Notes under the pieces: model-generated
Databases searched by the model: none
Seen by the model: only the letters and a program-made list of their open reading frames with translations
Told to the model about the DNA's origin: nothing
Source: Deltaproteobacteria bacterium
GTDB lineage: Bacteria > Myxococcota_C > UBA6777
Assembly: GCA_002731275.1 (NCBI GenBank)
Contig: PCBK01000165.1
Coordinates: 62,001-126,000, forward strand
Direction of reading: 5' to 3'
DNA: 64,000 nt
Shown here: piece after piece, positions 1 through 64,000 of the stretch
How positions within the stretch are numbered: the stretch's first letter is position 1
How the letters are laid out: the number at the start of each line of letters is the position of its first letter
Position numbers and translations under genes: made by a program

Positions 1-966
1 AACATCTTCGTCTTCGGCAAGCTCGCCGTGGTCGAGGATGTTGGAGATATCCGCGAGGAGATCTGCCACGTGCTGATAGCGAAGCATTGGGTCCGGATCA
101 ACAGCTCTCTTGAAGACAACGTCGAGCAAAGGCTCGCAATCTGGGTTGAGCTCGTTGATGGATTCGAATTGTTCTTTGTAGATCTTTCCTGTGAGCATCT
201 CGCCGAGCAGTACGCCCATTGAGTAGATGTCTGCGCGGTTGTCAGTCTCTTGCCCTCCGCGTACTTCTGGTGCGAGGTAGTACAGACTGTCACCCTGATC
301 TTTTTGCGCACGGAGGAGTTTGTCATGCGCGAGCGCCGGCGCGATGCCAAGGTCCGTAAGTTTGAGGACGTCGGGCAGGACGATGATATTTTGGGGCTTC
401 AAATAGCCGTGAAAGAGTGTGGTGTGTGCATATTCGAGGGCTTCGGCAATTTGTGAGAGGATAGGCTCGACCTCTGAGAGCGCAAATACTTGCTTTTTGT
501 CTTTGCGCAAGTTGATGATTTTGCGCAGAGTCAACCCTTCGAGGTATTGCATCGTGAAGTAAAAGTTTTGGCCATCAAGCCCTTCATCGTATATGCGGAT
601 GATGTTGGTGTGGGACAACTTTCGCACACGCCGGAGCGCTTTTCGTAGCTCAAGTGTCGTGTCCCCTGACAAAAAGGTCGGCAGGATCACCTTGAGGGCG
701 AGCTCCATGTCCAGATCTTTGTCGATGACTTTGTACACTGCTCCCAGCGCGCCACTTCCGAGGACTTCCTTGACTTCAAACCGACCGGCGATTGTCGAGC
801 CGACGCGGTAAGGTAGATCGGAAGGTGCCTGTTGACGGCGCTTACGCCTCAGTGTAATTGTTCCTGTTTTCTTTCCCTGACTGGACTGTCCTGCCAATGA
901 TGCTCCGCAGTTATGGCAAGAGATCGCATCATTCGCTACATGAGTTCCACAACGATGACAAAGCAC
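1..966 (-). CDS. Zinc-ribbon protein kinase-like protein, probable pseudokinase (3' end outside window)
   Basis: Minus-strand reading frame open from a GTG at 966 to the left edge, so the C-terminus is missing. GGAG lies six bases before the GTG, which supports this start. The N-terminus is a zinc ribbon (Cys3, Cys6, Cys17, Cys20), followed by a basic linker and a Ser/Thr kinase fold from about residue 60: glycine loop LGSGALG, Lys92 in the ALKV motif, an APE-like YLAPE segment and the IYSMG helix. The catalytic loop, normally HRDLKPxN, reads HGYLKPQN, so the catalytic Asp is Tyr; DFG reads DLG. By family knowledge this should abolish or strongly reduce phosphotransfer, so I infer a pseudokinase scaffold or sensor. 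The fold is certain; inactivity is inference. Confidence 0.85.
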   Translation of the reverse strand, partial: MLCHRCGTHVANDAISCHNCGASLAGQSSQGKKTGTITLRRKRRQQAPSDLPYRVGSTIAGRFEVKEVLGSGALGAVYKVIDKDLDMELALKVILPTFLSGDTTLELRKALRRVRKLSHTNIIRIYDEGLDGQNFYFTMQYLEGLTLRKIINLRKDKKQVFALSEVEPILSQIAEALEYAHTTLFHGYLKPQNIIVLPDVLKLTDLGIAPALAHDKLLRAQKDQGDSLYYLAPEVRGGQETDNRADIYSMGVLLGEMLTGKIYKEQFESINELNPDCEPLLDVVFKRAVDPDPMLRYQHVADLLADISNILDHGELAEDEDV

Positions 967-1231
967 CCTCGACTCCTTTTTCGTACCCTGTATTGCGATT
1001 GGTGTACTTCTTGATGATAGGGCATGACCCTTTGTAATGAATCCAAACTAGCAGGTGAGAATAGACCTATTTCACGCATCCGTCAAGAGATCGCGGTTTA
1101 TCAGCCACTTTTTTCTTCACTGTGACTGTGTTTTTGGTACATTGGACCAGAGGCCGTAAGAAAAAGTCATGAGTTGCTGTGAGCGCGCATGGCTTGGCAC
1201 ATTTATCCTGACAGAGTGTTGGAGATACACG

Positions 1232-1807
1232 ATGATTTTACTTTTAGCGTTCCTGTTTTACGGTGTCATATTGCTCATCTCTGTGGGAGGTGCCTGGTTG
1301 TTCGGCGACTTTTCTTGGTGGTTTCCTCCCCGTAGTTGGCAGGGGATTGGGATCGACGTTGGGATTGGCGTTGGGGGTGGATTGATTCTTGTACTCATCA
1401 GTTTGTGGATGACCCGAACGTTTTCTTGGGGGAAATCACTGGCTGAAGAGTTTGCTGTTGTGCTTGGACCGCTTAAGTGGTGGGAAATTTTGGGACTTGC
1501 GTTGCTGAGTGGTATCTGTGAAGAGGCGCTCTTTCGGGCGGCTTTGTTGCCACACATCGGTCTGTTCGCGAGCAGTGTTTTGTTTGCCCTTGCTCATGTC
1601 GGCAGAAAGAAGTTTTTTCTTGGCTGGACGGCTTTCGCTTTTGTCTTTGGATTGATCGCAGGCAGCTTGTTTCAGTGGCGTTTGGGCTTGCTGCTCCCTG
1701 CAACTTTGCATATCACCGTAAATCTCATCAATTTGTACTGGATTACGAGATTCTATGCTCCCAAAGATCAACAACTTCCTCCATTGCGTATGCAGGTCCT
1801 ACCATGA
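1232..1807 (+). CDS. CPBP family intramembrane metalloprotease
   Basis: Membrane protein of about 191 residues of the CPBP (CAAX protease and bacteriocin-processing, Abi) family. The family signature is visible: an EExxxR motif (CEEALFR), a second motif with His (ALAHVG) and a third segment with His and Asn (HITVN); these are the presumed metal and catalytic residues in hydrophobic helices. An ATG at 1169 is in frame, but the ATG at 1232 follows GGAG with seven bases spacing and begins with a clean hydrophobic helix (MILLLAFLFYG), so I take that start. In relatives the family cleaves prenylated proteins or peptides or confers bacteriocin immunity; the substrate here is unknown. It ends two bases before the convergent SpoIID-type gene. 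Confidence 0.85.
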   Translation: MILLLAFLFYGVILLISVGGAWLFGDFSWWFPPRSWQGIGIDVGIGVGGGLILVLISLWMTRTFSWGKSLAEEFAVVLGPLKWWEILGLALLSGICEEALFRAALLPHIGLFASSVLFALAHVGRKKFFLGWTAFAFVFGLIAGSLFQWRLGLLLPATLHITVNLINLYWITRFYAPKDQQLPPLRMQVLP

Positions 1808-1809
1808 CA

Positions 1810-3465
1810 TCAATAGACCCGTATCAGTGAGGTTTTCGAGTAATAGTGCTTGAGAATCTTTCTGTATGTATGTCCCGCACGGGCCCTTCCCATCGCACCG
1901 TGCTGACACATCCCTACACCATGCCCCCAGCCTCCCCCGATAAATTGCCAACCCCACAGGCGTCCCCCCACGCTCCGTTTGCGCAGTATGAACATGCTAC
2001 TCGACAGGTTTCCGAATAATTTGCGAATCGTCAGCTCTCCGTGAATCAGGATTTGTTTTTTGTCCCCTACGATCTTCATCGCGTACGCTCTCCCGCTCAC
2101 ACCTCTTTTGGTCACTTTCATGTCAAGGACGTTACCGACATCGTATCGTCTCTTCAGCAGGTTGGTGATTTGTGTGATGGAGTAACTCTTTTGCCAGCGA
2201 AATCGTCCTCGCCTTCTTGTGCGTCTGTTGGAACAGTAAGCCGCAGGCGAGGTCGTCAGCCAACGTTGGAGTGTGGCACCTTGCAAAGACATTGTCTTTG
2301 TCGCGTTTGGTGTGTCGGGTTTCCCTCGGAGTGACATATTTTGTGGAGTGAACCATACATGCTCGTTATGTTCTGTATGTCCTCCACAGACAGCGCTATA
2401 AGGTGTGTCTGCCATGCGTGTCTTTGAGAGCATCAGCACCTGTCCTCGGGTTTCTGAGACGGCTTTGTTTGTTCTTGGGTGAGTCGCGTTTGCGCCTGCG
2501 TACACTTGGCAGTGTGTGTGTGCGCAAAAAAGATAAGGGTCGGCGTGATGGCGTGATCCTATTTTAGCGAGTATTTCGTTGCGTGCACACACCGCCTGGG
2601 CTTTGAGCGCCTCCAGTGGCGCGTAGGCTGGCATCTCAGCTGGAAGCAAGCCGCGCAAGTAGGTGGGCAAAGGGAGCCTGTTGATGACAGCAATTTTCCC
2701 GTGTCTGTCGGGGGCAAAGATGATCTCTCCCTGGTAGCTTTTTGTCCTAAATCTGTGTCTGCGCGTGTTGCGTCCTTGTTCCATTCTATTGATCGTGATT
2801 CGTCCAGCACCGGGGTCGATACGTGCGATACGGTTTACGCTCCATTGCTGTTGTCCCTGGCGCATGACATATCGGGCTCCTGGAAGTTTCGTGAGTTGTT
2901 CATGAATGCGGATAGGGGTTTGGTATCTCGTGAACAATCGCGTCGCTTCGCGTTTGGCTTCTCTGTACGTGGAGTAAAATCCGAGCACTGCGAGCAACAT
3001 CCTGTTGTCCAGGAGTTTTCCATTGAGCGAGAAAACTGTACCTATCTTTCTCGAAACGAGGGAGATGTTTCGGTCTTTCCAGGTTTTGGCGAGCCGCTTC
3101 CACAGCGAAGTGTGTTGTTGATGGACGCGAAAAGCTGTCATCCAGTAGCGAGTATGCGCCTTAGAATGCGACTGGAGCGAGAGGGTCACTGGTTGGTTTG
3201 CGAGCAATTGGACTTGTTGGGGGGATGTTTTGTTGCGGTAGACATACGCCGTACAATCTTGTGTGCAGTAGAACCGAACCCGTCGCTTGTTCTCCATCAA
3301 TCCTACAGTGATCTTGGGGATACCCTTCGAGGAGAGTTGGAAGTGGTTGCTGTACAAAGTGCGGAGTACTTGCTGTGTGGTTTGCGCCATCGCATGTGTC
3401 GGGAGCGATAAAGTGGAGAGATAAAGGATCGAAAGGGTCCATAGTAAGCGATATTTCGGGGACAT
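1810..3465 (-). CDS. SpoIID/LytB domain protein, secreted
   Basis: 551 residues with an N-terminal signal peptide ending near THAMA (residue 25). A segment at about 150-190 resembles a SPOR-like peptidoglycan-binding unit (weak). The SpoIID core follows: LPTYLRGLLPAEMP, in which Glu277 matches the catalytic Glu of the SpoIID lytic transglycosylase, then EALKAQAVCAR, a CGGHTEHNE-type metal/substrate motif and the C-terminal GWGHGVGMCQHGA signature. In sporulating Firmicutes SpoIID cleaves denuded glycan strands during engulfment; in Gram-negative relatives the domain is a stand-alone cell-wall protein, so the likely role is peptidoglycan remodelling in the periplasm. The gene lies 120 bases downstream of the reverse transcriptase gene on the same strand, without an obvious terminator between; shared transcription is possible but unrelated function is more likely. 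Confidence 0.85.
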   Translation of the reverse strand: MSPKYRLLWTLSILYLSTLSLPTHAMAQTTQQVLRTLYSNHFQLSSKGIPKITVGLMENKRRVRFYCTQDCTAYVYRNKTSPQQVQLLANQPVTLSLQSHSKAHTRYWMTAFRVHQQHTSLWKRLAKTWKDRNISLVSRKIGTVFSLNGKLLDNRMLLAVLGFYSTYREAKREATRLFTRYQTPIRIHEQLTKLPGARYVMRQGQQQWSVNRIARIDPGAGRITINRMEQGRNTRRHRFRTKSYQGEIIFAPDRHGKIAVINRLPLPTYLRGLLPAEMPAYAPLEALKAQAVCARNEILAKIGSRHHADPYLFCAHTHCQVYAGANATHPRTNKAVSETRGQVLMLSKTRMADTPYSAVCGGHTEHNEHVWFTPQNMSLRGKPDTPNATKTMSLQGATLQRWLTTSPAAYCSNRRTRRRGRFRWQKSYSITQITNLLKRRYDVGNVLDMKVTKRGVSGRAYAMKIVGDKKQILIHGELTIRKLFGNLSSSMFILRKRSVGGRLWGWQFIGGGWGHGVGMCQHGAMGRARAGHTYRKILKHYYSKTSLIRVY

Positions 3466-3585
3466 ATTTTGCTCTAGGGTGTGACGTTGAAGGTGTGGGA
3501 CTGATGCTTGTTGATATACTAAGCGATCATTCGTTCTTTGGGAAGGTGAGGGGAGAGGAGCGTTTGAGCTGTTGGGAGGGTTGGA

Positions 3586-4926
3586 TCAGATCTCGTTTTC
3601 TTCTCGCTCGACGAGTGTCTTGATCTGATCGAGGAATTTACGGCCAAGGGTGGGGTTGGTTTGGTTGATGAATGCGGCGAGACCTCGAAGTTGTTCGAGA
3701 CTCTCCCCTGACTTGTGGGGTTTGCCATTCAATCGGTTGTAAATGCCGGCTTTGACTTGGCGGACGACTTTTCGAGGGACACGAGACGTTGTTTTTTCCT
3801 CGGAGGGTGTGGGGTTGACAATCAGTCCTGTGACTTTTTGTCGGTTGCATTGTCTCATGACGTGTGTCTTTTTGGGGTGGCGTCTGAAGCCCTCAGCCCG
3901 GATGACTTTCTCCGAGAGCCGGAGAAGTGCACCGATGTTGATGTCCGTGTCGTTTGTGGAAAATACGAGATCATCGGCGTATCGAGAGTAAGACCAGCCG
4001 AGTTTTTTGGCGAGTCCACTCATGCGTCGGTCGAGTCTCATACAGACGATGTTTGTGATGGTCGGGCTGGTGGGGGCACCTTGTGGCAAGCTCCTGTGGG
4101 AGAGTGACACATGGTACATTTCACCATCGTGCTCGACCTCTTTGCGTTTGGGTTCTGTACAGATAAGTGCCATGACAGTCGCGACTTGTTCTGGGTACCC
4201 AATTTTGCGAAAGAGTCCTTTGACACGAGGAAATGTCAAGGTTGGGAAGAAATCTTTGAGGTCCATCTTCACGACGATCTTTCTCCCCGCGTGTTTATCT
4301 GCGTGGGAAGCGATCGAGCGCCCGGGGACGAAGCCGTGGGCCGCGCCGTGGATAGGCATACGATCGAGGATCTTGTGGAGGATGGTGTGTTGTGCCTTCT
4401 TCAGCTTGGGTCTTGGCGCGGAGATGACGCGCTCTGAACCATCTGACTTAGGGATTGTAAATTGTTTGTAGTGGGGATTTTTGGTGGCATCGCGATGATA
4501 CGCGAGCCAACGCATCTCAGGCAACGTGAGTGACAAAAACTCCGCGAGAGCATCGACATGTTCGATGTTCGGAAGGTCGTTGTTTGAGATGCGTTGTTCG
4601 CGGTTCTCGATGTCGAATTTATCGGCGTCAACGAGATCGTTGTAAAATACGCCGTTGCCGAGGTGGACGAGGTGAGTCGCGCAGTAGGCTTTCCACGTCG
4701 CTTTGCGCACCACTTTTTCGGCTTCAGCTTCCGCGCGTTTGGACTTTTTGTACGCGGATTTCTGTTTTTGGTTCATTCGTGAGGTATCGTTGTTGTGGAC
4801 CGCCAAACCCTGTGCAGAGAGGGTTTGTTGGATGTAAGGCTCGATACCACCTGCTTTCTTTATCTCTTCCCAAAGTTCGACGCGCTGTTCGTGTGTCTCA
4901 GTGGGAGGGACTTTGATCTTGCTCAT
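3586..4926 (-). CDS. Retron-type reverse transcriptase (myxobacterial Mx162-like)
   Basis: 446 residues. A basic N-terminal extension of about 145 residues, typical of myxobacterial retron RTs, precedes RT motifs 1-7: MDLKDFF with catalytic Asp222, PQGAPTSP (281-288), YADD (316-319) and a KVTGLIVN motif (VTG at 365-367). HGAAHGF (193-199) corresponds to the NAxxH retron motif. NAxxH plus VTG distinguish retron RTs from group II intron and DGR enzymes; no maturase or HNH domain is present. The expected role is synthesis of msDNA from a structured ncRNA. The start has AGGAG about ten bases upstream and lies 35 bases after the upstream WGR gene, so the two are probably co-transcribed; this leaves no room for an msr-msd directly upstream. 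Last gene of the retron-like operon. Confidence 0.9.
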   Translation of the reverse strand: MSKIKVPPTETHEQRVELWEEIKKAGGIEPYIQQTLSAQGLAVHNNDTSRMNQKQKSAYKKSKRAEAEAEKVVRKATWKAYCATHLVHLGNGVFYNDLVDADKFDIENREQRISNNDLPNIEHVDALAEFLSLTLPEMRWLAYHRDATKNPHYKQFTIPKSDGSERVISAPRPKLKKAQHTILHKILDRMPIHGAAHGFVPGRSIASHADKHAGRKIVVKMDLKDFFPTLTFPRVKGLFRKIGYPEQVATVMALICTEPKRKEVEHDGEMYHVSLSHRSLPQGAPTSPTITNIVCMRLDRRMSGLAKKLGWSYSRYADDLVFSTNDTDINIGALLRLSEKVIRAEGFRRHPKKTHVMRQCNRQKVTGLIVNPTPSEEKTTSRVPRKVVRQVKAGIYNRLNGKPHKSGESLEQLRGLAAFINQTNPTLGRKFLDQIKTLVEREENEI

Positions 4927-4961
4927 CGGGGAACGTCTCCTGGATTCTGCTTGAGGTTCGC

Positions 4962-6809
4962 TTACGCTTCTGTATCGATGTAGCCTTTGTTGTGCAATCC
5001 GTCGATTCTCGCGAAGTATTCCTGTCGTGCTTCTTCGGGGCTGTTGAAGTGGAGCTTTTGCGTGCGCAGCTCAGTACCTCGTTGACCCCACTGGACATGA
5101 AGTTTTTTGTGATCGAGCGTGAGTTGGACGAGTTGTTCGACACTACCTGTACGTTTGGTGAGCGCGCGGGTCTCTGCGACGATGATTTGCCGATCTTCTC
5201 CGCTCTTTCTGAGCGCTTCTTGTGCTGAGGTTTGTCGATTGTACAACAAGAACAGCGCGAGAATATACTCCGAAGGGCCTTCTTTGAATTGCGTCTTTTG
5301 AAACCACGGACTCGAGCATTTGGCGCGTGTTAGGCGGCCGTCGAGGGTGAGAAAGAAGCTGGACTTATACGTCCGGTATGCTTCTTTATCTTCGATTTCA
5401 CCGTGGATTTCTGTCCCCGATCCGATCACATGGTTGAGCTTTGTGATCGTTGCGGCGTCTTTTTCGACGAGCTGGTGAGCGAGTTTTTCTCGATCATTGC
5501 GGAACAAGAGTTTCTCTGTCTCAATGGGTTGTGAAGAGAGCTCTCTGTATCGGTACACATCGCTCGCGAGGTCGTAGATGACTCTTCCTTCTCGACATTC
5601 GAGTTGGAGGGCCGCTTCGATGTTCTCTTTTGAAGCCCCCAGGTCATCGACAAGGTCTCCCATCGAGACGAACCAGGATTGTTGGAGATTTTCGCGCAGT
5701 TGTCCACGCAAAGAGTCATCGGCTTTGTCTCTTGGGAACATCAACTCGAATTGTACGCTGGAAGACCAGTCGTTGTTGGTCCAGCCGCTCAATCCGAGCG
5801 TGAAGGTCATATCACCCATGTCGAGGACATAAAATGTCGGTAGACCCGATCCAAGTGTGTAGACATGGATGGTTTGGGTGAGGGGGAGCAGCCTCGCGAG
5901 CAGTTGAAGACGTTTGCGACCCCACGTGCGGATGATCTGGGAATCCCTGCCTTGGTAGGGAGCACCTTGTCCAAAGAAGACCTCTTCCCAAGGCTCCAGA
6001 ATGATGCGGGGGGGTTGTTGTGGAAGCAATTCGAAACGCAATCCACGCGGACTTTTCTTGGCTTTGTTCATGCGCAAGTAAGTGAGCGTGTTGTACATAT
6101 CGATGGGGTCAAGCTCAAAGTGCGTCATCGGCAAGGAAGCCGCGGACTGGACCTGCAGAAAGCCACGAAGCCAACTGTCCGGGATCCGTAGGTCTTTGTG
6201 AAAGTCGCCTTCTTCTTTGGAGGCGGTTTTGTCAAAGCTCTCTGGATCGATCGCGAGATGGGCTTTTTTGTACGTACGAAGGTTTTGTAGCGAGTTGTAG
6301 AAACCTTCGGAAAAGTCGATGTGGGTGGTGCCATAACGAGGATCTTTAACATCCTCGAAGACGTCCCATTTGATCGAGAGTTTCGCGTATGTGGATTCAT
6401 CTTTCGAGAAGACTTCGAGGAAGGTCTCATCGGGATGAATGGTGATCAATGGATCGAAGATGTCGGTATTTTGCGCTTCATCTTCGTCTGATTGCAGCTT
6501 GTCGAGGATCGCCTCCTCTGCTTTTTTGAGGTTCTTCGCAGAGATTTTGACGCTGCTATCTTTGAGCGCCTGCCTTTGCAGATATTGCATGTAAGCAGAG
6601 CGGTCTTTGGCTTTGTATCGGAAGTCAGAGCCGATGACGTGGTACAACGCGCTGAGAGCTTCGCGGAAACGAAGGGGATCACGCAATGTCCCCTGAAAGA
6701 AGGTCGGTGTGCGTTGACCATCAGGGGACAGGTGGATCGCGATGTTTTCGAGATCGGCCTGGACATAGCTAGGGTGATGATATTGAAGTTGAACTTCAGT
6801 AAATGACAT
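4962..6809 (-). CDS. WHSWIM-type protein with degenerate SWIM finger and C-terminal WGR domain
   Basis: 615 residues. The N-terminal ~380 residues match no family I can name. A winged-helix-like segment lies at about 383-422, followed by a SWIM-like stretch (490-525) with the usual spacing and flanking hydrophobic helix. The zinc ligands CxC...CxH are mostly lost: Cys498 is kept, while the others are Ser500, Ser513 and Tyr515 (GPSEY where relatives have GPCEH). A WGR domain (HVQWGQRG, about 564-612) closes the protein; in PARP1 this domain contacts nucleic-acid ends. A GAGGAG ribosome site precedes the ATG, 15 bases after the WD40-HEAT gene. WHSWIM proteins accompany type XIII retrons, which agrees with the RT immediately downstream. 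Domain calls are from visible motifs; function is inferred. Confidence 0.75.
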   Translation of the reverse strand: MSFTEVQLQYHHPSYVQADLENIAIHLSPDGQRTPTFFQGTLRDPLRFREALSALYHVIGSDFRYKAKDRSAYMQYLQRQALKDSSVKISAKNLKKAEEAILDKLQSDEDEAQNTDIFDPLITIHPDETFLEVFSKDESTYAKLSIKWDVFEDVKDPRYGTTHIDFSEGFYNSLQNLRTYKKAHLAIDPESFDKTASKEEGDFHKDLRIPDSWLRGFLQVQSAASLPMTHFELDPIDMYNTLTYLRMNKAKKSPRGLRFELLPQQPPRIILEPWEEVFFGQGAPYQGRDSQIIRTWGRKRLQLLARLLPLTQTIHVYTLGSGLPTFYVLDMGDMTFTLGLSGWTNNDWSSSVQFELMFPRDKADDSLRGQLRENLQQSWFVSMGDLVDDLGASKENIEAALQLECREGRVIYDLASDVYRYRELSSQPIETEKLLFRNDREKLAHQLVEKDAATITKLNHVIGSGTEIHGEIEDKEAYRTYKSSFFLTLDGRLTRAKCSSPWFQKTQFKEGPSEYILALFLLYNRQTSAQEALRKSGEDRQIIVAETRALTKRTGSVEQLVQLTLDHKKLHVQWGQRGTELRTQKLHFNSPEEARQEYFARIDGLHNKGYIDTEA

Positions 6810-6824
6810 GATGCGCTCCTCGGC

Positions 6825-9800
6825 TTAGCTTGCTGGCTGGGCAGTTCGTTTATCACGTTGACGAAGTGCACGACGCCAGGCGCGATAGGCCGCAATGCGG
6901 ATGGCCTGGGGGCTGTTGTCGTTTTGGCGAATACTGTCAAGTGTATGGATCGCTGTTTCGTCGGCTATTTGGCTCAAAGCTTGAATCGCAATGTTTTGGG
7001 TTTGTTCATCTTGCTCACCGCTCAACCATTCAGCAAACAAGCCACTCTGACCTTTGGCGATCAATTGCGGTACGAGATCTCTCATCGCGGTGTGGGATGT
7101 CCATTGTTCTGCGGTCAGAGCTGTCTTGGCAGGTTCTGCTGGGAGCAAGTGTCGACTCGCACCTGGAAGTCTCGGCAAAGATACGAGGAGAGTCGATGTG
7201 TCCTCTTCGATCTGCGAGATGGCCCATACTGCGTTCCGTCGGACTTTCTCCGTGGGATGTTCGAGCAAGTTTTGCAATGCCTCTGTACTTCCTTTGGGAG
7301 CAGCGTTCTTGGCTTTCCCGAGGTTTTGGCTGGCTTGTGCGAGCACTTTTGCAGGCGTGTTGTCCGCTTGCAGCGCGGATAATGAACTCTCCAGCGCTTT
7401 CTCCGGTGCCAGCTGCTCAAGCGCCCACAGAGACGTATTCCAAATCTCTATCAAGCGGTCTGTCTGCTCGGACTTCCAGGACGCGTTTACCTTTTGCAAG
7501 GTCTCTTCGAGTCCTTTCGCGGCCTTGTGATCGCCGAGTTGGACGAGGATATACGCTGCGTTGAGTCGGACTCTTGCGTAGTCATCTTCGAGCGAAGCCA
7601 GCAACCCATCAACAGGTGATACTTCACGCTCCAACAATCCTTGCACAAGGATACGTCTTAACTCGTCATTCACGTATGGACGTTCTGGCTCGTTCTCCTC
7701 TTTCCAGTCCACTGACGTCGATTGGAAGTGAAGGAACATGTCGCTGTCGGAGACCGCGAATCCGGGTGTTGGCAATCGTCGTAAAATATCGACCGCGGGT
7801 GCTTGTGTCGCGATCACTTTTGCAGACTTTTTGCGCTTCTCGGTATCGTAAGACGCGATGTTTGGTGAATCGAAGACCAGCATATGAGGTGTGAGGGAGG
7901 ACTCCCCGTGGATCTTCATCAAGGCATCGAAGGCAGCGTTTCGAACATCTGTGTAGTTGTCTTCGAGCAATGCCACGAGTGTACTCTCTGCTTCAGGTGA
8001 ACCGATTTCACCTAGCTGTTCAGCACCTGTCTGTCGGACAGACCATCCACTCCAATCGTTGGCTTGTTTGATCGCGTTGATCAAGACAGAGAGGGCTTCT
8101 TCGCCGGCGAGATAACGCAGTCCAATCAGCGCACGACAACGCATGTCGGTGTTGTAACTGCTCATCTGTTCGTTCAAAATACCGCGAATCTCGACAGCGC
8201 GTTCGGGCGTTGCGAGGCGTCCGAGTGCTTCGGCTGCGGCATTTTGCGCGGCGTGATAGTCCGCTTCTGGCTCAAACAAAGGCATCAAGTATTCGAGAGC
8301 CCTTGCATCACCGAGGATACCAAGCGCATCAACTGCTTTGATTTGTTCACTGGAGTCGAGGGAGGTTTGGTACGTTGTCAAGAGCACTGGGAAGGCTTCC
8401 TGAACATCGTGGTTGGCGAGCTCAACAGCGGCTTCCAATCTGATCGCTGGATCAGAGTGTGAGAGGCTTTGTTTGAGTGGCTCAATGGAAGTGTCGTATT
8501 TCGGGATGCGGAACGCGATCACTTCACACGCTTTTCGGCGAAGCTCCTCGTTTCGATCGTACAAGAGTTTGGCCAGGATGGCTTGTACTTCTGGACGTTC
8601 GACTTTGCGGAGCTTCTCAACAGAGGCCTCTCGAATATCCTGGCTCTTCGACTGCAGTGCACGCTCAAGATAGTTGACGTACAGTTCGTCATCTCTCGTT
8701 TTGCTCGGCCCTGCGAGTTTCAAGAGTGATTCAAATGCAGCGTGGCGCTGGTAATAATCTCGCTCAAGCTGTGCGATAAGCCACTCCGAAGCTTTGGTAT
8801 CGCCGAGATCCCCAATGGAACGGATCAACATGTTGATGTCGGCTGTCCCCTCTGGATCTTCTTCGATACGTTGTGTGAACGCTTCGTAAGTGTTGTCGAC
8901 TTTGAGTTGGACGAGCGATTGCGCCGCTCTTCGTTGGATATTCTGGTTCTCGTCGTAGAGGAATTCGACAAGGAAGTCGAAGGCTTTGGCTTCATTTCGA
9001 TTGGCGAGTGCCTCTGCGGCTTTCAATCTCAGTTGATCATCATCACTGAGCAACGCTTCGCTGAGCGCGTGGATGACTCTTGGATCCTCTGAGTCGAGCA
9101 GCTTGTTGACAACGCGCAAGCGTACATCCGAGTACTCGGAGCCGAGTGCGAGGATAAATGGCTCCAGACTCTCTTCGCCGTAGAACGCTTGGAGCGATTC
9201 GGAGGCTTTGATACGGATCTCTTTGACAGGTGATTGAAGCGCCTTGATCGCGAGCTGCTTGGCTTCTTCTGAGTTGTTCTCGACAAGAGCGTCGAGCGCG
9301 ATACTCCCAACGTCCGCTTGTGTGCCAAGAAGCGCAATACTGTAAGGCGTGAGTGCGCCGTCTTCAAACAAGCTCTGGACGGCTTTCAACGCGGCTTTTC
9401 TCTGATCGCTGTTGTTGCTGTCGTTCATTGCGTGTTGCAAGGTCGGCAAGAGCGCTTCTTTCTGGAAGAAGGAGAGGGCACCGAGCCGTTGAAGTCCCTC
9501 AATGGCTTTGATCTTGAGTCTCCAGCTGACGCTGGATTGACGGATCAGGCCGACATATGCACCAAACACGATTTGTTCGAGTTCGGGGGATTCTGGTGCT
9601 TTGTCTTTGCTTGCTGCGCGAGGTTTTCCTCCCACTTTGACGTGGCGAAAACGACGTGGGTAATACTGCGCGAAGTGTTCTGGGTCGTTGAGCAAGAACA
9701 ACAGATAGACAGCTTCATAACGCGTATCTGCGCTGTCGCTGTTGAGGGAGTCAAGCAGTTTGGGGACGTGCTTCTCCATAAACGCTTTGTGTTCTTTGTC

Positions 9801-12800
9801 CTTGTCCGAGTTCCCGCTTGGAGCGTTTTTCATCAGGACATCGATGACGTATGCCTGGAATGCTTCTCTGTCCGGTCGTTTTTCCAACGCCTCGGCTGCT
9901 TGCAACCTGATCTCGTCATGAGCATTTCTCAGCGCTTGCATCAACAAGTCAGGTGCCTGTCCTTTGACGCTGTGGAAGTACTCTTTGGCGAGAAGGAGTT
10001 GGAAGATCTTGCCACGTGTGCTGCCGTTGTTGTCCGACAAGAAGGCCATCCAACGATGTGTCAGCTTGTCGTCAAGAGCGTAGAATGCCTGCGCACGCTT
10101 GTTCGCGGAGATCGATGTTTGTTCCTTGAAAATGTAGGCTCCTTTACTGGAGCCTTGGCGCGCGAGACCTTCCGCTGCCACTCTTTGCAGCTCTGCGTCC
10201 TCATGTTTGAGGAACGATTCGAAGAGCTCTGTGTGTGAAGCATCTGCGCAATAAACGATGGCCTGAAGGGCTTTGCGAAGCAGGGCGAGATCGTCAGTCG
10301 CAAGGAACACTTTGAGGTGTTGTACACAGCTGGGGCTACGCAGGACTTGCAGGAGTTTGATGATCTTCTCTCTGTAATCCGCACGTTGTGTTTGCTCTTT
10401 TTGCGGCAGCTTCGCGAAGCAAGCCATGAGTTCCTTCTCTGAGGTGGCCTCGATGCCTTGCTTCTCAGCAAACGATTTCAGCGCTTGTTGTTCTTCTGCA
10501 AGGTAGTCCGCTGCGACTTGAAGCGCACGTTCATCTCCGACCTCCGCGAGGTAATGAGCGGTTTGGAGACGGATATCCCAATGTTCAACCTTGAGGGTCT
10601 CGGCGAGCAGATCAGCGTCTTTGCTGAAACGCTGTAAGATCGCGTCGAGCGCGTTCTTGCGGGTTTCCAAATCCTGGTCGTTGAGGGCCTCCAAAAGAAG
10701 CGGTCGGACTGCTTTGTCCGGGTAACTATGGAGGTTGTTGACTGCGACACGTCTAAGCTGGGCAAAATGAACTTTGAGGGCTTCTGCGTGTGCGCCTGGA
10801 TCTTTTGCCTTGTAGAGCTTTTGCAGCGAAGAGTACGCGTAGTGGCGGATACTCTCATTGCGATCCGAGAGCAGCTCGACGAAGGTCTCGTGTACCCAAC
10901 CCTCACCTTTAAAGGCGAGACTTTCATCCATCGCTTTGATGCGAAGGTTTTCGGGTCTGGCTTTCATCGATGGGACTAGGCATTTTTCGGGAGAAGATTC
11001 GAAGATATTCCAGAGGATCTTGAACGCCTCGTCGTGGACACTTGAGGAGTCGTCGTTCAGAGACTCCAGCAGCAACGCGATGGCTTCCTCACTTGGCGCT
11101 TTTTTGCCTTTGGGGGCGAGCTTTTGGAGGGTGCGGCTTCGAATGTCTGCTTGCTGACTGCCGAGCCCAAGCTGCGCAAATTCGAGGGATTTGCTGACGA
11201 GGCTGGAGAGGCTGTCAAACGCGACGTCGCGGACTTCTTTCTGGTCATCATCGAGCATGCCAACCAAACAGTCGACACCGCGGACGTCGCCAAGATTTGC
11301 GAATGCCTGCGCTGTCTCTTTGCGGAACGTCGTGTTGGACTCGTGGCTGAGCTGCAGCAATGTACCGAACGCCCTGAGATCTTGAAGACGAGCAAGACTT
11401 GCAGCCGCACGCAGAGCGATATCCGTGTTGTGGCTGCTTACGCCGAGCAACAGTGGCTGGAGTTGTTCGTCAGAGAGATCGAAAGGCTCAGGTTTCTTTT
11501 TCTTCGCCTTTGTCTTCTTGGGCTTTTCTTCTTCCTCACTTTGGGTTTCTTCAAGCTCCTGAAGCGCTCTGTCCATGTGTTCGTCACGTTCGCTGAGTGC
11601 TTTCGCGAGCGGTGGAACCGCTGCGATCATGACTTCGAAGGTCAGTCGCCGGAGCGACTCATTTGAGTCATCGAGGAGACCTGTAAGGATGGGGCGAAGC
11701 TCTTCAAGGAAGGCCCATTGGTATCGGTAGATTCGTCTGATAGCTTCGAGTTTTAGGTCGTTGCTACCTTGTCTCAACGCGAGAATCAGGGGCTTGGGTT
11801 CTGGCTTCGTCTTTGTCGAAGGGTAGATACTTTCGAGCGCATCGAGAGCTGCAACCTGGACTTCGAGCTTGTGGTCGTCGAAGGCCGAGAGGATCAGTCG
11901 TTGTGCCCTTGGAGAGGACTTGTACAGCTCGACAAGTTCTTGCACTGCGAGTTTACGAAGGTCGGCTTCGTTTGACTTGAGTGCGCTGGTGAATGGTGAC
12001 AGTGATTGTTGACCTTGCAAAACACGCAAGGCTTCAAATGAGGCAACCCGAACGGTGAAGTGGCTGTCATTGAGTGTTTTGCGAAGCTCATCGATCGGCT
12101 TGCGGTGCGTTGCTGTCGCGAGGATGTCAGCTGCAAGCTTTCGGACTTCTTCTGCACTATCGGCTTGTAAGTGGTAAAGAAGAAGGTCGAAAACATCACC
12201 ATCACGTAGGTGATTTTTGAGCACTTGCAGCGCTTTTTCCCGTTGCTCACGACGTTTGTTTTCAAGTTGTTCTGCGTAAGTATGGAACGCCGACGAGACA
12301 TCTAGGTAGAGGCCTTGAAGCTCGGTTTGATCGTTGCATTGCCATCCACGAATATGTCTATCAATGTTGGCGGAGAGGAGTCTTGTACCGTCATCGTGCT
12401 TGAGCGCGACGAGCGAGGTGTGGACGCCTTTTCCGTCGGTGATCGTTTTGGGCTTGCGCTTGTTGGCGAGTGGCCAGATCTTGATCGTTTTGTCGTCTGA
12501 GCTTGTGAACAGACGTGGGGGAATGTCTTCGCCGTTGGCGTCTTGGTAAATCGGACCAAGCGCCATAGAACGAATCGCGGCTTCGTGGGTGTCTTTGGGA
12601 GCGCGGTCTTCAAATTCGACCTCACCTTGAAGGTACCAAAGCATGATCGAGCGATCTTCACCTGCGGAGATCAATCTGTACTCATGTGGATGCATGATCA
12701 TGGTGTAGATGGCACCATTATGACCGGGCATCTCGCGAGTGACTTCTCCTGTGGCCTGATCAAACACGCGAATGATCGCGTCTTCACCTGCAGCAGCGAG

Positions 12801-13292
12801 CCAGCCGCCTTTGGGGTCTGCGACGAGTGTGTAGGCGGGCACACCTGCGGGCCACACGTACTGAACGTCGGTTGATTGACCGTCTGTGACACTCCATCCT
12901 CTGATACGACCGTCTTTTCCACATGAAAAGAAGGTCTTACCATCGGCTGATACAGCAAGCGCAGTGACTGCATCGCTGTGTGCGTCGAGTGTTGTGGGAG
13001 ATGCGTTCTTTTTGTCAAACGCCCAAATGGAGACTTGGCCATTTTCATGCCCTGCCACAATTTGTTTGTCATTGGCAAACAGCAAACTCGTGACAGTGTC
13101 TGGTGCGTTTGTGAGTGTATATTTGGTCGCTCCATCATGGGTCGAAAACACTGTGATTTGTGGAGCGTGTTTATCTGGACGACTACCTGAACTCGCAGCG
13201 AGTTCGCTATTTGGGTGCAGCGCGATGGCGTGCAATTGTTCCCAATGCGTCGAAGAGTTTTGTTTTAGCTTGATCGCGGACTGATCGGACAT
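6825..13292 (-). CDS. Giant WD40-HEAT repeat protein (2155 residues)
   Basis: About residues 20-330 form a WD40 propeller; recurrent blade ends such as GRIRGW, AIIRVFD, SIMLWY and TIKIWP are visible. A charged helical linker (340-365) leads into a very long array of HEAT/armadillo-type repeats reaching the C-terminus, interrupted near residue 590 by a Glu- then Lys-rich stretch. Recurrent repeat phrases include VRxxAxxAL and LGDxRA. No enzymatic motif, signal peptide or membrane segment is seen, so it is most likely a cytosolic scaffold or target-recognition subunit. A strong GGAGG site precedes the start. It sits between the BRCT/HEAT gene (53 bases) and the WGR gene (15 bases), fitting the ARM-repeat partner of type XIII-like retrons but far larger than I would expect. 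Confidence 0.88.
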   Translation of the reverse strand: MSDQSAIKLKQNSSTHWEQLHAIALHPNSELAASSGSRPDKHAPQITVFSTHDGATKYTLTNAPDTVTSLLFANDKQIVAGHENGQVSIWAFDKKNASPTTLDAHSDAVTALAVSADGKTFFSCGKDGRIRGWSVTDGQSTDVQYVWPAGVPAYTLVADPKGGWLAAAGEDAIIRVFDQATGEVTREMPGHNGAIYTMIMHPHEYRLISAGEDRSIMLWYLQGEVEFEDRAPKDTHEAAIRSMALGPIYQDANGEDIPPRLFTSSDDKTIKIWPLANKRKPKTITDGKGVHTSLVALKHDDGTRLLSANIDRHIRGWQCNDQTELQGLYLDVSSAFHTYAEQLENKRREQREKALQVLKNHLRDGDVFDLLLYHLQADSAEEVRKLAADILATATHRKPIDELRKTLNDSHFTVRVASFEALRVLQGQQSLSPFTSALKSNEADLRKLAVQELVELYKSSPRAQRLILSAFDDHKLEVQVAALDALESIYPSTKTKPEPKPLILALRQGSNDLKLEAIRRIYRYQWAFLEELRPILTGLLDDSNESLRRLTFEVMIAAVPPLAKALSERDEHMDRALQELEETQSEEEEKPKKTKAKKKKPEPFDLSDEQLQPLLLGVSSHNTDIALRAAASLARLQDLRAFGTLLQLSHESNTTFRKETAQAFANLGDVRGVDCLVGMLDDDQKEVRDVAFDSLSSLVSKSLEFAQLGLGSQQADIRSRTLQKLAPKGKKAPSEEAIALLLESLNDDSSSVHDEAFKILWNIFESSPEKCLVPSMKARPENLRIKAMDESLAFKGEGWVHETFVELLSDRNESIRHYAYSSLQKLYKAKDPGAHAEALKVHFAQLRRVAVNNLHSYPDKAVRPLLLEALNDQDLETRKNALDAILQRFSKDADLLAETLKVEHWDIRLQTAHYLAEVGDERALQVAADYLAEEQQALKSFAEKQGIEATSEKELMACFAKLPQKEQTQRADYREKIIKLLQVLRSPSCVQHLKVFLATDDLALLRKALQAIVYCADASHTELFESFLKHEDAELQRVAAEGLARQGSSKGAYIFKEQTSISANKRAQAFYALDDKLTHRWMAFLSDNNGSTRGKIFQLLLAKEYFHSVKGQAPDLLMQALRNAHDEIRLQAAEALEKRPDREAFQAYVIDVLMKNAPSGNSDKDKEHKAFMEKHVPKLLDSLNSDSADTRYEAVYLLFLLNDPEHFAQYYPRRFRHVKVGGKPRAASKDKAPESPELEQIVFGAYVGLIRQSSVSWRLKIKAIEGLQRLGALSFFQKEALLPTLQHAMNDSNNSDQRKAALKAVQSLFEDGALTPYSIALLGTQADVGSIALDALVENNSEEAKQLAIKALQSPVKEIRIKASESLQAFYGEESLEPFILALGSEYSDVRLRVVNKLLDSEDPRVIHALSEALLSDDDQLRLKAAEALANRNEAKAFDFLVEFLYDENQNIQRRAAQSLVQLKVDNTYEAFTQRIEEDPEGTADINMLIRSIGDLGDTKASEWLIAQLERDYYQRHAAFESLLKLAGPSKTRDDELYVNYLERALQSKSQDIREASVEKLRKVERPEVQAILAKLLYDRNEELRRKACEVIAFRIPKYDTSIEPLKQSLSHSDPAIRLEAAVELANHDVQEAFPVLLTTYQTSLDSSEQIKAVDALGILGDARALEYLMPLFEPEADYHAAQNAAAEALGRLATPERAVEIRGILNEQMSSYNTDMRCRALIGLRYLAGEEALSVLINAIKQANDWSGWSVRQTGAEQLGEIGSPEAESTLVALLEDNYTDVRNAAFDALMKIHGESSLTPHMLVFDSPNIASYDTEKRKKSAKVIATQAPAVDILRRLPTPGFAVSDSDMFLHFQSTSVDWKEENEPERPYVNDELRRILVQGLLEREVSPVDGLLASLEDDYARVRLNAAYILVQLGDHKAAKGLEETLQKVNASWKSEQTDRLIEIWNTSLWALEQLAPEKALESSLSALQADNTPAKVLAQASQNLGKAKNAAPKGSTEALQNLLEHPTEKVRRNAVWAISQIEEDTSTLLVSLPRLPGASRHLLPAEPAKTALTAEQWTSHTAMRDLVPQLIAKGQSGLFAEWLSGEQDEQTQNIAIQALSQIADETAIHTLDSIRQNDNSPQAIRIAAYRAWRRALRQRDKRTAQPAS

Positions 13293-13345
13293 CCGTTCCT
13301 CCGTATATGCTGTGTCCGAGGGGAAACCTGTTTGGTTACCGGGTC

Positions 13346-16300
13346 TCAGTTGAGCGTGGCGTTCGAATTTTGAGCTTCAAGACGGGTCAGCGCAACAAGG
13401 CACGCCATGGATTCACTGTGTTGGCAGGAACCCAAAAATTTCTTGAACAAGGGCGTCAGAGCGCTGGAAAATTGCTCGTCCTGAAGAGCCAGATCACGAG
13501 CTAGCTCGATCATGTGGATCTTGGCTTTGCTGTTCGAGATAGGTTTCGAAGCGCCTGATGGACGTTTCTCCAGTCTTCCAGGTGGGATGCCGAAGAGAAC
13601 TGCGCGGACAAAGTCGATCAGCAATTCAGGTGATTGAGGCGTTGTATGTTTGGATGAGGGGCGGATCTTGGAGCGATGGTCATCTTTTGGAGACCACTCT
13701 AGCGAGATGGCCGGATTGCGATATCGCATCCAAAGCAATTTCACTGCCTGTGTGCGTACATCGCGGTCGGGTGACTCTGCGAGACGGATGATAAAGCGAT
13801 CACCTTCCAGTACATCGTAGTACTTTTCGACCAGCGCCATCCCTGTGTATCGGACTTGTCGTTTGCGACTCTCAACGAGGGCAAAGACGAGCTCTGGATC
13901 CAACTCCTCTGGAGCGAAGAAGTACTCTTCTTTGGTGTCTGGATCGTCGGAACCCAAGAGGGCGCTAAGTGCGAAACTACGCACGGCTCTGTGGGGACTT
14001 TCGCAGAGGTTGAAGATGTCTGTTGCTGGAACACTCCAAGTACGCAATTCGTAACGTGCGATGTCGATACCGAGGCGCTGTACGTTAGCGCGCTCATCTT
14101 CAAATAAGGGGAGAAAAAGACTGGCTTTGTAGACACTTCTTGGGATGACTTGCTCGCCTTCGAGCGCTTCGCCCGTCATGGAAGGTCCGAGTTTGAGGTG
14201 GCGATGTTTCAAAAAGTCGATCGCAAACTGTCTCGTGTTTTCGAGCGTCGCTTCATCTGTTGCCATGCGGAACAGTCGGAGGAAGCCTGCTTCTGTTCCT
14301 ACGATATCGATGTCCGCCTTCGCGGCACCGCCTTCGGAGAGCATGCGGAGCCAGTCCGTCTCGCTGATCACCTCGATAGGGAGTCCTTCTTCTCGGAGGG
14401 CTTCTGCCTTCGTGATCTTGCTGCCTTTTTTGCCACCTGAAAACAGTGGGGAGCCTTCATCACCGACGACGAGATAATCGAGCTTCTTTGTGACGCTTTT
14501 GGCGATTACTCCGTCAATCTGCTCGACTTTCTCTTGGGCTTGTTTGCGCGTGAGGTTTTTGAGTTTTCCTGTAAACAGGAAACTCTTTCCTTCGAAGGGA
14601 TTGTCAGCAGGTTGTTGTGTGCTGGCTGTGTCATTTGTTTGAGAGGAGACCTCTGTAAGCTCTGCTTCTCTCGCAAAGTCAGCTGCGTTGAAGTTTTGTT
14701 GGATATACCCAAGTGCGTAGCTTTTGCACGTCTCATTTGGGTGTTCAAGCAACGTCAACAGCCAGTCGAGACCGATCTCTTGTGGAGTGAAGCGTTTGGG
14801 GTGATCGATGTAGGTGATCGCAAAGTTGAGCATGTGCTCTGGGTAGCTAAAGTTATCAAGCCACGCTTTGTCAGTCCCTTTGATCTGCTTGACCCATTCG
14901 CTTTCACGCCATGCTTCTGCACTGAAAAGAGTCTTTACCCAGTCAAGGTCGAGCTGCTTGGTGCTGATTTTTTCGGCATTCACCCAACTTTGAACGTTCC
15001 ATTGGTAATTGCTGTGCAAGAGCGCTTGCTTGATCCAGTCTCCATTGAGGTCATGAACGTGTTTTTCGATGTTCTCGATCGCGTAGTCTCGGACCATGTA
15101 GCTGTAGTAGCCTTTGTCGAGATTGGGATCTTGGAGCAATGACTGGAACCATTGTGCTGTGAGTAGTTTGGCTGGGAATTCCTTCTTCAAGTACTCCAAA
15201 CCAAACTGGATGAGGTAATAGTCATCATTAAAGAGAATGGGTTTGAACCACTCAAGTGGGATCTCACTTGGACGAAAACCTTTCTTGAGTTTTTTCTTCG
15301 CAAGGTCTCTCGACTGGCTCAGCAAGCAGAGCTTTTGGATGGTGTCGAGTCCAAGGTCTTCGCGAGCATCTTTTTTCGCGAGCAGACTCAACGCAAATTC
15401 TTGCAGGTCGCTGTGTTCGGACTCCAGCCAAACCATCATTTGAGCGATCGTCAATGCATCGCTGTAGTCGCGAGTATAGGTGATCGCGTATTCACGCACA
15501 TCGCTGTTGGGGCTGATCAGGAAGTGATCGATGATCAACTCGTGAAGACCGAGCTCCTTGAACTTTCCTTTTTGCCAGGAGGGGTTTTCCTTGATCAGCT
15601 CCATGACAAATGACTGGACTGTGCCAAGGGGACGCTGTCCGAGTCTGATCAGAAATTGGAGATCAAGCTCACGCAATCTGGCTTTAAAGTGGGTTTGCAA
15701 ACCTTCAATGCAAAACTTGGCGACTCTGTCTGCGCGACAGAGCAATAGCAAGTCGAGTAGTGGTTCTGGAGAGGTCTTCCAGGACTCGGAAAATGCGCTG
15801 TGTTTTGTCAACTCAGTTGGCATTTCATTCCAGTAGGTGCCGTAGTTGAAGGACGCGCGACCGTACTGTCTACCTTCGTAGCTGTTTTTGTGGTTGTGGA
15901 AGAAAATGTGGTTGAGGATCCACAGCTTGGTCAGTTTGGTTTTGTCGCTCCAGTTGTCGTAGTTCCAGTCGGGATACCAACGCATAAACTGGGAGGCTGC
16001 GTAGGGGTAGATGGAGGGCATGCCTTGTCCGACACGGCGCAGGAAGCGCCAACCTCTGCGACGAAGATAGGAGGTGGTGCCTGTGGTCACTTCATGACCG
16101 TATTCATTCGCGGCGCTGATCGTGTCCATGCGCGAAGCGATCGCACCGAGCATTTCGTAGTCGTTTCTTTGTTCTGCGATCTTGAAGATGCGTTTGAACG
16201 CGCGCCAGGGTCCCCATTTGAGCTGCATACTGGAGATCAAACGAAGGAGTGTTTGTCTTCCCCACTCGTGATCTTCTTCGTAGAGGTCCAAAAACACGCT

Positions 16301-16591
16301 GTCGAGGTAGAGCCTTGGTGGCAGTGGGAACTCTTGGGCTAGGTACTTAGCCCAGACTTCATTTCTGTACTGCATGCGCTCTTCGCCTGGATTGTACTTG
16401 TACAAGTTCCAGTATCCGGTGAGTTGGGAGCGTAAGTCGTAAAAGCTCATGGAGCCTTCAGGAGCGTTTTCTGGAGGGGATGGATCCGGTTGGTTCATAA
16501 AGTTGTTAAACTTTTCGATGAACGCTGGATCGCGTTTTTCAATCGCTGATTTGATATCTTCAAGCGTGATCTCATTGGATTTAGGAGCCAT
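13346..16591 (-). CDS. HEAT-like repeat protein with central BRCT domain
   Basis: 1081 residues. The first ~640 residues are helical, with irregular HEAT-like repeats rich in Trp and Leu. A BRCT domain of the NAD-dependent DNA ligase/RFC1 kind occupies about 660-745: FEGKSFLFTGKL, then a DYLVVGDE core and a conserved DW near its end. More HEAT-like helices follow to the C-terminus. BRCT domains bind DNA ends or phosphopeptides. GAGG lies close before the ATG. It is the first gene of the four-gene operon ending in the reverse transcriptase, so it probably serves the same system, perhaps recognising DNA. I see no nuclease, ATPase or ADP-ribosyltransferase motif. The repeats are certain; the precise family is not recognised. 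Confidence 0.82.
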   Translation of the reverse strand: MAPKSNEITLEDIKSAIEKRDPAFIEKFNNFMNQPDPSPPENAPEGSMSFYDLRSQLTGYWNLYKYNPGEERMQYRNEVWAKYLAQEFPLPPRLYLDSVFLDLYEEDHEWGRQTLLRLISSMQLKWGPWRAFKRIFKIAEQRNDYEMLGAIASRMDTISAANEYGHEVTTGTTSYLRRRGWRFLRRVGQGMPSIYPYAASQFMRWYPDWNYDNWSDKTKLTKLWILNHIFFHNHKNSYEGRQYGRASFNYGTYWNEMPTELTKHSAFSESWKTSPEPLLDLLLLCRADRVAKFCIEGLQTHFKARLRELDLQFLIRLGQRPLGTVQSFVMELIKENPSWQKGKFKELGLHELIIDHFLISPNSDVREYAITYTRDYSDALTIAQMMVWLESEHSDLQEFALSLLAKKDAREDLGLDTIQKLCLLSQSRDLAKKKLKKGFRPSEIPLEWFKPILFNDDYYLIQFGLEYLKKEFPAKLLTAQWFQSLLQDPNLDKGYYSYMVRDYAIENIEKHVHDLNGDWIKQALLHSNYQWNVQSWVNAEKISTKQLDLDWVKTLFSAEAWRESEWVKQIKGTDKAWLDNFSYPEHMLNFAITYIDHPKRFTPQEIGLDWLLTLLEHPNETCKSYALGYIQQNFNAADFAREAELTEVSSQTNDTASTQQPADNPFEGKSFLFTGKLKNLTRKQAQEKVEQIDGVIAKSVTKKLDYLVVGDEGSPLFSGGKKGSKITKAEALREEGLPIEVISETDWLRMLSEGGAAKADIDIVGTEAGFLRLFRMATDEATLENTRQFAIDFLKHRHLKLGPSMTGEALEGEQVIPRSVYKASLFLPLFEDERANVQRLGIDIARYELRTWSVPATDIFNLCESPHRAVRSFALSALLGSDDPDTKEEYFFAPEELDPELVFALVESRKRQVRYTGMALVEKYYDVLEGDRFIIRLAESPDRDVRTQAVKLLWMRYRNPAISLEWSPKDDHRSKIRPSSKHTTPQSPELLIDFVRAVLFGIPPGRLEKRPSGASKPISNSKAKIHMIELARDLALQDEQFSSALTPLFKKFLGSCQHSESMACLVALTRLEAQNSNATLN

Positions 16592-16664
16592 ATGTGTGCC
16601 TCGATTCCACTAGAAATTTGAGCGACAACTTGTGATCGGTTCGTTGACGTGTGTTCTCCATTGC

Positions 16665-16693
16665 TTCACCTATCTCATTGAGATGAAAGTGAA
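16665..16693 (-). other. Small hairpin in the leader of the retron-like operon
   Basis: On the minus strand TCTC-AAT-GAGA forms a perfect four-base stem, with outer TTCA(C)/(G)TGAA arms that can pair through a small bulge. It lies between the candidate promoter and the first gene. It could be part of a structured leader or of a retron ncRNA, but it is short and no a1/a2 repeat was found to prove that. Confidence 0.25.
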
Positions 16694-16737
16694 TATTGAA
16701 GTCCTTCTGTACCGTTCTTACGTGTATTTTGCAGGGA

Positions 16738-16766
16738 AACATACCACACATCTGTGCAGATCTCAA
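16738..16766 (-). promoter_or_regulatory. Candidate sigma-70-like promoter of the retron-like operon
   Basis: Minus strand: TTGAGA (-35-like, 16766-16761), 17-base spacer, TATGTT (-10-like, 16743-16738). Transcription would start near 16730 and give a leader of roughly 140 bases before the BRCT-protein ATG at 16591. Found by eye only. Confidence 0.35.
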
Positions 16767-16777
16767 GTCTTCACTCA

Positions 16778-16823
16778 AAGATAAACGAGAGGGGGAAAAA
16801 GACCCTCTCTTTTCGATATCTTT
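16778..16823 (-). terminator. Two-part imperfect hairpin, possible terminator of the DnaJ-like gene
   Basis: Outer arms AAAGATA/TATCTTT and inner arms GAGAGGG (16809-16803 read on minus) / CCCTCTC (16793-16787) enclose a T-rich loop. It lies 64-109 bases past the stop of the minus-strand DnaJ/PATAN gene and just upstream of the candidate operon promoter. The following T-run is short, so a structured RNA element is an alternative. Confidence 0.4.
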
Positions 16824-16886
16824 TTGTGCAATGGCATGATGTTCTAGGAGGGTGTCATAACGTGTCATGTAAAGGCAGGAGGTGAT

Positions 16887-19334
16887 CTATTTTTTGCGCC
16901 GCCCAAACAGTCCTTTCTTTTCGGGTTCTTTTTTCTTCTTGGCCATTTTTAAGTATCGGACCTCACGGCTAGCTTCGGCATGTCGGGGATGTGCTTCGAG
17001 CACCTTTTCAAAGTGGCGAAGTGCCATCTTTTGATCTCCCTCATCCTTGAACACAAAGCCGAGGTAGAGGTTGGCTTTGTCTGCGGCGGAGCCTTGTTGT
17101 TCGGCTTTCAGGAGTTTTTCTTTGACTTCTTCCCGCAGTCCGTCCTTGTTTCCTTTGGGGTTTTTGTAGAGTGTCCAGGCGTACGTTGCGTTGTAGTCGC
17201 CTTCTTCGGGCATCAGTTTGCATGCCCAGTGCAGTTGCTCAAGAGCTGCTTCGTGATCTCTCATCTTGAGAAACACCATCGCTTTTGTGTAAAAGACCTC
17301 AGCTTGGGCGGCTTGGTTCGCGTATTGATGAAGTTCGGCCATCTCGGGGTCGAGTTGTGTTTCATCGTATTCTTTTCGTTGATCTTCCTTGCTCAGAATT
17401 GCGTGTGCTTCGTTGAGGTGGGAGAAGATCAGGTCCAGTTTCTTTTTGTGGGCTTCAAGGGGTGTACCTGCCACAAGATCGGGGTGAAAGGTACGGCTGA
17501 GTTTGATGTAGGCTTTGCGAATCTCGCCTGAAGAGGCGTCTTGTTTGACCTCCAAGATCTCGTAGTAGTTCGCGTCTTGTACAGCTTTGTGCTTTTCAAG
17601 GATGTTCGCGAGTAACTGTTTTTCTTCTTCATTTGGCTCCGTGCGAGCCGGAGGTTCTGTCGTGCTCGTCTCTGGGCGTGTTTTAGAGGGTGCAGAGTCG
17701 GCGCTGGGCGTTGAACGTGGTTGCATATTGGGTGGAGGGCCGATGGCGATCACAGCGGGAGGGGTTGTTTTACTGGGCTCACGTCCTGGAGGGGGTGGAG
17801 GCATGAGCACACTGTTTGGAGCCTGCGCAGTGTGGCTTGGAGGGGGAGGAGGCATTGCGATCGCTGCACTCTCACTGGACTGCGGGGGAGTCGAGGGAGG
17901 GGCTGCGGAGATCACAGCAGGCGCAGGGGTTGTCGCTGCTTGGCGAGGAGGCGGAGGAGGCATCTTGACACCCTCCGGTGCATTTGGAGGAGGAGGTGGC
18001 ATCTCAATCGCTGCGGCCTGTGAGGGTGCGTTGGGTGGTGGCCCCATCGAGATCACTGCAGGTGCTTCATGTCCTTTTGGTGAAGAAGCGTGAGCCTTTT
18101 CAGTCGATGGTGTCTGGGGTTTTTCCTGTGGTGGCCCCATTGAGAGCACTGCAGGTGTTGAGGGAGGTTTTGGGGCCACTTCTGGTGTGGGTTTATACGT
18201 GAAGGCTTTGACCTCTTCTTCTCCTTCAAGTCCCTCCAGATCTGCTTCAAGAGAAGCCGCTGTTTGTTCATCGAAATAGGGCATGTCCGGTGTTGTGGAA
18301 CGCGTCTTCGGAGGGGAAGGTGATGACTGTATCCATTGGGCGTGTTGTGGGGAGACACGGACAGATGGAGTCGATGAGGTGATCTCCGCCAAAAGCTCAG
18401 GGTCGATACCTGGCAGTGATGGGTCCGTTTTTTCTGTATCTGCGTTGGAGACAGCCTGCACATAGCTTGCGCTACTTGAGCGCGGTTGGCTCGTGACGGA
18501 TGTAAAGTCGGGTGTGGCGCTTTGGGGTCGTTGGCGTTTTCTGAGCCGTGCTGCGCTAGCGAGCTTGGGATGACTGTTTATCTCGTCAATGTCGAGTACG
18601 TCGCAGAGATGCAATATACAGACGAGCACGAGGGCTTCTGTTGTATCCAGGTACTCCTCGTCGATGAAATCATCGAGCGTGGTCCACTCTTCGATCAACG
18701 GAAGTGCCGCTTGCTCATGCTCTTCTAAGTCCAGCGCTTCGAGAGATATATCTCGAAGCTCCACAGGGCGAAGGCGTATGGCTTTGCCATCCACAGGCAT
18801 CAAAAGCTGTAGGAGTCTGTGGTCATCGTGTGATTGCCGCAGCCCGTGACCGACTATCGAGTAAGGGTTGATGTGACCTGCAGGGATGTCCAAGACCGGA
18901 GGATGTTCTGTGCTGAAGAATACGAAGTTTGCGTTGGTTTCGTAAAACAAGCGGATGAGCTTTCTTTGCAACTGTAGCGTCAGCGCGTAAATCAACTGTT
19001 CATCATTGATCACGCCGAGCTGACAGAGAACCTGACCTTGTGGGAGCTGTTTGGAGGTCATTAATTCCAGCGACTTGTAGTATGTCGCTTCGTCGATCAT
19101 GTTCCTCTCCATCAGCAACCATCCCAGGTAGTTCTCTTGTGGACCTCCTCTTGTCCCTGTTGGATATCCTTCGCTAACATATAGACGTTGTTGGAATTGT
19201 GGTGTTTCCAGGTAAAGCTCGCCCGTTTGCTTTTCGTGGAATAACCACAAGAGTAGCTGTCCCATTTGCAAGTCTTCGAATGTACCTTGCATTTGCAATC
19301 GACCGTCTTCTGTAAATTCTATTTGGAGTGGCAT
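16887..19334 (-). CDS. DUF4388/PATAN - DnaJ - TPR protein with proline-rich linker
   Basis: About 815 residues from the ATG at 19334; a longer frame reaches 19451, but the upstream 39 residues look non-coding and the PATAN fold begins with MPLQIEF. Order: DUF4388/PATAN-like domain (about 1-130, with QTGELYLE and an LGWLL segment), an acidic region, a long Pro-rich disordered linker carrying repeated MPPPPP and GPP motifs, a J-domain (YYEILEVKQDAS with the HPD triad in TFHPDL), then TPR repeats and a basic tail. The J-domain implies stimulation of an Hsp70 ATPase. PATAN-DnaJ-TPR combinations are typical of Myxococcota and are presumed to have signalling or motility roles; none is established for this protein. 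Transcribed divergently from the PP2C phosphatase gene. Confidence 0.85.
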   Translation of the reverse strand: MPLQIEFTEDGRLQMQGTFEDLQMGQLLLWLFHEKQTGELYLETPQFQQRLYVSEGYPTGTRGGPQENYLGWLLMERNMIDEATYYKSLELMTSKQLPQGQVLCQLGVINDEQLIYALTLQLQRKLIRLFYETNANFVFFSTEHPPVLDIPAGHINPYSIVGHGLRQSHDDHRLLQLLMPVDGKAIRLRPVELRDISLEALDLEEHEQAALPLIEEWTTLDDFIDEEYLDTTEALVLVCILHLCDVLDIDEINSHPKLASAARLRKRQRPQSATPDFTSVTSQPRSSSASYVQAVSNADTEKTDPSLPGIDPELLAEITSSTPSVRVSPQHAQWIQSSPSPPKTRSTTPDMPYFDEQTAASLEADLEGLEGEEEVKAFTYKPTPEVAPKPPSTPAVLSMGPPQEKPQTPSTEKAHASSPKGHEAPAVISMGPPPNAPSQAAAIEMPPPPPNAPEGVKMPPPPPRQAATTPAPAVISAAPPSTPPQSSESAAIAMPPPPPSHTAQAPNSVLMPPPPPGREPSKTTPPAVIAIGPPPNMQPRSTPSADSAPSKTRPETSTTEPPARTEPNEEEKQLLANILEKHKAVQDANYYEILEVKQDASSGEIRKAYIKLSRTFHPDLVAGTPLEAHKKKLDLIFSHLNEAHAILSKEDQRKEYDETQLDPEMAELHQYANQAAQAEVFYTKAMVFLKMRDHEAALEQLHWACKLMPEEGDYNATYAWTLYKNPKGNKDGLREEVKEKLLKAEQQGSAADKANLYLGFVFKDEGDQKMALRHFEKVLEAHPRHAEASREVRYLKMAKKKKEPEKKGLFGRRKK

Positions 19335-19726
19335 GTTGGTTCTCTTTGTAACTGTTTTTGGCGAAGTCGAGTTGTTTGAACAGGTAAGCTCGCGCAGATC
19401 ACTATACAATAATCCGAAATATGTACAAGGAAACATCAAGTATATTTGCACTCTCCTGTCGGCGAGATCAAACTTTCTTTAACTGACTGGTTGTCGTTGC
19501 CCTTGAAAAGCGTTATGATATGTCGCGCCTCGAAGGAACGCTTTCCTCAGATGAGGTTGTTTTTCACTCAGATGTTTCTCGAACGGCTTGGTGATGAAGA
19601 TGTGTTTCAGTTGCCTCGTGCTGTTCGTCCATTTTTCATAAACTGCTTCGATTGTCAGAGGTTGTTCTGTTTTGGTCCGATTCAACAAAACCCCTGATTT
19701 TTACGAGAGAGAGGAGTGTGGGGGCG
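19335..19726. other. 392-base intergenic region between divergent genes
   Basis: Between the start of the DnaJ/PATAN gene (minus) and the PP2C phosphatase gene (plus). Besides one candidate plus-strand promoter I see no RNA gene, repeat or convincing small ORF; short frames here lack ribosome sites and homology-like features. Confidence 0.5.
19491..19519 (+). promoter_or_regulatory. Candidate promoter for the PP2C phosphatase gene
   Basis: TTGTCG, 17-base spacer, TATGAT (19514-19519). This would give a leader of about 200 bases before the start at 19727. Judged by eye; no supporting conservation data. Confidence 0.3.
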
Positions 19727-20503
19727 ATGCCTCTTAGATTGGAATCCGCCGGTCTTACGGATGTGGGTCGTAAACGGGGACACAACGAAGATGCCCTGTT
19801 TCTCGATCGGGAAAATAATCTATTTATCGTCGCTGACGGTATGGGTGGACACGCTTCTGGTGAAGTCGCGAGCCAGTTGGCCGTTGAGACGTTGTTTCAG
19901 TTCTTTCAGGAGACTGGCAAAGACAAGAATAGAACGTGGCCTTACAAGATGGACAAGTCCTATTCTTTCGAAGAAAACCGTCTCATGGTGGGGGTTAAGC
20001 TCGCCAACAAACAAATCTTCGGTCGTGCACAGATGGATTTACGCCTGAAGGGAATGGGGACGACGCTCGTCTCCACATTCTTCCAAGGTAATCGAGTCCT
20101 TATTGGTCATGTCGGTGATTCTCGTGTGTATGTGATCAGAGGCAGCGAAATTTCTCAATTGACAGAGGATCACTCTCTGCTCAATGACTACATGAAGATC
20201 AAAAAGTTAACCCCCGAAGAGATCAAAAACTTCCCCCACAAAAACGTGATCGTTCGAGCCCTCGGCATGAAAGATCTCGTCCAGGTTGATCTTCTCTCCT
20301 CTGAAACCCAACCCGGTGATATTTATCTTCTTTGCTCCGATGGACTCTCTGGATTGGTCGAAGATCCAGAGCTCAACCAGATCGTGCAAGAGCATAAAAA
20401 TGATCTCAACACTGCCTGCCAAAAACTCATCGATGAGGCAAACCGCAACGGTGGTAACGACAACATCACCGTTGTCCTTATCAAGGTCCTTGACACCCCC
20501 TGA
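19727..20503 (+). CDS. PP2C-family serine/threonine protein phosphatase
   Basis: 258 residues from the ATG at 19727, preceded by GAGGAG about eleven bases upstream; an in-frame ATG at 19652 lacks a ribosome site. PP2C metal-binding motifs are complete: DVGRKRGHNED (Glu21, Asp22), VADGMGGH (Asp37), GDSRVY, SDGLSGLV and the C-terminal GGNDNITVV. This is a soluble Mn/Mg-dependent phosphatase that would reverse Ser/Thr phosphorylation, and an obvious counterpart for the Ser/Thr kinase at 56823-60311. Length is usual for bacterial stand-alone PP2C enzymes (Stp/PrpC type). It converges with the nucleotidyltransferase gene two bases beyond its stop. Confidence 0.95.
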   Translation: MPLRLESAGLTDVGRKRGHNEDALFLDRENNLFIVADGMGGHASGEVASQLAVETLFQFFQETGKDKNRTWPYKMDKSYSFEENRLMVGVKLANKQIFGRAQMDLRLKGMGTTLVSTFFQGNRVLIGHVGDSRVYVIRGSEISQLTEDHSLLNDYMKIKKLTPEEIKNFPHKNVIVRALGMKDLVQVDLLSSETQPGDIYLLCSDGLSGLVEDPELNQIVQEHKNDLNTACQKLIDEANRNGGNDNITVVLIKVLDTP

Positions 20504-20505
20504 AT

Positions 20506-21438
20506 TTACTTCTCGATCACAATCTCTTCATCTCCAATGTGGATCACTCTACATCTGTTTGTACCGTCTGCTACGTGCACACCTCTCCAGATGATTGAGT
20601 CTTCCAAGCATGCATTCTCACCTATCGTTGCGCCTTCACCTACGATACAACCTTTCAGGACGGCTCCCTTGCCTATCGTGACGTCCTTCCCGATATAGTT
20701 GTTCTCACCGGTACGTTCGTTGTGCTCTCTCAGCAATGCGATGTTTGCTGCGTGGTAAGTGGATGGATTCCCAATGTCTCTCCAAACAGCGTCATCGACG
20801 TTATAAGAGGAGACTTTCAATCCTGACTCCAGCATCTTTCTGTATCCCGTTCGCAGGACACAACCAAATTGGTTCTTCGGCAGGTGTGGGAAAATGGCTG
20901 GACTCAGAACGTGCAGTCCCGTAAATTGGTGTTTTGTACTTGCTGTGTCCTCGGGCATGTCTGGAACACGTGTGATCTGGTCTGTGCCATTTGTGCCGAC
21001 CCAGCCTGACTGGTCACCGGGGTGGGTTCTCACGAGTAGGGTCGCGACGGCTTGTTGTTGTTTGTGATGCTCGATGACCTGTGTCCAAGGCATCTCGCAG
21101 AGAATATCCCCATTGACGATCAAAAAGGCCTCTTCATCCTCGAAAAAGCTTTGGACTTTTGAGAGTCCACCACCTGTTCCCAGAATCTCCGGTGTTTCGA
21201 GTGAATAATGGACTTTGATTCCCCACTTGGCGCCGTCTTGAATGGTCTCTTTGATGATCTCTGGGAGGTAATGCAGATTGACGACGACTTCTTCGACACC
21301 AATGTTGGCGAGCTGTTTGAGGTGGTAGATCAGCAGGGGTTGATCGAGGAGGGGGACAAGCGGTTTGGGGAGTATGTTGGTCAGTGGACGCAATCGAGTG
21401 CCCAAGCCTGCAGCCAGTATCATTGCTTTTTTAATCAC
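20506..21438 (-). CDS. NDP-sugar nucleotidyltransferase with left-handed beta-helix tail
   Basis: 310 residues from a GTG at 21438, which has AAGGAG six bases upstream; the longer frame to 21549 has no comparable site. The N-terminal sugar-nucleotidyltransferase signature LAAGLGTRLRPLT...KPLVP is intact, and the metal-binding VNGD motif is present. The C-terminus is a hexapeptide (left-handed beta-helix) segment with GKDVTIGKGA and GEGATIGENA. This arrangement matches mannose-1-phosphate guanylyltransferase/glucose-1-phosphate nucleotidyltransferase-like enzymes that make activated sugars for polysaccharide or LPS. The exact nucleotide and sugar cannot be read from the sequence. No sugar-transferase genes are adjacent. 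Confidence 0.9.
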   Translation of the reverse strand: MIKKAMILAAGLGTRLRPLTNILPKPLVPLLDQPLLIYHLKQLANIGVEEVVVNLHYLPEIIKETIQDGAKWGIKVHYSLETPEILGTGGGLSKVQSFFEDEEAFLIVNGDILCEMPWTQVIEHHKQQQAVATLLVRTHPGDQSGWVGTNGTDQITRVPDMPEDTASTKHQFTGLHVLSPAIFPHLPKNQFGCVLRTGYRKMLESGLKVSSYNVDDAVWRDIGNPSTYHAANIALLREHNERTGENNYIGKDVTIGKGAVLKGCIVGEGATIGENACLEDSIIWRGVHVADGTNRCRVIHIGDEEIVIEK

Positions 21439-21700
21439 CAAATGCTCCTTTTTACGAGGGGTTTTGTGGTCGCTTTTTTTGAGTCTGACAGAACTTATTT
21501 GCCGAACTTCAGAAAGACTGCTACCATGCAAGGAATAAGGATGATACAATGTTGCTTTGTGGTGGAGTCTGTATGTGTCTCCATTGGATGTTTGTATCCG
21601 TTGCTACCTTTGCATACGGGAAAGCAGTGCCTTTCGTCAAAATTTGGGCCATTTCTCGTGTTTTGTTGAAGTGTGATAAAGTTTTGAGGAGCGTATCTGG

Positions 21701-22555
21701 ATGGGAGCTTACTCCAAAGAGTGGAATATCCTGGATGGAGAAGGAGATTCTGCTGACAGCAAGACATCCACGAGCGGGTCGAGTGTGGCGAGTCGTGATC
21801 GTGATCATCTGCCAGGAACATCCCGGTTAGAGCAAGATGAACGACAGAAGTATCTGGCGAGAAATGAGGAGGTTGTTCGTTATCTTCCACTTATCAGGAA
21901 GGTGATATCTCGTTTGTTGTATCGATTCCCCCCACTCATCGAAGCTGAAGACATGGAGGCTGTCGGAGCATTGGGCTTAATTGAGGCGCTTGAACGCTAT
22001 GAGCCTGGCGCGTTACCCTTCCAACATTATGCAGAGATACGCATTCGTGGCGCGATCTTGGATGAGCTTCGACGTGTTGACTTGTTTTCCCGAGGACTTC
22101 GCCGAAAAGCAAAGCGATTACGTGATGTGATTAACACGCTCAAAAATCGTCTTGGTCGACCTCCTTCCATCCCAGAAATTGCAGAGTCCATGCAATTGAC
22201 AGTGGCTGAGGTTGAAGAGCTCCGTAACCAAGTCCAACCTGTTGTCTTTATGGAGTTTGAGAAGCTCGACTATTACGACGAGCAAGTCTCATGGCCACCT
22301 AGTTTTCGCGAAAAAAGCTCCAACGATCCCTTCTTGCAGATGCAACACAAAGAGGTTCGTACACAGCTGAAAGTCGCCATCGAAAAACTCCCAGAGCGCC
22401 AGCGTTTGATTCTCTTTTTGTACTATTTCGAAGAGATGACCTTGCGTGAGATTGGTGAGTTGCTCAGTCTGAGTGAGTCTAGAATCTGTCAAATCCACCA
22501 AAAAGCCTGTCGACAAATCCGGACCAATCTGGAATCCGAGATGGACGACACCTGA
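21701..22555 (+). CDS. Sigma factor of the FliA/WhiG type
   Basis: 284 residues; GAGGAG lies nine bases before the ATG. An N-terminal Ser/Asp-rich extension of about 45 residues is followed by sigma region 2 (EDMEAVGALGLIEALERY), a region 3 segment (RGLRRKAKRLRDV, GRPPSIPEIA) and region 4 (LPERQRLILFLYYFEEMTLREIG with an ESRICQIHQKA helix-turn-helix). Region 1 is absent and the FliA-type order is clear. In motile bacteria this class drives late flagellar genes; in actinobacteria WhiG drives development. No flagellar genes are in the window, so its regulon here is unknown. Confidence 0.9.
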   Translation: MGAYSKEWNILDGEGDSADSKTSTSGSSVASRDRDHLPGTSRLEQDERQKYLARNEEVVRYLPLIRKVISRLLYRFPPLIEAEDMEAVGALGLIEALERYEPGALPFQHYAEIRIRGAILDELRRVDLFSRGLRRKAKRLRDVINTLKNRLGRPPSIPEIAESMQLTVAEVEELRNQVQPVVFMEFEKLDYYDEQVSWPPSFREKSSNDPFLQMQHKEVRTQLKVAIEKLPERQRLILFLYYFEEMTLREIGELLSLSESRICQIHQKACRQIRTNLESEMDDT

Positions 22556-22608
22556 TCGCAGATAGGCGATAACTTCCCCTGCTTTTCCCCTCTTTGTACG
22601 ATAATCAA

Positions 22609-23439
22609 TTAAGACTTAGTGTGACCGAATGTTTGACGAATCTCTGCAGAGCGATGTCGCGCCGCATGGACTCCTTTGTAGAAGATCTCTCGTAGGCCGT
22701 TGTCTTCGAAAGACTGGATTGCGGCGGCGGTTGTACCACCAGGGGAGGTCACTCGTCGTCTTAGAGTCATCGGATCGTCATCGCTGTTGACCAACATCTC
22801 TGCACCACCTTTGATCGTTTGACTCGCGAGGTAGCCGGCGACTTCTCGTGGCAATCCTTCTCTTGTACCTGCCTCTGTGAGCATCTCCGCGAGGAGAAAC
22901 ACATATGCAGGACCTGTTCCTGAGACGGCTGTGACTGTGTCCATCTGGTCCTCGGACACCTCTACGACGCTGCCTACTGCTGAAAAGAGCAGGCTGGTGA
23001 CGACACCATGTGGCCAACTGGCATGTGAACCCAAGCAGTATGCAGAAGCCCCTAGACTTACGAGAACCGGAAGGTTCGGCATCACTCTTACGACGGGTAT
23101 GTTGCCCTCGATACGATCCTGGATGTAGTCCGTTGAGAGTCCAGCCGCTATCGAGATGACCAACTGTTCCTTGTGGAATAGTGTCGCGTACTGGTCGAGG
23201 AGTGTGCCCATGTCTTGAGGTTTGACCGCGAGCAAAATGACATCTGATCGTTTGATGACATCTTCACTTGAGACTTTTTGGATACGTAACTCGTCACAAG
23301 CTGCTTGCAACTTTTCTGGATGTTTGTCCGACGCATAGATGTGTTCGGGCTGAAGGATCTGTGCCTTGATGAAGCCACCGATCAAGGCTTTTCCCATATT
23401 CCCGATCCCCAACACGCCAAGCTTTTTACCTTTTAGCAT
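22609..23439 (-). CDS. proC: Pyrroline-5-carboxylate reductase
   Basis: 276 residues from the ATG at 23439, preceded by GGAGGAGC; the longer frame to 23517 overlaps the upstream gene and lacks a site. It catalyses the last step of proline synthesis, NAD(P)H-dependent reduction of 1-pyrroline-5-carboxylate. Visible: Rossmann motif GVLGIGNMGKAL, the VKPQD segment, SIAAGLS, VRVMPNLPVLV, the VSGTGPAYVFLLAEML active-site signature and the SPGGTTAAAI segment that contributes to substrate binding. Length is normal. It starts 16 bases after the CcmF stop, so it may be co-transcribed with the cytochrome c maturation genes. Confidence 0.96.
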   Translation of the reverse strand: MLKGKKLGVLGIGNMGKALIGGFIKAQILQPEHIYASDKHPEKLQAACDELRIQKVSSEDVIKRSDVILLAVKPQDMGTLLDQYATLFHKEQLVISIAAGLSTDYIQDRIEGNIPVVRVMPNLPVLVSLGASAYCLGSHASWPHGVVTSLLFSAVGSVVEVSEDQMDTVTAVSGTGPAYVFLLAEMLTEAGTREGLPREVAGYLASQTIKGGAEMLVNSDDDPMTLRRRVTSPGGTTAAAIQSFEDNGLREIFYKGVHAARHRSAEIRQTFGHTKS

Positions 23440-23455
23440 GTGAAAGCTCCTCCAT

Positions 23456-25735
23456 TCAGGACGTTTGTGTGCGCCTTTTGGGCTTTGCTTTCGGGAGGAT
23501 CGCGATAAAGCCACCAATCAACATCAACAATCCACCAAACCACAACCAGAAGACGAGCGGGTTGAGGTAAAACTTGATGTGGACAAGTCGTTTACCTTTG
23601 TCATTTTCCCACGTGACGAGGATCGCGTAAATGTCATCCAAAATACGCGTCATCAAGGCGACTTCTGTCGTAGGCTCTCTGTGCTTGTTGTACTTGTGTC
23701 TTGATGGGACGAGTTTCCCGACGAGTTTGTTTGTACCGACGAGTTGAACTTGCGCTTCCAACTTTGCACCTTGTCCCCAGCGGAAGTTCCGCATACGCAG
23801 AAGATCCTTCGCGAATGGAATGGACTGCTTGGGAGAGAGTGTACGGCGTTGCTTACCTTTCTCTTTGTATTCGATGACTGCGGCATCGTAGGGGTCTTTG
23901 ACTCCTGCGATGCGTTTGAGGGTGAGCGTGGCTTGGCCGTTGTTGAGCTGGAGTGGGGCACCTTCTTTGAGGAGGATGCGCTTTTTGATACTGGGGGTGT
24001 AAAGCGCGAGATGCCCTTCGTACATGCGTTTTTGCTTGTCTTTGTAAGCTTGCAATCCAAGGAAGCGCACGACGTATCCGCCAATGTCCGAGAGCTCACC
24101 TTTTGCCAGCGCGGTCGCTTTCTCCAGCTTGAAGGAGTACCCAGCAAATCCGATGAACACAAACACCACACCTACGTGCACGAGATATCCACCGTATCGA
24201 CGTCTCATCAAGCGAATATGTGCGAACATCGTCGGGATGAATCCCTTCTCGCCACGTGCGAGGCGTTTGTTGACCTCTTCGGTGATCTCGGCCATCAGAC
24301 TCGTGATGATAAACACACACAAACCTGCGATGACGCCTGATGTGATTCTCGAAAAGGTTCCTGGACTCCCTGGACCAATGCGATCAAAGATCGCGACAAA
24401 CCCAATGCCGCCTGCAATACCTGCAATGATCGGGACAATCAGGAGGACTCGAAGGCGCTTTAAGTCCACTTTGATCCACCCCAAGAGAGGGCAGATCCCC
24501 ATTAAGGTGAGCAGCGCAAGCGCAACTGGTGCCATCGCTCTGTTGAAGAATGCGGGGCCGACGGTCGCTTTGTTGCCTGCCATCCATTCCCGTAACAATG
24601 GGTACGTCGTTCCAAGTAACACGATGAAGGTCGAGATGGAGAACAACGCGTTGTTGAGTAGAAAGCTGGCCTCTTTTGAGTAGGGAGAGGCGAGAGTGTT
24701 TTTCCCCCTAAGCCCCTTGTACCGCCAAAACATAAGCGTGAGGGAGTAACCAAGGATCACGATGAGGAAGACGACAAAATAATTGCCGATGTCCGAACGT
24801 GCAAACGCGTGGATCGACGAGATCAGACCACTACGGGTCAGGAAGGTGCCGAACACTGTCAAGAAGTAAGTGACGATGAGGAGGGACATATTCCACACCT
24901 TCATCATCCCTTGACGCTCTTGGATCATCGAGGTGTGCACAAAGGCTGTCGCCGTGAGCCAGGGGAGGAATGCTGCGTTCTCCACAGGGTCCCAGGCCCA
25001 AAAGCCACCCCAACCCAGTTCATTGTAGGCCCAATATCCACCGAGTAAGTTACCGAGCGTCAGGAACATCCACGCGATCAAGGTCCAAGGACGTGCTGCT
25101 CTGAGCCACTCTGCTCCGAGCTTGTTCGAGATGAGCGCTGCCATTCCTAAGGCGAAGGGGATGTAAAATGTGATCAAACCCATGTAGAGGTTTGGTGGGT
25201 GAATGGCCATGACTGGGGTTTGAAGCAGGGGGTTGAGCCCTTTGCCGTCGGGGGGGATCACGTCGAGTGTATTGAATGGACCCGCTGCGAAGAACGTGAT
25301 GATCCCAAAAAACAGTTGCGCTCCCGACGCGACAAACAAAAACCCTGGAAAGAGCTCCGGGTATTGTTTTTTGATGCGTGGTGCCGCGACAAACGACAAA
25401 ACGCCCATGAGAAAGGTCCAAAAGAGCAGTGAACCATCCTGGCCCCCCCAGCCAGCGCAGAAAAGATAGAACGATGACATCGCTCTTTCTGAGTATCTTG
25501 CGACGTAGCTGATCGAGAAGTCATGTTGGAAGAAGGCGTAAATCAACGTCGCGTATGCGAAAAAAATAGCGAGGCTGAAGATTTGAGAGAATCGATAGGC
25601 GATCGTCAAGAGCTTGTCGTTTTCACGACGCAGATTGGCCATCGAGAACCAGAAGGCCAGACTTACGAAGGTGAGCGATACGACCATCAAGCCTTGACCG
25701 AATGTTGCCAGATTGGAGGCAAGCAGAAATGACAT
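23456..25735 (-). CDS. ccmF: CcmF/CcsA-type haem lyase subunit (cytochrome c maturation)
   Basis: 759-residue polytopic membrane protein with around 15 hydrophobic segments. The haem-handling WWD signature (YNELGWGGFWAWDPVEN) is intact, as are flanking conserved His-containing loops. The C-terminal third has the large periplasmic domain typical of CcmF rather than the shorter CcsA. CcmF transfers haem from holo-CcmE to apocytochrome CxxCH motifs at the periplasmic face. GAGGAG lies eight bases before the ATG. The ccmE-like gene is 224 bases upstream on the same strand. At least one c-type cytochrome-like client is in the window (50202-51575). Confidence 0.93.
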   Translation of the reverse strand: MSFLLASNLATFGQGLMVVSLTFVSLAFWFSMANLRRENDKLLTIAYRFSQIFSLAIFFAYATLIYAFFQHDFSISYVARYSERAMSSFYLFCAGWGGQDGSLLFWTFLMGVLSFVAAPRIKKQYPELFPGFLFVASGAQLFFGIITFFAAGPFNTLDVIPPDGKGLNPLLQTPVMAIHPPNLYMGLITFYIPFALGMAALISNKLGAEWLRAARPWTLIAWMFLTLGNLLGGYWAYNELGWGGFWAWDPVENAAFLPWLTATAFVHTSMIQERQGMMKVWNMSLLIVTYFLTVFGTFLTRSGLISSIHAFARSDIGNYFVVFLIVILGYSLTLMFWRYKGLRGKNTLASPYSKEASFLLNNALFSISTFIVLLGTTYPLLREWMAGNKATVGPAFFNRAMAPVALALLTLMGICPLLGWIKVDLKRLRVLLIVPIIAGIAGGIGFVAIFDRIGPGSPGTFSRITSGVIAGLCVFIITSLMAEITEEVNKRLARGEKGFIPTMFAHIRLMRRRYGGYLVHVGVVFVFIGFAGYSFKLEKATALAKGELSDIGGYVVRFLGLQAYKDKQKRMYEGHLALYTPSIKKRILLKEGAPLQLNNGQATLTLKRIAGVKDPYDAAVIEYKEKGKQRRTLSPKQSIPFAKDLLRMRNFRWGQGAKLEAQVQLVGTNKLVGKLVPSRHKYNKHREPTTEVALMTRILDDIYAILVTWENDKGKRLVHIKFYLNPLVFWLWFGGLLMLIGGFIAILPKAKPKRRTQTS

Positions 25736-25959
25736 ATTGTAAACTCCTCAAGTCGACACTGGAGAATGTATCATCATAAAGATGCAAATTGCCGTTCTAT
25801 GGACTTTGCATGCTCTTGTCAATAGGACATGGAGGGGATGAGTCGAGATGTCAACGGACTTTTCCCGAATAGTGGGTAGACCAACTGACCTCGATGGCTG
25901 TTTGTGTGGGTTTGTCGATTGCTCGTGTGAAGGAGGGAGAGAGCGGAAGGAGGCTCGTT

Positions 25960-26484
25960 TTATTTGCTCGGAGTCAGCTGCGCAGTGGTCTTGTTTGTCG
26001 GTGTTTTACCTGGATGCTTGCCGCCTTTTGCCTGTTCTTCTTTGTATTTTGTCGGACATTTTGCGAATACGGAGAAAGCCTTGTAGAGGTTTGGTGTGAG
26101 CAGCTTGCCCTCCAGGACGAGCTCTGCATTGTCGCGAAATGTATCGGGAAGGATTCCATTGTATCGAACCTTCAAAGATTTTCCAGAGGCTTTGTCCATG
26201 ATCTCGAACTCGTAGTCCAATCGACCCTTTAAACGCCGGGTTGTTTTTGGCTTCAGATGACCATGCATGCGGAAAATCTTGCCAACCAAGTTGTTGGCGT
26301 CTTGATAGTTGGCTGCTTTGGAAGCGTCAAGGCGGGTGAAGACTTGATCGGCTTTTAAGTAGAGTACAGACATGCTGCCCGCGTACGTCACGACGAGTCC
26401 GATCATCAATGCGAGCGCGAGGACTGTGAACACCACGAGACCTTTGTTTAAACCTTTTTCTTTTGCTTCATTTTTTTCTGACAT
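25960..26484 (-). CDS. ccmE: CcmE-type periplasmic haem chaperone, CxxxY variant
   Basis: 174 residues from the ATG at 26484, with AAGGAG about ten bases upstream. One N-terminal membrane anchor (about 15-36) is followed by an OB-fold domain with the conserved YNGILPDTFRD segment. In most CcmE proteins the haem is bound covalently by His in HxxxY; here the site reads AKCPTKY, with Cys143 and Tyr147. CxxxY variants are known from archaea and Desulfovibrio-type Ccm systems lacking CcmH. The tail is Lys-rich. It shuttles haem from the CcmABC side to CcmF. CcmA-D and CcmG/H are not in this window. Confidence 0.9.
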   Translation of the reverse strand: MSEKNEAKEKGLNKGLVVFTVLALALMIGLVVTYAGSMSVLYLKADQVFTRLDASKAANYQDANNLVGKIFRMHGHLKPKTTRRLKGRLDYEFEIMDKASGKSLKVRYNGILPDTFRDNAELVLEGKLLTPNLYKAFSVFAKCPTKYKEEQAKGGKHPGKTPTNKTTAQLTPSK

Positions 26485-26515
26485 GAATACGACACTCCTT
26501 CGAACACAATTCTTT

Positions 26516-28732
26516 TTATTTGTAGGTACAAACTTTTTGGTTGGATTCAGCTTGTTTGCAAGTAAATGAACGTAGGCATTGTAAAGAAGATGCGCAAGTT
26601 TGCAAGCAGCGTTGGCCGAAAAGCTCGCCTTTGCTGTTGTAAGTCTTGGTACATTCGCTTCCTTGGGGACATTGGTTGCTCCCTGTGCATGATGAGGCGC
26701 AATAGCCTCCAGGCGTACATACACCATTCACACATGACTCGCCTGTTTTGCAGTGAGCATCACTTTCGCAGACGGAGCAAATGTTCCCAACACAGTAAGG
26801 CTCTGACAGCGAACAATTGCGACTCGTTGTGCAAGACGTTGTTCCTGTTTGTGTGACGGGTGGTGTGTAGCAAAATCCCGATGCACAGTCCAGATCACGG
26901 GTGCATCTTGCGCCGACAGGTGCCGCACCTGTGGCGAGGCAGATCCCTGTTGCGCAGTATGAGCCTTCATTGTAGATGTGGCAATTAACAGCGAAGCCAC
27001 TGCTGCTTGGGCAAGATGTTGAAGGGCTGCAGGGGATGATCCCGCCGTTCGCATCGTTAACCTGAATGTGTAGGCAAGTGTACTCGCTTCGACCACAATC
27101 CGCGCTTGATGAACAACTCTTGACACAGTACGAATTTGTCGGAGAAATGCTGATACAAATGGTCCCTTGTGGGCAGGTAAATCCTTGCGCTTTGCAGTCG
27201 ATGCTGCAATAGCCGCGCTTAAACAGAGGTGCGATGTTCGCGTTGAGGCATGTTCCTGATTGGCAATGGGTGTTGGCCGTGCAGGCTTCACCTATTTTGC
27301 GTCCTGTTGTGGTCCCATTTATCTGACACCTTTGTGCGAGGCATACGTAGCCATCGGCACAGTCGCTGGTCGCAAAACAGTCTTTTTCGCAGAGTTGTTG
27401 ACCATCAATGCGGTTACACGAGTACCCTACGGGACAAGATGTTGTGCAGGGTTGGCTGCAATATTGTCCTGACGCGAAGTCCTTGCACACGCCGCCTTCA
27501 CAGTCACTGTTATTGAGGCACATTGTGCCGAGCTTGTAGTTGCCTCTTGGAAGACACACTTGATCGTTTTGTGTCCCGCAGTAGTAATCTGTACGGCAGT
27601 CTGTGTCTTGTTGGCAACTCTTGAGACAGTATGCCTGTGTCGCTTGAAAAAACGTACAAGCAGATGAGGTTGGACAGGTTTTTGCACATGTCTTGATCTG
27701 TGTGAGTGGGTTGAGAAGGCAGACCTGATCGCTCTGGCAATCTGTGTCAGAGGTGCAGGCTTTGATCGATGGGCTGCAACTTTGGGCGCAGTAGCCGCCA
27801 CTCCAATCACTGATACAACGTCCATTGGTTCCGCAATCACTGTCTACTCTGCAGGGAGTTCCTGGTGCAGGAGAGCCCGACACGACGCAGCGGTTTTGAT
27901 CACATGTGTAACCTTCTGTGCAGTCAGAGTCAGATGTACATTGGGGGTAACATCCCTGAAATTCTCCGTGTGGAAAGAGTGAATATGTGCCGCAATAAAA
28001 GTGGTTTGGGCAATCACTGTCCTGTTGGCAAAATGCACCACATACGTTGTACTCTTTGAGGCAACGTAGACTGGAACAGTCTTCATCTTGTGTGCACGGC
28101 TCTCCCCCTTGTTTGATGGGAGCACCTGTTGTGATGGGGTACAGACATGCGAGATGTATTTGATTGTTTCGATTCGCGAAAGGTCGACATACTGAGCCTT
28201 TACCGATCGTTGCGCAATCTGCGTCTCTTTTGCAGGAGGGAGGGGCTGAGGCGCAACGCGCCTCCAACCCTCCCTCACGCACCAGACAGTACGTGTCTGT
28301 CGGGCAATCATCCTCTTGTGTGCAAAGTTTCCCTTCGGGTTCGGTTGGGGGTTCCTGTTGTTCTTCGGTGTTGGCTTCTATTTGTGTTTCTTGGATGTTC
28401 TCGGGGATTTCGGGAGATGGTTCGGGCTGAATGTCTGTGATGACTGTCTCTGAAGCGTCCTGAAGAGGTTCATCGACAAACTCAGTGGGGGGTTCTTTGA
28501 CACCTCGTGTGCAGACTTGTTGTACGCAAAAAAAGGATTTTTGTGTAAGACAGTGGGAATCATCCTCACAGATGGAGCCTTGTTGACCGTCTCCACAGTG
28601 GTTGGCGAGGCATTTGAGTCCCTCCTGACAATTTGCGTTGTCAGTGCACGGGCTACCTTGGTTTCCGAGCGTTGAGCAAGCTGAAAGAGTGAGGACAAGG
28701 ACGCACATGTAAAACCACGAGAATGTTTTCAT
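26516..28732 (-). CDS. Cysteine-rich repeat lipoprotein
   Basis: About 738 residues from the ATG at 28732 (GAGGAG just upstream). A lipoprotein signal peptide is visible (VLTLSAC), followed by a Glu/Pro/Thr-rich spacer and then many tandem disulphide-type units of the pattern CxxDxDC...C (for example CTQDEDCSSLRC). Such dickkopf/EGF-like repeats are common in secreted and outer-surface proteins of Myxococcota and Bradymonadales. No enzyme motif is seen. It probably sits on the outer membrane; adhesion or recognition is a guess. It lies 31 bases upstream of ccmE, close enough for co-transcription. Confidence 0.8.
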   Translation of the reverse strand: MKTFSWFYMCVLVLTLSACSTLGNQGSPCTDNANCQEGLKCLANHCGDGQQGSICEDDSHCLTQKSFFCVQQVCTRGVKEPPTEFVDEPLQDASETVITDIQPEPSPEIPENIQETQIEANTEEQQEPPTEPEGKLCTQEDDCPTDTYCLVREGGLEARCASAPPSCKRDADCATIGKGSVCRPFANRNNQIHLACLYPITTGAPIKQGGEPCTQDEDCSSLRCLKEYNVCGAFCQQDSDCPNHFYCGTYSLFPHGEFQGCYPQCTSDSDCTEGYTCDQNRCVVSGSPAPGTPCRVDSDCGTNGRCISDWSGGYCAQSCSPSIKACTSDTDCQSDQVCLLNPLTQIKTCAKTCPTSSACTFFQATQAYCLKSCQQDTDCRTDYYCGTQNDQVCLPRGNYKLGTMCLNNSDCEGGVCKDFASGQYCSQPCTTSCPVGYSCNRIDGQQLCEKDCFATSDCADGYVCLAQRCQINGTTTGRKIGEACTANTHCQSGTCLNANIAPLFKRGYCSIDCKAQGFTCPQGTICISISPTNSYCVKSCSSSADCGRSEYTCLHIQVNDANGGIIPCSPSTSCPSSSGFAVNCHIYNEGSYCATGICLATGAAPVGARCTRDLDCASGFCYTPPVTQTGTTSCTTSRNCSLSEPYCVGNICSVCESDAHCKTGESCVNGVCTPGGYCASSCTGSNQCPQGSECTKTYNSKGELFGQRCLQTCASSLQCLRSFTCKQAESNQKVCTYK

Positions 28733-28794
28733 CCCATCTCCTCGAAGTGGGGGTCTGGAGAGAGGTCTTCTTGTGGTGAGTGCTGCGTGGGGGA

Positions 28795-30729
28795 TTATTT
28801 GACAGGTGTTGCCTTGATCGCAGCACGACCTCCCTTTTCGTACACGTGAAATTTTACATCCTGGCAACCAAATTGGGAGATGATGGTTTCACGTTGTTTT
28901 TTGAGTTTCTCCACAAAACTTTCAAATTTCAAGTTACTCGTGGACTCACCACACTCTTTACGCTTCTTTTTGTACTCGTCGAAGACAATTTTGAACTGCT
29001 CCTGAACGGAATCAGTCAGGTGTTGCTTGGCTTCTTCTTCTGTCATGGACGAGTAGATAAGCGTTTTCTTGGATTCGTCATCACCGAGTTTGGCGAAGGC
29101 GTCTTCGAGCTCATCTCCAACGGGAGGTTTGTTCTTTTGGGGATGGCTTTCACCCTCAGGAAGGAGACTGCTTGGGTCTACGACACCATCGATACTCGCG
29201 ACTGTGAATTTTCCCGTTTCTGCCTCAGAGGAGATGTGGTGATTGGGAGGAGGTGCTGGAGGAATATTGGACAGTGGCGAGAGGCCGAGCCCTGACACTG
29301 GTGGTTGGGGGGGAGAATCTGGAACAGGTGTAAGAGGAGGCATTGTTGGTAACGGTGTTGAGGGTGCCTTTTGGAGAGGCGATGGTGATGGCATCGGTGT
29401 TTTGGCGGGTGCTCCAACGTCTGGTAGAGGGGAGAGCGACGGAGCAGGCGCTGGTGTTGGAGCAGGCGCTGCGATAGGGCTGGGGATAGGAGCGTTTGTG
29501 GAAGGCTCTTGTATCACAGGAGCTTTCTTTTCAGGTGCGCGCTCTTTGCTTTTGGGGGGGGCTGGTTTTTCCTCAATGGAAAAGGAGGCTTGTTGGTTTT
29601 GTTGCGCGACAAATTTCTTTTGGACTTCTTCCAGCGAGCGTCCGACCTTGCGATAGGGGCCAGGGTACTCCTTGGAGGTGATCTGTTTTTCTGGTGCTGC
29701 TGCGTATTGGGCGGCGAGTTTGTTGAGTTTTCCAATTTGTCCAGCGTATCCAAGCGAAAACCACAAGGCGAGGAGCAGCGCAAAGGCGCCGGCTCCCAAA
29801 GCACCCCACATCACACTTTTTTGGCGGAGGGGAGCTTGGATGGTTTTGGTGTTCGCTGCGGAGAACAAGATAAACCCAACCCTTCCGCTGTTGAGTGCGC
29901 CTGGAAAGACGTCGATGGTATGGTGGTGGGCTGTTCCCACAAAGGAGTGGGGGGTTTCTGAAAGGTAGAAGCCTTTTTGAAAGGTGCGGATAATGTTCGG
30001 ATAATTTTGGGAAAACCACTTTTTAAACGGAACAAGTCGGGAGTTGGAGATACCATAGGCAAGTGGATCTTGTTCCGAAAACAAGATCACGGCGTCTCCT
30101 TTGTCATCGTCTGGGTTAAAACCGATCTCGTAAAAAAGATTTCTGTTGACTTGGTAGGTCATCAACATTGAGCCAATGCGGTTTCTTTTTCCGTTAAAAA
30201 TGGGAACCCCAATCGCGATAATTGGCTTATTTCCGTCAAACCAAACTCCTGCACCGGGTACATTTTTGGGGGTGTTGAGCATGGGGATTTGACTGAGAGG
30301 GTGCGTTGAACTTCTCGTCGTGTCAGGCTTATCTGAGCGATAAACCAGGCTGCCACTTGCTGTGAAAATGTACAACCGTTTAGGGCTTTTGATGTTGCGC
30401 AAGAAAGTGATCTGTTGAATCCCTTGGTTCAGCTTTTTGAGGGATACACGCTTCTTTCTTCGACGTCGGCGTCTTTTGCGTCGTGTCTTGGTGGGGAGCG
30501 ATGACAGCAACACAGCGATGCTTTTGTGTCTTGCCATACGCGAAAGGTCCGTTTTCGTTTTCTCGTAAAATTGGTGGACGTTTTTTTGGAAGATTCGATG
30601 TTTTTTCACCGCGACAAGGCGGTATTCACGCTTGTCTATTTGCTCTCCCAACTTTGTTTGAAGCTGGGGGACAAAGGCGGCGAGTGCGAGAGCTATCAGT
30701 AAACAAAACCAGACTTTGAGATGCGCCAT
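28795..30729 (-). CDS. Membrane protein with Cache-like sensor and MXAN_5187-type C-terminal domain
   Basis: 644 residues from the ATG at 30729 (GAGG upstream). One transmembrane helix near the N-terminus, a periplasmic sensor-like region of about 300 residues (Cache-like: RLYIFTASGSLVYRS, later GVPIFNG), a second helix (about 330-350), then a long Pro/Ala/Ser-rich linker and a C-terminal domain ending KFHVYEKGGRAAIKATPVK. That last segment resembles the conserved C-terminal domain of myxobacterial MXAN_5187-type proteins. A basic Arg/Lys stretch interrupts the sensor. There is no kinase or methyl-accepting motif, so downstream signalling is unknown. The assignment of the C-terminal family rests on memory of the motif. 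Confidence 0.7.
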   Translation of the reverse strand: MAHLKVWFCLLIALALAAFVPQLQTKLGEQIDKREYRLVAVKKHRIFQKNVHQFYEKTKTDLSRMARHKSIAVLLSSLPTKTRRKRRRRRRKKRVSLKKLNQGIQQITFLRNIKSPKRLYIFTASGSLVYRSDKPDTTRSSTHPLSQIPMLNTPKNVPGAGVWFDGNKPIIAIGVPIFNGKRNRIGSMLMTYQVNRNLFYEIGFNPDDDKGDAVILFSEQDPLAYGISNSRLVPFKKWFSQNYPNIIRTFQKGFYLSETPHSFVGTAHHHTIDVFPGALNSGRVGFILFSAANTKTIQAPLRQKSVMWGALGAGAFALLLALWFSLGYAGQIGKLNKLAAQYAAAPEKQITSKEYPGPYRKVGRSLEEVQKKFVAQQNQQASFSIEEKPAPPKSKERAPEKKAPVIQEPSTNAPIPSPIAAPAPTPAPAPSLSPLPDVGAPAKTPMPSPSPLQKAPSTPLPTMPPLTPVPDSPPQPPVSGLGLSPLSNIPPAPPPNHHISSEAETGKFTVASIDGVVDPSSLLPEGESHPQKNKPPVGDELEDAFAKLGDDESKKTLIYSSMTEEEAKQHLTDSVQEQFKIVFDEYKKKRKECGESTSNLKFESFVEKLKKQRETIISQFGCQDVKFHVYEKGGRAAIKATPVK

Positions 30730-30813
30730 GAACAAACCTCGAACATCACAGCGAAGGGTGGAAGGAATCATTGGTTAGCGATTGATTCCTCTGGCTCGAT
30801 TGGGTACAGGGTG

Positions 30814-30825
30814 CAACACGTGTTG
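30814..30825. promoter_or_regulatory. 12-base palindrome upstream of the Cache-like gene
   Basis: CAACAC/GTGTTG is a perfect palindrome about 85 bases upstream of the gene starting at 30729. Placement fits a regulator binding site, but it is short and no second copy was noticed. Confidence 0.25.
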
Positions 30826-30977
30826 ACAAGATGAATGGATAAACAGGAAACTTCAACACGACTTGCTTTGGGGTTAAGTATCACACACTCCCCTACAAAT
30901 AGCAACACAAGCATGAGTGGGTTGGGACAAGGCTCGGAGTCAGCACGGGGATGAGAGAGCGGGAAAGTTGAATATTC

Positions 30978-32138
30978 TCATGGCCAATAGCGAAATATGA
31001 GGTAGATCACCGTCGCCAGCAGGAGCAATATGGGGATAAACCACATCGGCGTGTGCGAAGCTCCTTGTGTTCGTCCTTGTTGTAGCGCTTCTTGCTCCCA
31101 ACTTTCTGGGATTTTTTCAGGCAGTGGGCGGAGCGTTTTACTCGTGCCAGGACGATTTTTGATCAATGCTTCCAGTGTCTTTTTGAGTCCGTCCTGTACT
31201 TCTTCATAGGCGATGGGTTCCTCCGGTGGAAGCGCCGCTTCGTCTACCTGTGGGTAGAACTGTGCGATGGTGGTGATGGGCAACGGTTCGGCTGTGGATG
31301 TCAGATCATTTTGGACTGCTTTTTGTAACTGCTGGATGAGCAACTGTAAGTGGGTGTGTCTTTCTTCTACATTTGTCGAAATCGTCTTCTCGAAAATCGA
31401 CTGTGTTGCGCGGCTGAACCGAGGGATCGGTAGCACAATCGAGCCAGCCTCAGCAGTTCGAAAATGTTCAAGGGAGGGTTGTGTATTTTCACCTGTCAAC
31501 ATCTGCCAGAGCAGTATCCCCAATGAATAGATATCAGAGCGTGGGTGTGAGGCTCGTTCTTCTCGAAACTCCGGAGGCAAGTACGGATTGAGCGATGGTG
31601 GAGGGGGCTCTTTTTTAGGGAGTAGGGCGGCCAGTCCATACAGACCGACTTTCAAACGCAATGGTTTTTGTCCCCAATCGATAAAGATGGCTTCGTCTTG
31701 GAGTAGCTGGTGGATCATACCTTGAGCGTGTAAATATTGCACGCCTTCTGCGAGCTGCAAGAGTGCGGCGAGTGCGTCTCTCTCTACAAGTTTTCCCTTT
31801 GGGAGCTGTTCCAGTAATTCTTTGAGCGTTTTGGGAACGTCACGTGAAGGGAGCCTTGGTGCTTCACTGATCAGGTAGGTCGTCTCCTCGATGTTGAGGA
31901 TGTCTTTGTAGGTAAGCAGCGAGGGATGAGAAAAGATCAACAGTTGCTCAAGATCAGCCCGAAAGGATTTCCACTGTCGTTCATCGAGCCAGGGAAATTC
32001 ATCGCGGTGGAGCTTGTGAATGATAAATGTTGCTGAGGTCTCGACATGTTTGGCCCAATACAATGTCCCAGGCCACTCAAGCTTCAAAAAGCCCTCTTCA
32101 AGGGTGTACAGACCGACCTGCTGGATCTCTTGCGTCAA
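30978..32138 (-). CDS. Membrane-anchored pseudokinase
   Basis: A kinase-fold protein with a C-terminal transmembrane anchor (FIPILLLLATVIYLIF). The kinase scaffold is recognisable from EGVQYLHAQGMIHQ, LPPEFREER and SDIYSLGILLWQMLTGE. Key residues are missing: no glycine loop, HRDLKPxN reads IHQLLQDEA, and DFG reads LYG. It therefore cannot be a normal kinase; by family knowledge it is a pseudokinase scaffold or ligand sensor. I place the start at a TTG (32138) with AGGAG seven bases upstream; the frame extends to 32315 with an ATG at 32195, but those sites are weak. It is divergent from the split 5'-nucleotidase genes. Confidence 0.8.
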   Translation of the reverse strand: MTQEIQQVGLYTLEEGFLKLEWPGTLYWAKHVETSATFIIHKLHRDEFPWLDERQWKSFRADLEQLLIFSHPSLLTYKDILNIEETTYLISEAPRLPSRDVPKTLKELLEQLPKGKLVERDALAALLQLAEGVQYLHAQGMIHQLLQDEAIFIDWGQKPLRLKVGLYGLAALLPKKEPPPPSLNPYLPPEFREERASHPRSDIYSLGILLWQMLTGENTQPSLEHFRTAEAGSIVLPIPRFSRATQSIFEKTISTNVEERHTHLQLLIQQLQKAVQNDLTSTAEPLPITTIAQFYPQVDEAALPPEEPIAYEEVQDGLKKTLEALIKNRPGTSKTLRPLPEKIPESWEQEALQQGRTQGASHTPMWFIPILLLLATVIYLIFRYWP

Positions 32139-32275
32139 CGGTTTTCTCCTCTTTTGTGGTGGAACGTGTGAAAGCGTCTTTAAATAAATTGTCATTCTTT
32201 GCGTCCAATTGTACACTTTTTCTTTCTTTTCTGAGAATATGATTCTCTTTTCCCTTGTGAACAGGAGCGTTTTTG

Positions 32276-33127
32276 ATGTGGTGTAGTGTTCCAGTGGATG
32301 GGTTCTGTCGAACACTTTTCGCGTTGCGATATCTTGTATTGGTTTGTGTTGTCACTTTGGGCTGTCCTGGAGGGGTTGGGGCAAAGAAAAAGGGCACAAC
32401 TCAAAAGGCCGTAAACCACAAACATTTTTCCTCAAAATTCCGGATGGTGCGGATCGACAAAACGATCAAGGAAGACCCTGCGATTGAAGCTTTGATCCGT
32501 CCCTATCGCCAACGTCTTCAAAAGAAGATGGCAGAGGTCTTGACCCATGTGAGGTGGGGGTATACGCGTAGACGTCCCGAGAGCACACTTGGGAACCTCG
32601 TCGCGGATTTATGTCTTGCGAGACTGCGCTACGCTGGTATTCCTGCGGATATCTTCATCTCCAACCTCGGTGGGATTCGCAATGATCTGGCACGAGGCAA
32701 GATCACACTTGGAGATGTGTTTGAGATTTTACCCTTCGAAAACAAGATCGTCGTACTGAAGGTCAAAGGAGCTTTGTTGTTGAAGATGCTGCAACCTATC
32801 ATCAACAAGGGGGGAGAACCTGTTGCGGGGATCAAACTCCAGATAGATCGAAAGAAGAAGCGTATCCTACACGTGATGATCAACGGTCGCCCTCTCAAAG
32901 CTCAACGCACCTACTACATCGGGACATCCGACTACCTCTCTCGTACAGGGTGGCTCTCTTTGCATCACAAAAAGAAGCCTTGGAGATCCACGAATATCAT
33001 GCTTCGAGATGCGGTTGTTTGGGGATTACGCTATAATTTTACTTCACTTTGGACCCCGATAGAAGGGCGTATTCGCTTTCTGCATGCGAAGAAGACATCC
33101 ACCTCCAAACGAAAAGGGGCGAAATGA
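32276..33127 (+). CDS. 5'-nucleotidase C-terminal domain protein, exported
   Basis: 283 residues; AGGAG lies eight bases before the ATG at 32276. An N-terminal signal sequence (LVLVCVVTLG) precedes the 5'-nucleotidase C-terminal (substrate-binding) domain: STLGNLVADL, ISNLGGIRNDLARGKITLGDVFEILPFEN and a TSDYLSRTGW segment. In UshA-type enzymes this domain holds the nucleotide while the N-terminal metallophosphatase domain does the chemistry. Here that second domain is a separate gene that starts inside this gene's stop codon (ATGA overlap), so the two proteins probably form one split enzyme. The order of the two domains is reversed relative to UshA. Confidence 0.88.
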   Translation: MWCSVPVDGFCRTLFALRYLVLVCVVTLGCPGGVGAKKKGTTQKAVNHKHFSSKFRMVRIDKTIKEDPAIEALIRPYRQRLQKKMAEVLTHVRWGYTRRRPESTLGNLVADLCLARLRYAGIPADIFISNLGGIRNDLARGKITLGDVFEILPFENKIVVLKVKGALLLKMLQPIINKGGEPVAGIKLQIDRKKKRILHVMINGRPLKAQRTYYIGTSDYLSRTGWLSLHHKKKPWRSTNIMLRDAVVWGLRYNFTSLWTPIEGRIRFLHAKKTSTSKRKGAK

Positions 33128-34026
33128 TGAAACGTAGAGATTTTTTAGCCTCCACGGCTGCTTGTGCTGCGGGGATGGGGGTAGGGCACCTCGCCGAAGC
33201 GGCGTCCTCTAAACACATCACTATTCTTCACACAAACGACACACATAGTCGCATTGATCCTTTCTCCAGAGGTCGCTACAAAGGTCTTGGTGGGGTCGCG
33301 AGGCGCGCTTCGTTGATCAACAAGGTCCGCACTCAACAACCTCATACGCTGTTGGTCGATGCCGGGGATATTTTCCAGGGAACACCGTACTTCAATGCTT
33401 TTCGCGGGACACTTGAGCTGCGTTTGATGAGCCAGATGAAGTACGATGTCGCGACGATTGGAAACCATGATTTTGATTTGGGGGCAGATTGGTTTGTCGA
33501 GGCTGCAGGGAAGTTTGCGAATTTCCCATTTGTGTCAAGCAACCTGTTTTTTGCCCAAAAGGGCGCAGACAAGATTATCCATCCCTACTTGACCAAGACA
33601 GTCGCTGGTAAAAAAATAGGCTTCTTTGGCTTGGGGATTGCCTTTAAAGGGCTTGTTGAAGCTCGATTACATCGTGGTGTCAAACATGTTGAGCCGATCT
33701 CTGTTGCGCGACGAATGGTCAACATCCTGCGTAAGCAAGAAAAGTGCGACGTCGTCGTTTTGTTGAGTCATATTGGCTACAGAGGGTTTCACGGTCAGCC
33801 TGGAGATGTTGACTTGGCCAAAAAAGTTCCGGGGATTGACCTGATCATTGGTGGACACACACATACCTTTTTACACAAACCAACGTTGATCACTTCGTCG
33901 ACAGGTCATGTGACGTGGATTTTTCAGGTGGGGCATTCTGGTATTTATCTCGGTCAGATCGATTTACACTTTCCGGCTAGTGGGGGCTTGCAAGTGAAGC
34001 AACAAGTCCATACTGTCGGACATTGA
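33124..34026 (+). CDS. 5'-nucleotidase-type metallophosphatase, Tat-exported
   Basis: About 300 residues. The start is taken at the ATG overlapping the upstream stop (33124), which gives MMKRRDFLAS, a twin-arginine signal. Metallophosphatase motifs are all present: HTNDTHSR, DAGDIFQG, IGNHDFD, SHIGYRG and GGHTHTFL, the two-metal centre ligands of the UshA/CpdB family. The C-terminal substrate domain is absent and is supplied by the gene just upstream. The likely role is periplasmic hydrolysis of nucleotides for phosphate or nucleoside scavenging. An in-frame upstream ATG at 33049 lies inside the neighbour's coding region and is unlikely. Confidence 0.92.
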   Translation: MMKRRDFLASTAACAAGMGVGHLAEAASSKHITILHTNDTHSRIDPFSRGRYKGLGGVARRASLINKVRTQQPHTLLVDAGDIFQGTPYFNAFRGTLELRLMSQMKYDVATIGNHDFDLGADWFVEAAGKFANFPFVSSNLFFAQKGADKIIHPYLTKTVAGKKIGFFGLGIAFKGLVEARLHRGVKHVEPISVARRMVNILRKQEKCDVVVLLSHIGYRGFHGQPGDVDLAKKVPGIDLIIGGHTHTFLHKPTLITSSTGHVTWIFQVGHSGIYLGQIDLHFPASGGLQVKQQVHTVGH

Positions 34027-34233
34027 CGTAAGACGAAGAGCCGTGTCGTTGTACGGCACACAAAATGGGCTTGCGTTATACAAACGCTCGTGCTATCCTC
34101 CGTCCCGTATTTGCGAAGACATTTTACGCATTTTTTTACGCTTGGATGGCACACTCTCTCCGTAGATTTCTTCATGCACATGGTAGATGAGCCGGCCTTG
34201 CGAAAGCCAATAGGTTGGTCTGTGAGGTAGCTG

Positions 34234-35460
34234 ATGGCAAAAAAAATTCTCGTATGCGATGACAGCCAAACAATTCGACAAGCCGTCGATATTGCCTTGG
34301 CCACTGAACAAGTTGATGTTGTAATGGTTGGAGACGCCGGTCAGGTCGTCTCAACTGCGTTGGAAGTCTCTCCTGATTTGATCCTCCTTGACAATCGCAT
34401 GAACCGCAATGGCGAAGATGATGGTTATGATCTTTGTCGTGCGCTTAAAGCCGAAGGTGCTTTGGCTTCGGTCCCTGTTCTTTTCCTTGCGGGTCGTTCA
34501 TATGACCAAACACAAGGACAGGCCGCTGGTTCGACGGATGTGATCCCAAAACCCTTTGAGACACAAACGTTGATAGATAAAGTGATGGAAACGCTTGAGC
34601 AAGCAACGCTTGCGCCAGTAGAAGCACCTGCTGCGCCTGAGCCTCCTTCTTTTGCGTTGTCCACTGCACCGAGCGCGCCTCCTCGTGAGACCGCTGCGAT
34701 GCCCACGTTCAACCCTGTCGCGCTTAATGACATGTTGCCTCCAGGGGAGCCCGAAGAAGAAGAAGATGATGCTCTTCCTCCACCACCCGCTCCTTTTGCG
34801 TCCGCACCTGTCACGCCGCCGCCGCTGCCAACTGCACCTATTGAAGAAGAACCGGAGCTCCCAGAGCCTCCAGCCTTTGCTGCGCCCGAAGATGACAGGC
34901 CACGTATTCAGCCTCCCGTCATCCCTGCACCTTCTGCGAGTGCACCCAAAGAGTTTCCTGTAAAAGATTTGTTTAAATCAAGCGAACCTTCTACACCTCC
35001 ACCTCCCTCGCCGTTTGCGGACAGAGATAACGCAGCTTTTTCTCCTGAACCACCCGCAGCTCCACCTGCGCCTGTCGCACCACCTGCGCCTGTCGCGCCG
35101 CCTTCGCCAGTTGCAACACCTGCACCCGTTGCGCCACCTGCGCCTGCTGCTGCAGCACCTGTTGCGCCACCTGCGCCTGTTGCGCCCCCCGCGCCTGCTG
35201 CGCCACCTGCACCCGTTGCTGCTGAAGCGCCTGCTGCACCTTCGTTTGCGATGAGCGCAGGAAGCAATTATCTTGCAAAAGCGCTTGATGGTTCCCGAAA
35301 ACCCCTTCGCCGCGCAGCTGCACCTTCTTCTGCTGCAGAAGGCGCGCAGATGGACTTTGTTCGTTCGATGTCCCGTGAAGTGATTGAACGAATTGCCTGG
35401 GAAGTCGTCCCTGAACTCGCTGAAATCATCATCCAAGAGACCTTGAAAAAACAAGGTTAA
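34234..35460 (+). CDS. Receiver-domain protein with Pro/Ala-rich linker
   Basis: 408 residues; GAGG seven bases before the ATG. A CheY-like receiver occupies about 1-125: DD near residue 9, phosphoacceptor Asp in LILLDNRM, Lys in PKPF. The usual Thr/Ser switch residue appears as Ala (LFLAGRS), which may dampen signalling. A long disordered Pro/Ala/Glu linker follows (35030-35240 is an almost pure APVAPPAP repeat), then a short C-terminal helix (SREVIERIAWEVVPELAEIIIQ). That helix is familiar from response regulators of Myxococcota. No output enzyme is seen, so it likely acts by protein-protein contact; its kinase partner is unknown. Confidence 0.85.
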   Translation: MAKKILVCDDSQTIRQAVDIALATEQVDVVMVGDAGQVVSTALEVSPDLILLDNRMNRNGEDDGYDLCRALKAEGALASVPVLFLAGRSYDQTQGQAAGSTDVIPKPFETQTLIDKVMETLEQATLAPVEAPAAPEPPSFALSTAPSAPPRETAAMPTFNPVALNDMLPPGEPEEEEDDALPPPPAPFASAPVTPPPLPTAPIEEEPELPEPPAFAAPEDDRPRIQPPVIPAPSASAPKEFPVKDLFKSSEPSTPPPPSPFADRDNAAFSPEPPAAPPAPVAPPAPVAPPSPVATPAPVAPPAPAAAAPVAPPAPVAPPAPAAPPAPVAAEAPAAPSFAMSAGSNYLAKALDGSRKPLRRAAAPSSAAEGAQMDFVRSMSREVIERIAWEVVPELAEIIIQETLKKQG

Positions 35461-35505
35461 TCCCTACCCCTTGCTTCCTGCTCCTTTCCAAGGTATAAAC
35501 CCCTG

Positions 35506-35521
35506 CGCTCGTTTTTGAGCG
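35506..35521 (+). terminator. Short hairpin after the receiver gene
   Basis: CGCTC-GTTTTT-GAGCG, a perfect five-base stem 45 bases past the receiver stop. No T-run follows, so a terminator role is weak. Confidence 0.25.
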
Positions 35522-35582
35522 AACCCCTTTGTCTACACCCCTCCTTTTCATTCCTTTTCCAACTCAATACAGAGAGGCCGTT

Positions 35583-36059
35583 ATGGACTGGAAATTACGT
35601 ATTTTGCTTGGATTCGTGATCCTCGTTGGTGCTGCTATGTTAGGAGCTGCCGGAGGTTTCTTTGGTCGCTTCTTGCCTTTGTGGGGATGGGCGATTGTGA
35701 TCCCTGTCTTCTCCGCGCTTTTGCTCCCATGGAAAGATCTTGTTTGGTCTCAAGAGGAGATCATCAAGGACCTCAAACAACTCGACGAAGCTCTCGAACA
35801 TACCAAAACACTTCACGAGCAGATCAAAGAGATGCGACATGAGCTCGAAGACGCAGGTGGGCTATCTCAACAAGAGTTGGACAAGGTCGTCGAGCGGTAC
35901 GTCGAGCTACGTATGCTCCCCCAAGAGCACCATAAGACACTACGTGAGCTGTTATTTGGAGCCTACCGCCGAACACTCGCGCTGTATATTCTTGTCGTCG
36001 TGTTTGTCGGTCTGGGCGGCGCGATGTTGGTCATTCATTTTTATCGTTGGTTTATTTGA
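35583..36059 (+). CDS. Small membrane protein with central coiled coil
   Basis: 158 residues from the ATG at 35583, with GAGAGG upstream; a longer frame to 35529 lacks a site. Two hydrophobic N-terminal segments (LGFVILVGAAMLGAAGGF and a second after residue 25) and one C-terminal helix (LYILVVVFVGLGGAMLVI) flank a charged helical stretch likely to form a coiled coil. No family recognised and no catalytic motif. It ends 11 bases before the nadC start (36071), so it may be co-transcribed with the NAD and methyltransferase genes; a functional link is not evident. Confidence 0.8.
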   Translation: MDWKLRILLGFVILVGAAMLGAAGGFFGRFLPLWGWAIVIPVFSALLLPWKDLVWSQEEIIKDLKQLDEALEHTKTLHEQIKEMRHELEDAGGLSQQELDKVVERYVELRMLPQEHHKTLRELLFGAYRRTLALYILVVVFVGLGGAMLVIHFYRWFI

Positions 36060-36070
36060 GGAGAAGATTC

Positions 36071-36955
36071 ATGTCTCGAATGGAGTATATCGCGCCGTTG
36101 TGGAGTTTGACTGAACTACACGAGTTGATCGACCGTGCACTCGCCGAAGATCTGCTCGGTGGAGATGTGACCTCTAGGGCTGTGATCCCACAAGGTACAC
36201 AAGCGGTCGCTGTTGGTGTCGCGAAGAAACCTGTCGTTGTGTGTGGGTTGAGTGTGTTGCCTTACGTCTTCCACCGCGTTGATCCTACACTCGAGATCAA
36301 GACCTTCGTTCATGAAGGTGACGCCGCCCAGCCCAAGGATATCCTCTTTCGGGTAAGTGGCCTTGTCCACAGTATTCTTGCGGCAGAACGTGTGACACTG
36401 AACATTCTTCAGCATATGAGTGGGATCGCGACACTTGCGCGACAGTACGCAGATGCCGTGAAGGGGACGAAAGTCCGGGTCGTCGATACACGCAAAACAC
36501 TTCCTGGCTTGCGGGCCTTCCAACGGTATGCTGTGCAAGTTGGCGGTTGTTATAACCACCGACACCATCTCGGATCTGGTGTGTTGATCAAGGAAAATCA
36601 TATCCGCGCTGCAGGTGGAATTACACAGGCTATCAAGCGCGCACACGACCATGCAGCCCATACACTGCGTGTCGAGATTGAAGTCACATCCATGTCCGAG
36701 CTGAAAGAGGCGATTGAAGCCGGTGCAGAGCTTGTGATGGTCGACAACATGACGCCTGAACAGGTGAAGGAAGCCGTAACTTGGGTCAACGGCCGCGCGT
36801 TGGTCGAAGCCTCTGGCGGAATTACGTTAGAGACGGTTCGAGGTTATGCCGAAGCAGGCGTCGATATTATCTCCGTCGGAGCCCTGACACACTCCGTGAA
36901 AGCTGCGGATATCAGTCTACTTGTCGACATCGAACCTGAAGAGGGGGTATCGTGA
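36071..36955 (+). CDS. nadC: Nicotinate-nucleotide pyrophosphorylase (quinolinate phosphoribosyltransferase)
   Basis: 294 residues from the ATG at 36071, with GAGGAGAAG just upstream. It converts quinolinate and PRPP to nicotinate mononucleotide, the third step of de novo NAD synthesis. Visible signatures: DLLGGDVTSRAVIP at the N-terminus, VVDTRKTLPGLR, YAVQVGGCYNHR, VLIKENHI and the C-terminal EASGGITLETVRGYAEAGVDIISVGALTHS barrel motif with the phosphate-binding loop. All expected quinolinate and PRPP contacts appear present and length is normal. Its stop overlaps the next gene's GTG start by four bases, showing translational coupling. Confidence 0.96.
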   Translation: MSRMEYIAPLWSLTELHELIDRALAEDLLGGDVTSRAVIPQGTQAVAVGVAKKPVVVCGLSVLPYVFHRVDPTLEIKTFVHEGDAAQPKDILFRVSGLVHSILAAERVTLNILQHMSGIATLARQYADAVKGTKVRVVDTRKTLPGLRAFQRYAVQVGGCYNHRHHLGSGVLIKENHIRAAGGITQAIKRAHDHAAHTLRVEIEVTSMSELKEAIEAGAELVMVDNMTPEQVKEAVTWVNGRALVEASGGITLETVRGYAEAGVDIISVGALTHSVKAADISLLVDIEPEEGVS

Positions 36956-37668
36956 ACGATTCCGAAAAGTACGATGATATCGACATTCGAGTCGAAGACC
37001 CGGTGACATTTCCACTTGGTACACCTGATGATGATGTGATCAAGGCTTTGCAAAAAGCGTGGGCACGTCAGGACCTCAATACATATGTCGAAAAGCGATG
37101 GACAGGGGCTTATGTTCCACCTTTTCCAGATACGTTCTGGGAGTACGATTGGCGGGCATGTGATATCGGCAGCGGATTTGGACGCTTTGGTTGGGTGGAG
37201 AGCCAAAAACACCCCACGCGAGCGTATTTGTCCATCGATAAAGGGAAGCGACGTGGTGGAGGAATGCTCCGTCGCTACGAAGAGAAAGATGTCCCCAATG
37301 TCTTTCCATTACATGGAAATGCCATCCCCATCCTTGCGAACATGCCTCACGCATCACTCAATTTGATCACGTTGTTTTACCCAAATCCGTGGTGGCCCAA
37401 AAAGCACCAAAAGAAGCGCTGGTCGTATCATCCACTGCTTCCTCATCTCTTTGATTTGCTTGTGCCTGGGGGGTGTCTTATGTTGTGCGCCAACGAACGA
37501 TTTTACTTGCAAGAGTGGTTGTGGACGTTGCAGCATCATCCTGCAGCACATTGTATGAAAGAAGAATATGTCGGACCCATCCAGGTCTCCGAAGGCCGCT
37601 CTGATTTTGAAGTGAAATTTATCCACCACAACGTCTCCTGTGGAGAGATACGCTTTCGAAAGGAATAA
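36952..37668 (+). CDS. TrmB-like tRNA (guanine-N7) methyltransferase, divergent
   Basis: 238 residues; GTG start overlaps the nadC stop (GTGA). A SAM-binding Rossmann motif DIGSGFGRFG and the TrmB signature YPNPWWPKKHQKKRW are seen, with the usual tail CANERFYLQEW. TrmB methylates G46 in the variable loop of tRNA. The SAM motif and surroundings are more divergent than in ordinary TrmB, so a related tRNA/other methyltransferase is possible. It is coupled to nadC and lies five bases before the MATE gene, in what looks like an operon of unrelated housekeeping functions. Confidence 0.8.
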   Translation: MNDSEKYDDIDIRVEDPVTFPLGTPDDDVIKALQKAWARQDLNTYVEKRWTGAYVPPFPDTFWEYDWRACDIGSGFGRFGWVESQKHPTRAYLSIDKGKRRGGGMLRRYEEKDVPNVFPLHGNAIPILANMPHASLNLITLFYPNPWWPKKHQKKRWSYHPLLPHLFDLLVPGGCLMLCANERFYLQEWLWTLQHHPAAHCMKEEYVGPIQVSEGRSDFEVKFIHHNVSCGEIRFRKE

Positions 37669-37672
37669 CGAC

Positions 37673-39034
37673 ATGGCCGAGCAACGTCCCACTCGACAAA
37701 GTGGGGAGCTGTTGGAGGGCAGGGAGCGCTACCAGCGCATTATGATCCTCGCACTGCCGATCATCGGTGGGATGGTCTCCCAAAACGTAATGAATCTCGT
37801 TGATACAGCGATGGTTGGGACACTCGGAGATGCTGCGCTCGCAGGCGTTGGGGTCGCAAGCTTTGCGAATTTTATGGCGATCGCGTTTATCATGGGACTC
37901 TCCGCAGGTGTGCAGGCGATGTCTGCGCGTCGTGTGGGGGAAGAGCGCGAAGATACTGCAATACCGCTCAATGGTGGCTTGTTGCTGGCCCTTGCCGTTG
38001 GTATCCCCTGGGCCGTTCTCTTGTTCTTCGCAGCCCCCCTCCTGTTTCCTTTCTTGAACAACGACACCAATGTGATTCGGGAAGGCGCGCCTTACCTGCA
38101 GATGCGTTTGCTCGCCGTTGTTGGTGTTGGGATGAACTTGGCGTTTCGCGGATATTGGAACGGTGTGGATCTGAGTAAGCTCTACATGCGTACGCTGATC
38201 TTGATGCACGCCACAAACATCGCGCTCAATTACACCTTGATCTTCGGAAAATTTGGGTTTCCAGAGCTTGGGACGATGGGAGCGGGTTTGGGGACGATGA
38301 TCTCTACTTACCTTGGTACGGCCTATTACATCTTTTTGGGGATGCGACATGCCCGGAAAAATGGCTTCTTACAAGGTATTCCAGATGGAGACTCTTTACG
38401 CACGATCATTCGTTTGTCCGTGCCTGCGGGGATTCAGCGCTTTTTCTTTGCGGCTGGGATGGTCACATTGTTCTGGATCATTGGCCACGGACCTGTCGCA
38501 GAAGTTGCTGCTGCAAACGTTCTCGTCAACTTGCTGCTCGTTGCGTTGTTGCCTGCGATGGGTTTTGGGATGGCATCTGCGACGCTCGTCTCTCAAGCGA
38601 TTGGCCGCAAGCAAGTCGAAGATGCCAAAAGATGGGCATGGGATGTGTGTAAATTGGCGTTGGTTGTCGTCGGTTTGATCTCCCTCCCTGGCGTCTTCTT
38701 TCCGGATCTGTTGTTGAGCGTATTTATCAAGAAAGAGGCGACCTTGGCGATTGCTCGATTCCCTCTGCAGTTGACCGCTGCGATTGTCTTGATTGACACC
38801 ATCGGGATGGTGTTACTCAACAGCTTGCTCGGCGCTGGCGACAGTAAGACCGTCATGGTGATCTCAATCGTTCTGCAATGGGGATTGTTCTTGCCACTGG
38901 CCTATGTCTTAGGACCCATCTTGGGGTTTGGGCTGCTTGCGATTTGGTGTGGCCAAATTGGGTACAGGAGTTTACAATCGGGCGTTTTCTCTGTGATCTG
39001 GCAAAAGGGGAAGTGGTCAGAGATCAAAATCTAG
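37673..39034 (+). CDS. MATE family efflux transporter
   Basis: About 453 residues from the ATG at 37673 (AAAGGA upstream). Twelve hydrophobic segments with the duplicated MATE fold; characteristic pieces are IIGGMVSQNVMNLVDTAMVG, AMSARRVGE and VLVNLLLVALLPAMGFGMASATLVSQAIG. Members export cationic drugs or metabolites in exchange for Na+ or H+. The substrate cannot be told. The 3' end overlaps the convergent RDD gene by four bases. It is the last gene of the nadC group. Confidence 0.93.
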   Translation: MAEQRPTRQSGELLEGRERYQRIMILALPIIGGMVSQNVMNLVDTAMVGTLGDAALAGVGVASFANFMAIAFIMGLSAGVQAMSARRVGEEREDTAIPLNGGLLLALAVGIPWAVLLFFAAPLLFPFLNNDTNVIREGAPYLQMRLLAVVGVGMNLAFRGYWNGVDLSKLYMRTLILMHATNIALNYTLIFGKFGFPELGTMGAGLGTMISTYLGTAYYIFLGMRHARKNGFLQGIPDGDSLRTIIRLSVPAGIQRFFFAAGMVTLFWIIGHGPVAEVAAANVLVNLLLVALLPAMGFGMASATLVSQAIGRKQVEDAKRWAWDVCKLALVVVGLISLPGVFFPDLLLSVFIKKEATLAIARFPLQLTAAIVLIDTIGMVLLNSLLGAGDSKTVMVISIVLQWGLFLPLAYVLGPILGFGLLAIWCGQIGYRSLQSGVFSVIWQKGKWSEIKI

Positions 39035-39567
39035 TGAGGAGCACGAGGGGAGCGTTTTTTGACGACGATGGTTTTGGCGAGCATATCCGCCACCGTTCGA
39101 AAACGATAGTGTTTGAGACCTGCTGTGACGTATCCTACCGGTAAAAAAAGCATACACAAAAATCGACCGACACCTTCTCTCCATACAACCTGCCAAAACG
39201 AGATGGGACGCCCGTCCTTTGCGTGGATGATCTTGAGCCCCAGTAAAGATTTTCCTGGCGTTGTCGAAAAAATCGATGTCACGAGAACAAACGCGATCAG
39301 CAAGAGGGATGTTTGGAGCACGCCGATCAACAGTGTCTGATGGGGGCGTAAGTGTTTGTGGGTGTGGATGTAGGCCAGCGCCCACTGTGTCGCGCCTGAG
39401 GCGAGAAGTCCAATGAGGACGTGATCGATCAACGCCGCGAGAAACCGCAGCCTCATCGAGGCAGGTCTGTAAACGGACCACGCTTCTGCGTTGAGTGTGC
39501 ATTTGCACTTGGGGCATGTCGTGGCTTGTTCGGGGATGGGGTTGAACCCGCAAGAAGGGCAGAACAT
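39031..39567 (-). CDS. RDD family membrane protein with N-terminal zinc ribbon
   Basis: 178 residues from the ATG at 39567 (AGGAAA upstream). The N-terminus is a zinc ribbon (CPSCG ... CPKCKC). The RDD domain follows: the conserved Arg in RLRFLAALIDH, the Asp in helix 1 and later STTPGKSLLGLKI, with three to four membrane helices. RDD proteins are poorly understood; some act in ion transport or accompany envelope processes. Zinc-ribbon plus RDD fusions are common in deltaproteobacteria. It is followed, on the other side, by the M16 peptidase gene, 23 bases upstream on the same strand, so the two may form an operon. Confidence 0.85.
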   Translation of the reverse strand: MFCPSCGFNPIPEQATTCPKCKCTLNAEAWSVYRPASMRLRFLAALIDHVLIGLLASGATQWALAYIHTHKHLRPHQTLLIGVLQTSLLLIAFVLVTSIFSTTPGKSLLGLKIIHAKDGRPISFWQVVWREGVGRFLCMLFLPVGYVTAGLKHYRFRTVADMLAKTIVVKKRSPRAPH

Positions 39568-39590
39568 CTGGATTTTTCCTCGCAACAGAC

Positions 39591-42500
39591 TCAGTCTTGG
39601 AGACTCATCTTAAGAACTTTTCCGAAGTTGGAGAGTGGCTCGTCGAAAGCCGGATCCCAGCCTACCACCATGATCACAAATTGCGATGGATCGATGAATG
39701 TCTTCGCGGCTGTTTTGATGTCCTTTTTGGTCAATGTTGTCAGTCGCTTTTTGTACAACTCCAAATAGTTGGATGGATATCCATAGTAGTCGTAGTACGC
39801 CTTTCGGAAGACGATCTGTGCTGGAGAGTTAAATTTAAAGATAAAGCTGTTGAGGAGCGTTTGTCTCGCGAGCGTAAGCTCTTGGGTGCTCACATCTCCT
39901 TTTGTGTGCATATTTTTCAGGATACCAGTCAACAATCGCAGTGTTTTTCCTGTCTTATCTGGTCGTGTTCCTGTAAATGCGACGAAAGTTCCTCTGTCAC
40001 GACCATCATCGAGTGAAGACGCAGCGAAGTATGCGAGTCCTCGTTTGGTGCGAATCTCCGAGACGAGACGGCTCGCAAAGGATGGACCACCGAGGATATG
40101 GTTCATGACTTTACCTGCGAGCAGACCCTTTGTGTGTCTTTTGGGGCCGAGATGTCCCACGACGATAAGGGTTTGTGGGAGGCGACGTCGAACCAGTGCG
40201 ATCATTGGCTTTGTCCGCTTCGGCAATGGTTTGAGGGTTGGGAAGGTGATCTTTTTGGGCTTCCAACTTTTGGTCCATTTTTTCATGTGGGCGATCATGT
40301 CTTTTGTCTTAAAGTCCCCAACGATCGCAAAGGACATGTGGTTGGGATGGTAGTACATGTTGTGAAACGCCACGAGGTCTTGGCGTTTGATGTTGTGGAT
40401 ACTGTGTGGAGAGGGGGCTTTAGACCAGCGGCTATTTTTGCCATACAGCAGCGTTCGGAACTTGCGAAATGCTAGACGGAAGGGGTTGTCGTAGCGTCTT
40501 CTGTACGCTTCGATCATCTTTGCGCCTTGCAAGACGATCTTGTCGGCTGGAAAACGTGGTGTTCGCAACATTCCAAGCAGTCGATTGAATCCCCACTTCA
40601 TGTCTTTGGTGTGTACGGACAGGTGTGCGTATCCGTGTTCACTGCTGATGCTGTTGGAGAGCTTCGCAGCTTTGAAGGCGAGTTGTTCGTCAAGTGTGTC
40701 GCCTTTGAGCGAACCAAAACCGCCACTTCTCATGACCGCTCCAGTCATCTCTGCGAGACCAACTTTTTCGATGGGGTCGTAGATACGTCCTGTTTTGACC
40801 ATGACATGTACATCGATCAGTGGCAACTCATGATCTTCGAGGAGATACAATTTGATCCCGTTGGGGAGCGTTACGATCGTGGGTTTTGGGGGTTGAAATG
40901 GAAGTTTGGGTTTTTTGGCCTTGTTGGGGTGGAGTGTGAGTCCTTTGGGGAGTGCTCGGATTGTGGCGGGGGGTGCTTTTGGCAAGGAGCGAACGTATGC
41001 GAAGAAGGCTTTGCGCTGTGCGGCTGTCATCGGTGCAGGTCGCTTAGGCGCTTTGCGGCGTCTTCTGCGCTGCATTTGGCGGCGTCGTCCGAGGAGAGCG
41101 GAGCCATCTTTGCTTTGTGTTTGTACGAGCGTGGCGACCGTTCTGTTTGTCGCTTTGAAGTAGGTCCTGGCGACTTCCATAATGAGCTTGGGGGTGACGC
41201 GTTTGAGTCGTTTGTTGTGTTTTGTGGCGTAGCGCCAATCTCCGACTGTGGCTTGGAAGTAGCTGAGCTGATCGGCGAGTCCTTTGTTGGAGCGCAGTCC
41301 TCGGAGAAATCTCATCGCGGAGATGTTGTACACTTTTTGAAGTTCTTTTTGGCCGACAGGTTCGTTTTTTAGGCGTTCAAGCTCGGCGTAGATCAACGCT
41401 TCGAGTTTCTTGGTAGTGTGTGGTGCCATAGGCGTAGCGCCGATCGTAAACACGTTCGGGAAGCGGGCGCCTGGAAGGGATGAGGTCCATACTTTTTGCG
41501 CAAAGCGTCCTTTTACCAGTTTTTTGTACAGGCGTGAGGACGGACCTGCTGTCAAAAGAACTTCGATCACATCGAAGACATCGTCGTGAGGGTGTGGGGC
41601 TGTGGGTTTGTGGTAGCCGATCATGATTTGGGGGTTGGTGTGGAAGGTGACATTGACACGTCGCTCACCTTGTTGTTTGGGTTCGCGTGTGCGGACGGGA
41701 GGTGGTTTGGGTCCTTTGGGGATCAGTCCGAAGGTGGATTCGAGGATCGCTTTTGTTTTTTTGATGTCGATATTTCCAACGATGGCACCGACCATATTGG
41801 CGGGTGTGTAGTATGTCTTGAAGAAGTCTCTCATTTGTTGAAGTGGGATGGTTGTGATATCACTCATCCAGCCGACAGTTGGGAGTCGATATGGATGCGC
41901 AATAAATGCAGTCGCCATAAACGCCTCGTAGAGCCTTTGTGAAGCACGTGACATCGCCATGCGACGCTCTTCAACAACGACGGAGCGCTCTTTATAAAAC
42001 TCTCGGAAAACAGGCGCAGTCAGTCGTGCAGCTTCTTGTCGTGCCCATAACTCAAGGCGGTTGGATGGGAGGCTGAGGAAGTAGCTGGTGAGATCTTTTC
42101 CAGTGGTCGCGTTGAGTCCTGTGCCACCGTTCGATTCGTAGATGCGCGTGAATTCACCTTTGCGGACGTATTGTTGGTGTTTGCGCTGGAGCATACGAAA
42201 GAGCGCTTTCAGTCGTAGCAATCGCTGTGTTGATTTTCCCTTTTGTCGAATGGTTTCGCGTGAGATCGCTTCACCGACTTTTTGGAGCATCTGAAGGCTG
42301 GCTTTTTCCTTCTTCCAATTCTTTGAGCCTACGACAGTTGTGCCTTTGAATGCCATGTGCTCGAAAATATGGGCGAGCCCTGTGTATCCAATCTGTTCGT
42401 CTACACCACCAGCGCGTACGCGGATGTTTGCGGCGAAAGTCGGTGGACCTTCGCGGCGTACGAGAAGAAAGAGCATGCCGTTTTTCAGCTTGACCTCAAC

Positions 42501-42689
42501 GACACGTTGGCGCAGCTGTGCGCCAGGGTCCTTTTTCGGATTGGGGGCGCTTGTCGCAGCGTTTGTGGTCGGTCGTGTTGTTGGAGCTTGTTTGGTGTGG
42601 CTTTTTTGTGATGTTGGTGTGTTCGCGTGGAGGTACGTATGTCCTCCAAACACCAGGGCAAAAGCAAGAATCGAAGTCAATCGTATCAA
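39591..42689 (-). CDS. M16 family zinc metallopeptidase, two-domain
   Basis: About 1032 residues. I take a TTG start at 42689 with AGGAG seven bases upstream, giving the signal peptide LIRLTSILAFALVFGGHTYLHA; ATGs further upstream have no ribosome site. The first M16 (insulinase) half has the inverted zinc motif HIFEH in GLAHIFEHMAFKGT, plus ERRMAMS and GNIDIKKTK-type segments. The second half (from about residue 600) repeats the fold but lacks HxxEH (GLAEMTGAVM), as is usual for the non-catalytic partner. Such fused proteins degrade peptides in the periplasm or outer membrane space. A Lys/Arg-rich linker separates the halves. Confidence 0.92.
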   Translation of the reverse strand: MIRLTSILAFALVFGGHTYLHANTPTSQKSHTKQAPTTRPTTNAATSAPNPKKDPGAQLRQRVVEVKLKNGMLFLLVRREGPPTFAANIRVRAGGVDEQIGYTGLAHIFEHMAFKGTTVVGSKNWKKEKASLQMLQKVGEAISRETIRQKGKSTQRLLRLKALFRMLQRKHQQYVRKGEFTRIYESNGGTGLNATTGKDLTSYFLSLPSNRLELWARQEAARLTAPVFREFYKERSVVVEERRMAMSRASQRLYEAFMATAFIAHPYRLPTVGWMSDITTIPLQQMRDFFKTYYTPANMVGAIVGNIDIKKTKAILESTFGLIPKGPKPPPVRTREPKQQGERRVNVTFHTNPQIMIGYHKPTAPHPHDDVFDVIEVLLTAGPSSRLYKKLVKGRFAQKVWTSSLPGARFPNVFTIGATPMAPHTTKKLEALIYAELERLKNEPVGQKELQKVYNISAMRFLRGLRSNKGLADQLSYFQATVGDWRYATKHNKRLKRVTPKLIMEVARTYFKATNRTVATLVQTQSKDGSALLGRRRQMQRRRRRKAPKRPAPMTAAQRKAFFAYVRSLPKAPPATIRALPKGLTLHPNKAKKPKLPFQPPKPTIVTLPNGIKLYLLEDHELPLIDVHVMVKTGRIYDPIEKVGLAEMTGAVMRSGGFGSLKGDTLDEQLAFKAAKLSNSISSEHGYAHLSVHTKDMKWGFNRLLGMLRTPRFPADKIVLQGAKMIEAYRRRYDNPFRLAFRKFRTLLYGKNSRWSKAPSPHSIHNIKRQDLVAFHNMYYHPNHMSFAIVGDFKTKDMIAHMKKWTKSWKPKKITFPTLKPLPKRTKPMIALVRRRLPQTLIVVGHLGPKRHTKGLLAGKVMNHILGGPSFASRLVSEIRTKRGLAYFAASSLDDGRDRGTFVAFTGTRPDKTGKTLRLLTGILKNMHTKGDVSTQELTLARQTLLNSFIFKFNSPAQIVFRKAYYDYYGYPSNYLELYKKRLTTLTKKDIKTAAKTFIDPSQFVIMVVGWDPAFDEPLSNFGKVLKMSLQD

Positions 42690-42786
42690 GGTGATACTCC
42701 TATGGTTTAGTCGATAGATAGTACTTGTGGTAACGGCCATTTCTAGCATAGGCTGCACGGTAGAATCAAGGCTGTACGGAGACAAT

Positions 42787-43578
42787 ATGCTGTTTCATTC
42801 ATTGTGGGTTTTTTCGTTTATGTGGGGGGTTCAGGCTTCAGGAGGAGGACCTCACTTTCCCGTCTGGGTGCAGATTGGAGATGAGATTCCATCACTGTCT
42901 CCTGTGAGTGATCTCGACTTGGAAGAGTCGATTCGTTTTACTCGTCGGCCAGGGCGCCCCTGGATCAAAGCACCCTGGAAACGTTTGGTCGTGACGGCTT
43001 ACACGGATGCTCCTGATGTGTGGACGCGTCAGCGATTTCGTTTGACGATGCGGTTGACACGCTGGTATCTAGCTCGGTGTCGGATTCAATTGCCTCATAT
43101 CCGGCTGAGAAAACTGCCTGCGGGGACATTTCTCAAGAAGGGGGGGGTTGTCAAACATCGTGTCCCCAAAAAACTACTGCTGACACAACGAAAAGACGAG
43201 ACCTTGCTGTTGTTCACACGACATGTCTTTTTTCGTTTCCGGGGCACCAAAAAGCCGACCAAGCTTCTCGGTTTAAGCAGCCGTGTGCGCTCGCAAGATC
43301 AGGCAGGACGGTGGCGTTGGCGCCAGGCTGTGTGGGTTCGCAATTCGCCGATATACACGACATTGGTCCACGAACTTGGTCATCGGATGGGTTTGCCACA
43401 CTCTGGAGCGTTGTTTGACTTGATGCTCACAGGTTCGATTGTGCGTTCGTCTTTACCTATCCTGTGGACGTCTATGATCGGATTCTTCGACATGAAGCAA
43501 TTTCGGTTCTCCACAAGACAGTGCCGACGAATGCACGCGATATTGGCAAGAGACCAACAAAAGACGAAGAAGAGGTGA
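42787..43578 (+). CDS. Secreted metzincin-like zinc protease
   Basis: 263 residues from the ATG at 42787 (CGGAG seven bases upstream) with a signal peptide (LWVFSFMWGVQASG). The metzincin zinc site HELGHRMGLPH (HExxHxxGxxH) is near residue 215, followed by a Met-containing turn (FDLMLTGS) that resembles the Met-turn. This points to a matrixin/astacin-type extracellular protease, although the rest of the sequence is unfamiliar. Its start region overlaps that of the divergent M16 peptidase, so both are driven from the short region near 42690-42786. Substrate unknown. Confidence 0.8.
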   Translation: MLFHSLWVFSFMWGVQASGGGPHFPVWVQIGDEIPSLSPVSDLDLEESIRFTRRPGRPWIKAPWKRLVVTAYTDAPDVWTRQRFRLTMRLTRWYLARCRIQLPHIRLRKLPAGTFLKKGGVVKHRVPKKLLLTQRKDETLLLFTRHVFFRFRGTKKPTKLLGLSSRVRSQDQAGRWRWRQAVWVRNSPIYTTLVHELGHRMGLPHSGALFDLMLTGSIVRSSLPILWTSMIGFFDMKQFRFSTRQCRRMHAILARDQQKTKKR

Positions 43579-43695
43579 CTGGTGTGGAGCAAACCCCCAT
43601 CTTTTGTGCCTTTTATATGCTCTTGACTTCCCAGATCTGTTTGCATAAGGTCGTTGCAGTCTTTGCCGCGTAGATGTGATCGATTGGAGGCGTAT

Positions 43696-46600
43696 GTGAG
43701 ACCTGTTGCGGTCGATCTTGGCCGGGCTTTTTGGGTGGTGGCCAGAACAGATGATGAGGGAAAACCTGAAGTCGCTGCGCTCGGGGGAGGTGGATTGTAT
43801 CCTGCGCATATCGCGGAGATTCAAGGCAAAATTGTACTTGGCCATCATCTATATGAGCGGACTGACATTCCTCCTTTGCGCAATTTGTACCACTTGCTGG
43901 AGCCTTCGGAGGAGATGAGAGGGCGTTATGTCGAACGTCTTCGCGATCACGTCGATGGGGGCGTCGAGTTTTATATCGGCCAGAAGTGGTGGCGGGGAGA
44001 GGAGCTGTTTGGTTTTGTGCTCAAGCGTTTGCTCGAACCTGTGAAGCGCCATCTGTCACCTAACGCGCCGCTTCCTGTCGTTGGTGTCATCCCACCAGGG
44101 TTATCCGACGACGTGTTGTATGCTTTGCGAGCTGCTGTGGAGTATGCAGAGCTCGCGCTGTTGTCTTGGTGTCCAACACCACTTGCTGCTGTGTTTGCGG
44201 CTCCCGAGAGGCTTCAGGACGTGTTGGTGTTGACTGCTTTGATCGAGCGTTCTTCGCTGACATATGGCATTGTGGAGTGTGGTGAGGGAGTGCCGCAGTT
44301 GTTACTCTCAAGGCGGTTGGACTGGCAAGAAGATCAGGCTTTGCCGCTTGGACAGGCGCGCCAAGTTTTCGATGAGATGATGTTGTTGGCAGACGAGTTG
44401 TTTGCAGTCGGGAGGGATGACTTTGGGCGCCTGATGGTTTGGGGAGAAGAGCCGTGGATCGAGCACGTTCAGCAACTGATCCGGTCACAGGTAGACTGTG
44501 TGTATCAACCTTTTGAACGGCCGTATCTGGTCTCAGCGCTTGGTGGTGCGAGTTTTTCAGATGATATTCAGGGAGGGTTTTTGCTGAGTCAGATCCCCAT
44601 AGAGACGCCTATGACACAGATCGCGTTGAAGGGGTACACGATGCCTGAGTCCGATCTCAGCGTGAAGGGAGGTGTGCATCCTGTCGAGTGGCATGTCGAT
44701 ATTCGCGGACATCTCGATGTCCCTGTTGCTTTGCATGCAGACGCACTCAACCTCCTCTCGATCACTGTCGAGAGTGCAAAGGGAAGAAGGTTTTCAAAAG
44801 AGGTCGCTATCAAACACGCAAAACACGCGAGCTTCCAAAGTCTTAAAATGAATGAGGTATCCCCTCCTGATGAGTCGGTCGAGCTATCTCATAGTTTAGG
44901 TTGCTTGGTCGGGATTGAGCAGACCTACATCGAGATGTTCCCGTCCGGTACATTGTTACCTTCGCGCGAAATGGTAGAGATCCCTGTTGGTGATCTTGAA
45001 GAGAATGTGATGATTGTGGAAGGTCCACTTCATCGGGGAGAAACGCCCTATCAGTGGGGGAGTATTGCACCTTCTGAATGGCCGACGCCCTTGACTGGAC
45101 AGGGCTTTGCGAATATTCAATGTATATGTCATTCAGACTCTACCGTGGAGTTGATCGTTCAAATCGAAGGACCACCTAGCGATGATAATGTGTTCCGATT
45201 TGACCGAAAAAATCGCCAATTACTTCACACTGATCAATCCCTGCAACAAAGGTCTGCCACGCAGCAGCCCGACAGAGATGCCATGAGTAACAATACCGGA
45301 GAATCAACACAGCCAGACATGGAGGTCCCACAAGAATTGCTTGATGCGGCTGAAGTGATGGAGCGTCAGGAACAGCAAAAGCAGGCGCACTCGTCGCATC
45401 ACAACATCCCACAGGCGCGCGAAGCTGATCTCCTCCAGGATGATAGTACGTTTTCGATCAATCCTTCTGCTGGGTTTGGTGGGTTCTCGGCTGAGGGAGA
45501 TGGCTCGACAATGGTCCTCTCACGAGATTCTCTGTTTGCTGGACAAACCAAGAAAGCACAAGGCTCTGTTCAACCTCGTACACAACGTTCGGCACCTACA
45601 CCGCCCAAACAGCAACCCGCCAACTACGAGTTGCCTCCTCCTTCTGGGCCTTCCACCTACAATCCAGACGCAACCGTCATCGCGTCAAACATCTTGTTGC
45701 AGAGCCAAAACCAGGGGCAGCATACATCTACCCAACGTCCTGCCCACAATAATACACCACCACAGTCCCGCAATTACGATAGCAGTGATCATTATCACAG
45801 CGGCTCTGGGCAGTTTCAAGCGCTCCAAGAGGCCGACAGTGTAGAGTCTGAAGACAGTGATTTTGTCGAGCGCGCTTTTGCTGAGTTGCAGTCGCCCCAA
45901 GGGCCGCCTTCTTACAATGATATCCCCGCATCACAAAGCAACATGGAGCTTAACATTGATCAGCAAGGGGGCCATACACAGGCCATCCCAACAGTTGAGC
46001 GTTCCCATGATGTTGGTGCCTCTTCTCCTACCCGAGCGAGCCGTTCGCCTGTCCGTGGGCGAGAGCACTCCTCCTCTGTTAGTTCGCCTTCTCTACCTAC
46101 ACCACAACCTGTTGGTTTGCACAAAGAGGATTCTTCTTCGACTTACGAAGCGAGCGAGCCAATCCAGAAGGAGAGCTTCTCCAGGCAAGATCTCATCTCG
46201 ACAAACGAGCGCGAAGAACGATTCGATTCAGCCCCCAAGCACGAGCCAGCGCGTCGGATGCAAACACCTCCTCCTGAGACGCGAAGTGCGCGCTCTGAGA
46301 GCCGTGAGTCAAGCGCTCCTAAACGGGTTCGACGTCGCGCAAAGTCGACCTCTACAGACTCTTCGCTACACGATCTGCTCGGGAAACTCGAACTGGCTCG
46401 TGAGCTTGCTGATGAGGCGAGGGAGATCTTCCATGAAGTCCAGGAGATGAGCGCAGGTCTCGAAGGAGCCGCCGAAGAATATGAACTCTTTCTGAATTTG
46501 ACAGAGGCTGAAGATGATCCCAAGGCGCTCGACGCTGGAGATCGACGAGAAGCTCGAAAAATCATCGATATCGCCCGCAACCTGTCAGAAGTTGATCAAA

Positions 46601-46758
46601 ACAGACTCCCTAGTTCTTCCCGCAAAACGCTCATTCGCTTGATCAATGATCTCGAAAAACGCCTGCAAAGCGATGATGGGCGTGTTCCCATGCGGCTCGC
46701 TTTGCAACTCGCCAATCGCGTCTTTGAGACGATTCGTCGTGATCTGCGTCCCTGGTAA
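43696..46758 (+). CDS. Divergent Hsp70/actin-fold protein with long disordered tail
   Basis: About 1020 residues from a GTG at 43696 with GGAGG five bases upstream. The first ~350 residues follow the order of an Hsp70 ATPase domain: a phosphate-1-like VAVDLG, IVLGHHLYERTDIPP, VVGVIPPGLSDDVLYALRAAVEYAELALL (cf. the prokaryotic DnaK ATPase core), then GRLMVWG and PYLVSALGGASFSD near the end. Several nucleotide-contact signatures are degenerate, so ATP use is uncertain. A Gln/Pro/Ser-rich disordered middle and a charged coiled-coil C-terminus (from about residue 880) follow. Probably a cytosolic scaffold or divergent chaperone. First gene of a plus-strand signalling cluster. Confidence 0.65.
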   Translation: MRPVAVDLGRAFWVVARTDDEGKPEVAALGGGGLYPAHIAEIQGKIVLGHHLYERTDIPPLRNLYHLLEPSEEMRGRYVERLRDHVDGGVEFYIGQKWWRGEELFGFVLKRLLEPVKRHLSPNAPLPVVGVIPPGLSDDVLYALRAAVEYAELALLSWCPTPLAAVFAAPERLQDVLVLTALIERSSLTYGIVECGEGVPQLLLSRRLDWQEDQALPLGQARQVFDEMMLLADELFAVGRDDFGRLMVWGEEPWIEHVQQLIRSQVDCVYQPFERPYLVSALGGASFSDDIQGGFLLSQIPIETPMTQIALKGYTMPESDLSVKGGVHPVEWHVDIRGHLDVPVALHADALNLLSITVESAKGRRFSKEVAIKHAKHASFQSLKMNEVSPPDESVELSHSLGCLVGIEQTYIEMFPSGTLLPSREMVEIPVGDLEENVMIVEGPLHRGETPYQWGSIAPSEWPTPLTGQGFANIQCICHSDSTVELIVQIEGPPSDDNVFRFDRKNRQLLHTDQSLQQRSATQQPDRDAMSNNTGESTQPDMEVPQELLDAAEVMERQEQQKQAHSSHHNIPQAREADLLQDDSTFSINPSAGFGGFSAEGDGSTMVLSRDSLFAGQTKKAQGSVQPRTQRSAPTPPKQQPANYELPPPSGPSTYNPDATVIASNILLQSQNQGQHTSTQRPAHNNTPPQSRNYDSSDHYHSGSGQFQALQEADSVESEDSDFVERAFAELQSPQGPPSYNDIPASQSNMELNIDQQGGHTQAIPTVERSHDVGASSPTRASRSPVRGREHSSSVSSPSLPTPQPVGLHKEDSSSTYEASEPIQKESFSRQDLISTNEREERFDSAPKHEPARRMQTPPPETRSARSESRESSAPKRVRRRAKSTSTDSSLHDLLGKLELARELADEAREIFHEVQEMSAGLEGAAEEYELFLNLTEAEDDPKALDAGDRREARKIIDIARNLSEVDQNRLPSSSRKTLIRLINDLEKRLQSDDGRVPMRLALQLANRVFETIRRDLRPW

Positions 46759-46796
46759 ACTGTTGGTGTCGGGAAGCGTGCACTTTGGAGGTTCTT

Positions 46797-47330
46797 GTGC
46801 CTTGTGATGATCAAACAGAGATTCTAGAATTGGTGCTTGACACTCAAGATCTGGTCAAGCAATTCCGTCTGTACAAGATGTCCTGTGGTAAACCTGTTGG
46901 TGATGATTCACTGCTTGCCTATATTCAAGACACACATATCGAAGAGATACTTATGTCTGATATCTCCGATGTTGTCCCTGATATTCGGCAAAAAGAGGAT
47001 CTAGAATCATTCCTCCTCGCGAAGCAACTCTTCTCGATTCGCGCTGCGTTGGGGGTTTGGACAGGTTCTTCTGCTGGGATGTTGCATGAACCCTTCGCGC
47101 TAGACGAACTCTTCTACGAAGAAGAGGGTGTCAAGATCACAGGCCTGATCTCCGTGGACCTGATCCGAGAAGAGATCAAAGCTTGCGCGTCTTGCACAAG
47201 TTGTAAGGTCGGTCGCAGTGAGAAAGCGCAACGACGTATCGACGAGAAAAAGGTACAAGCACAATCCCAACAGCAACTCTTACAAGACGTTCTTTCTGCT
47301 CTTATTGTCGAACACGAAGGTGCCGGGTAA
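46797..47330 (+). CDS. Conserved-looking protein of unknown function, Cys-cluster
   Basis: 177 residues from a GTG at 46797 with GGAGG five bases upstream. Acidic, helical, without membrane segments or signal peptide. It carries a CxxCxxC cluster (ACASCTSCK) near residue 160, which could bind metal. I do not recognise the family. It lies 38 bases after the Hsp70-like gene and before the degenerate receiver-GGDEF gene, so it probably belongs to the same regulatory cluster. Confidence 0.65.
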   Translation: MPCDDQTEILELVLDTQDLVKQFRLYKMSCGKPVGDDSLLAYIQDTHIEEILMSDISDVVPDIRQKEDLESFLLAKQLFSIRAALGVWTGSSAGMLHEPFALDELFYEEEGVKITGLISVDLIREEIKACASCTSCKVGRSEKAQRRIDEKKVQAQSQQQLLQDVLSALIVEHEGAG

Positions 47331-47337
47331 CAAATGA

Positions 47338-47359
47338 GATATTTAATGGATTAAATATC
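47338..47359. repeat. AT-rich perfect inverted repeat
   Basis: GATATTTAA-TGGA-TTAAATATC, nine-base perfect arms with a four-base loop, starting eight bases after the upstream stop. It could be an operator, or a hairpin affecting expression of the downstream gene. No T-run follows, so a simple terminator is not supported. Confidence 0.5.
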
Positions 47360-47404
47360 CCAGCAGCACCTATTGATCCCTGAAAAACGGGAGGGAAGCT
47401 CGCA

Positions 47405-48295
47405 ATGTCATCCTCAATCTTGTTTATTGGCCTCCAAGAAGATGAGTCTACACTCCTTCGTGAGGCCTGCTCACTCGAAGACTATACCGTCGAAGAGGTG
47501 TCGAATGTCGTGATGCCTCCACGCGATCAAGTTGATCCAGATCTCGTGATCCTATCGACGCGTACTCCACAAGAAACACTGAGCGATTTTGCTTCTCAGG
47601 ATCAACTGCGAAGCCGAATGCTGTTGATCGTCCATGAACCAGATTGGGAGATCCTTCAGGATGTTGCCCCCTTTGGGGTGATCGCTGCTCGTTCCAGCCT
47701 TGATGAGATTCGTTATCGGTTGCGCGATGCCTTCCAACGTAAGGGGGAGCAACTTATCCGACGGTTGGGGCTGCTCCAGCAGCGAGACGGCTCTGTTTGG
47801 GATATGTTGCCGTCGACGGACTGGGTGACCGGCCTCAATAACCGTATGCGTTTCCTACAAGAGCTGGAAAAAAACATCTCCCGCTCCAAGCGATACAATC
47901 GACCCCTCTGTTGTCTACTTGCTCGAATCAACGACTATGAAGATGTTCGTCAGCGACTGGGCGATGAGTTGATGGATGATCTGTTGGAAGAAATTGCTGG
48001 CATCCTCGAAGTTTCCATTCGCGAAGCTGATTTTCTCGCCCGTATCCGAGATGACTTGTTTGGTCTGATCCTCCCCGAGACGGACAAAGAGAACGCACAT
48101 GTCGTGAGAGAACGTGTTCAAAAACGCTTTGAGCACCTCCATATCCAATGGGAACTTGGCGACCCTCTCTCTTTTTCGTACGGGTTGGCTGCTCTTGATC
48201 CAGAAGACTCTTCCATGGAGGGGCTGCTCGCAAACGCACAGAGCGCGCTGGATACAACATCGATTGCTGAACCTGTTCCCCACGATAGCCTCTGA
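47405..48295 (+). CDS. Degenerate receiver - GGDEF domain protein
   Basis: 296 residues; GGGAGGG lies upstream of the ATG. The N-terminal 120 residues look like a receiver fold, but the phosphoacceptor position is Ser51 (PDLVILST). A diguanylate-cyclase domain follows, recognisable from TGLNNRMRF, but its GGDEF motif reads RDDLF (215-219). Both signature sites are therefore lost, so cyclic di-GMP synthesis is not expected. Such proteins often act as effectors or protein-interaction modules. It sits in a cluster with an FHA-AAA+ regulator (56 bases downstream), suggesting a shared pathway. Confidence 0.8.
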   Translation: MSSSILFIGLQEDESTLLREACSLEDYTVEEVSNVVMPPRDQVDPDLVILSTRTPQETLSDFASQDQLRSRMLLIVHEPDWEILQDVAPFGVIAARSSLDEIRYRLRDAFQRKGEQLIRRLGLLQQRDGSVWDMLPSTDWVTGLNNRMRFLQELEKNISRSKRYNRPLCCLLARINDYEDVRQRLGDELMDDLLEEIAGILEVSIREADFLARIRDDLFGLILPETDKENAHVVRERVQKRFEHLHIQWELGDPLSFSYGLAALDPEDSSMEGLLANAQSALDTTSIAEPVPHDSL

Positions 48296-48351
48296 GTCTT
48301 GCCATCTGTCGTTTGTTCGATGTCTGCTGATGCTGAGAAAGGTCGACCTCC

Positions 48352-50121
48352 ATGAATATGTACCTTGTTGAACTCAACGGAACTCGCTGGTTTTCTTTCG
48401 GTGATAAGCAACTCATAAAGGTCGGTCGGGATGAAGAGTCGGTTGACTTCTTCATTGACGATGATTCAGTCTCCTCCATCCATGCACAGCTCAGCACACA
48501 AGGTGACAAGTGGTTTGTCGAAGATCTCGGCAGTCTGGAAAACACTTTTCTCAACGGAAAGGCTCTTGAGGCTGGTGAGAAAGTCGTTATCACTGATGGC
48601 TCCAATCTCACCTTTGGCTTCGCTGAGTTTATCCTTATCCACCGCGCACCTGTGGATCTTGTCCCTGACGATAAACTTCCTAAACTCCCTGATATTTCTG
48701 TGGATAAGTGGCAAGACTTATCTCTCTCCTTGCGCGCGCTCTGTTTATTGGATCAGGTGTCCGAACTGCTCGAACATACACTTGATACAGAGTCATTTGT
48801 CGAGGCCTTTTTGGACGTGATCAAGACCATCTTTGACGTGGAGGTCTCTGTCCTCGCGCTTGAAGATCAACTTCATCTTCGTGGCCTGGAAAAAAACGAC
48901 GCATTTGCAGAGAGTATCTTGCGCAAAGCGCGCTTCCAGATGAAGGCGCTGGCTTTCTCCTCTACCCTTCATCCCGAGCAGGGAAAATTTGTAGCCTTTT
49001 ACGCCCCTATTTTTCTCGAAGATCTCGCCAGAGGCTATCTCTACATTCTCGCTCCAGAAGACTCGACGTGGAGCGACGAAGAGTTTGTGTTGTTTGCCTA
49101 TCTCGCGAAATTCGCGAGCCGGGGTGTGACCTCTTTTCAAGCTCTGCGCCGGGCCCAAGAGGACCGAGAGGTCTTGCATCTCAATCTCGTCGGGATTGCG
49201 CCGGCTATGCAAGCGCTGAAAATCGACTTGCTTCGCGTCGCGAGGCAAAAAGAACCTGTGCTCGTGACAGGAGAAGATGGGGTTGGAAAGAGCCGTATTG
49301 CACGTGCTGTCCATCAAGCTAGCGAACGTCGTCAGGCGCCTCTTATGGTGCTCAACGCGGCGAGCTTTCCGAAGGAAATTTTCGAAGCAGCGATCTTTGG
49401 GACTGTCGAAGAAAATGATGAAGGGAAGAGCGTTGAGAAAATTGGCCGTGTGACCCTCGCTGAGGGAGGAAGTTTTCTGATCGAAGAGATTGGTGAATTG
49501 CCCCTCGGTGTCCAGCCCTCTTTGTTGGCCCTGATCAAAAGTCAATCCTATATACCGATTGGAGCTGGTGAACCCTCCACCACTGACGTGCGTATTCTGG
49601 CGACGAGCTCTTTAGAGCTCAATGAACTTGAGGTCCAAGGGAAAATTATCCCCGAGCTTGCCGAGATCTTCAAAGGAAGCTCTCTCGTCGTTCCACCCCT
49701 ACGCAATCGTAAAGAAGACGTCCCACAATTGTTCAGAGCTTTTCTTGGACGCTTTGGCGAAGAAGAAGGTTTGCCTACTTGCGTTGTCTCTGACGATGCG
49801 CTATCACTGTTAAAAAATCACCGTTGGAATCAAAACATCCGAGAGTTGAGAAAAGTTGTCTCAAGGTGTTTTTACGAACTTGATCCCGATAGGCCCATCG
49901 TGAGTGAAGAACTGATCCGCCGTGTCTTGGCTGAGTGTGTTGAGGAAGAGAACATGCCCGCAAGACCAGGGAAACTCCAGATGGAGGTGATGAAGGTCGA
50001 ACATAGGGTCATCCAAGAAGCGTTGATGGCAGCCAACGACGACGTCGTTGAGGCCGCGAAAGAACTTGGTCTGAGCCTTGTTGTCTTACGTCGAAAAATG
50101 CGTGCGCTGGGGATTGGGTAG
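48352..50121 (+). CDS. FHA - GAF-like - AAA+ regulator lacking GAFTGA
   Basis: 589 residues. An FHA domain (1-100; VGRDEESVD, SSIHAQLS, LGSLENTFLNG) binds phosphothreonine peptides. A GAF-like region (about 130-265) follows, then an enhancer-binding-protein AAA+ domain: Walker A GEDGVGKS (307-314), Walker B SFLIEEIGELP, a PPLRNRKEDV arginine segment, and a Fis-like C-terminal helix-turn-helix (VVEAAKELGLSLVVLRRKMR). The GAFTGA loop that contacts sigma-54 is missing (about 350-362) and Walker B has Glu for Asp, so activation of sigma-54 polymerase is unlikely. It may still bind DNA and oligomerise. FHA suggests input from Ser/Thr kinases. Confidence 0.88.
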   Translation: MNMYLVELNGTRWFSFGDKQLIKVGRDEESVDFFIDDDSVSSIHAQLSTQGDKWFVEDLGSLENTFLNGKALEAGEKVVITDGSNLTFGFAEFILIHRAPVDLVPDDKLPKLPDISVDKWQDLSLSLRALCLLDQVSELLEHTLDTESFVEAFLDVIKTIFDVEVSVLALEDQLHLRGLEKNDAFAESILRKARFQMKALAFSSTLHPEQGKFVAFYAPIFLEDLARGYLYILAPEDSTWSDEEFVLFAYLAKFASRGVTSFQALRRAQEDREVLHLNLVGIAPAMQALKIDLLRVARQKEPVLVTGEDGVGKSRIARAVHQASERRQAPLMVLNAASFPKEIFEAAIFGTVEENDEGKSVEKIGRVTLAEGGSFLIEEIGELPLGVQPSLLALIKSQSYIPIGAGEPSTTDVRILATSSLELNELEVQGKIIPELAEIFKGSSLVVPPLRNRKEDVPQLFRAFLGRFGEEEGLPTCVVSDDALSLLKNHRWNQNIRELRKVVSRCFYELDPDRPIVSEELIRRVLAECVEEENMPARPGKLQMEVMKVEHRVIQEALMAANDDVVEAAKELGLSLVVLRRKMRALGIG

Positions 50122-50201
50122 TGCCATGAGGTGTTGACATGGGTGGCCTCAACACATCCCACCCCAAATCTTTGTACTTTTTGTGTTGAGGAAGATGTCA
50201 C

Positions 50202-51575
50202 ATGAAACAGAATATGCTTCGCTGGGGAGCAAAAATTTCTATCCTTTTTCTGGCAGTCTCTTTTGCCTTTGTCGGTTGTTCCGATAATTCTGAAGAGCAA
50301 AAAAAGCAAACAAACAACCAAGCTATTACCTACCACAAGGACGTCCGTCCGCTGATCGAAAAGAAATGCAATAACTGCCACAAAAAGGGCGGTGTTGGAC
50401 CCATGATTTTCAACACCTACGACCTCTTAAAGCAGTCCAAAGACGCGATCAAAGCGTCCATCGTTGCGAAACGCATGCCTCCTTGGCCTGCTGATACAGC
50501 CTGTCGTGAGTACGACGAAAACAAAGGCTTGTCAGATGAACAAATCAAAACGATCACACAGTGGGTGGACAATGGGGCACCTGAGGGCGACGAGAAAGAT
50601 TACAAAGCCCCTGAAGTATCTGGTCCCAAAGGGCTCTCTCGTGTCGATGTCTCGCTCAAACTTCCAGAGCCTTACACCCCCAAATTGGCACCCGATGATT
50701 ACCACTGTTTTGTCCTCGATTGGCCCGAGAAAGAGAAGATGTACGTCACAGGCTTTAACTTCAAGCCCGACAACAAAGCGATCGTCCACCACGTTATCGT
50801 CTATATCGCACCTCCAGGAAGCGCTTCCGACAAAGCCGTCCAGCGAGACAAAGACGAAGATGGTGTTGGCTATACGTGTTACGGTGGACCTCGAACAGAT
50901 GCTGCCATGGTCGCAGTGTGGGCGCCTGGACTCGACGGACGCGACTATCCCAAAGGGACGGGGATCAAAGTCATGCCCGGCTCGAAAGTCATCTTGCAAG
51001 TCCACTACAACGTGAACCCTGCGACGAAAGGCCAAAAAGACCAAAGCAGCGTGGAGTTGAAACTCGATTACGAAGTCGATGCTGAAGCATACGTCACATT
51101 CTACAATGGCCCCACATGGACGAAAAAAGGTGGGATGCCTATCCCCAAAAACAAAGCTGACGTGATGCACAACTTCAGCACTGCACCTCATGACGTGTAC
51201 AAAAAGTACTTTGGTGACAAACGCATTGTCGTTCATGGTGCATCTCTTCACATGCACCAACTCGGGACGAAAGGGACGATGTATTACACACCCAAAGGAG
51301 GGTCGTCCGAGCAATGTCTCGTCAACATCCCTAAGTGGGATTTTAACTGGCAATTCTTCTACTTCTTTGACAAGCCTTTGATCGTCAACCCTGGCGACCA
51401 ATTGGGCATTCGCTGTCACTTTAACAACTCACAAAGCAACCAGCCTTATGTGAACGGCAAGCAGAAAGAGAGCCAATACGTCGAGTGGGGTGACGGAACC
51501 GACGATGAAATGTGCTTGGGTACGTTCTACATCTCTTGCCAAAACCCCGACGGAACACCCACAAACTGTCTCTAA
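50202..51575 (+). CDS. Copper type II monooxygenase-like lipoprotein with c-type haem motif
   Basis: 457 residues with a signal peptide and a probable lipobox (FAFVGC, Cys26). A c-type haem site CNNCH (56-60) with a conserved MPPWPAD segment (Met92 as possible ligand) forms an N-terminal cytochrome-like domain. The rest matches copper type II ascorbate-dependent monooxygenases (PHM/DBH fold). The expected copper ligands are visible: His196-His197 (VHHVIVY), His268 (VHYN), His350 and His352 (HMH), and Met437 (DEMCLG). Presumably an envelope redox enzyme receiving electrons through the haem; substrate unknown. The haem would be attached by the Ccm system encoded at 23456-26484. Confidence 0.85.
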   Translation: MKQNMLRWGAKISILFLAVSFAFVGCSDNSEEQKKQTNNQAITYHKDVRPLIEKKCNNCHKKGGVGPMIFNTYDLLKQSKDAIKASIVAKRMPPWPADTACREYDENKGLSDEQIKTITQWVDNGAPEGDEKDYKAPEVSGPKGLSRVDVSLKLPEPYTPKLAPDDYHCFVLDWPEKEKMYVTGFNFKPDNKAIVHHVIVYIAPPGSASDKAVQRDKDEDGVGYTCYGGPRTDAAMVAVWAPGLDGRDYPKGTGIKVMPGSKVILQVHYNVNPATKGQKDQSSVELKLDYEVDAEAYVTFYNGPTWTKKGGMPIPKNKADVMHNFSTAPHDVYKKYFGDKRIVVHGASLHMHQLGTKGTMYYTPKGGSSEQCLVNIPKWDFNWQFFYFFDKPLIVNPGDQLGIRCHFNNSQSNQPYVNGKQKESQYVEWGDGTDDEMCLGTFYISCQNPDGTPTNCL

Positions 51576-51700
51576 GCCATCCCAACCCCTACACAGACTT
51601 CCTCTCGTCCATTCTCCCCACGCATCTTTGGAAGGGGGGATTTGGGGCAATACCTCTTATTTTTCCAAGTGATTCGTATAAGCTCAGCTTTTGGAGGGAG

Positions 51701-53713
51701 CTATTGGCAGATCCCTCCTTTACATGATTTGGGAACTACACAAGCATTATTGCATGCACCACAGTGGAAGTTGTTTGTCATGACATCCACGCAGGTGGGG
51801 ACGACCAGTCCGCATTTTTGTTGCCCTGAAGGACATTCTTTGACAGGGGTACACTTTGCATTGACACAGCTTTCGCCGCTTTTGCAGGCATTGTTGCAAC
51901 TTCCGCAATGTGCGTTGTCCGTATTCAGATTCGCACACGTTGCCAAGCCGCATTTGGTTTCGCCTGAATTGCATTGTGTAAGAGGGACACATTTTCCTCC
52001 CGTGCATTTTTGACCGACATTGCAACTCTTTCCACATTGACCACAATTCAGGTAGCTCGTCTGAAGATCGACACAGACACCATTGCAAAGCGTATCGTTG
52101 CATTGAGTGAGTGTCTTACATGTGCCTTTATTGCAAGTTTCACTTAGCTTGCAGGCGTTTCCGCAGCTACCGCAATGATCTCTGTCTGTTTGGAAGTCGA
52201 CGCATTGCCCATTGCAGACGTTCTTTCCTTGGATGCATGTGCAGCTTCCGTTGTTACATGTTTGACCTGTGGTGCAGGAAGTCCCGCAAGCTCCACAATG
52301 GTTGAGGTCTGTTGTTGGATCAATACATAGGCCGGCACATTTGAGTTGTGTTGATGAGCAGGGGGCATCTGTGCAGACACCTTTTTGGCAAGTTTGACCA
52401 CTTTTGCAGGTGGTTTTACATGCACCGCAGTGTTGTGGGTTTGTTTGAAGGTCTGCACAGATTGGGGTGATAAGATTTCCACAGTTGGTTTCGCCAATAT
52501 CACAACGGTCTTTCGGTTTGCACGCACCTTCCAAGCACTTTTCCAGTCGCGAACAATTTTTTCCACAACCCCCACAATGTTGATTTTCAATGTTGGTGTT
52601 GATGCATTTTCCACCACAGAGAGTCAGTTCAGGATCACATGTGATGGGTTTGCATGTGCCTGCGCTGCAAGTCTCGTTTGGCTCACATCGTTTTTCGCAA
52701 TCCCCGCAGTTGTCGACATCTTGTTGTGTATCTACACATTTGTCCGCGCATTGGATCTTTGGGAAAGTGCATTGAAGTTTCCCTCTGCATTTTGAGAGCA
52801 AGCAAATCGAACCAGAGTCGCAGGTTTTACCACACTCCCCACAATGATCGGTGTTAAATGCTAGGTTCACACATGTATCACCACAGCAAGTTTTGTTGTG
52901 TCCGCAATCTTCATCGGTTGTGCAAGGACAATCCTCATCGATTCGTCCATCGCAGTCATTGTCTTTTTTATCACCGCATTGTTCTTCGGCGGGAGCGACC
53001 TCACCTGTGCATGCAGACCATTTCCCATCCGAGAGGCAGGTTTGTGTACCGGCTTTGCACTCTCCAATACCAATCCTCGTGATGGGACTCGTGTGACAAC
53101 GTCTTGTCTCGCCTTCCTGGCATTTGCACTTGAGGTCTTCGTCGATTTGTCCATCACAGTTGTTATCCAGGCCGTCGCAGACCTCTGACGTGGCTGTGAC
53201 TTCGCCAAAGCACGGTCCCCACAGATTGTCCTGTTCGCAATATTGTTTACCCGTCTGACAGAGACCTTTTGGTGATCCGTCTGCTGTAAGTGTCCCTGTG
53301 AAGCACTCCCTCGCCAATCCTGGACTGGAGCAACTGCAGTCGACTTTTTGACCAGCTTCATCTGAGACATCGTCGACAATTCCGTTACAGTCGTTGTCTG
53401 CTCTATCGCAGATCTCTTTTTTGGGGAGCACTTGCCCAATGCAAATCGTCCACGAACCGTCTTCTTTGCAGACCTTGGTGCCTGCCCGACAGATTCCGAT
53501 GTTGATCAAAGATCCATCTTTTCCTTCAAAGCAAACGACCTCTTCACCGGGCGTACAAGGGGTCGATTTACACACACCACGTAAACAGTAAACATTGGGG
53601 GGAGACGCGACACAATCACTGTCTGACTGGCAGACCCTACCTGCTGCACCCCCGCAGCTTTGGAGAATCACCACAGTGACAAAAAGAAAGACTACACGTA
53701 CATATCCGGACAT
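51701..53713 (-). CDS. MopE-like cysteine-rich surface lipoprotein
   Basis: About 670 residues from the ATG at 53713, giving the lipoprotein signal MSGYVRVVFLFVTVVILQSC; an ATG at 53752 with AGGA is an alternative. The first half holds MopE/putative metal-binding units (EVCDGLDNNCDGQIDE, EICDRADNDCNGIVDD). The second half is a tandem array of Cys units of the pattern CxxxCVDxxTDxxHCGxCGxxC, common in Myxococcota surface proteins. Disulphide-rich, probably exposed on the outer membrane; metal or calcium binding is inferred from the DxDNDCDGxxDE-type motif. No enzyme motif. Confidence 0.85.
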   Translation of the reverse strand: MSGYVRVVFLFVTVVILQSCGGAAGRVCQSDSDCVASPPNVYCLRGVCKSTPCTPGEEVVCFEGKDGSLINIGICRAGTKVCKEDGSWTICIGQVLPKKEICDRADNDCNGIVDDVSDEAGQKVDCSCSSPGLARECFTGTLTADGSPKGLCQTGKQYCEQDNLWGPCFGEVTATSEVCDGLDNNCDGQIDEDLKCKCQEGETRRCHTSPITRIGIGECKAGTQTCLSDGKWSACTGEVAPAEEQCGDKKDNDCDGRIDEDCPCTTDEDCGHNKTCCGDTCVNLAFNTDHCGECGKTCDSGSICLLSKCRGKLQCTFPKIQCADKCVDTQQDVDNCGDCEKRCEPNETCSAGTCKPITCDPELTLCGGKCINTNIENQHCGGCGKNCSRLEKCLEGACKPKDRCDIGETNCGNLITPICADLQTNPQHCGACKTTCKSGQTCQKGVCTDAPCSSTQLKCAGLCIDPTTDLNHCGACGTSCTTGQTCNNGSCTCIQGKNVCNGQCVDFQTDRDHCGSCGNACKLSETCNKGTCKTLTQCNDTLCNGVCVDLQTSYLNCGQCGKSCNVGQKCTGGKCVPLTQCNSGETKCGLATCANLNTDNAHCGSCNNACKSGESCVNAKCTPVKECPSGQQKCGLVVPTCVDVMTNNFHCGACNNACVVPKSCKGGICQ

Positions 53714-53842
53714 TCTTTTCCGACCTTCCGTTGTGTGAACCACTTGGTTCATATAAATCCTACTTATTTCATAGGATAACAACTTTGTGAGGAAAATGCG
53801 AATGATCAGGGAAGGCAATGTGTGTTGGAAGAGCTCAATCAC

Positions 53843-55054
53843 TCAGGAAGGAGGTTGTGTGCTGAGGCGATGTAGCACACTCCAGCTAAACTCGAAACCT
53901 TCCGTGACAGCATCCATATCGAGGTTTTTGAGGAGGTCGGAGGGCAGGTGATAATTTGGCATCGAGTGGTCGTCTGGACGTGAGATAAAACTGAGGCCGT
54001 GGATACCTCTCAATTCAAACGCCATGCCGTCAGATTGAACAGGGATGATAATGGGTTCGGCGATCGGGCCATCACACGTTTTTGCGACCTCGCTTGCAAG
54101 CGCGAGCAGGGGGGCTTGGTAACGCACTGATTGTCCTGCGAGCGTGTATTCTCCACCGATGATTTGTGGGTGGCCATATCCGATACTGTCAATGTTGATA
54201 AAGTTCGTTGGCGTCGATTGTATCGAGGGTTTGTGTTGTTCTGCATACGCAGAAGCTCCAATGAGTCCTGGCTCCTCACACCCTGTGAGCAAGAGCACAA
54301 GCTCGATATCATCTGTGTTCGCTGGTCGCTCTTCTTTCCAACGGTGTGCAAGGCCAAGGACGGCTGCTGTTCCTGAAGCGTTGTCGTTGGCACCTGGAAC
54401 AAAGTCGCGAAGAGCCCATTCTCCGAGCAAGAAGAAACCGAGGCTGTAAAAGACTCCTGCCGGGACAAACAACCACATGGCCCAAGAAGGCGCAAGTCCA
54501 AGGGGCATCAAGAGGCCGAGTACGATCTGTATACTCATACTGCACAGCACGACAAACATCGGGGATTTCATCACTCCTGGTAGGGCATCAAGCTTTGAAC
54601 CCATCGATGAATTTGCTGCCTGTACCCATAACAAACCAGTGCGCTGTGTGTCGTAGTGTGCCACCAAAAGAATGCGTCGAGAGGCTTTTGTTTTGGCTGG
54701 GATGACACCCACAACATTTTGTGAAGGTCGCCTTACAAATGGTTTGCTGAGTAGGACAAACTTGGTCGTCGATTCGAGGATGAGCGAGATCAAGCCAATG
54801 AGCGCGAAAGTCGCCATGAGAAGTGGATATGTCGAGATAAATACCAGGCCAGCGGCGGAGAATATGACGTGTGTGACAAGTCGTGCGCCCATGTTCGAGC
54901 TACCTGTAAACGGCTCAGTCTGCGCTGGTATTCCCATAGATTCGAGCTCTTCGACTAGATAGCGAGCTGCTTTGGCTTCTTGTTCCGTTCCAGAACCGCG
55001 ATGTCCGAATTGTTCGAGGGTATGGATCCAGTTGCGAAGTCGTTCTTTGTACAT
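53843..55054 (-). CDS. M28 family zinc aminopeptidase-like membrane protein
   Basis: 403 residues. The M28 zinc-peptidase pattern is present: VAHYDT (zinc His and following Asp), NDNASGTAAVLGLA, TGCEEPGLIGAS (catalytic Glu and zinc Glu), FINIDSIGYG and the late DDHSMPNYHLPSD (His). Two to four hydrophobic segments at about 70-110 and 190-240 interrupt the domain, so it is membrane associated. M28 enzymes remove N-terminal amino acids; a periplasmic-facing role is likely. The gene ends just upstream of the MopE-like gene and begins 14 bases after the gamma-glutamyltransferase gene, so the three may be one minus-strand transcript. Confidence 0.87.
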   Translation of the reverse strand: MYKERLRNWIHTLEQFGHRGSGTEQEAKAARYLVEELESMGIPAQTEPFTGSSNMGARLVTHVIFSAAGLVFISTYPLLMATFALIGLISLILESTTKFVLLSKPFVRRPSQNVVGVIPAKTKASRRILLVAHYDTQRTGLLWVQAANSSMGSKLDALPGVMKSPMFVVLCSMSIQIVLGLLMPLGLAPSWAMWLFVPAGVFYSLGFFLLGEWALRDFVPGANDNASGTAAVLGLAHRWKEERPANTDDIELVLLLTGCEEPGLIGASAYAEQHKPSIQSTPTNFINIDSIGYGHPQIIGGEYTLAGQSVRYQAPLLALASEVAKTCDGPIAEPIIIPVQSDGMAFELRGIHGLSFISRPDDHSMPNYHLPSDLLKNLDMDAVTEGFEFSWSVLHRLSTQPPS

Positions 55055-55068
55055 GCGTCTTTCCAGTG

Positions 55069-56775
55069 TCAGTGGACAGCTGTTTGTCCGTGTTTTCTGG
55101 GGTCGGAGGCTCCTGTCAAGCCGATTTTCGTTCGCTGGGCTGCTTGCACTGCAGTGAAAGGGACTTTCCAGACGCGTGTTTTGTATCCTCTTTTTTGGAG
55201 CGCCTGTACGACGTCTGCGGGAAGATCAGACTCGATAAAGAGCAGCGGTGGGAACCATTGGTGGTGGATGCGGCTGCGACTGACTGCGTCGTTGATCTCA
55301 AGTCCGAAGACGAGCACGTTGAGGAGTGTTTGGAGGGTCCCTGTGATAATCGTTGGACCTCCTGACGCTCCGACCGCCAGGACGATCTTTCCGCCTTTGG
55401 TGATCAGGGTGGGGGACATACTTGAGAGAGGGCGTTTTCCTGGCGCGATTTCGTTATACTTACTTTGGATAAGGCCAAATGCGTTGGGTTTTCCTGGGTT
55501 TGTTGAGAAGTCATCCATCTCGTTGTTGAGGATGATCCCCGAACGGGGCGCGATCACCTTTGAACCATAACCCGTGTTGATCGTTGTGGTCATCGCAACG
55601 GCCATACCGTCTTTGTCGATGACGCTGATGTGGCTCGTTCCACCATCTCTGGGGCTGGCTTTTGGGCTGCGCTTTTGTGAACCGTATGCTTTGGGGGATT
55701 GGACCTTGTTGGTGATTCGCTTCGCGAGGTTGTCTGCGTATTCCTGTGAAGTGAGCTTTGGGAGCAGCTTGCGTGTGAGTGGGTGGTCTCCCATAAAACG
55801 TGCACGATCTGCAAACGCGTGTTGGAGGGCCTCTGTGAGATGGAACAGGTATGTTGAGGAGTTGTGGCCGAGTGTTTTGAGCTTCATCTTGCGGAGGATG
55901 TTGAGCGCCATGATGATCGCTGCACCACCAGAGGAGGGAGGGGGCATCGTGTAAATCTCGTGTCCTCTAAAAGAGGTCTTGAGTGGGTGCCGGATGGCGA
56001 CCTTGTACTGTGTCAGGTCTTTGTGTGTGAGGATACCACCTGCGGCTTTGACAGCATCCACGATATCTTTGGCGATCCATCCTTTGTAAAAGACGTCTGG
56101 GCCATGTTTGGCGATGGCTTGGAGGGTCTTTGCGAGCCTTGGACGGCGGAACATTTGTCCTAACGTCGGTGGTTTTCCACCTGGGTAAAAGATCTCTTTG
56201 AGGAGCTTGTGTTTGCTGAGATGTTTTTGATAGCGTTTGAGCCCTTCGACGAAGTGCCTACCTGCTGGAAAACCTCTTCGGGCCAACTCTATGGCTGGTT
56301 GAAGGACTTGTGCGAGCGCGAGCTTTCCGTACCGTTTGACCGCATACGCGCAACCCTTGACTTCTCCTGGGATACCGACGGCGAGACCACCTGTGCGACT
56401 GGGGTGTTTGGGCAGTCCTTTTTTGAGGTACATCAATCTAGAGGCCCCTGCAGGTGCCGTCTCACGAAAATCGATGATGATTCGTTTGTTTGCTTTGGGA
56501 TCGTGGAGCATCATGAATCCGCCTCCACCAATCCCCGAGCCTGCAGGGTTGACAACGCCTACTGCGAAGGCCGTCGCGCAGGCTGCGTCGACGGCGTTAC
56601 CGCCTCTTTTGAGGATCGTCAGTCCAGCCTGTGAGGCCAGAACGTGATCGGCGGCGACGACGCCACGTTTTCCGACTGGTGCGTGGTGTTGTGCTGCGTG
56701 TGTTGTTTGCGGCGTTGTGATCAGGAGTCCTGCGAGAAGGCAGATGTGTGCGAAGAGAGGCCTGTGTGTCGTCAT
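55069..56775 (-). CDS. ggt: Gamma-glutamyltransferase (periplasmic)
   Basis: 568 residues from the ATG at 56775 (AAAGG about nine bases upstream) with a signal peptide (LLAGLLITTPQTTHAA). The Ggt signature is complete: GGNAVDAACATAF and GSGIGGGGFMMLHD in the large subunit, and GGTSHISVIDKDG, in which the Thr is the autocleavage nucleophile of the small subunit. The substrate-binding TINTGYGSKV and MSPTLITKGGK segments follow. It cleaves glutathione and gamma-glutamyl peptides in the periplasm. Length is typical. It heads a minus-strand set with the M28 peptidase, a plausible peptide-scavenging pair. Confidence 0.95.
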   Translation of the reverse strand: MTTHRPLFAHICLLAGLLITTPQTTHAAQHHAPVGKRGVVAADHVLASQAGLTILKRGGNAVDAACATAFAVGVVNPAGSGIGGGGFMMLHDPKANKRIIIDFRETAPAGASRLMYLKKGLPKHPSRTGGLAVGIPGEVKGCAYAVKRYGKLALAQVLQPAIELARRGFPAGRHFVEGLKRYQKHLSKHKLLKEIFYPGGKPPTLGQMFRRPRLAKTLQAIAKHGPDVFYKGWIAKDIVDAVKAAGGILTHKDLTQYKVAIRHPLKTSFRGHEIYTMPPPSSGGAAIIMALNILRKMKLKTLGHNSSTYLFHLTEALQHAFADRARFMGDHPLTRKLLPKLTSQEYADNLAKRITNKVQSPKAYGSQKRSPKASPRDGGTSHISVIDKDGMAVAMTTTINTGYGSKVIAPRSGIILNNEMDDFSTNPGKPNAFGLIQSKYNEIAPGKRPLSSMSPTLITKGGKIVLAVGASGGPTIITGTLQTLLNVLVFGLEINDAVSRSRIHHQWFPPLLFIESDLPADVVQALQKRGYKTRVWKVPFTAVQAAQRTKIGLTGASDPRKHGQTAVH

Positions 56776-56822
56776 CAATGATTACCTTTCGTCGGTAGGG
56801 TGAGGGGTGCAAACGAGCTATG

Positions 56823-59800
56823 TTAGCTTTTGCTTGGGAGGAGTCTGAGAAGATCTCTTCGGATATTTGGGTCTTGTTTGAGCGCTTTGTCGATCAGTTT
56901 TTTCGAGCGGCTCGCATCCGTTTTGCCTTGATTGGAGGAGAGGTAGCTTTGGGACCTGAGGGCAAGGAAGACGCCTTCCAGGCCCGTATATATCGCAAGC
57001 TGTGGCCGTCTCTCCTTGCTCTTTTTGAGCGCGATCAGTCCTCTCTTGATGGCTTCTTGTGCCGCGCGGATGTGATTTTGCGCCAGGAGCCAGTGTGTCT
57101 GCCATAGCCGAATGTACGCACGAGTTAAGAAGATATCGGCGTGGTTATGGAGTTTTTTTGATGCTTTGACGAGGCTCATTCTGGCCTGTGTGAGAGCGTG
57201 GTGTGGGGTGTCTCCCTTGAAGACTTTCCAGCGCGCGAGGATGAGCTGAAGTTGTGCGTTGAGTAGGTGTGATTCACCAAGGTTTTTGTTGATTTGTCCG
57301 AGCAGTTCGAGAATATGTCTGATCTTTTGTATATTCTCCATCGGAGACTGATCGAACTCAAGTTGGTGTTGTGCCCATAACATGAGGGTTTTGGCGACCC
57401 AGATGTATAGATCCACATAGTCCGCTTTGACTTGTGTTCCTTGGTGGAGTTTCAAGATGGCTTGCTTGAGATAAGGAAGAGGTGAACGTCCATGCTGACG
57501 GGCATATTCTGCTTTGAGCCAGTACACTCGTCCAAAGCCGTGGTAGAGGAAGGGCAGTGAGGGGTTGAGATTGTAGCCTGCGAGTAAGTGTCGTTCTGCG
57601 ATGTTAAGTTCGGCTGTGGGGTCTTTTCCCAGGCCATGTTGGTAGACTGCTTTGAGCCAATGCAGGTATCCCATGCCATTTTGGATGAAGGCATTCTTGG
57701 GGGTCAATTGGAGGGCTTTGTTGTAGTGGAACTCGACCTCTTTCATCGACTTATGCGCTGGAAGACTGCGCGCGACCTCAAAGCGAGCCTTCGCAAACCA
57801 CAACATACCTGTGTTGTAATGGACGTTGCTGTCGTTGGCTTCGAGTTTGAGCGCGGCTTGTTGTGCGCGTAACCCTTTCTCGATGAGCGGCCTGGGGTCT
57901 TCGTCTTGGAGCAATGTGTAGTACGCTCTTGTCCAGTACATCGTCCCAAGTGCGTTGAGCATCCGTGCTGGTTTGGTGTGTTGTTTGATCGCCTCTTGAT
58001 AATGCTGGATGGCCTTGTTGCTTTGCTCTTTGGGGTCCATACGTCGGAACAGATGGTATTCAGCGTTGGTAAAGTGAGCGAGTCCAAGGGTCTCGTCAAC
58101 GTCAGGTGAGTTGGGGGCCATGCGCTTCGCTTGTTGGGCGATTTTGATGGCTTTGCTGGTCTCGGGAGTGGGGTCTTGTCCCGAGTACATCAGGTGTTGT
58201 CCGCGAACCTGGTGGAAGTAGGCGACAGAGCGGTAGGGATCGATGCGATGGGGGTCGGCCTTTAACGCATTTTGGCAGGCCTTTTGTGCTGTGAGGCTGA
58301 TCTCTTCGAGTGGTCGACCTGTAGAGAAGTTGATCTTCATCATGGTGGTCAACTCTCCACAAAGCGCTGTGTAGATTTGGGCGTCACTGCGGCCTATTTT
58401 GACTGCTCTCCTGTAAATACGTGTGGCCTCTTGCGCTTTTTGGTAGGCTTTTTGGTACTTGCCTCTGTAATACCACTTGCGACTCTCTTGGCTGGAGATG
58501 CGTCCGATGAGCATCAGCGCTTCATAACGCCAGGGTTGTTTGTTGAAGATCTTTGTGGCGATTTTGCGGACACGACTCCACTGTTTGTCGTAGTAAGCGA
58601 TACGAGCTTCGAGCAGTGTGCCGCCTTTTTTGGAGCGTTGAAATCCTCGTTGGAGATAAAAGAGCGCTTGTTTTCTGTAGAATTTTTCCACAAACTTGCG
58701 GCGTTTTTTGCGTTTGTCTGGTCGTTTGATGCGCTCAAGTGCTTCGAGCTGTGTTTGGTATAGCCGTCCCCATAGCTTCCCAAGCGCTTGTGCGACCTCC
58801 GGACCACGTGCTCCGTATTTCCAGGCTTTGTCCAGGTAGGTCTTCGAGCGTTGAAAATCACCAAGAGCCATGGAGCCCATACCAAGGGCGTGGTAGCCAG
58901 GTCCTCTGTTGCTACGAGAGAGCGACTTGAGCTGCTTTTTGATCTTGTCGAGCCGCATTTGGACGAGCGTTCTCTCAGTTGTGACGTTGTGAAGGGGGAG
59001 CATGTGCGCGTAACGCATGATGCTCTCGACTTCTTTGACCTGCTGTCCAAATTGGTTTGCAAGAGCGGCTTTGGCGGAGGAGTCGAGCTGTGTTTTGATC
59101 CCCCAACCGATGAGCGCCATGACGATAGAAAGTCCAACCATCCCTGCGATGGCGAGGCGTTTGTGTTTTCGCAGGTACTTTTTGAATCGGTAGGAGAGGC
59201 TCGCGGGACGTGCTTTGATCGGTTCACCATCCAAAAAGTGTCTCAAATCATCTGCCAGCGCTTGCGCCGAAGGGTATCGACGCGCTGGATCTTTTTCGAG
59301 GCACTTCATTACGATGGTTTCGAGATCGAGAGGGATGGAGGCGTTAATTTTACGAAGCGGCACAGGTTCTTCGTGGAGGACCTTGAACAAGATATCCATC
59401 CCTGTCGTCGGGAATGGAGGGTGTCCTGCGAGGAGGGCGTAGAGTGTCGCACCGAGGCTGTAAATGTCTGTGTGTCTGTCGAGAAGGTGCGTCTCGCCAC
59501 GCATTTGTTCGGGGGACATAAAGTGAGGGGTGCCGACGAGGGTGTTCGTCGCAGTTGCGCCGTTTGTCGCGACCTCTCGTGCCAAACCAAAGTCCATGAT
59601 AAACGGTTTGAGTCTCCCACTGACTGTACTCACCATGATGTTGGAAGGTTTGATATCTCTATGGATCACGCCTTCTTGGTGGGCGGAGTGGATCGCGTGG
59701 GCGACTTTTTCGATCAGCTCGACTTTGAGAGGGATACCGAGCTCGTCGAGTGCATCGTCGAGGTTGTCTCCCTCGATGTACTGCATCGCGATATATGGGC

Positions 59801-60311
59801 GTCCTTTGTACTCCCCAACTTCGTAAACTTTGCAGACAAATTCGTGGTGGATGCGGGCCTGCGCTTGTGCTTCCCATACCAGCCGTCTCGCGAGACGAGG
59901 GTCGTCTTCGAGGATGAATTTGAGCGCGACCTTGCGTTGGAGCTTTTGGTCGACGGCCTGGTAGACAATCCCCATACCTCCTTCACCGAGCTTGCACTCG
60001 ACAACATATCGTTCCCACTCGTCTGCGTCGAGCTCCCAAGAGATCAATTCGCCAGTGGCCTCCAACTTTGGGTTGGGTGTGAACACTGTGCGCTCATCTG
60101 AAAACTCAACCGTTCGCAGGAAGGCCTCTTGCTCTGTACTTTTGGGTTTCTTTACATCTTCATTCCAGCGTATCGTTACGCGCTCCGATGCGATCGTGAT
60201 ATCACCCTGGCTGTCCTTGAGTGGGTGTTCTTGCTGGACGGATGAGTTGATTGTTGGGGAGGATGGATGAGTTGGTTGTTGTTCGCCTGCTGGCTTATCT
60301 TTGTGTTCCAT
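56823..60311 (-). CDS. Ser/Thr protein kinase with transmembrane helix and TPR tail
   Basis: 1162 residues. A short basic/Pro-rich N-terminus, then a complete kinase domain from about 102: GEGGMGIVY loop, Lys131, HRDIKPSN catalytic loop, MDFGLA, PHFMSPEQ. All catalytic residues are present, so unlike the two pseudokinases in this window this one should be active. One transmembrane helix (about 390-410; IAGMVGLSIVMALIGW) anchors it, and the remaining ~700 residues on the far side are TPR-like helical repeats. It could relay an envelope signal to cytosolic targets; FHA and PP2C proteins in the window are possible partners. AGGA lies just upstream of the ATG and a good promoter lies upstream. 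Confidence 0.93.
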   Translation of the reverse strand: MEHKDKPAGEQQPTHPSSPTINSSVQQEHPLKDSQGDITIASERVTIRWNEDVKKPKSTEQEAFLRTVEFSDERTVFTPNPKLEATGELISWELDADEWERYVVECKLGEGGMGIVYQAVDQKLQRKVALKFILEDDPRLARRLVWEAQAQARIHHEFVCKVYEVGEYKGRPYIAMQYIEGDNLDDALDELGIPLKVELIEKVAHAIHSAHQEGVIHRDIKPSNIMVSTVSGRLKPFIMDFGLAREVATNGATATNTLVGTPHFMSPEQMRGETHLLDRHTDIYSLGATLYALLAGHPPFPTTGMDILFKVLHEEPVPLRKINASIPLDLETIVMKCLEKDPARRYPSAQALADDLRHFLDGEPIKARPASLSYRFKKYLRKHKRLAIAGMVGLSIVMALIGWGIKTQLDSSAKAALANQFGQQVKEVESIMRYAHMLPLHNVTTERTLVQMRLDKIKKQLKSLSRSNRGPGYHALGMGSMALGDFQRSKTYLDKAWKYGARGPEVAQALGKLWGRLYQTQLEALERIKRPDKRKKRRKFVEKFYRKQALFYLQRGFQRSKKGGTLLEARIAYYDKQWSRVRKIATKIFNKQPWRYEALMLIGRISSQESRKWYYRGKYQKAYQKAQEATRIYRRAVKIGRSDAQIYTALCGELTTMMKINFSTGRPLEEISLTAQKACQNALKADPHRIDPYRSVAYFHQVRGQHLMYSGQDPTPETSKAIKIAQQAKRMAPNSPDVDETLGLAHFTNAEYHLFRRMDPKEQSNKAIQHYQEAIKQHTKPARMLNALGTMYWTRAYYTLLQDEDPRPLIEKGLRAQQAALKLEANDSNVHYNTGMLWFAKARFEVARSLPAHKSMKEVEFHYNKALQLTPKNAFIQNGMGYLHWLKAVYQHGLGKDPTAELNIAERHLLAGYNLNPSLPFLYHGFGRVYWLKAEYARQHGRSPLPYLKQAILKLHQGTQVKADYVDLYIWVAKTLMLWAQHQLEFDQSPMENIQKIRHILELLGQINKNLGESHLLNAQLQLILARWKVFKGDTPHHALTQARMSLVKASKKLHNHADIFLTRAYIRLWQTHWLLAQNHIRAAQEAIKRGLIALKKSKERRPQLAIYTGLEGVFLALRSQSYLSSNQGKTDASRSKKLIDKALKQDPNIRRDLLRLLPSKS

Positions 60312-60342
60312 CTGATCCTGGGAGGTTGGGGGACCAAAGAGT

Positions 60343-60379
60343 CGCTTATGTAATGATATGTTTGTATCGAATATAAGCG
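60343..60379. promoter_or_regulatory. Seven-base inverted repeat at the kinase promoter
   Basis: CGCTTAT (60343-60349) and ATAAGCG (60373-60379) are perfect inverted arms separated by 23 bases. The right arm overlaps the candidate -10 region of the kinase promoter, so it may be a regulator site. Single occurrence, found by eye. Confidence 0.4.
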
Positions 60380-60397
60380 CAAGTCTATGTTTGTCAA
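60370..60397 (-). promoter_or_regulatory. Candidate sigma-70-like promoter of the TPR kinase gene
   Basis: Minus strand: consensus TTGACA (60397-60392), 16-base spacer, TATATT (60375-60370). Expected start near 60362, a leader of about 50 bases before the ATG at 60311. The best promoter match noticed in the window. Confidence 0.5.
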
Positions 60398-60671
60398 GAA
60401 TTCGGCGATGTGCGTTCCTTCGGTCAAAAATCTACTGATATGAGGGTTTTGTCGTCCACTCATTCTACCAAACGATGCTCTCATTAGGAGGAACCGTGCC
60501 TTGGACAGTGAATATTCCTCGTGTGTAAAACCTATGAAAATCATAGTAAATTTTACTTTTTGTTTGGGTCGGCCTTGCTTCTTTGAATGATTTCAGGCAT
60601 GAGGGGATGCGAACGCTTCTGGTGACAGAAGGTTTCAAATGAAAACAAATGTTTTTTACGATTTTCCAAGG

Positions 60672-60696
60672 AGCCACATTGAGTTTTCGTGTGGCT
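60672..60696 (+). other. Hairpin before the small membrane protein gene
   Basis: AGCCACA and TGTGGCT form a perfect seven-base stem with an 11-base loop, 26 bases before the ATG at 60722. It could be a regulatory leader hairpin; no T-run, so not a clear terminator. Confidence 0.35.
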
Positions 60697-60721
60697 TGCT
60701 TGATACACAAGGGAGTCTCAC

Positions 60722-61186
60722 ATGTACAAAGTGTTACTTTGGGTTCACTCGAATATTCGTTGGTTTGTGTTGGCCTTGTTGGTTCTTGCGATCGTGCGAG
60801 GGTTTCAGGGTTGGTTTGGAAACAAAGAGTGGTCTGACACAGATAAAAAGGTGAATCTATTCACGATGATCTTTGTCGACATCCAGCTTTTGCTGGGGCT
60901 GATCTTGTTGGGTGTAGCGCCGACGATCAGACTGGCGCTCAATATGGGCATGAAGGGGACGATGAAGAACGGTCAGATTCGTTTTTGGGCGGTGGAGCAC
61001 TGGGTGATGATGTTGATCGCCGTTGTGCTTGTACACGTCGGGTATGCGATGGCCAAGAGAGCGGAGGCATCTGTGGACAAATTCAAGAAGTCCGCGATCT
61101 TCTTTACCATCGCCTTGTTGATTATCTTCGCGTCTATCCCATGGCCCTTTATGCGCGTTGTGCGTCCTCTGTTCCGCCTCTTTTAA
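60722..61186 (+). CDS. Small four-helix membrane protein, cytochrome b-like by resemblance
   Basis: 154 residues; GGGAG lies before the ATG. Four hydrophobic helices with His residues at the N-terminus (VLLWVHSNIRW) and in VEHWVMMLIAVVLVHVGYA, spaced as in small di-haem b-type membrane proteins found in Bacteroidota and other groups. The C-terminus IPWPFMRVVRP is typical of that group. Haem binding is plausible from the His pairs but not proven. Convergent with the quinone oxidoreductase gene 10 bases downstream. Redox role inferred only. Confidence 0.7.
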   Translation: MYKVLLWVHSNIRWFVLALLVLAIVRGFQGWFGNKEWSDTDKKVNLFTMIFVDIQLLLGLILLGVAPTIRLALNMGMKGTMKNGQIRFWAVEHWVMMLIAVVLVHVGYAMAKRAEASVDKFKKSAIFFTIALLIIFASIPWPFMRVVRPLFRLF

Positions 61187-61196
61187 TCCAGCCTCA

Positions 61197-62183
61197 TCAC
61201 TCCGGTGCCAGCACGATCTTTCCGTAACTCTTTCTGCTCCCGAGCGCTTCAAATGCATCAGGCAGCGCGTTTAGTGCGTATGTCTTGTAGATCACAGGTT
61301 TGATCTTCCCTTCCTCGTAGAGTTTGCACAGTTTTGTGTGGGTCTCTTTGACGAGGAAAGGGTTGTGCATCATGTAATTGCCCCAAAAGAGACCGGTGAC
61401 TGCGATGTTTTTGAGCAGGATGCGGTTGGCGGAGATCTCTGGGATACGTCCGCTTGCAAAACCAATGATCACAATTCGACCTTCCCACGCGATGCACTTG
61501 GTGCTTTTGTCGAAGACGTCTCCCCCGACAGGGTCGAAGATCACATTGGCACCATTGCCTGAGGTGAGCGATTTGACCTTTTTGGCGAAGTCCTCTTCTC
61601 TGTAGTTGATCACGTGATCGGCGCCACAATCACGACAGACTTGAAGCTTCTCTTCGCTCCCTGCGGTCGCGATGACAGTTGCCCCCATCGCTTTCCCAAG
61701 TTGGATACACGCCGAACCGACACCACCTGCGCCTGCGTGGACGAGGAGGGTTTCACCTTCTTTGAGTTGTGCTCTGTATGCGAGGGCAAAGTAAGCGGTT
61801 TGGTATGTGACGAGAAAGGCTGCTGCCTCCTCGTCACTCATGCTGTCAGGGATAGGGAAAGTCATATGTTCGATCATCGCGATGTACTCAGCGAATGCAC
61901 CTGCGAGATTCATCACGATCACGCGATCGCCAGCATTCAATGAACAATCTTCGCCTGTTTCGACGACGACGCCTGCAGCTTCGATGCCCGGTGTGAAGGG
62001 GGGAGGGACTTTGCTCTGGTATTTTCCCTCGACGGACAAGAGATCTGCGAAGTTGAGGCCCGCAGCCTTGATTTGGATCAGCGCAGCCATGCCTTCTGCC
62101 TCTGGTTTTTCGATAGCTTCGAAGTGCATGGACTCCTTATAAGGGCCGTATTCTTTGACCACCCAACCTTTCATCTCACTCAT
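61197..62183 (-). CDS. Zinc-independent NADPH:quinone oxidoreductase-like (MDR family)
   Basis: 328 residues from the ATG at 62183 with GAGGAG just upstream; the longer frame to 62411 has no site. Medium-chain dehydrogenase/reductase fold: N-terminal GroES-like domain with AAGLNFADLLSVEGKY and PGIEAAGVV, and a nucleotide-binding domain with HAGAGGVGSACIQLGKAMGA. The catalytic and structural zinc Cys residues of alcohol dehydrogenases are absent, matching quinone oxidoreductase/zeta-crystallin-like members. It would reduce quinones or enals with NADPH. Length is normal. Confidence 0.92.
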   Translation of the reverse strand: MSEMKGWVVKEYGPYKESMHFEAIEKPEAEGMAALIQIKAAGLNFADLLSVEGKYQSKVPPPFTPGIEAAGVVVETGEDCSLNAGDRVIVMNLAGAFAEYIAMIEHMTFPIPDSMSDEEAAAFLVTYQTAYFALAYRAQLKEGETLLVHAGAGGVGSACIQLGKAMGATVIATAGSEEKLQVCRDCGADHVINYREEDFAKKVKSLTSGNGANVIFDPVGGDVFDKSTKCIAWEGRIVIIGFASGRIPEISANRILLKNIAVTGLFWGNYMMHNPFLVKETHTKLCKLYEEGKIKPVIYKTYALNALPDAFEALGSRKSYGKIVLAPE

Positions 62184-62381
62184 CTTTGTCTCCTCTGTCT
62201 CTGCTGTACCGAACTTTTTGACTACATGATTCGTCGGTGATGATACTCCGGCAATCCTTCTTTTGTCACCAACCATTCCGCAATGGAGGACACATCGATG
62301 CGTTGAGATGGGCTTTTTGTATGTTGTTTTGTGCGTTCTATGCGCTCGTATTTGACAGACAAGATATGAAGAGGTGTATCC

Positions 62382-63035
62382 ATGCGTATTGGTATCCTGT
62401 CCGATATCCACGCTGATCCTGTCGCGCTCTGTTGTGCGATTCGCCGTCTACTTGAACATCATGTCCATCGTATTGTTTGCTTGGGTGATCTCGTGGATAA
62501 AGGTCCCGATGATGAGGGGGTGATAGACACGATACGACAGTATTGTATCTCGACAGTTCAGGGAAATCACGATGAGGCCGCAATCATACGTGCTGAAGGT
62601 CGCGCGAATGTGTCCGATGGAGACTGGGAGAGGGTTGCTCGTTCGGAGAAAAAGAATGTACTCAGTCCTGCGTATATTTCGTTTTTGCGGTCACTTCCTG
62701 TGACGAGGTGGGCGATTTGGGAAGGGAAGAGGGTGTTGATGACACACGATGGGCTTGGTGTCTTGGGGTTTTCACTCGATCAATTTCATCCTCCCAAAGC
62801 GTACAAGAAGATGCTGAAGAAGTCCGACGCAGACGTCGTGTTGATGGGGCATACACATATTCCAACTGCATCGGACTACGGGGGCATTCGTTTGCTCAAT
62901 CCTGGTTCTGTTTGTCACAAGCGAGCGCGAGATAGTCATACTGTGGGGGTGTTGACGTTGCCGTCGATGGATTTTGAGGTCTATGCGATTGATTCGGGGC
63001 GAGCACAACGAACGAGGGATATCTTTGGTGCATGA
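62382..63035 (+). CDS. Metallophosphoesterase (YfcE/ApaH-like)
   Basis: 217 residues; AGAGG precedes the ATG. Calcineurin-like phosphoesterase motifs are complete: SDIHADP, CLGDLVDKGPDD, GNHDEAA, MTHDG and GHTHIPTASDYGG, followed by the NPGSVCHKR segment typical of the YfcE/small phosphodiesterase group. A two-metal hydrolase, probably acting on a small phosphodiester or phosphoprotein; the substrate is not known. No signal peptide, so cytosolic. It is convergent with the cysteine-rich gene at the right edge, 23 bases away. Confidence 0.93.
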   Translation: MRIGILSDIHADPVALCCAIRRLLEHHVHRIVCLGDLVDKGPDDEGVIDTIRQYCISTVQGNHDEAAIIRAEGRANVSDGDWERVARSEKKNVLSPAYISFLRSLPVTRWAIWEGKRVLMTHDGLGVLGFSLDQFHPPKAYKKMLKKSDADVVLMGHTHIPTASDYGGIRLLNPGSVCHKRARDSHTVGVLTLPSMDFEVYAIDSGRAQRTRDIFGA

Positions 63036-63058
63036 GTTCCAACTAGAGAAGCTGTCTG

Positions 63059-64000
63059 TCAGGGGTTACAAGCTGGAGCAGCCTTAAAGGGTTTGCAAAC
63101 GCAACCCTTATTGTTACATTGAGGCTTCCAACGGAAATTACATTTGTACGGACTTTTTTCGTCACAGCAGACGTTGCAATTCTTGGCTTGCCCACACTTG
63201 ATCCCATCTGCTCCACAAGATCGGTCACATAGCGGGTCATTTGGATCGCAAGAGTGGGTTCGAGTACACAAAATATTGCAGTCTCCTTTGCCACAGAAGA
63301 TCTCTCCCTGAAAACAACTATTGTTTCCTGTACATCGAATGTTACATAACCCATCTCCGCATACAATATTGTGTCGGCAGGAGTTGGCTCCCGCGCAAGT
63401 GATATCGCAAGCTCCGGTCTTGCTACAAAGAACAGCATCAATCCCAGTCTGGCCGTTTGTTGTGCTGGTCAGACTGCCTCTACAACTACCTTCGCTGAGG
63501 CATTGCACGTGGCATGAGGAAGAATTGTGACAGTCGATTCCATCACAAACCGAGCAATATGCATCCTTGCAGTTTTTGCTGTCATCACATAGCACTCGAC
63601 AGGCTCCTGTCCCACAAATGATATCGCCTTGAAAGCAGCTCCCTTGCCCTGTGCATTTGATGTTGCAATCTCCTTTGCCGCACTTGATCCCATTTCGACA
63701 ACTTGAATCCCCAAGGCATTGGACGTTACAAGATGACGAATTGCTACAATCTACACCGCCCCCACACGTTCCACCACAATCCGTCGCTGTGAGTTCGCAA
63801 GAGGGTGTCCCACCACACAAAACGCGACATGGACCATTTCCGCATAGTACTTTGCTTCGACATGAGCTTTCCCCTGAACAACGGATGTCACAGGACGATG
63901 ACTTGCTACAATCGACACCGCCCCCACATGAACTGTCAAAGCGACAATCTACGATGCATGGCATCCCTGTCGGACACGTTGGTCTTTCCCACGCCTGATT
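63059..64000 (-). CDS. Cysteine-rich repeat protein, 5' end outside window
   Basis: The frame is open to the right edge, so the N-terminus lies beyond it; 314 residues are visible. It consists of tandem units such as CNVQCLGDSSCRN, CGKGDCNIKC and CSGESSC, with Cys about every five to ten residues and short Ser/Gly runs between. No enzyme motif. It is presumably an exported, disulphide-rich surface protein of the kind common in Myxococcota; the signal peptide cannot be seen. The methionine at 63964 is an internal residue rather than a convincing start. Confidence 0.85.
   Translation of the reverse strand, partial: NQAWERPTCPTGMPCIVDCRFDSSCGGGVDCSKSSSCDIRCSGESSCRSKVLCGNGPCRVLCGGTPSCELTATDCGGTCGGGVDCSNSSSCNVQCLGDSSCRNGIKCGKGDCNIKCTGQGSCFQGDIICGTGACRVLCDDSKNCKDAYCSVCDGIDCHNSSSCHVQCLSEGSCRGSLTSTTNGQTGIDAVLCSKTGACDITCAGANSCRHNIVCGDGLCNIRCTGNNSCFQGEIFCGKGDCNILCTRTHSCDPNDPLCDRSCGADGIKCGQAKNCNVCCDEKSPYKCNFRWKPQCNNKGCVCKPFKAAPACNP

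Follow-up and report, generated by a model that had tools for sequence, protein, structure and literature searches.

A type XIII retron operon of a distinct giant sub-branch and six msr-msd-like RNAs encoded elsewhere in the genome

Retrons are described as single cassettes made of an RNA, a reverse transcriptase (RT) and an effector. The operon studied here, located in a window of 64,000 nucleotides (by which we mean the whole stretch of DNA that was analysed), encodes a retron RT and three other proteins. No retron RNA was detected in the operon or in the rest of the window, which an earlier reading of this DNA from its letters (the sequence-only reading) had overlooked, as it had the candidate templates that lie in several copies elsewhere. 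Where, then, is the template of this RT?

The four minus-strand open reading frames, with gaps of 53, 15 and 35 nt between them, were reproduced exactly as first described (Table 1). Pfam returned the domains claimed for them, namely, RVT_1, WGR, WD40 with many HEAT repeats, and BRCT with weak HEAT, the WGR match of gene 3 being weak and under the Pfam cut-off. The motifs HGAAH, YADD and VTG were all present in the RT, and the YADD box and both HGxxH histidines were invariant among 31 aligned RTs. Among solved structures, those closest to the RT profile were of retron RTs.

Table 1. Features of the operon and its intergenic regions (positions in the window)
Feature	Position	Strand	Evidence
Gene 1, HEAT-repeat protein with BRCT insert, 1081 aa	13346..16591	-	ORF, Pfam, PADLOC HEAT-ARM_XIII (PDLC02921)
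BRCT domain, aa 663-721 of gene 1	14429..14605	-	Pfam
Gene 2, WD40 propeller and HEAT solenoid, 2155 aa	6825..13292	-	PADLOC HEAT-ARM_XIII (PDLC02919), full length
Gene 3, WH-SWIM protein, 615 aa	4962..6809	-	PADLOC SWIM_XIII
Degenerate SWIM zinc site CSSPWFQKTQFKEGPSEY of gene 3, C-S-S-Y versus C-C-C-H	5265..5318	-	
C-terminal WGR domain, aa 567-613 of gene 3	4971..5111	-	Pfam, weak
Gene 4, retron reverse transcriptase, 446 aa	3586..4926	-	PADLOC RT_XIII
RT region X motif HGAAH, gene 4	4336..4350	-	
RT catalytic box YADD, gene 4	3970..3981	-	
RT motif VTG, gene 4	3826..3834	-	
SWIM-RT gap, 35 nt; site of the ncRNA in canonical type XIII	4927..4961	-	
Intergenic region upstream of gene 1; ncRNA site in some siblings	16592..16886	-	

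The assignment to type XIII, which the sequence-only reading had made, was confirmed by PADLOC, as all four proteins matched type XIII models over nearly their full length. The RT matched RT_XIII (PDLC02956) with an E value of 2.6e-160 (532 bits), ahead of all other retron RT models, the SWIM protein matched SWIM_XIII (E 2e-189), and both large proteins matched HEAT-ARM_XIII models near full length (E=0 each). The same reading had regarded the operon as enlarged, and this proved only partly right. The giant and HEAT/BRCT proteins are not additions to type XIII because the PADLOC HEAT-ARM_XIII models span both of them end to end, and an unprecedented operon was thus ruled out; the BRCT insert and the WGR domain on the SWIM protein are features of a sub-branch only. 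The zinc ligands of SWIM_XIII are degenerate in the window protein and in its two nearest relatives, and they were lost again in another sub-branch, whereas most relatives retain C-C-C-H. This is not decisive against type XIII because the whole-protein SWIM_XIII match is strong and because the published definition of type XIII is not known to require zinc binding.

A SWIM alignment, run against one genome of each species, yielded 80 loci of two architectures. With further, targeted searches the giant set grew to 47 genomes, of which 37 came from a set of 379 Myxococcota genomes. The canonical architecture comprises a WGR-HEAT protein of ~1,050 aa, a SWIM protein of ~550 aa, usually a gap of 150 to 500 nt, and an RT of ~500 aa; canonical members with the RT first, ahead of the other genes, occur in Bacteroidota and Campylobacterota. 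The giant architecture comprises a HEAT(-BRCT) protein, a WD40-HEAT protein of ~2,130 aa, a SWIM-WGR protein of ~620 aa and an RT of ~440 aa, whose genes mostly overlap or nearly touch. Giant-type RTs without the partner genes would have spoken against the sequence-only reading, but the four genes stay together in ~45 loci, in conserved order wherever the contig is long enough; in two genomes (G003 and G419) the operon is interrupted by other DNA. The giant RTs formed one clade with 99% SH-aLRT support, the exception, L153, being a mis-extracted row. The SWIM tail that carries WGR measures 90 to 122 aa in all giant-type relatives compared with 6 to 20 aa in canonical SWIM_XIII, and the BRCT insert was found in 21 of 42 relatives. 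The operon thus belongs to a distinct 'giant' sub-branch of type XIII, defined by one RT clade and by WGR fused to the SWIM protein. It shares with canonical systems the gene classes and, in sibling loci, a retron RNA of comparable layout. It differs from them by its separate RT clade and ncRNA family, by the position of WGR, which sits on the HEAT protein in canonical systems, by its 2,100-aa WD40-HEAT partner, and by an RNA that is often non-adjacent and multi-copy rather than usually single and beside the operon.

The RNA of the siblings was sought in their intergenic regions. In eight giant loci the SWIM-RT gap is 279 to 650 nt long, and in seven of these it holds one strongly conserved structure. 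Other giant loci carry this structure ahead of gene 1 or behind the RT, some of them with two or three copies in tandem. TTAGC or TCTAGC near the outer stem is accompanied by a short hairpin, a conserved stem and a long terminal stem, a layout that corresponds to a retron msr-msd. Retrons usually have their branch guanosine in TAGC (PMC6868368). A covariance model, R1, was built from 14 sibling ncRNAs; in these training RNAs, with their own predicted structure, 48 of the 65 pairs showed compensatory changes. Over 43 distinct matches, 96.0% of cells paired, compared with 38 to 44% when the partners were slid by 1 to 3 columns, and 53 pairs were altered on both sides, although these counts come from a model-fitted alignment with some partial matches and the training-set count is preferred.

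No RNA of this kind was found in the window. R1 run with filters off gave no match in the window (best 7.9 bits, E 0.21), nor in the region upstream of gene 1, which is not conserved with the sister locus, and the SWIM-RT gap is too short for the ncRNA. Neither flank of the operon contained a structure comparable to the sibling ncRNA, the first 24 kb of the window contained no inverted repeat longer than 19 nt, and an Rfam scan of the window returned no match. An ncRNA inside the window was thus rejected by inverted repeats, regex, covariance model and sister-locus comparison, and no RNA of the R1 family adjoins the RT in the cassette. The contig of the operon, which extends ~50 kb past one operon end and 65 kb past the other, had no R1 match.

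Elsewhere in the genome, R1 detected six full-length copies (138 to 155 bits, E 1.5e-38 to 1.8e-43) of a structured msr-msd-like RNA with an a1/a2 stem and a long msd stem, on contigs C83 (two), C135, C142, C100 and C4, the nearest being at least ~50 kb from the operon. An exact pattern of the frame recovered the same six copies independently, each with 24 variable nt between the frame halves. The frames are nearly identical, whereas the 24-nt stem core is different in every copy and Watson-Crick complementary to its own other arm. At the position that corresponds to TAGC, all six read TTTCGAC, and the branch guanosine assigned to them is putative. The composition of the five R1-bearing contig pieces equals that of the window, which ruled out contaminant contigs as their source. 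The copies share no neighbours and lie beside ordinary genes, which code for a LysR regulator, a protein of the Asp/Glu/hydantoin racemase family, a tryptophan dioxygenase, a caspase-domain protein and an amine oxidase. A simple promoter scan upstream of one copy found none. An RT on C83 was rejected as partner of the two C83 RNAs, as by eye its sequence resembles a truncated group II intron RT.

We compared the distribution of the RNA with that of the operon. Among the 379 Myxococcota genomes, 30 of 37 operon carriers had strong R1 matches (>95 bits); the 342 other genomes had none (Fisher 4e-38), and three of them gave weak matches of 46 to 59 bits. In the 47 operon genomes, R1 copies were non-adjacent only in 22, adjacent only in 17, both in one and missing in seven, with the operon cut by contig ends in five of these seven. 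In twelve of the 22 trans-only genomes the contig runs on for at least 3 kb to either side of the operon, which removes doubts about assembly. In Minicystis rosea, whose genome is one complete 16-Mb chromosome, the operon lies at 0.87 Mb and its one R1 copy is 1.9 Mb away, at 2.75 Mb. Genomes G250 and G341 each hold five strong copies, alongside others that are weaker or cut. No R1 match was found in the sister genome G003 (86% complete), although it carries the operon. For comparison, a covariance model from canonical type XIII RNAs, R2, placed the RNA next to the operon in almost every canonical locus with enough sequence; it was found in 20 of 20 canonical genomes and as a single copy in 18 of them.

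Copies within one genome differ mostly in the stem, with an identity of 0.64 there compared with 0.89 in the frame (54 pairs). The uninterrupted stem is 27 bp long on average and covaries by Watson-Crick pairs, G-U pairs being 20 of 1773, of which 19 lie within the last 4 pairs before the loop; other R1 helices have 214 of 2418. Because RNA stems normally tolerate G-U pairs, their near-absence suggests that a DNA duplex is under selection or that a process at the DNA level maintains arm complementarity. G250 and G341 have two copies in syntenic positions, with stem substitutions in still unbroken helices. Three of the five matched copy pairs of these genomes share the RNA alone and differ in their flanks, indicating that the copies do move. 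The longest complementary run between outer flanks, which discriminated well where duplex energies did poorly, averaged 9.6 with a copy's own partner and 5.8 with others, and runs of at least 10 were found for 42% and 1.7%, respectively. The outer stems are thus copy specific, albeit weak for several copies, and the fact that the outer flanks pair best with their own partner argues that the copies are complete units rather than msDNA scraps. Some stem 6-mers recurred more often than in shuffled sequence (GGGTAC, 10 versus 0.95; AGTACC, 7 versus 0.46), a recurrence inflated by the common ancestry of the copies. Phage origin of the stem cores was rejected, as a search of 50,697 phage records with ~30 stems met a single 21-mer, attributable to chance. 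Exact 19- to 21-mers of the window genome's own six stems gave 0, 0, 1, 0 and 7 matches in IMG/VR, to varied GC-rich sequence with no ncRNA frame around it. Phage-borne copies of the frame were rejected as well, none of 15 pattern matches being an ncRNA.

Altogether, we hold it probable, at roughly 60%, that the operon is a type XIII retron of the giant sub-branch whose RT works on six trans-encoded msr-msd templates with different 24-bp stem cores in a shared recognition frame. The pairing of this RT with the trans RNAs is suggested by the co-occurrence of operon and RNA and by the cis examples in siblings. From all six RNAs the RT would produce, by reverse transcription, branched DNAs that differ in their duplex stems, and RT and msDNA would keep the HEAT/WD40/SWIM-WGR complex inactive until a phage enzyme binds, cuts or modifies any one stem, releasing the effector. 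In other proteins, such as PARP and DNA ligase, WGR and BRCT domains bind DNA breaks or nicks, and a sensor of stem integrity would fit for that reason; the WGR and BRCT domains of the operon would be suited to sensing broken or nicked DNA. With several stems, one effector could watch for several triggers. Control of a toxic effector by RT and msDNA is the principle of defence retrons (PMC12548924), and it is expected for this operon too. From its family we infer a defence role for the operon, in which the alternative DNA hairpins would probably serve as alternative infection sensors.

A more far-reaching form of this proposal, which we put forward tentatively as somewhat short of an even chance, is a sensor repertoire of modular build, in which a single RT and a single effector complex would be served by trans templates with a common frame and differing duplex 'baits' of fixed length. 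These templates would move and diversify apart from the operon, by a logic comparable to that of a cassette repertoire. Stems would stay Watson-Crick perfect since the functional object would be double-stranded DNA. Perfect pairing, near-constant length and the lack of a common stem sequence would also be expected if stem sequence were irrelevant to a trans-template retron, a long perfect duplex of fixed length sufficing while sequences drift and copies add dosage. That many genomes manage with a single R1 copy and that the stem cores have no meaningful phage match fit such a generic duplex, but the 6-mers above shuffled expectation, inflated as they are by copy ancestry, do not, and we consider it an unlikely explanation.

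It is also conceivable, if improbable, that the scattered R1 copies arose by retrotransposition of msDNA and are dead, as has been proposed for Nannocystis exedens, and that the true template went unrecognised in the operon. Repetitive msDNA-like sequences have been reported in that species, and the R1 copies do move; nevertheless, they are full length, show compensatory stem changes and copy-specific outer stems, and in two cases have kept their place between G250 and G341. Within the window, moreover, the R1 search was negative, the first 24 kb lacked inverted repeats longer than 19 nt, and the upstream region is not conserved with the sister locus. The genome encodes two other retron-like RTs, a double RT (L004, on C35) and L005 (on C164), to which the six RNAs might belong instead. 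This we regard as very improbable, given that none of the six lies on either contig, that the R1 family adjoins giant-type operons in 18 genomes, and that strong R1 matches are confined to operon carriers.

What appears new here is the separation of the probable RNA templates from the operon, the large proteins being already known parts of type XIII. Retron-Eco1 (Ec86), Eco2 (Ec67) and Eco8 resemble the window system in RT sequence family and motifs, but their effectors are unrelated to those of this operon, and each encodes its only msr-msd together with the RT in one cassette (PMC6868368). We found no retron with trans-encoded templates in open-access full text. The nearest precedent for scattered templates is the msDNA-like repeats of N. 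exedens, several of which are dispersed in one myxobacterial genome. Lampson and Rice in 1997 and Lampson et al. in 2002 (cited in PMC6868368) reportedly considered these repeats likely retrotransposed and partly incomplete. Compared with them, the R1 RNAs are full length, with a conserved frame, private stems and outer stems. If our main reading is true, a defence system could widen its detection by adding small RNA genes, and the RT, taking templates in trans whose duplex stems vary in sequence but not in length, would be a tool for producing custom DNA inside cells. Such templates would escape surveys that seek the ncRNA beside the RT alone.

The window genome also has a second, canonical type XIII system on C95, with no R2 match nearby; the only R2 match of this genome is on C55 (62 bits), making this system an exception among canonical ones. 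A PADLOC scan of the five genes that flank the giant operon gave no match, and searches for the operon found none on phages and one distant match to a plasmid record. In AlphaFold models, the HEAT/BRCT protein forms a helical solenoid into which the BRCT region is inserted (pLDDT 87.6), in a domain arrangement that is uncertain at a pTM of 0.60. The SWIM-WGR model (pLDDT 87.7, pTM 0.88) had sliding clamps, PCNA and the beta clamp, as its top Foldseek PDB matches (best E 2e-6, target TM ~0.7, rmsd 6-8 A), a fold-level hint of clamp-like domains in this protein rather than the demonstration of a clamp.

Four weak relatives of the R1 RNA, the covariance-model family of msr-msd-like RNAs associated with giant-type operons, were 196-199 nt long and scored 46-59 bits; three of the genomes that carry them lack the operon. 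They perhaps represent an RNA belonging to a different RT family.

Positions of the weak relatives of the R1 RNA
Genome	Contig	Position
G266	C782	57039-57236
G298	C232	62520-62717
G271	C3	57332-57530
G351	C550	4320-4515

The canonical type XIII RNA was found as a single copy in the window genome, on contig C55 (L290:4371-4565), away from the canonical type XIII operon on contig C95 (L012), an arrangement that is possibly a second trans case. Four tandem copies of this RNA were detected in an Acidobacteria locus (L033:11742-12688), and two in each of loci L076, L028 and L026.

The window genome also encodes other retron-like RTs. Tandem RT domains, both resembling retron RTs, were identified in a 723-aa protein (L004:244-2400; C35:137349-139022). 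A further retron-like RT of 522 aa on contig C164 (L005:832-2397), for which RT_XIII was the top-scoring model (3e-110), forms a long branch adjoining the giant RT clade.

In the sister genome G003, the giant gene is split from the SWIM and RT genes by approximately 12 kb of other genes, including SDR and metallo-beta-lactamase genes (L013:2382-14278). The upstream neighbor of the window operon encodes an 854-aa DnaJ-TPR protein (window positions 16887-19451), and the gap preceding the operon contains a terminator-like hairpin, GAGAGGGTC...CCCCCTCTC.
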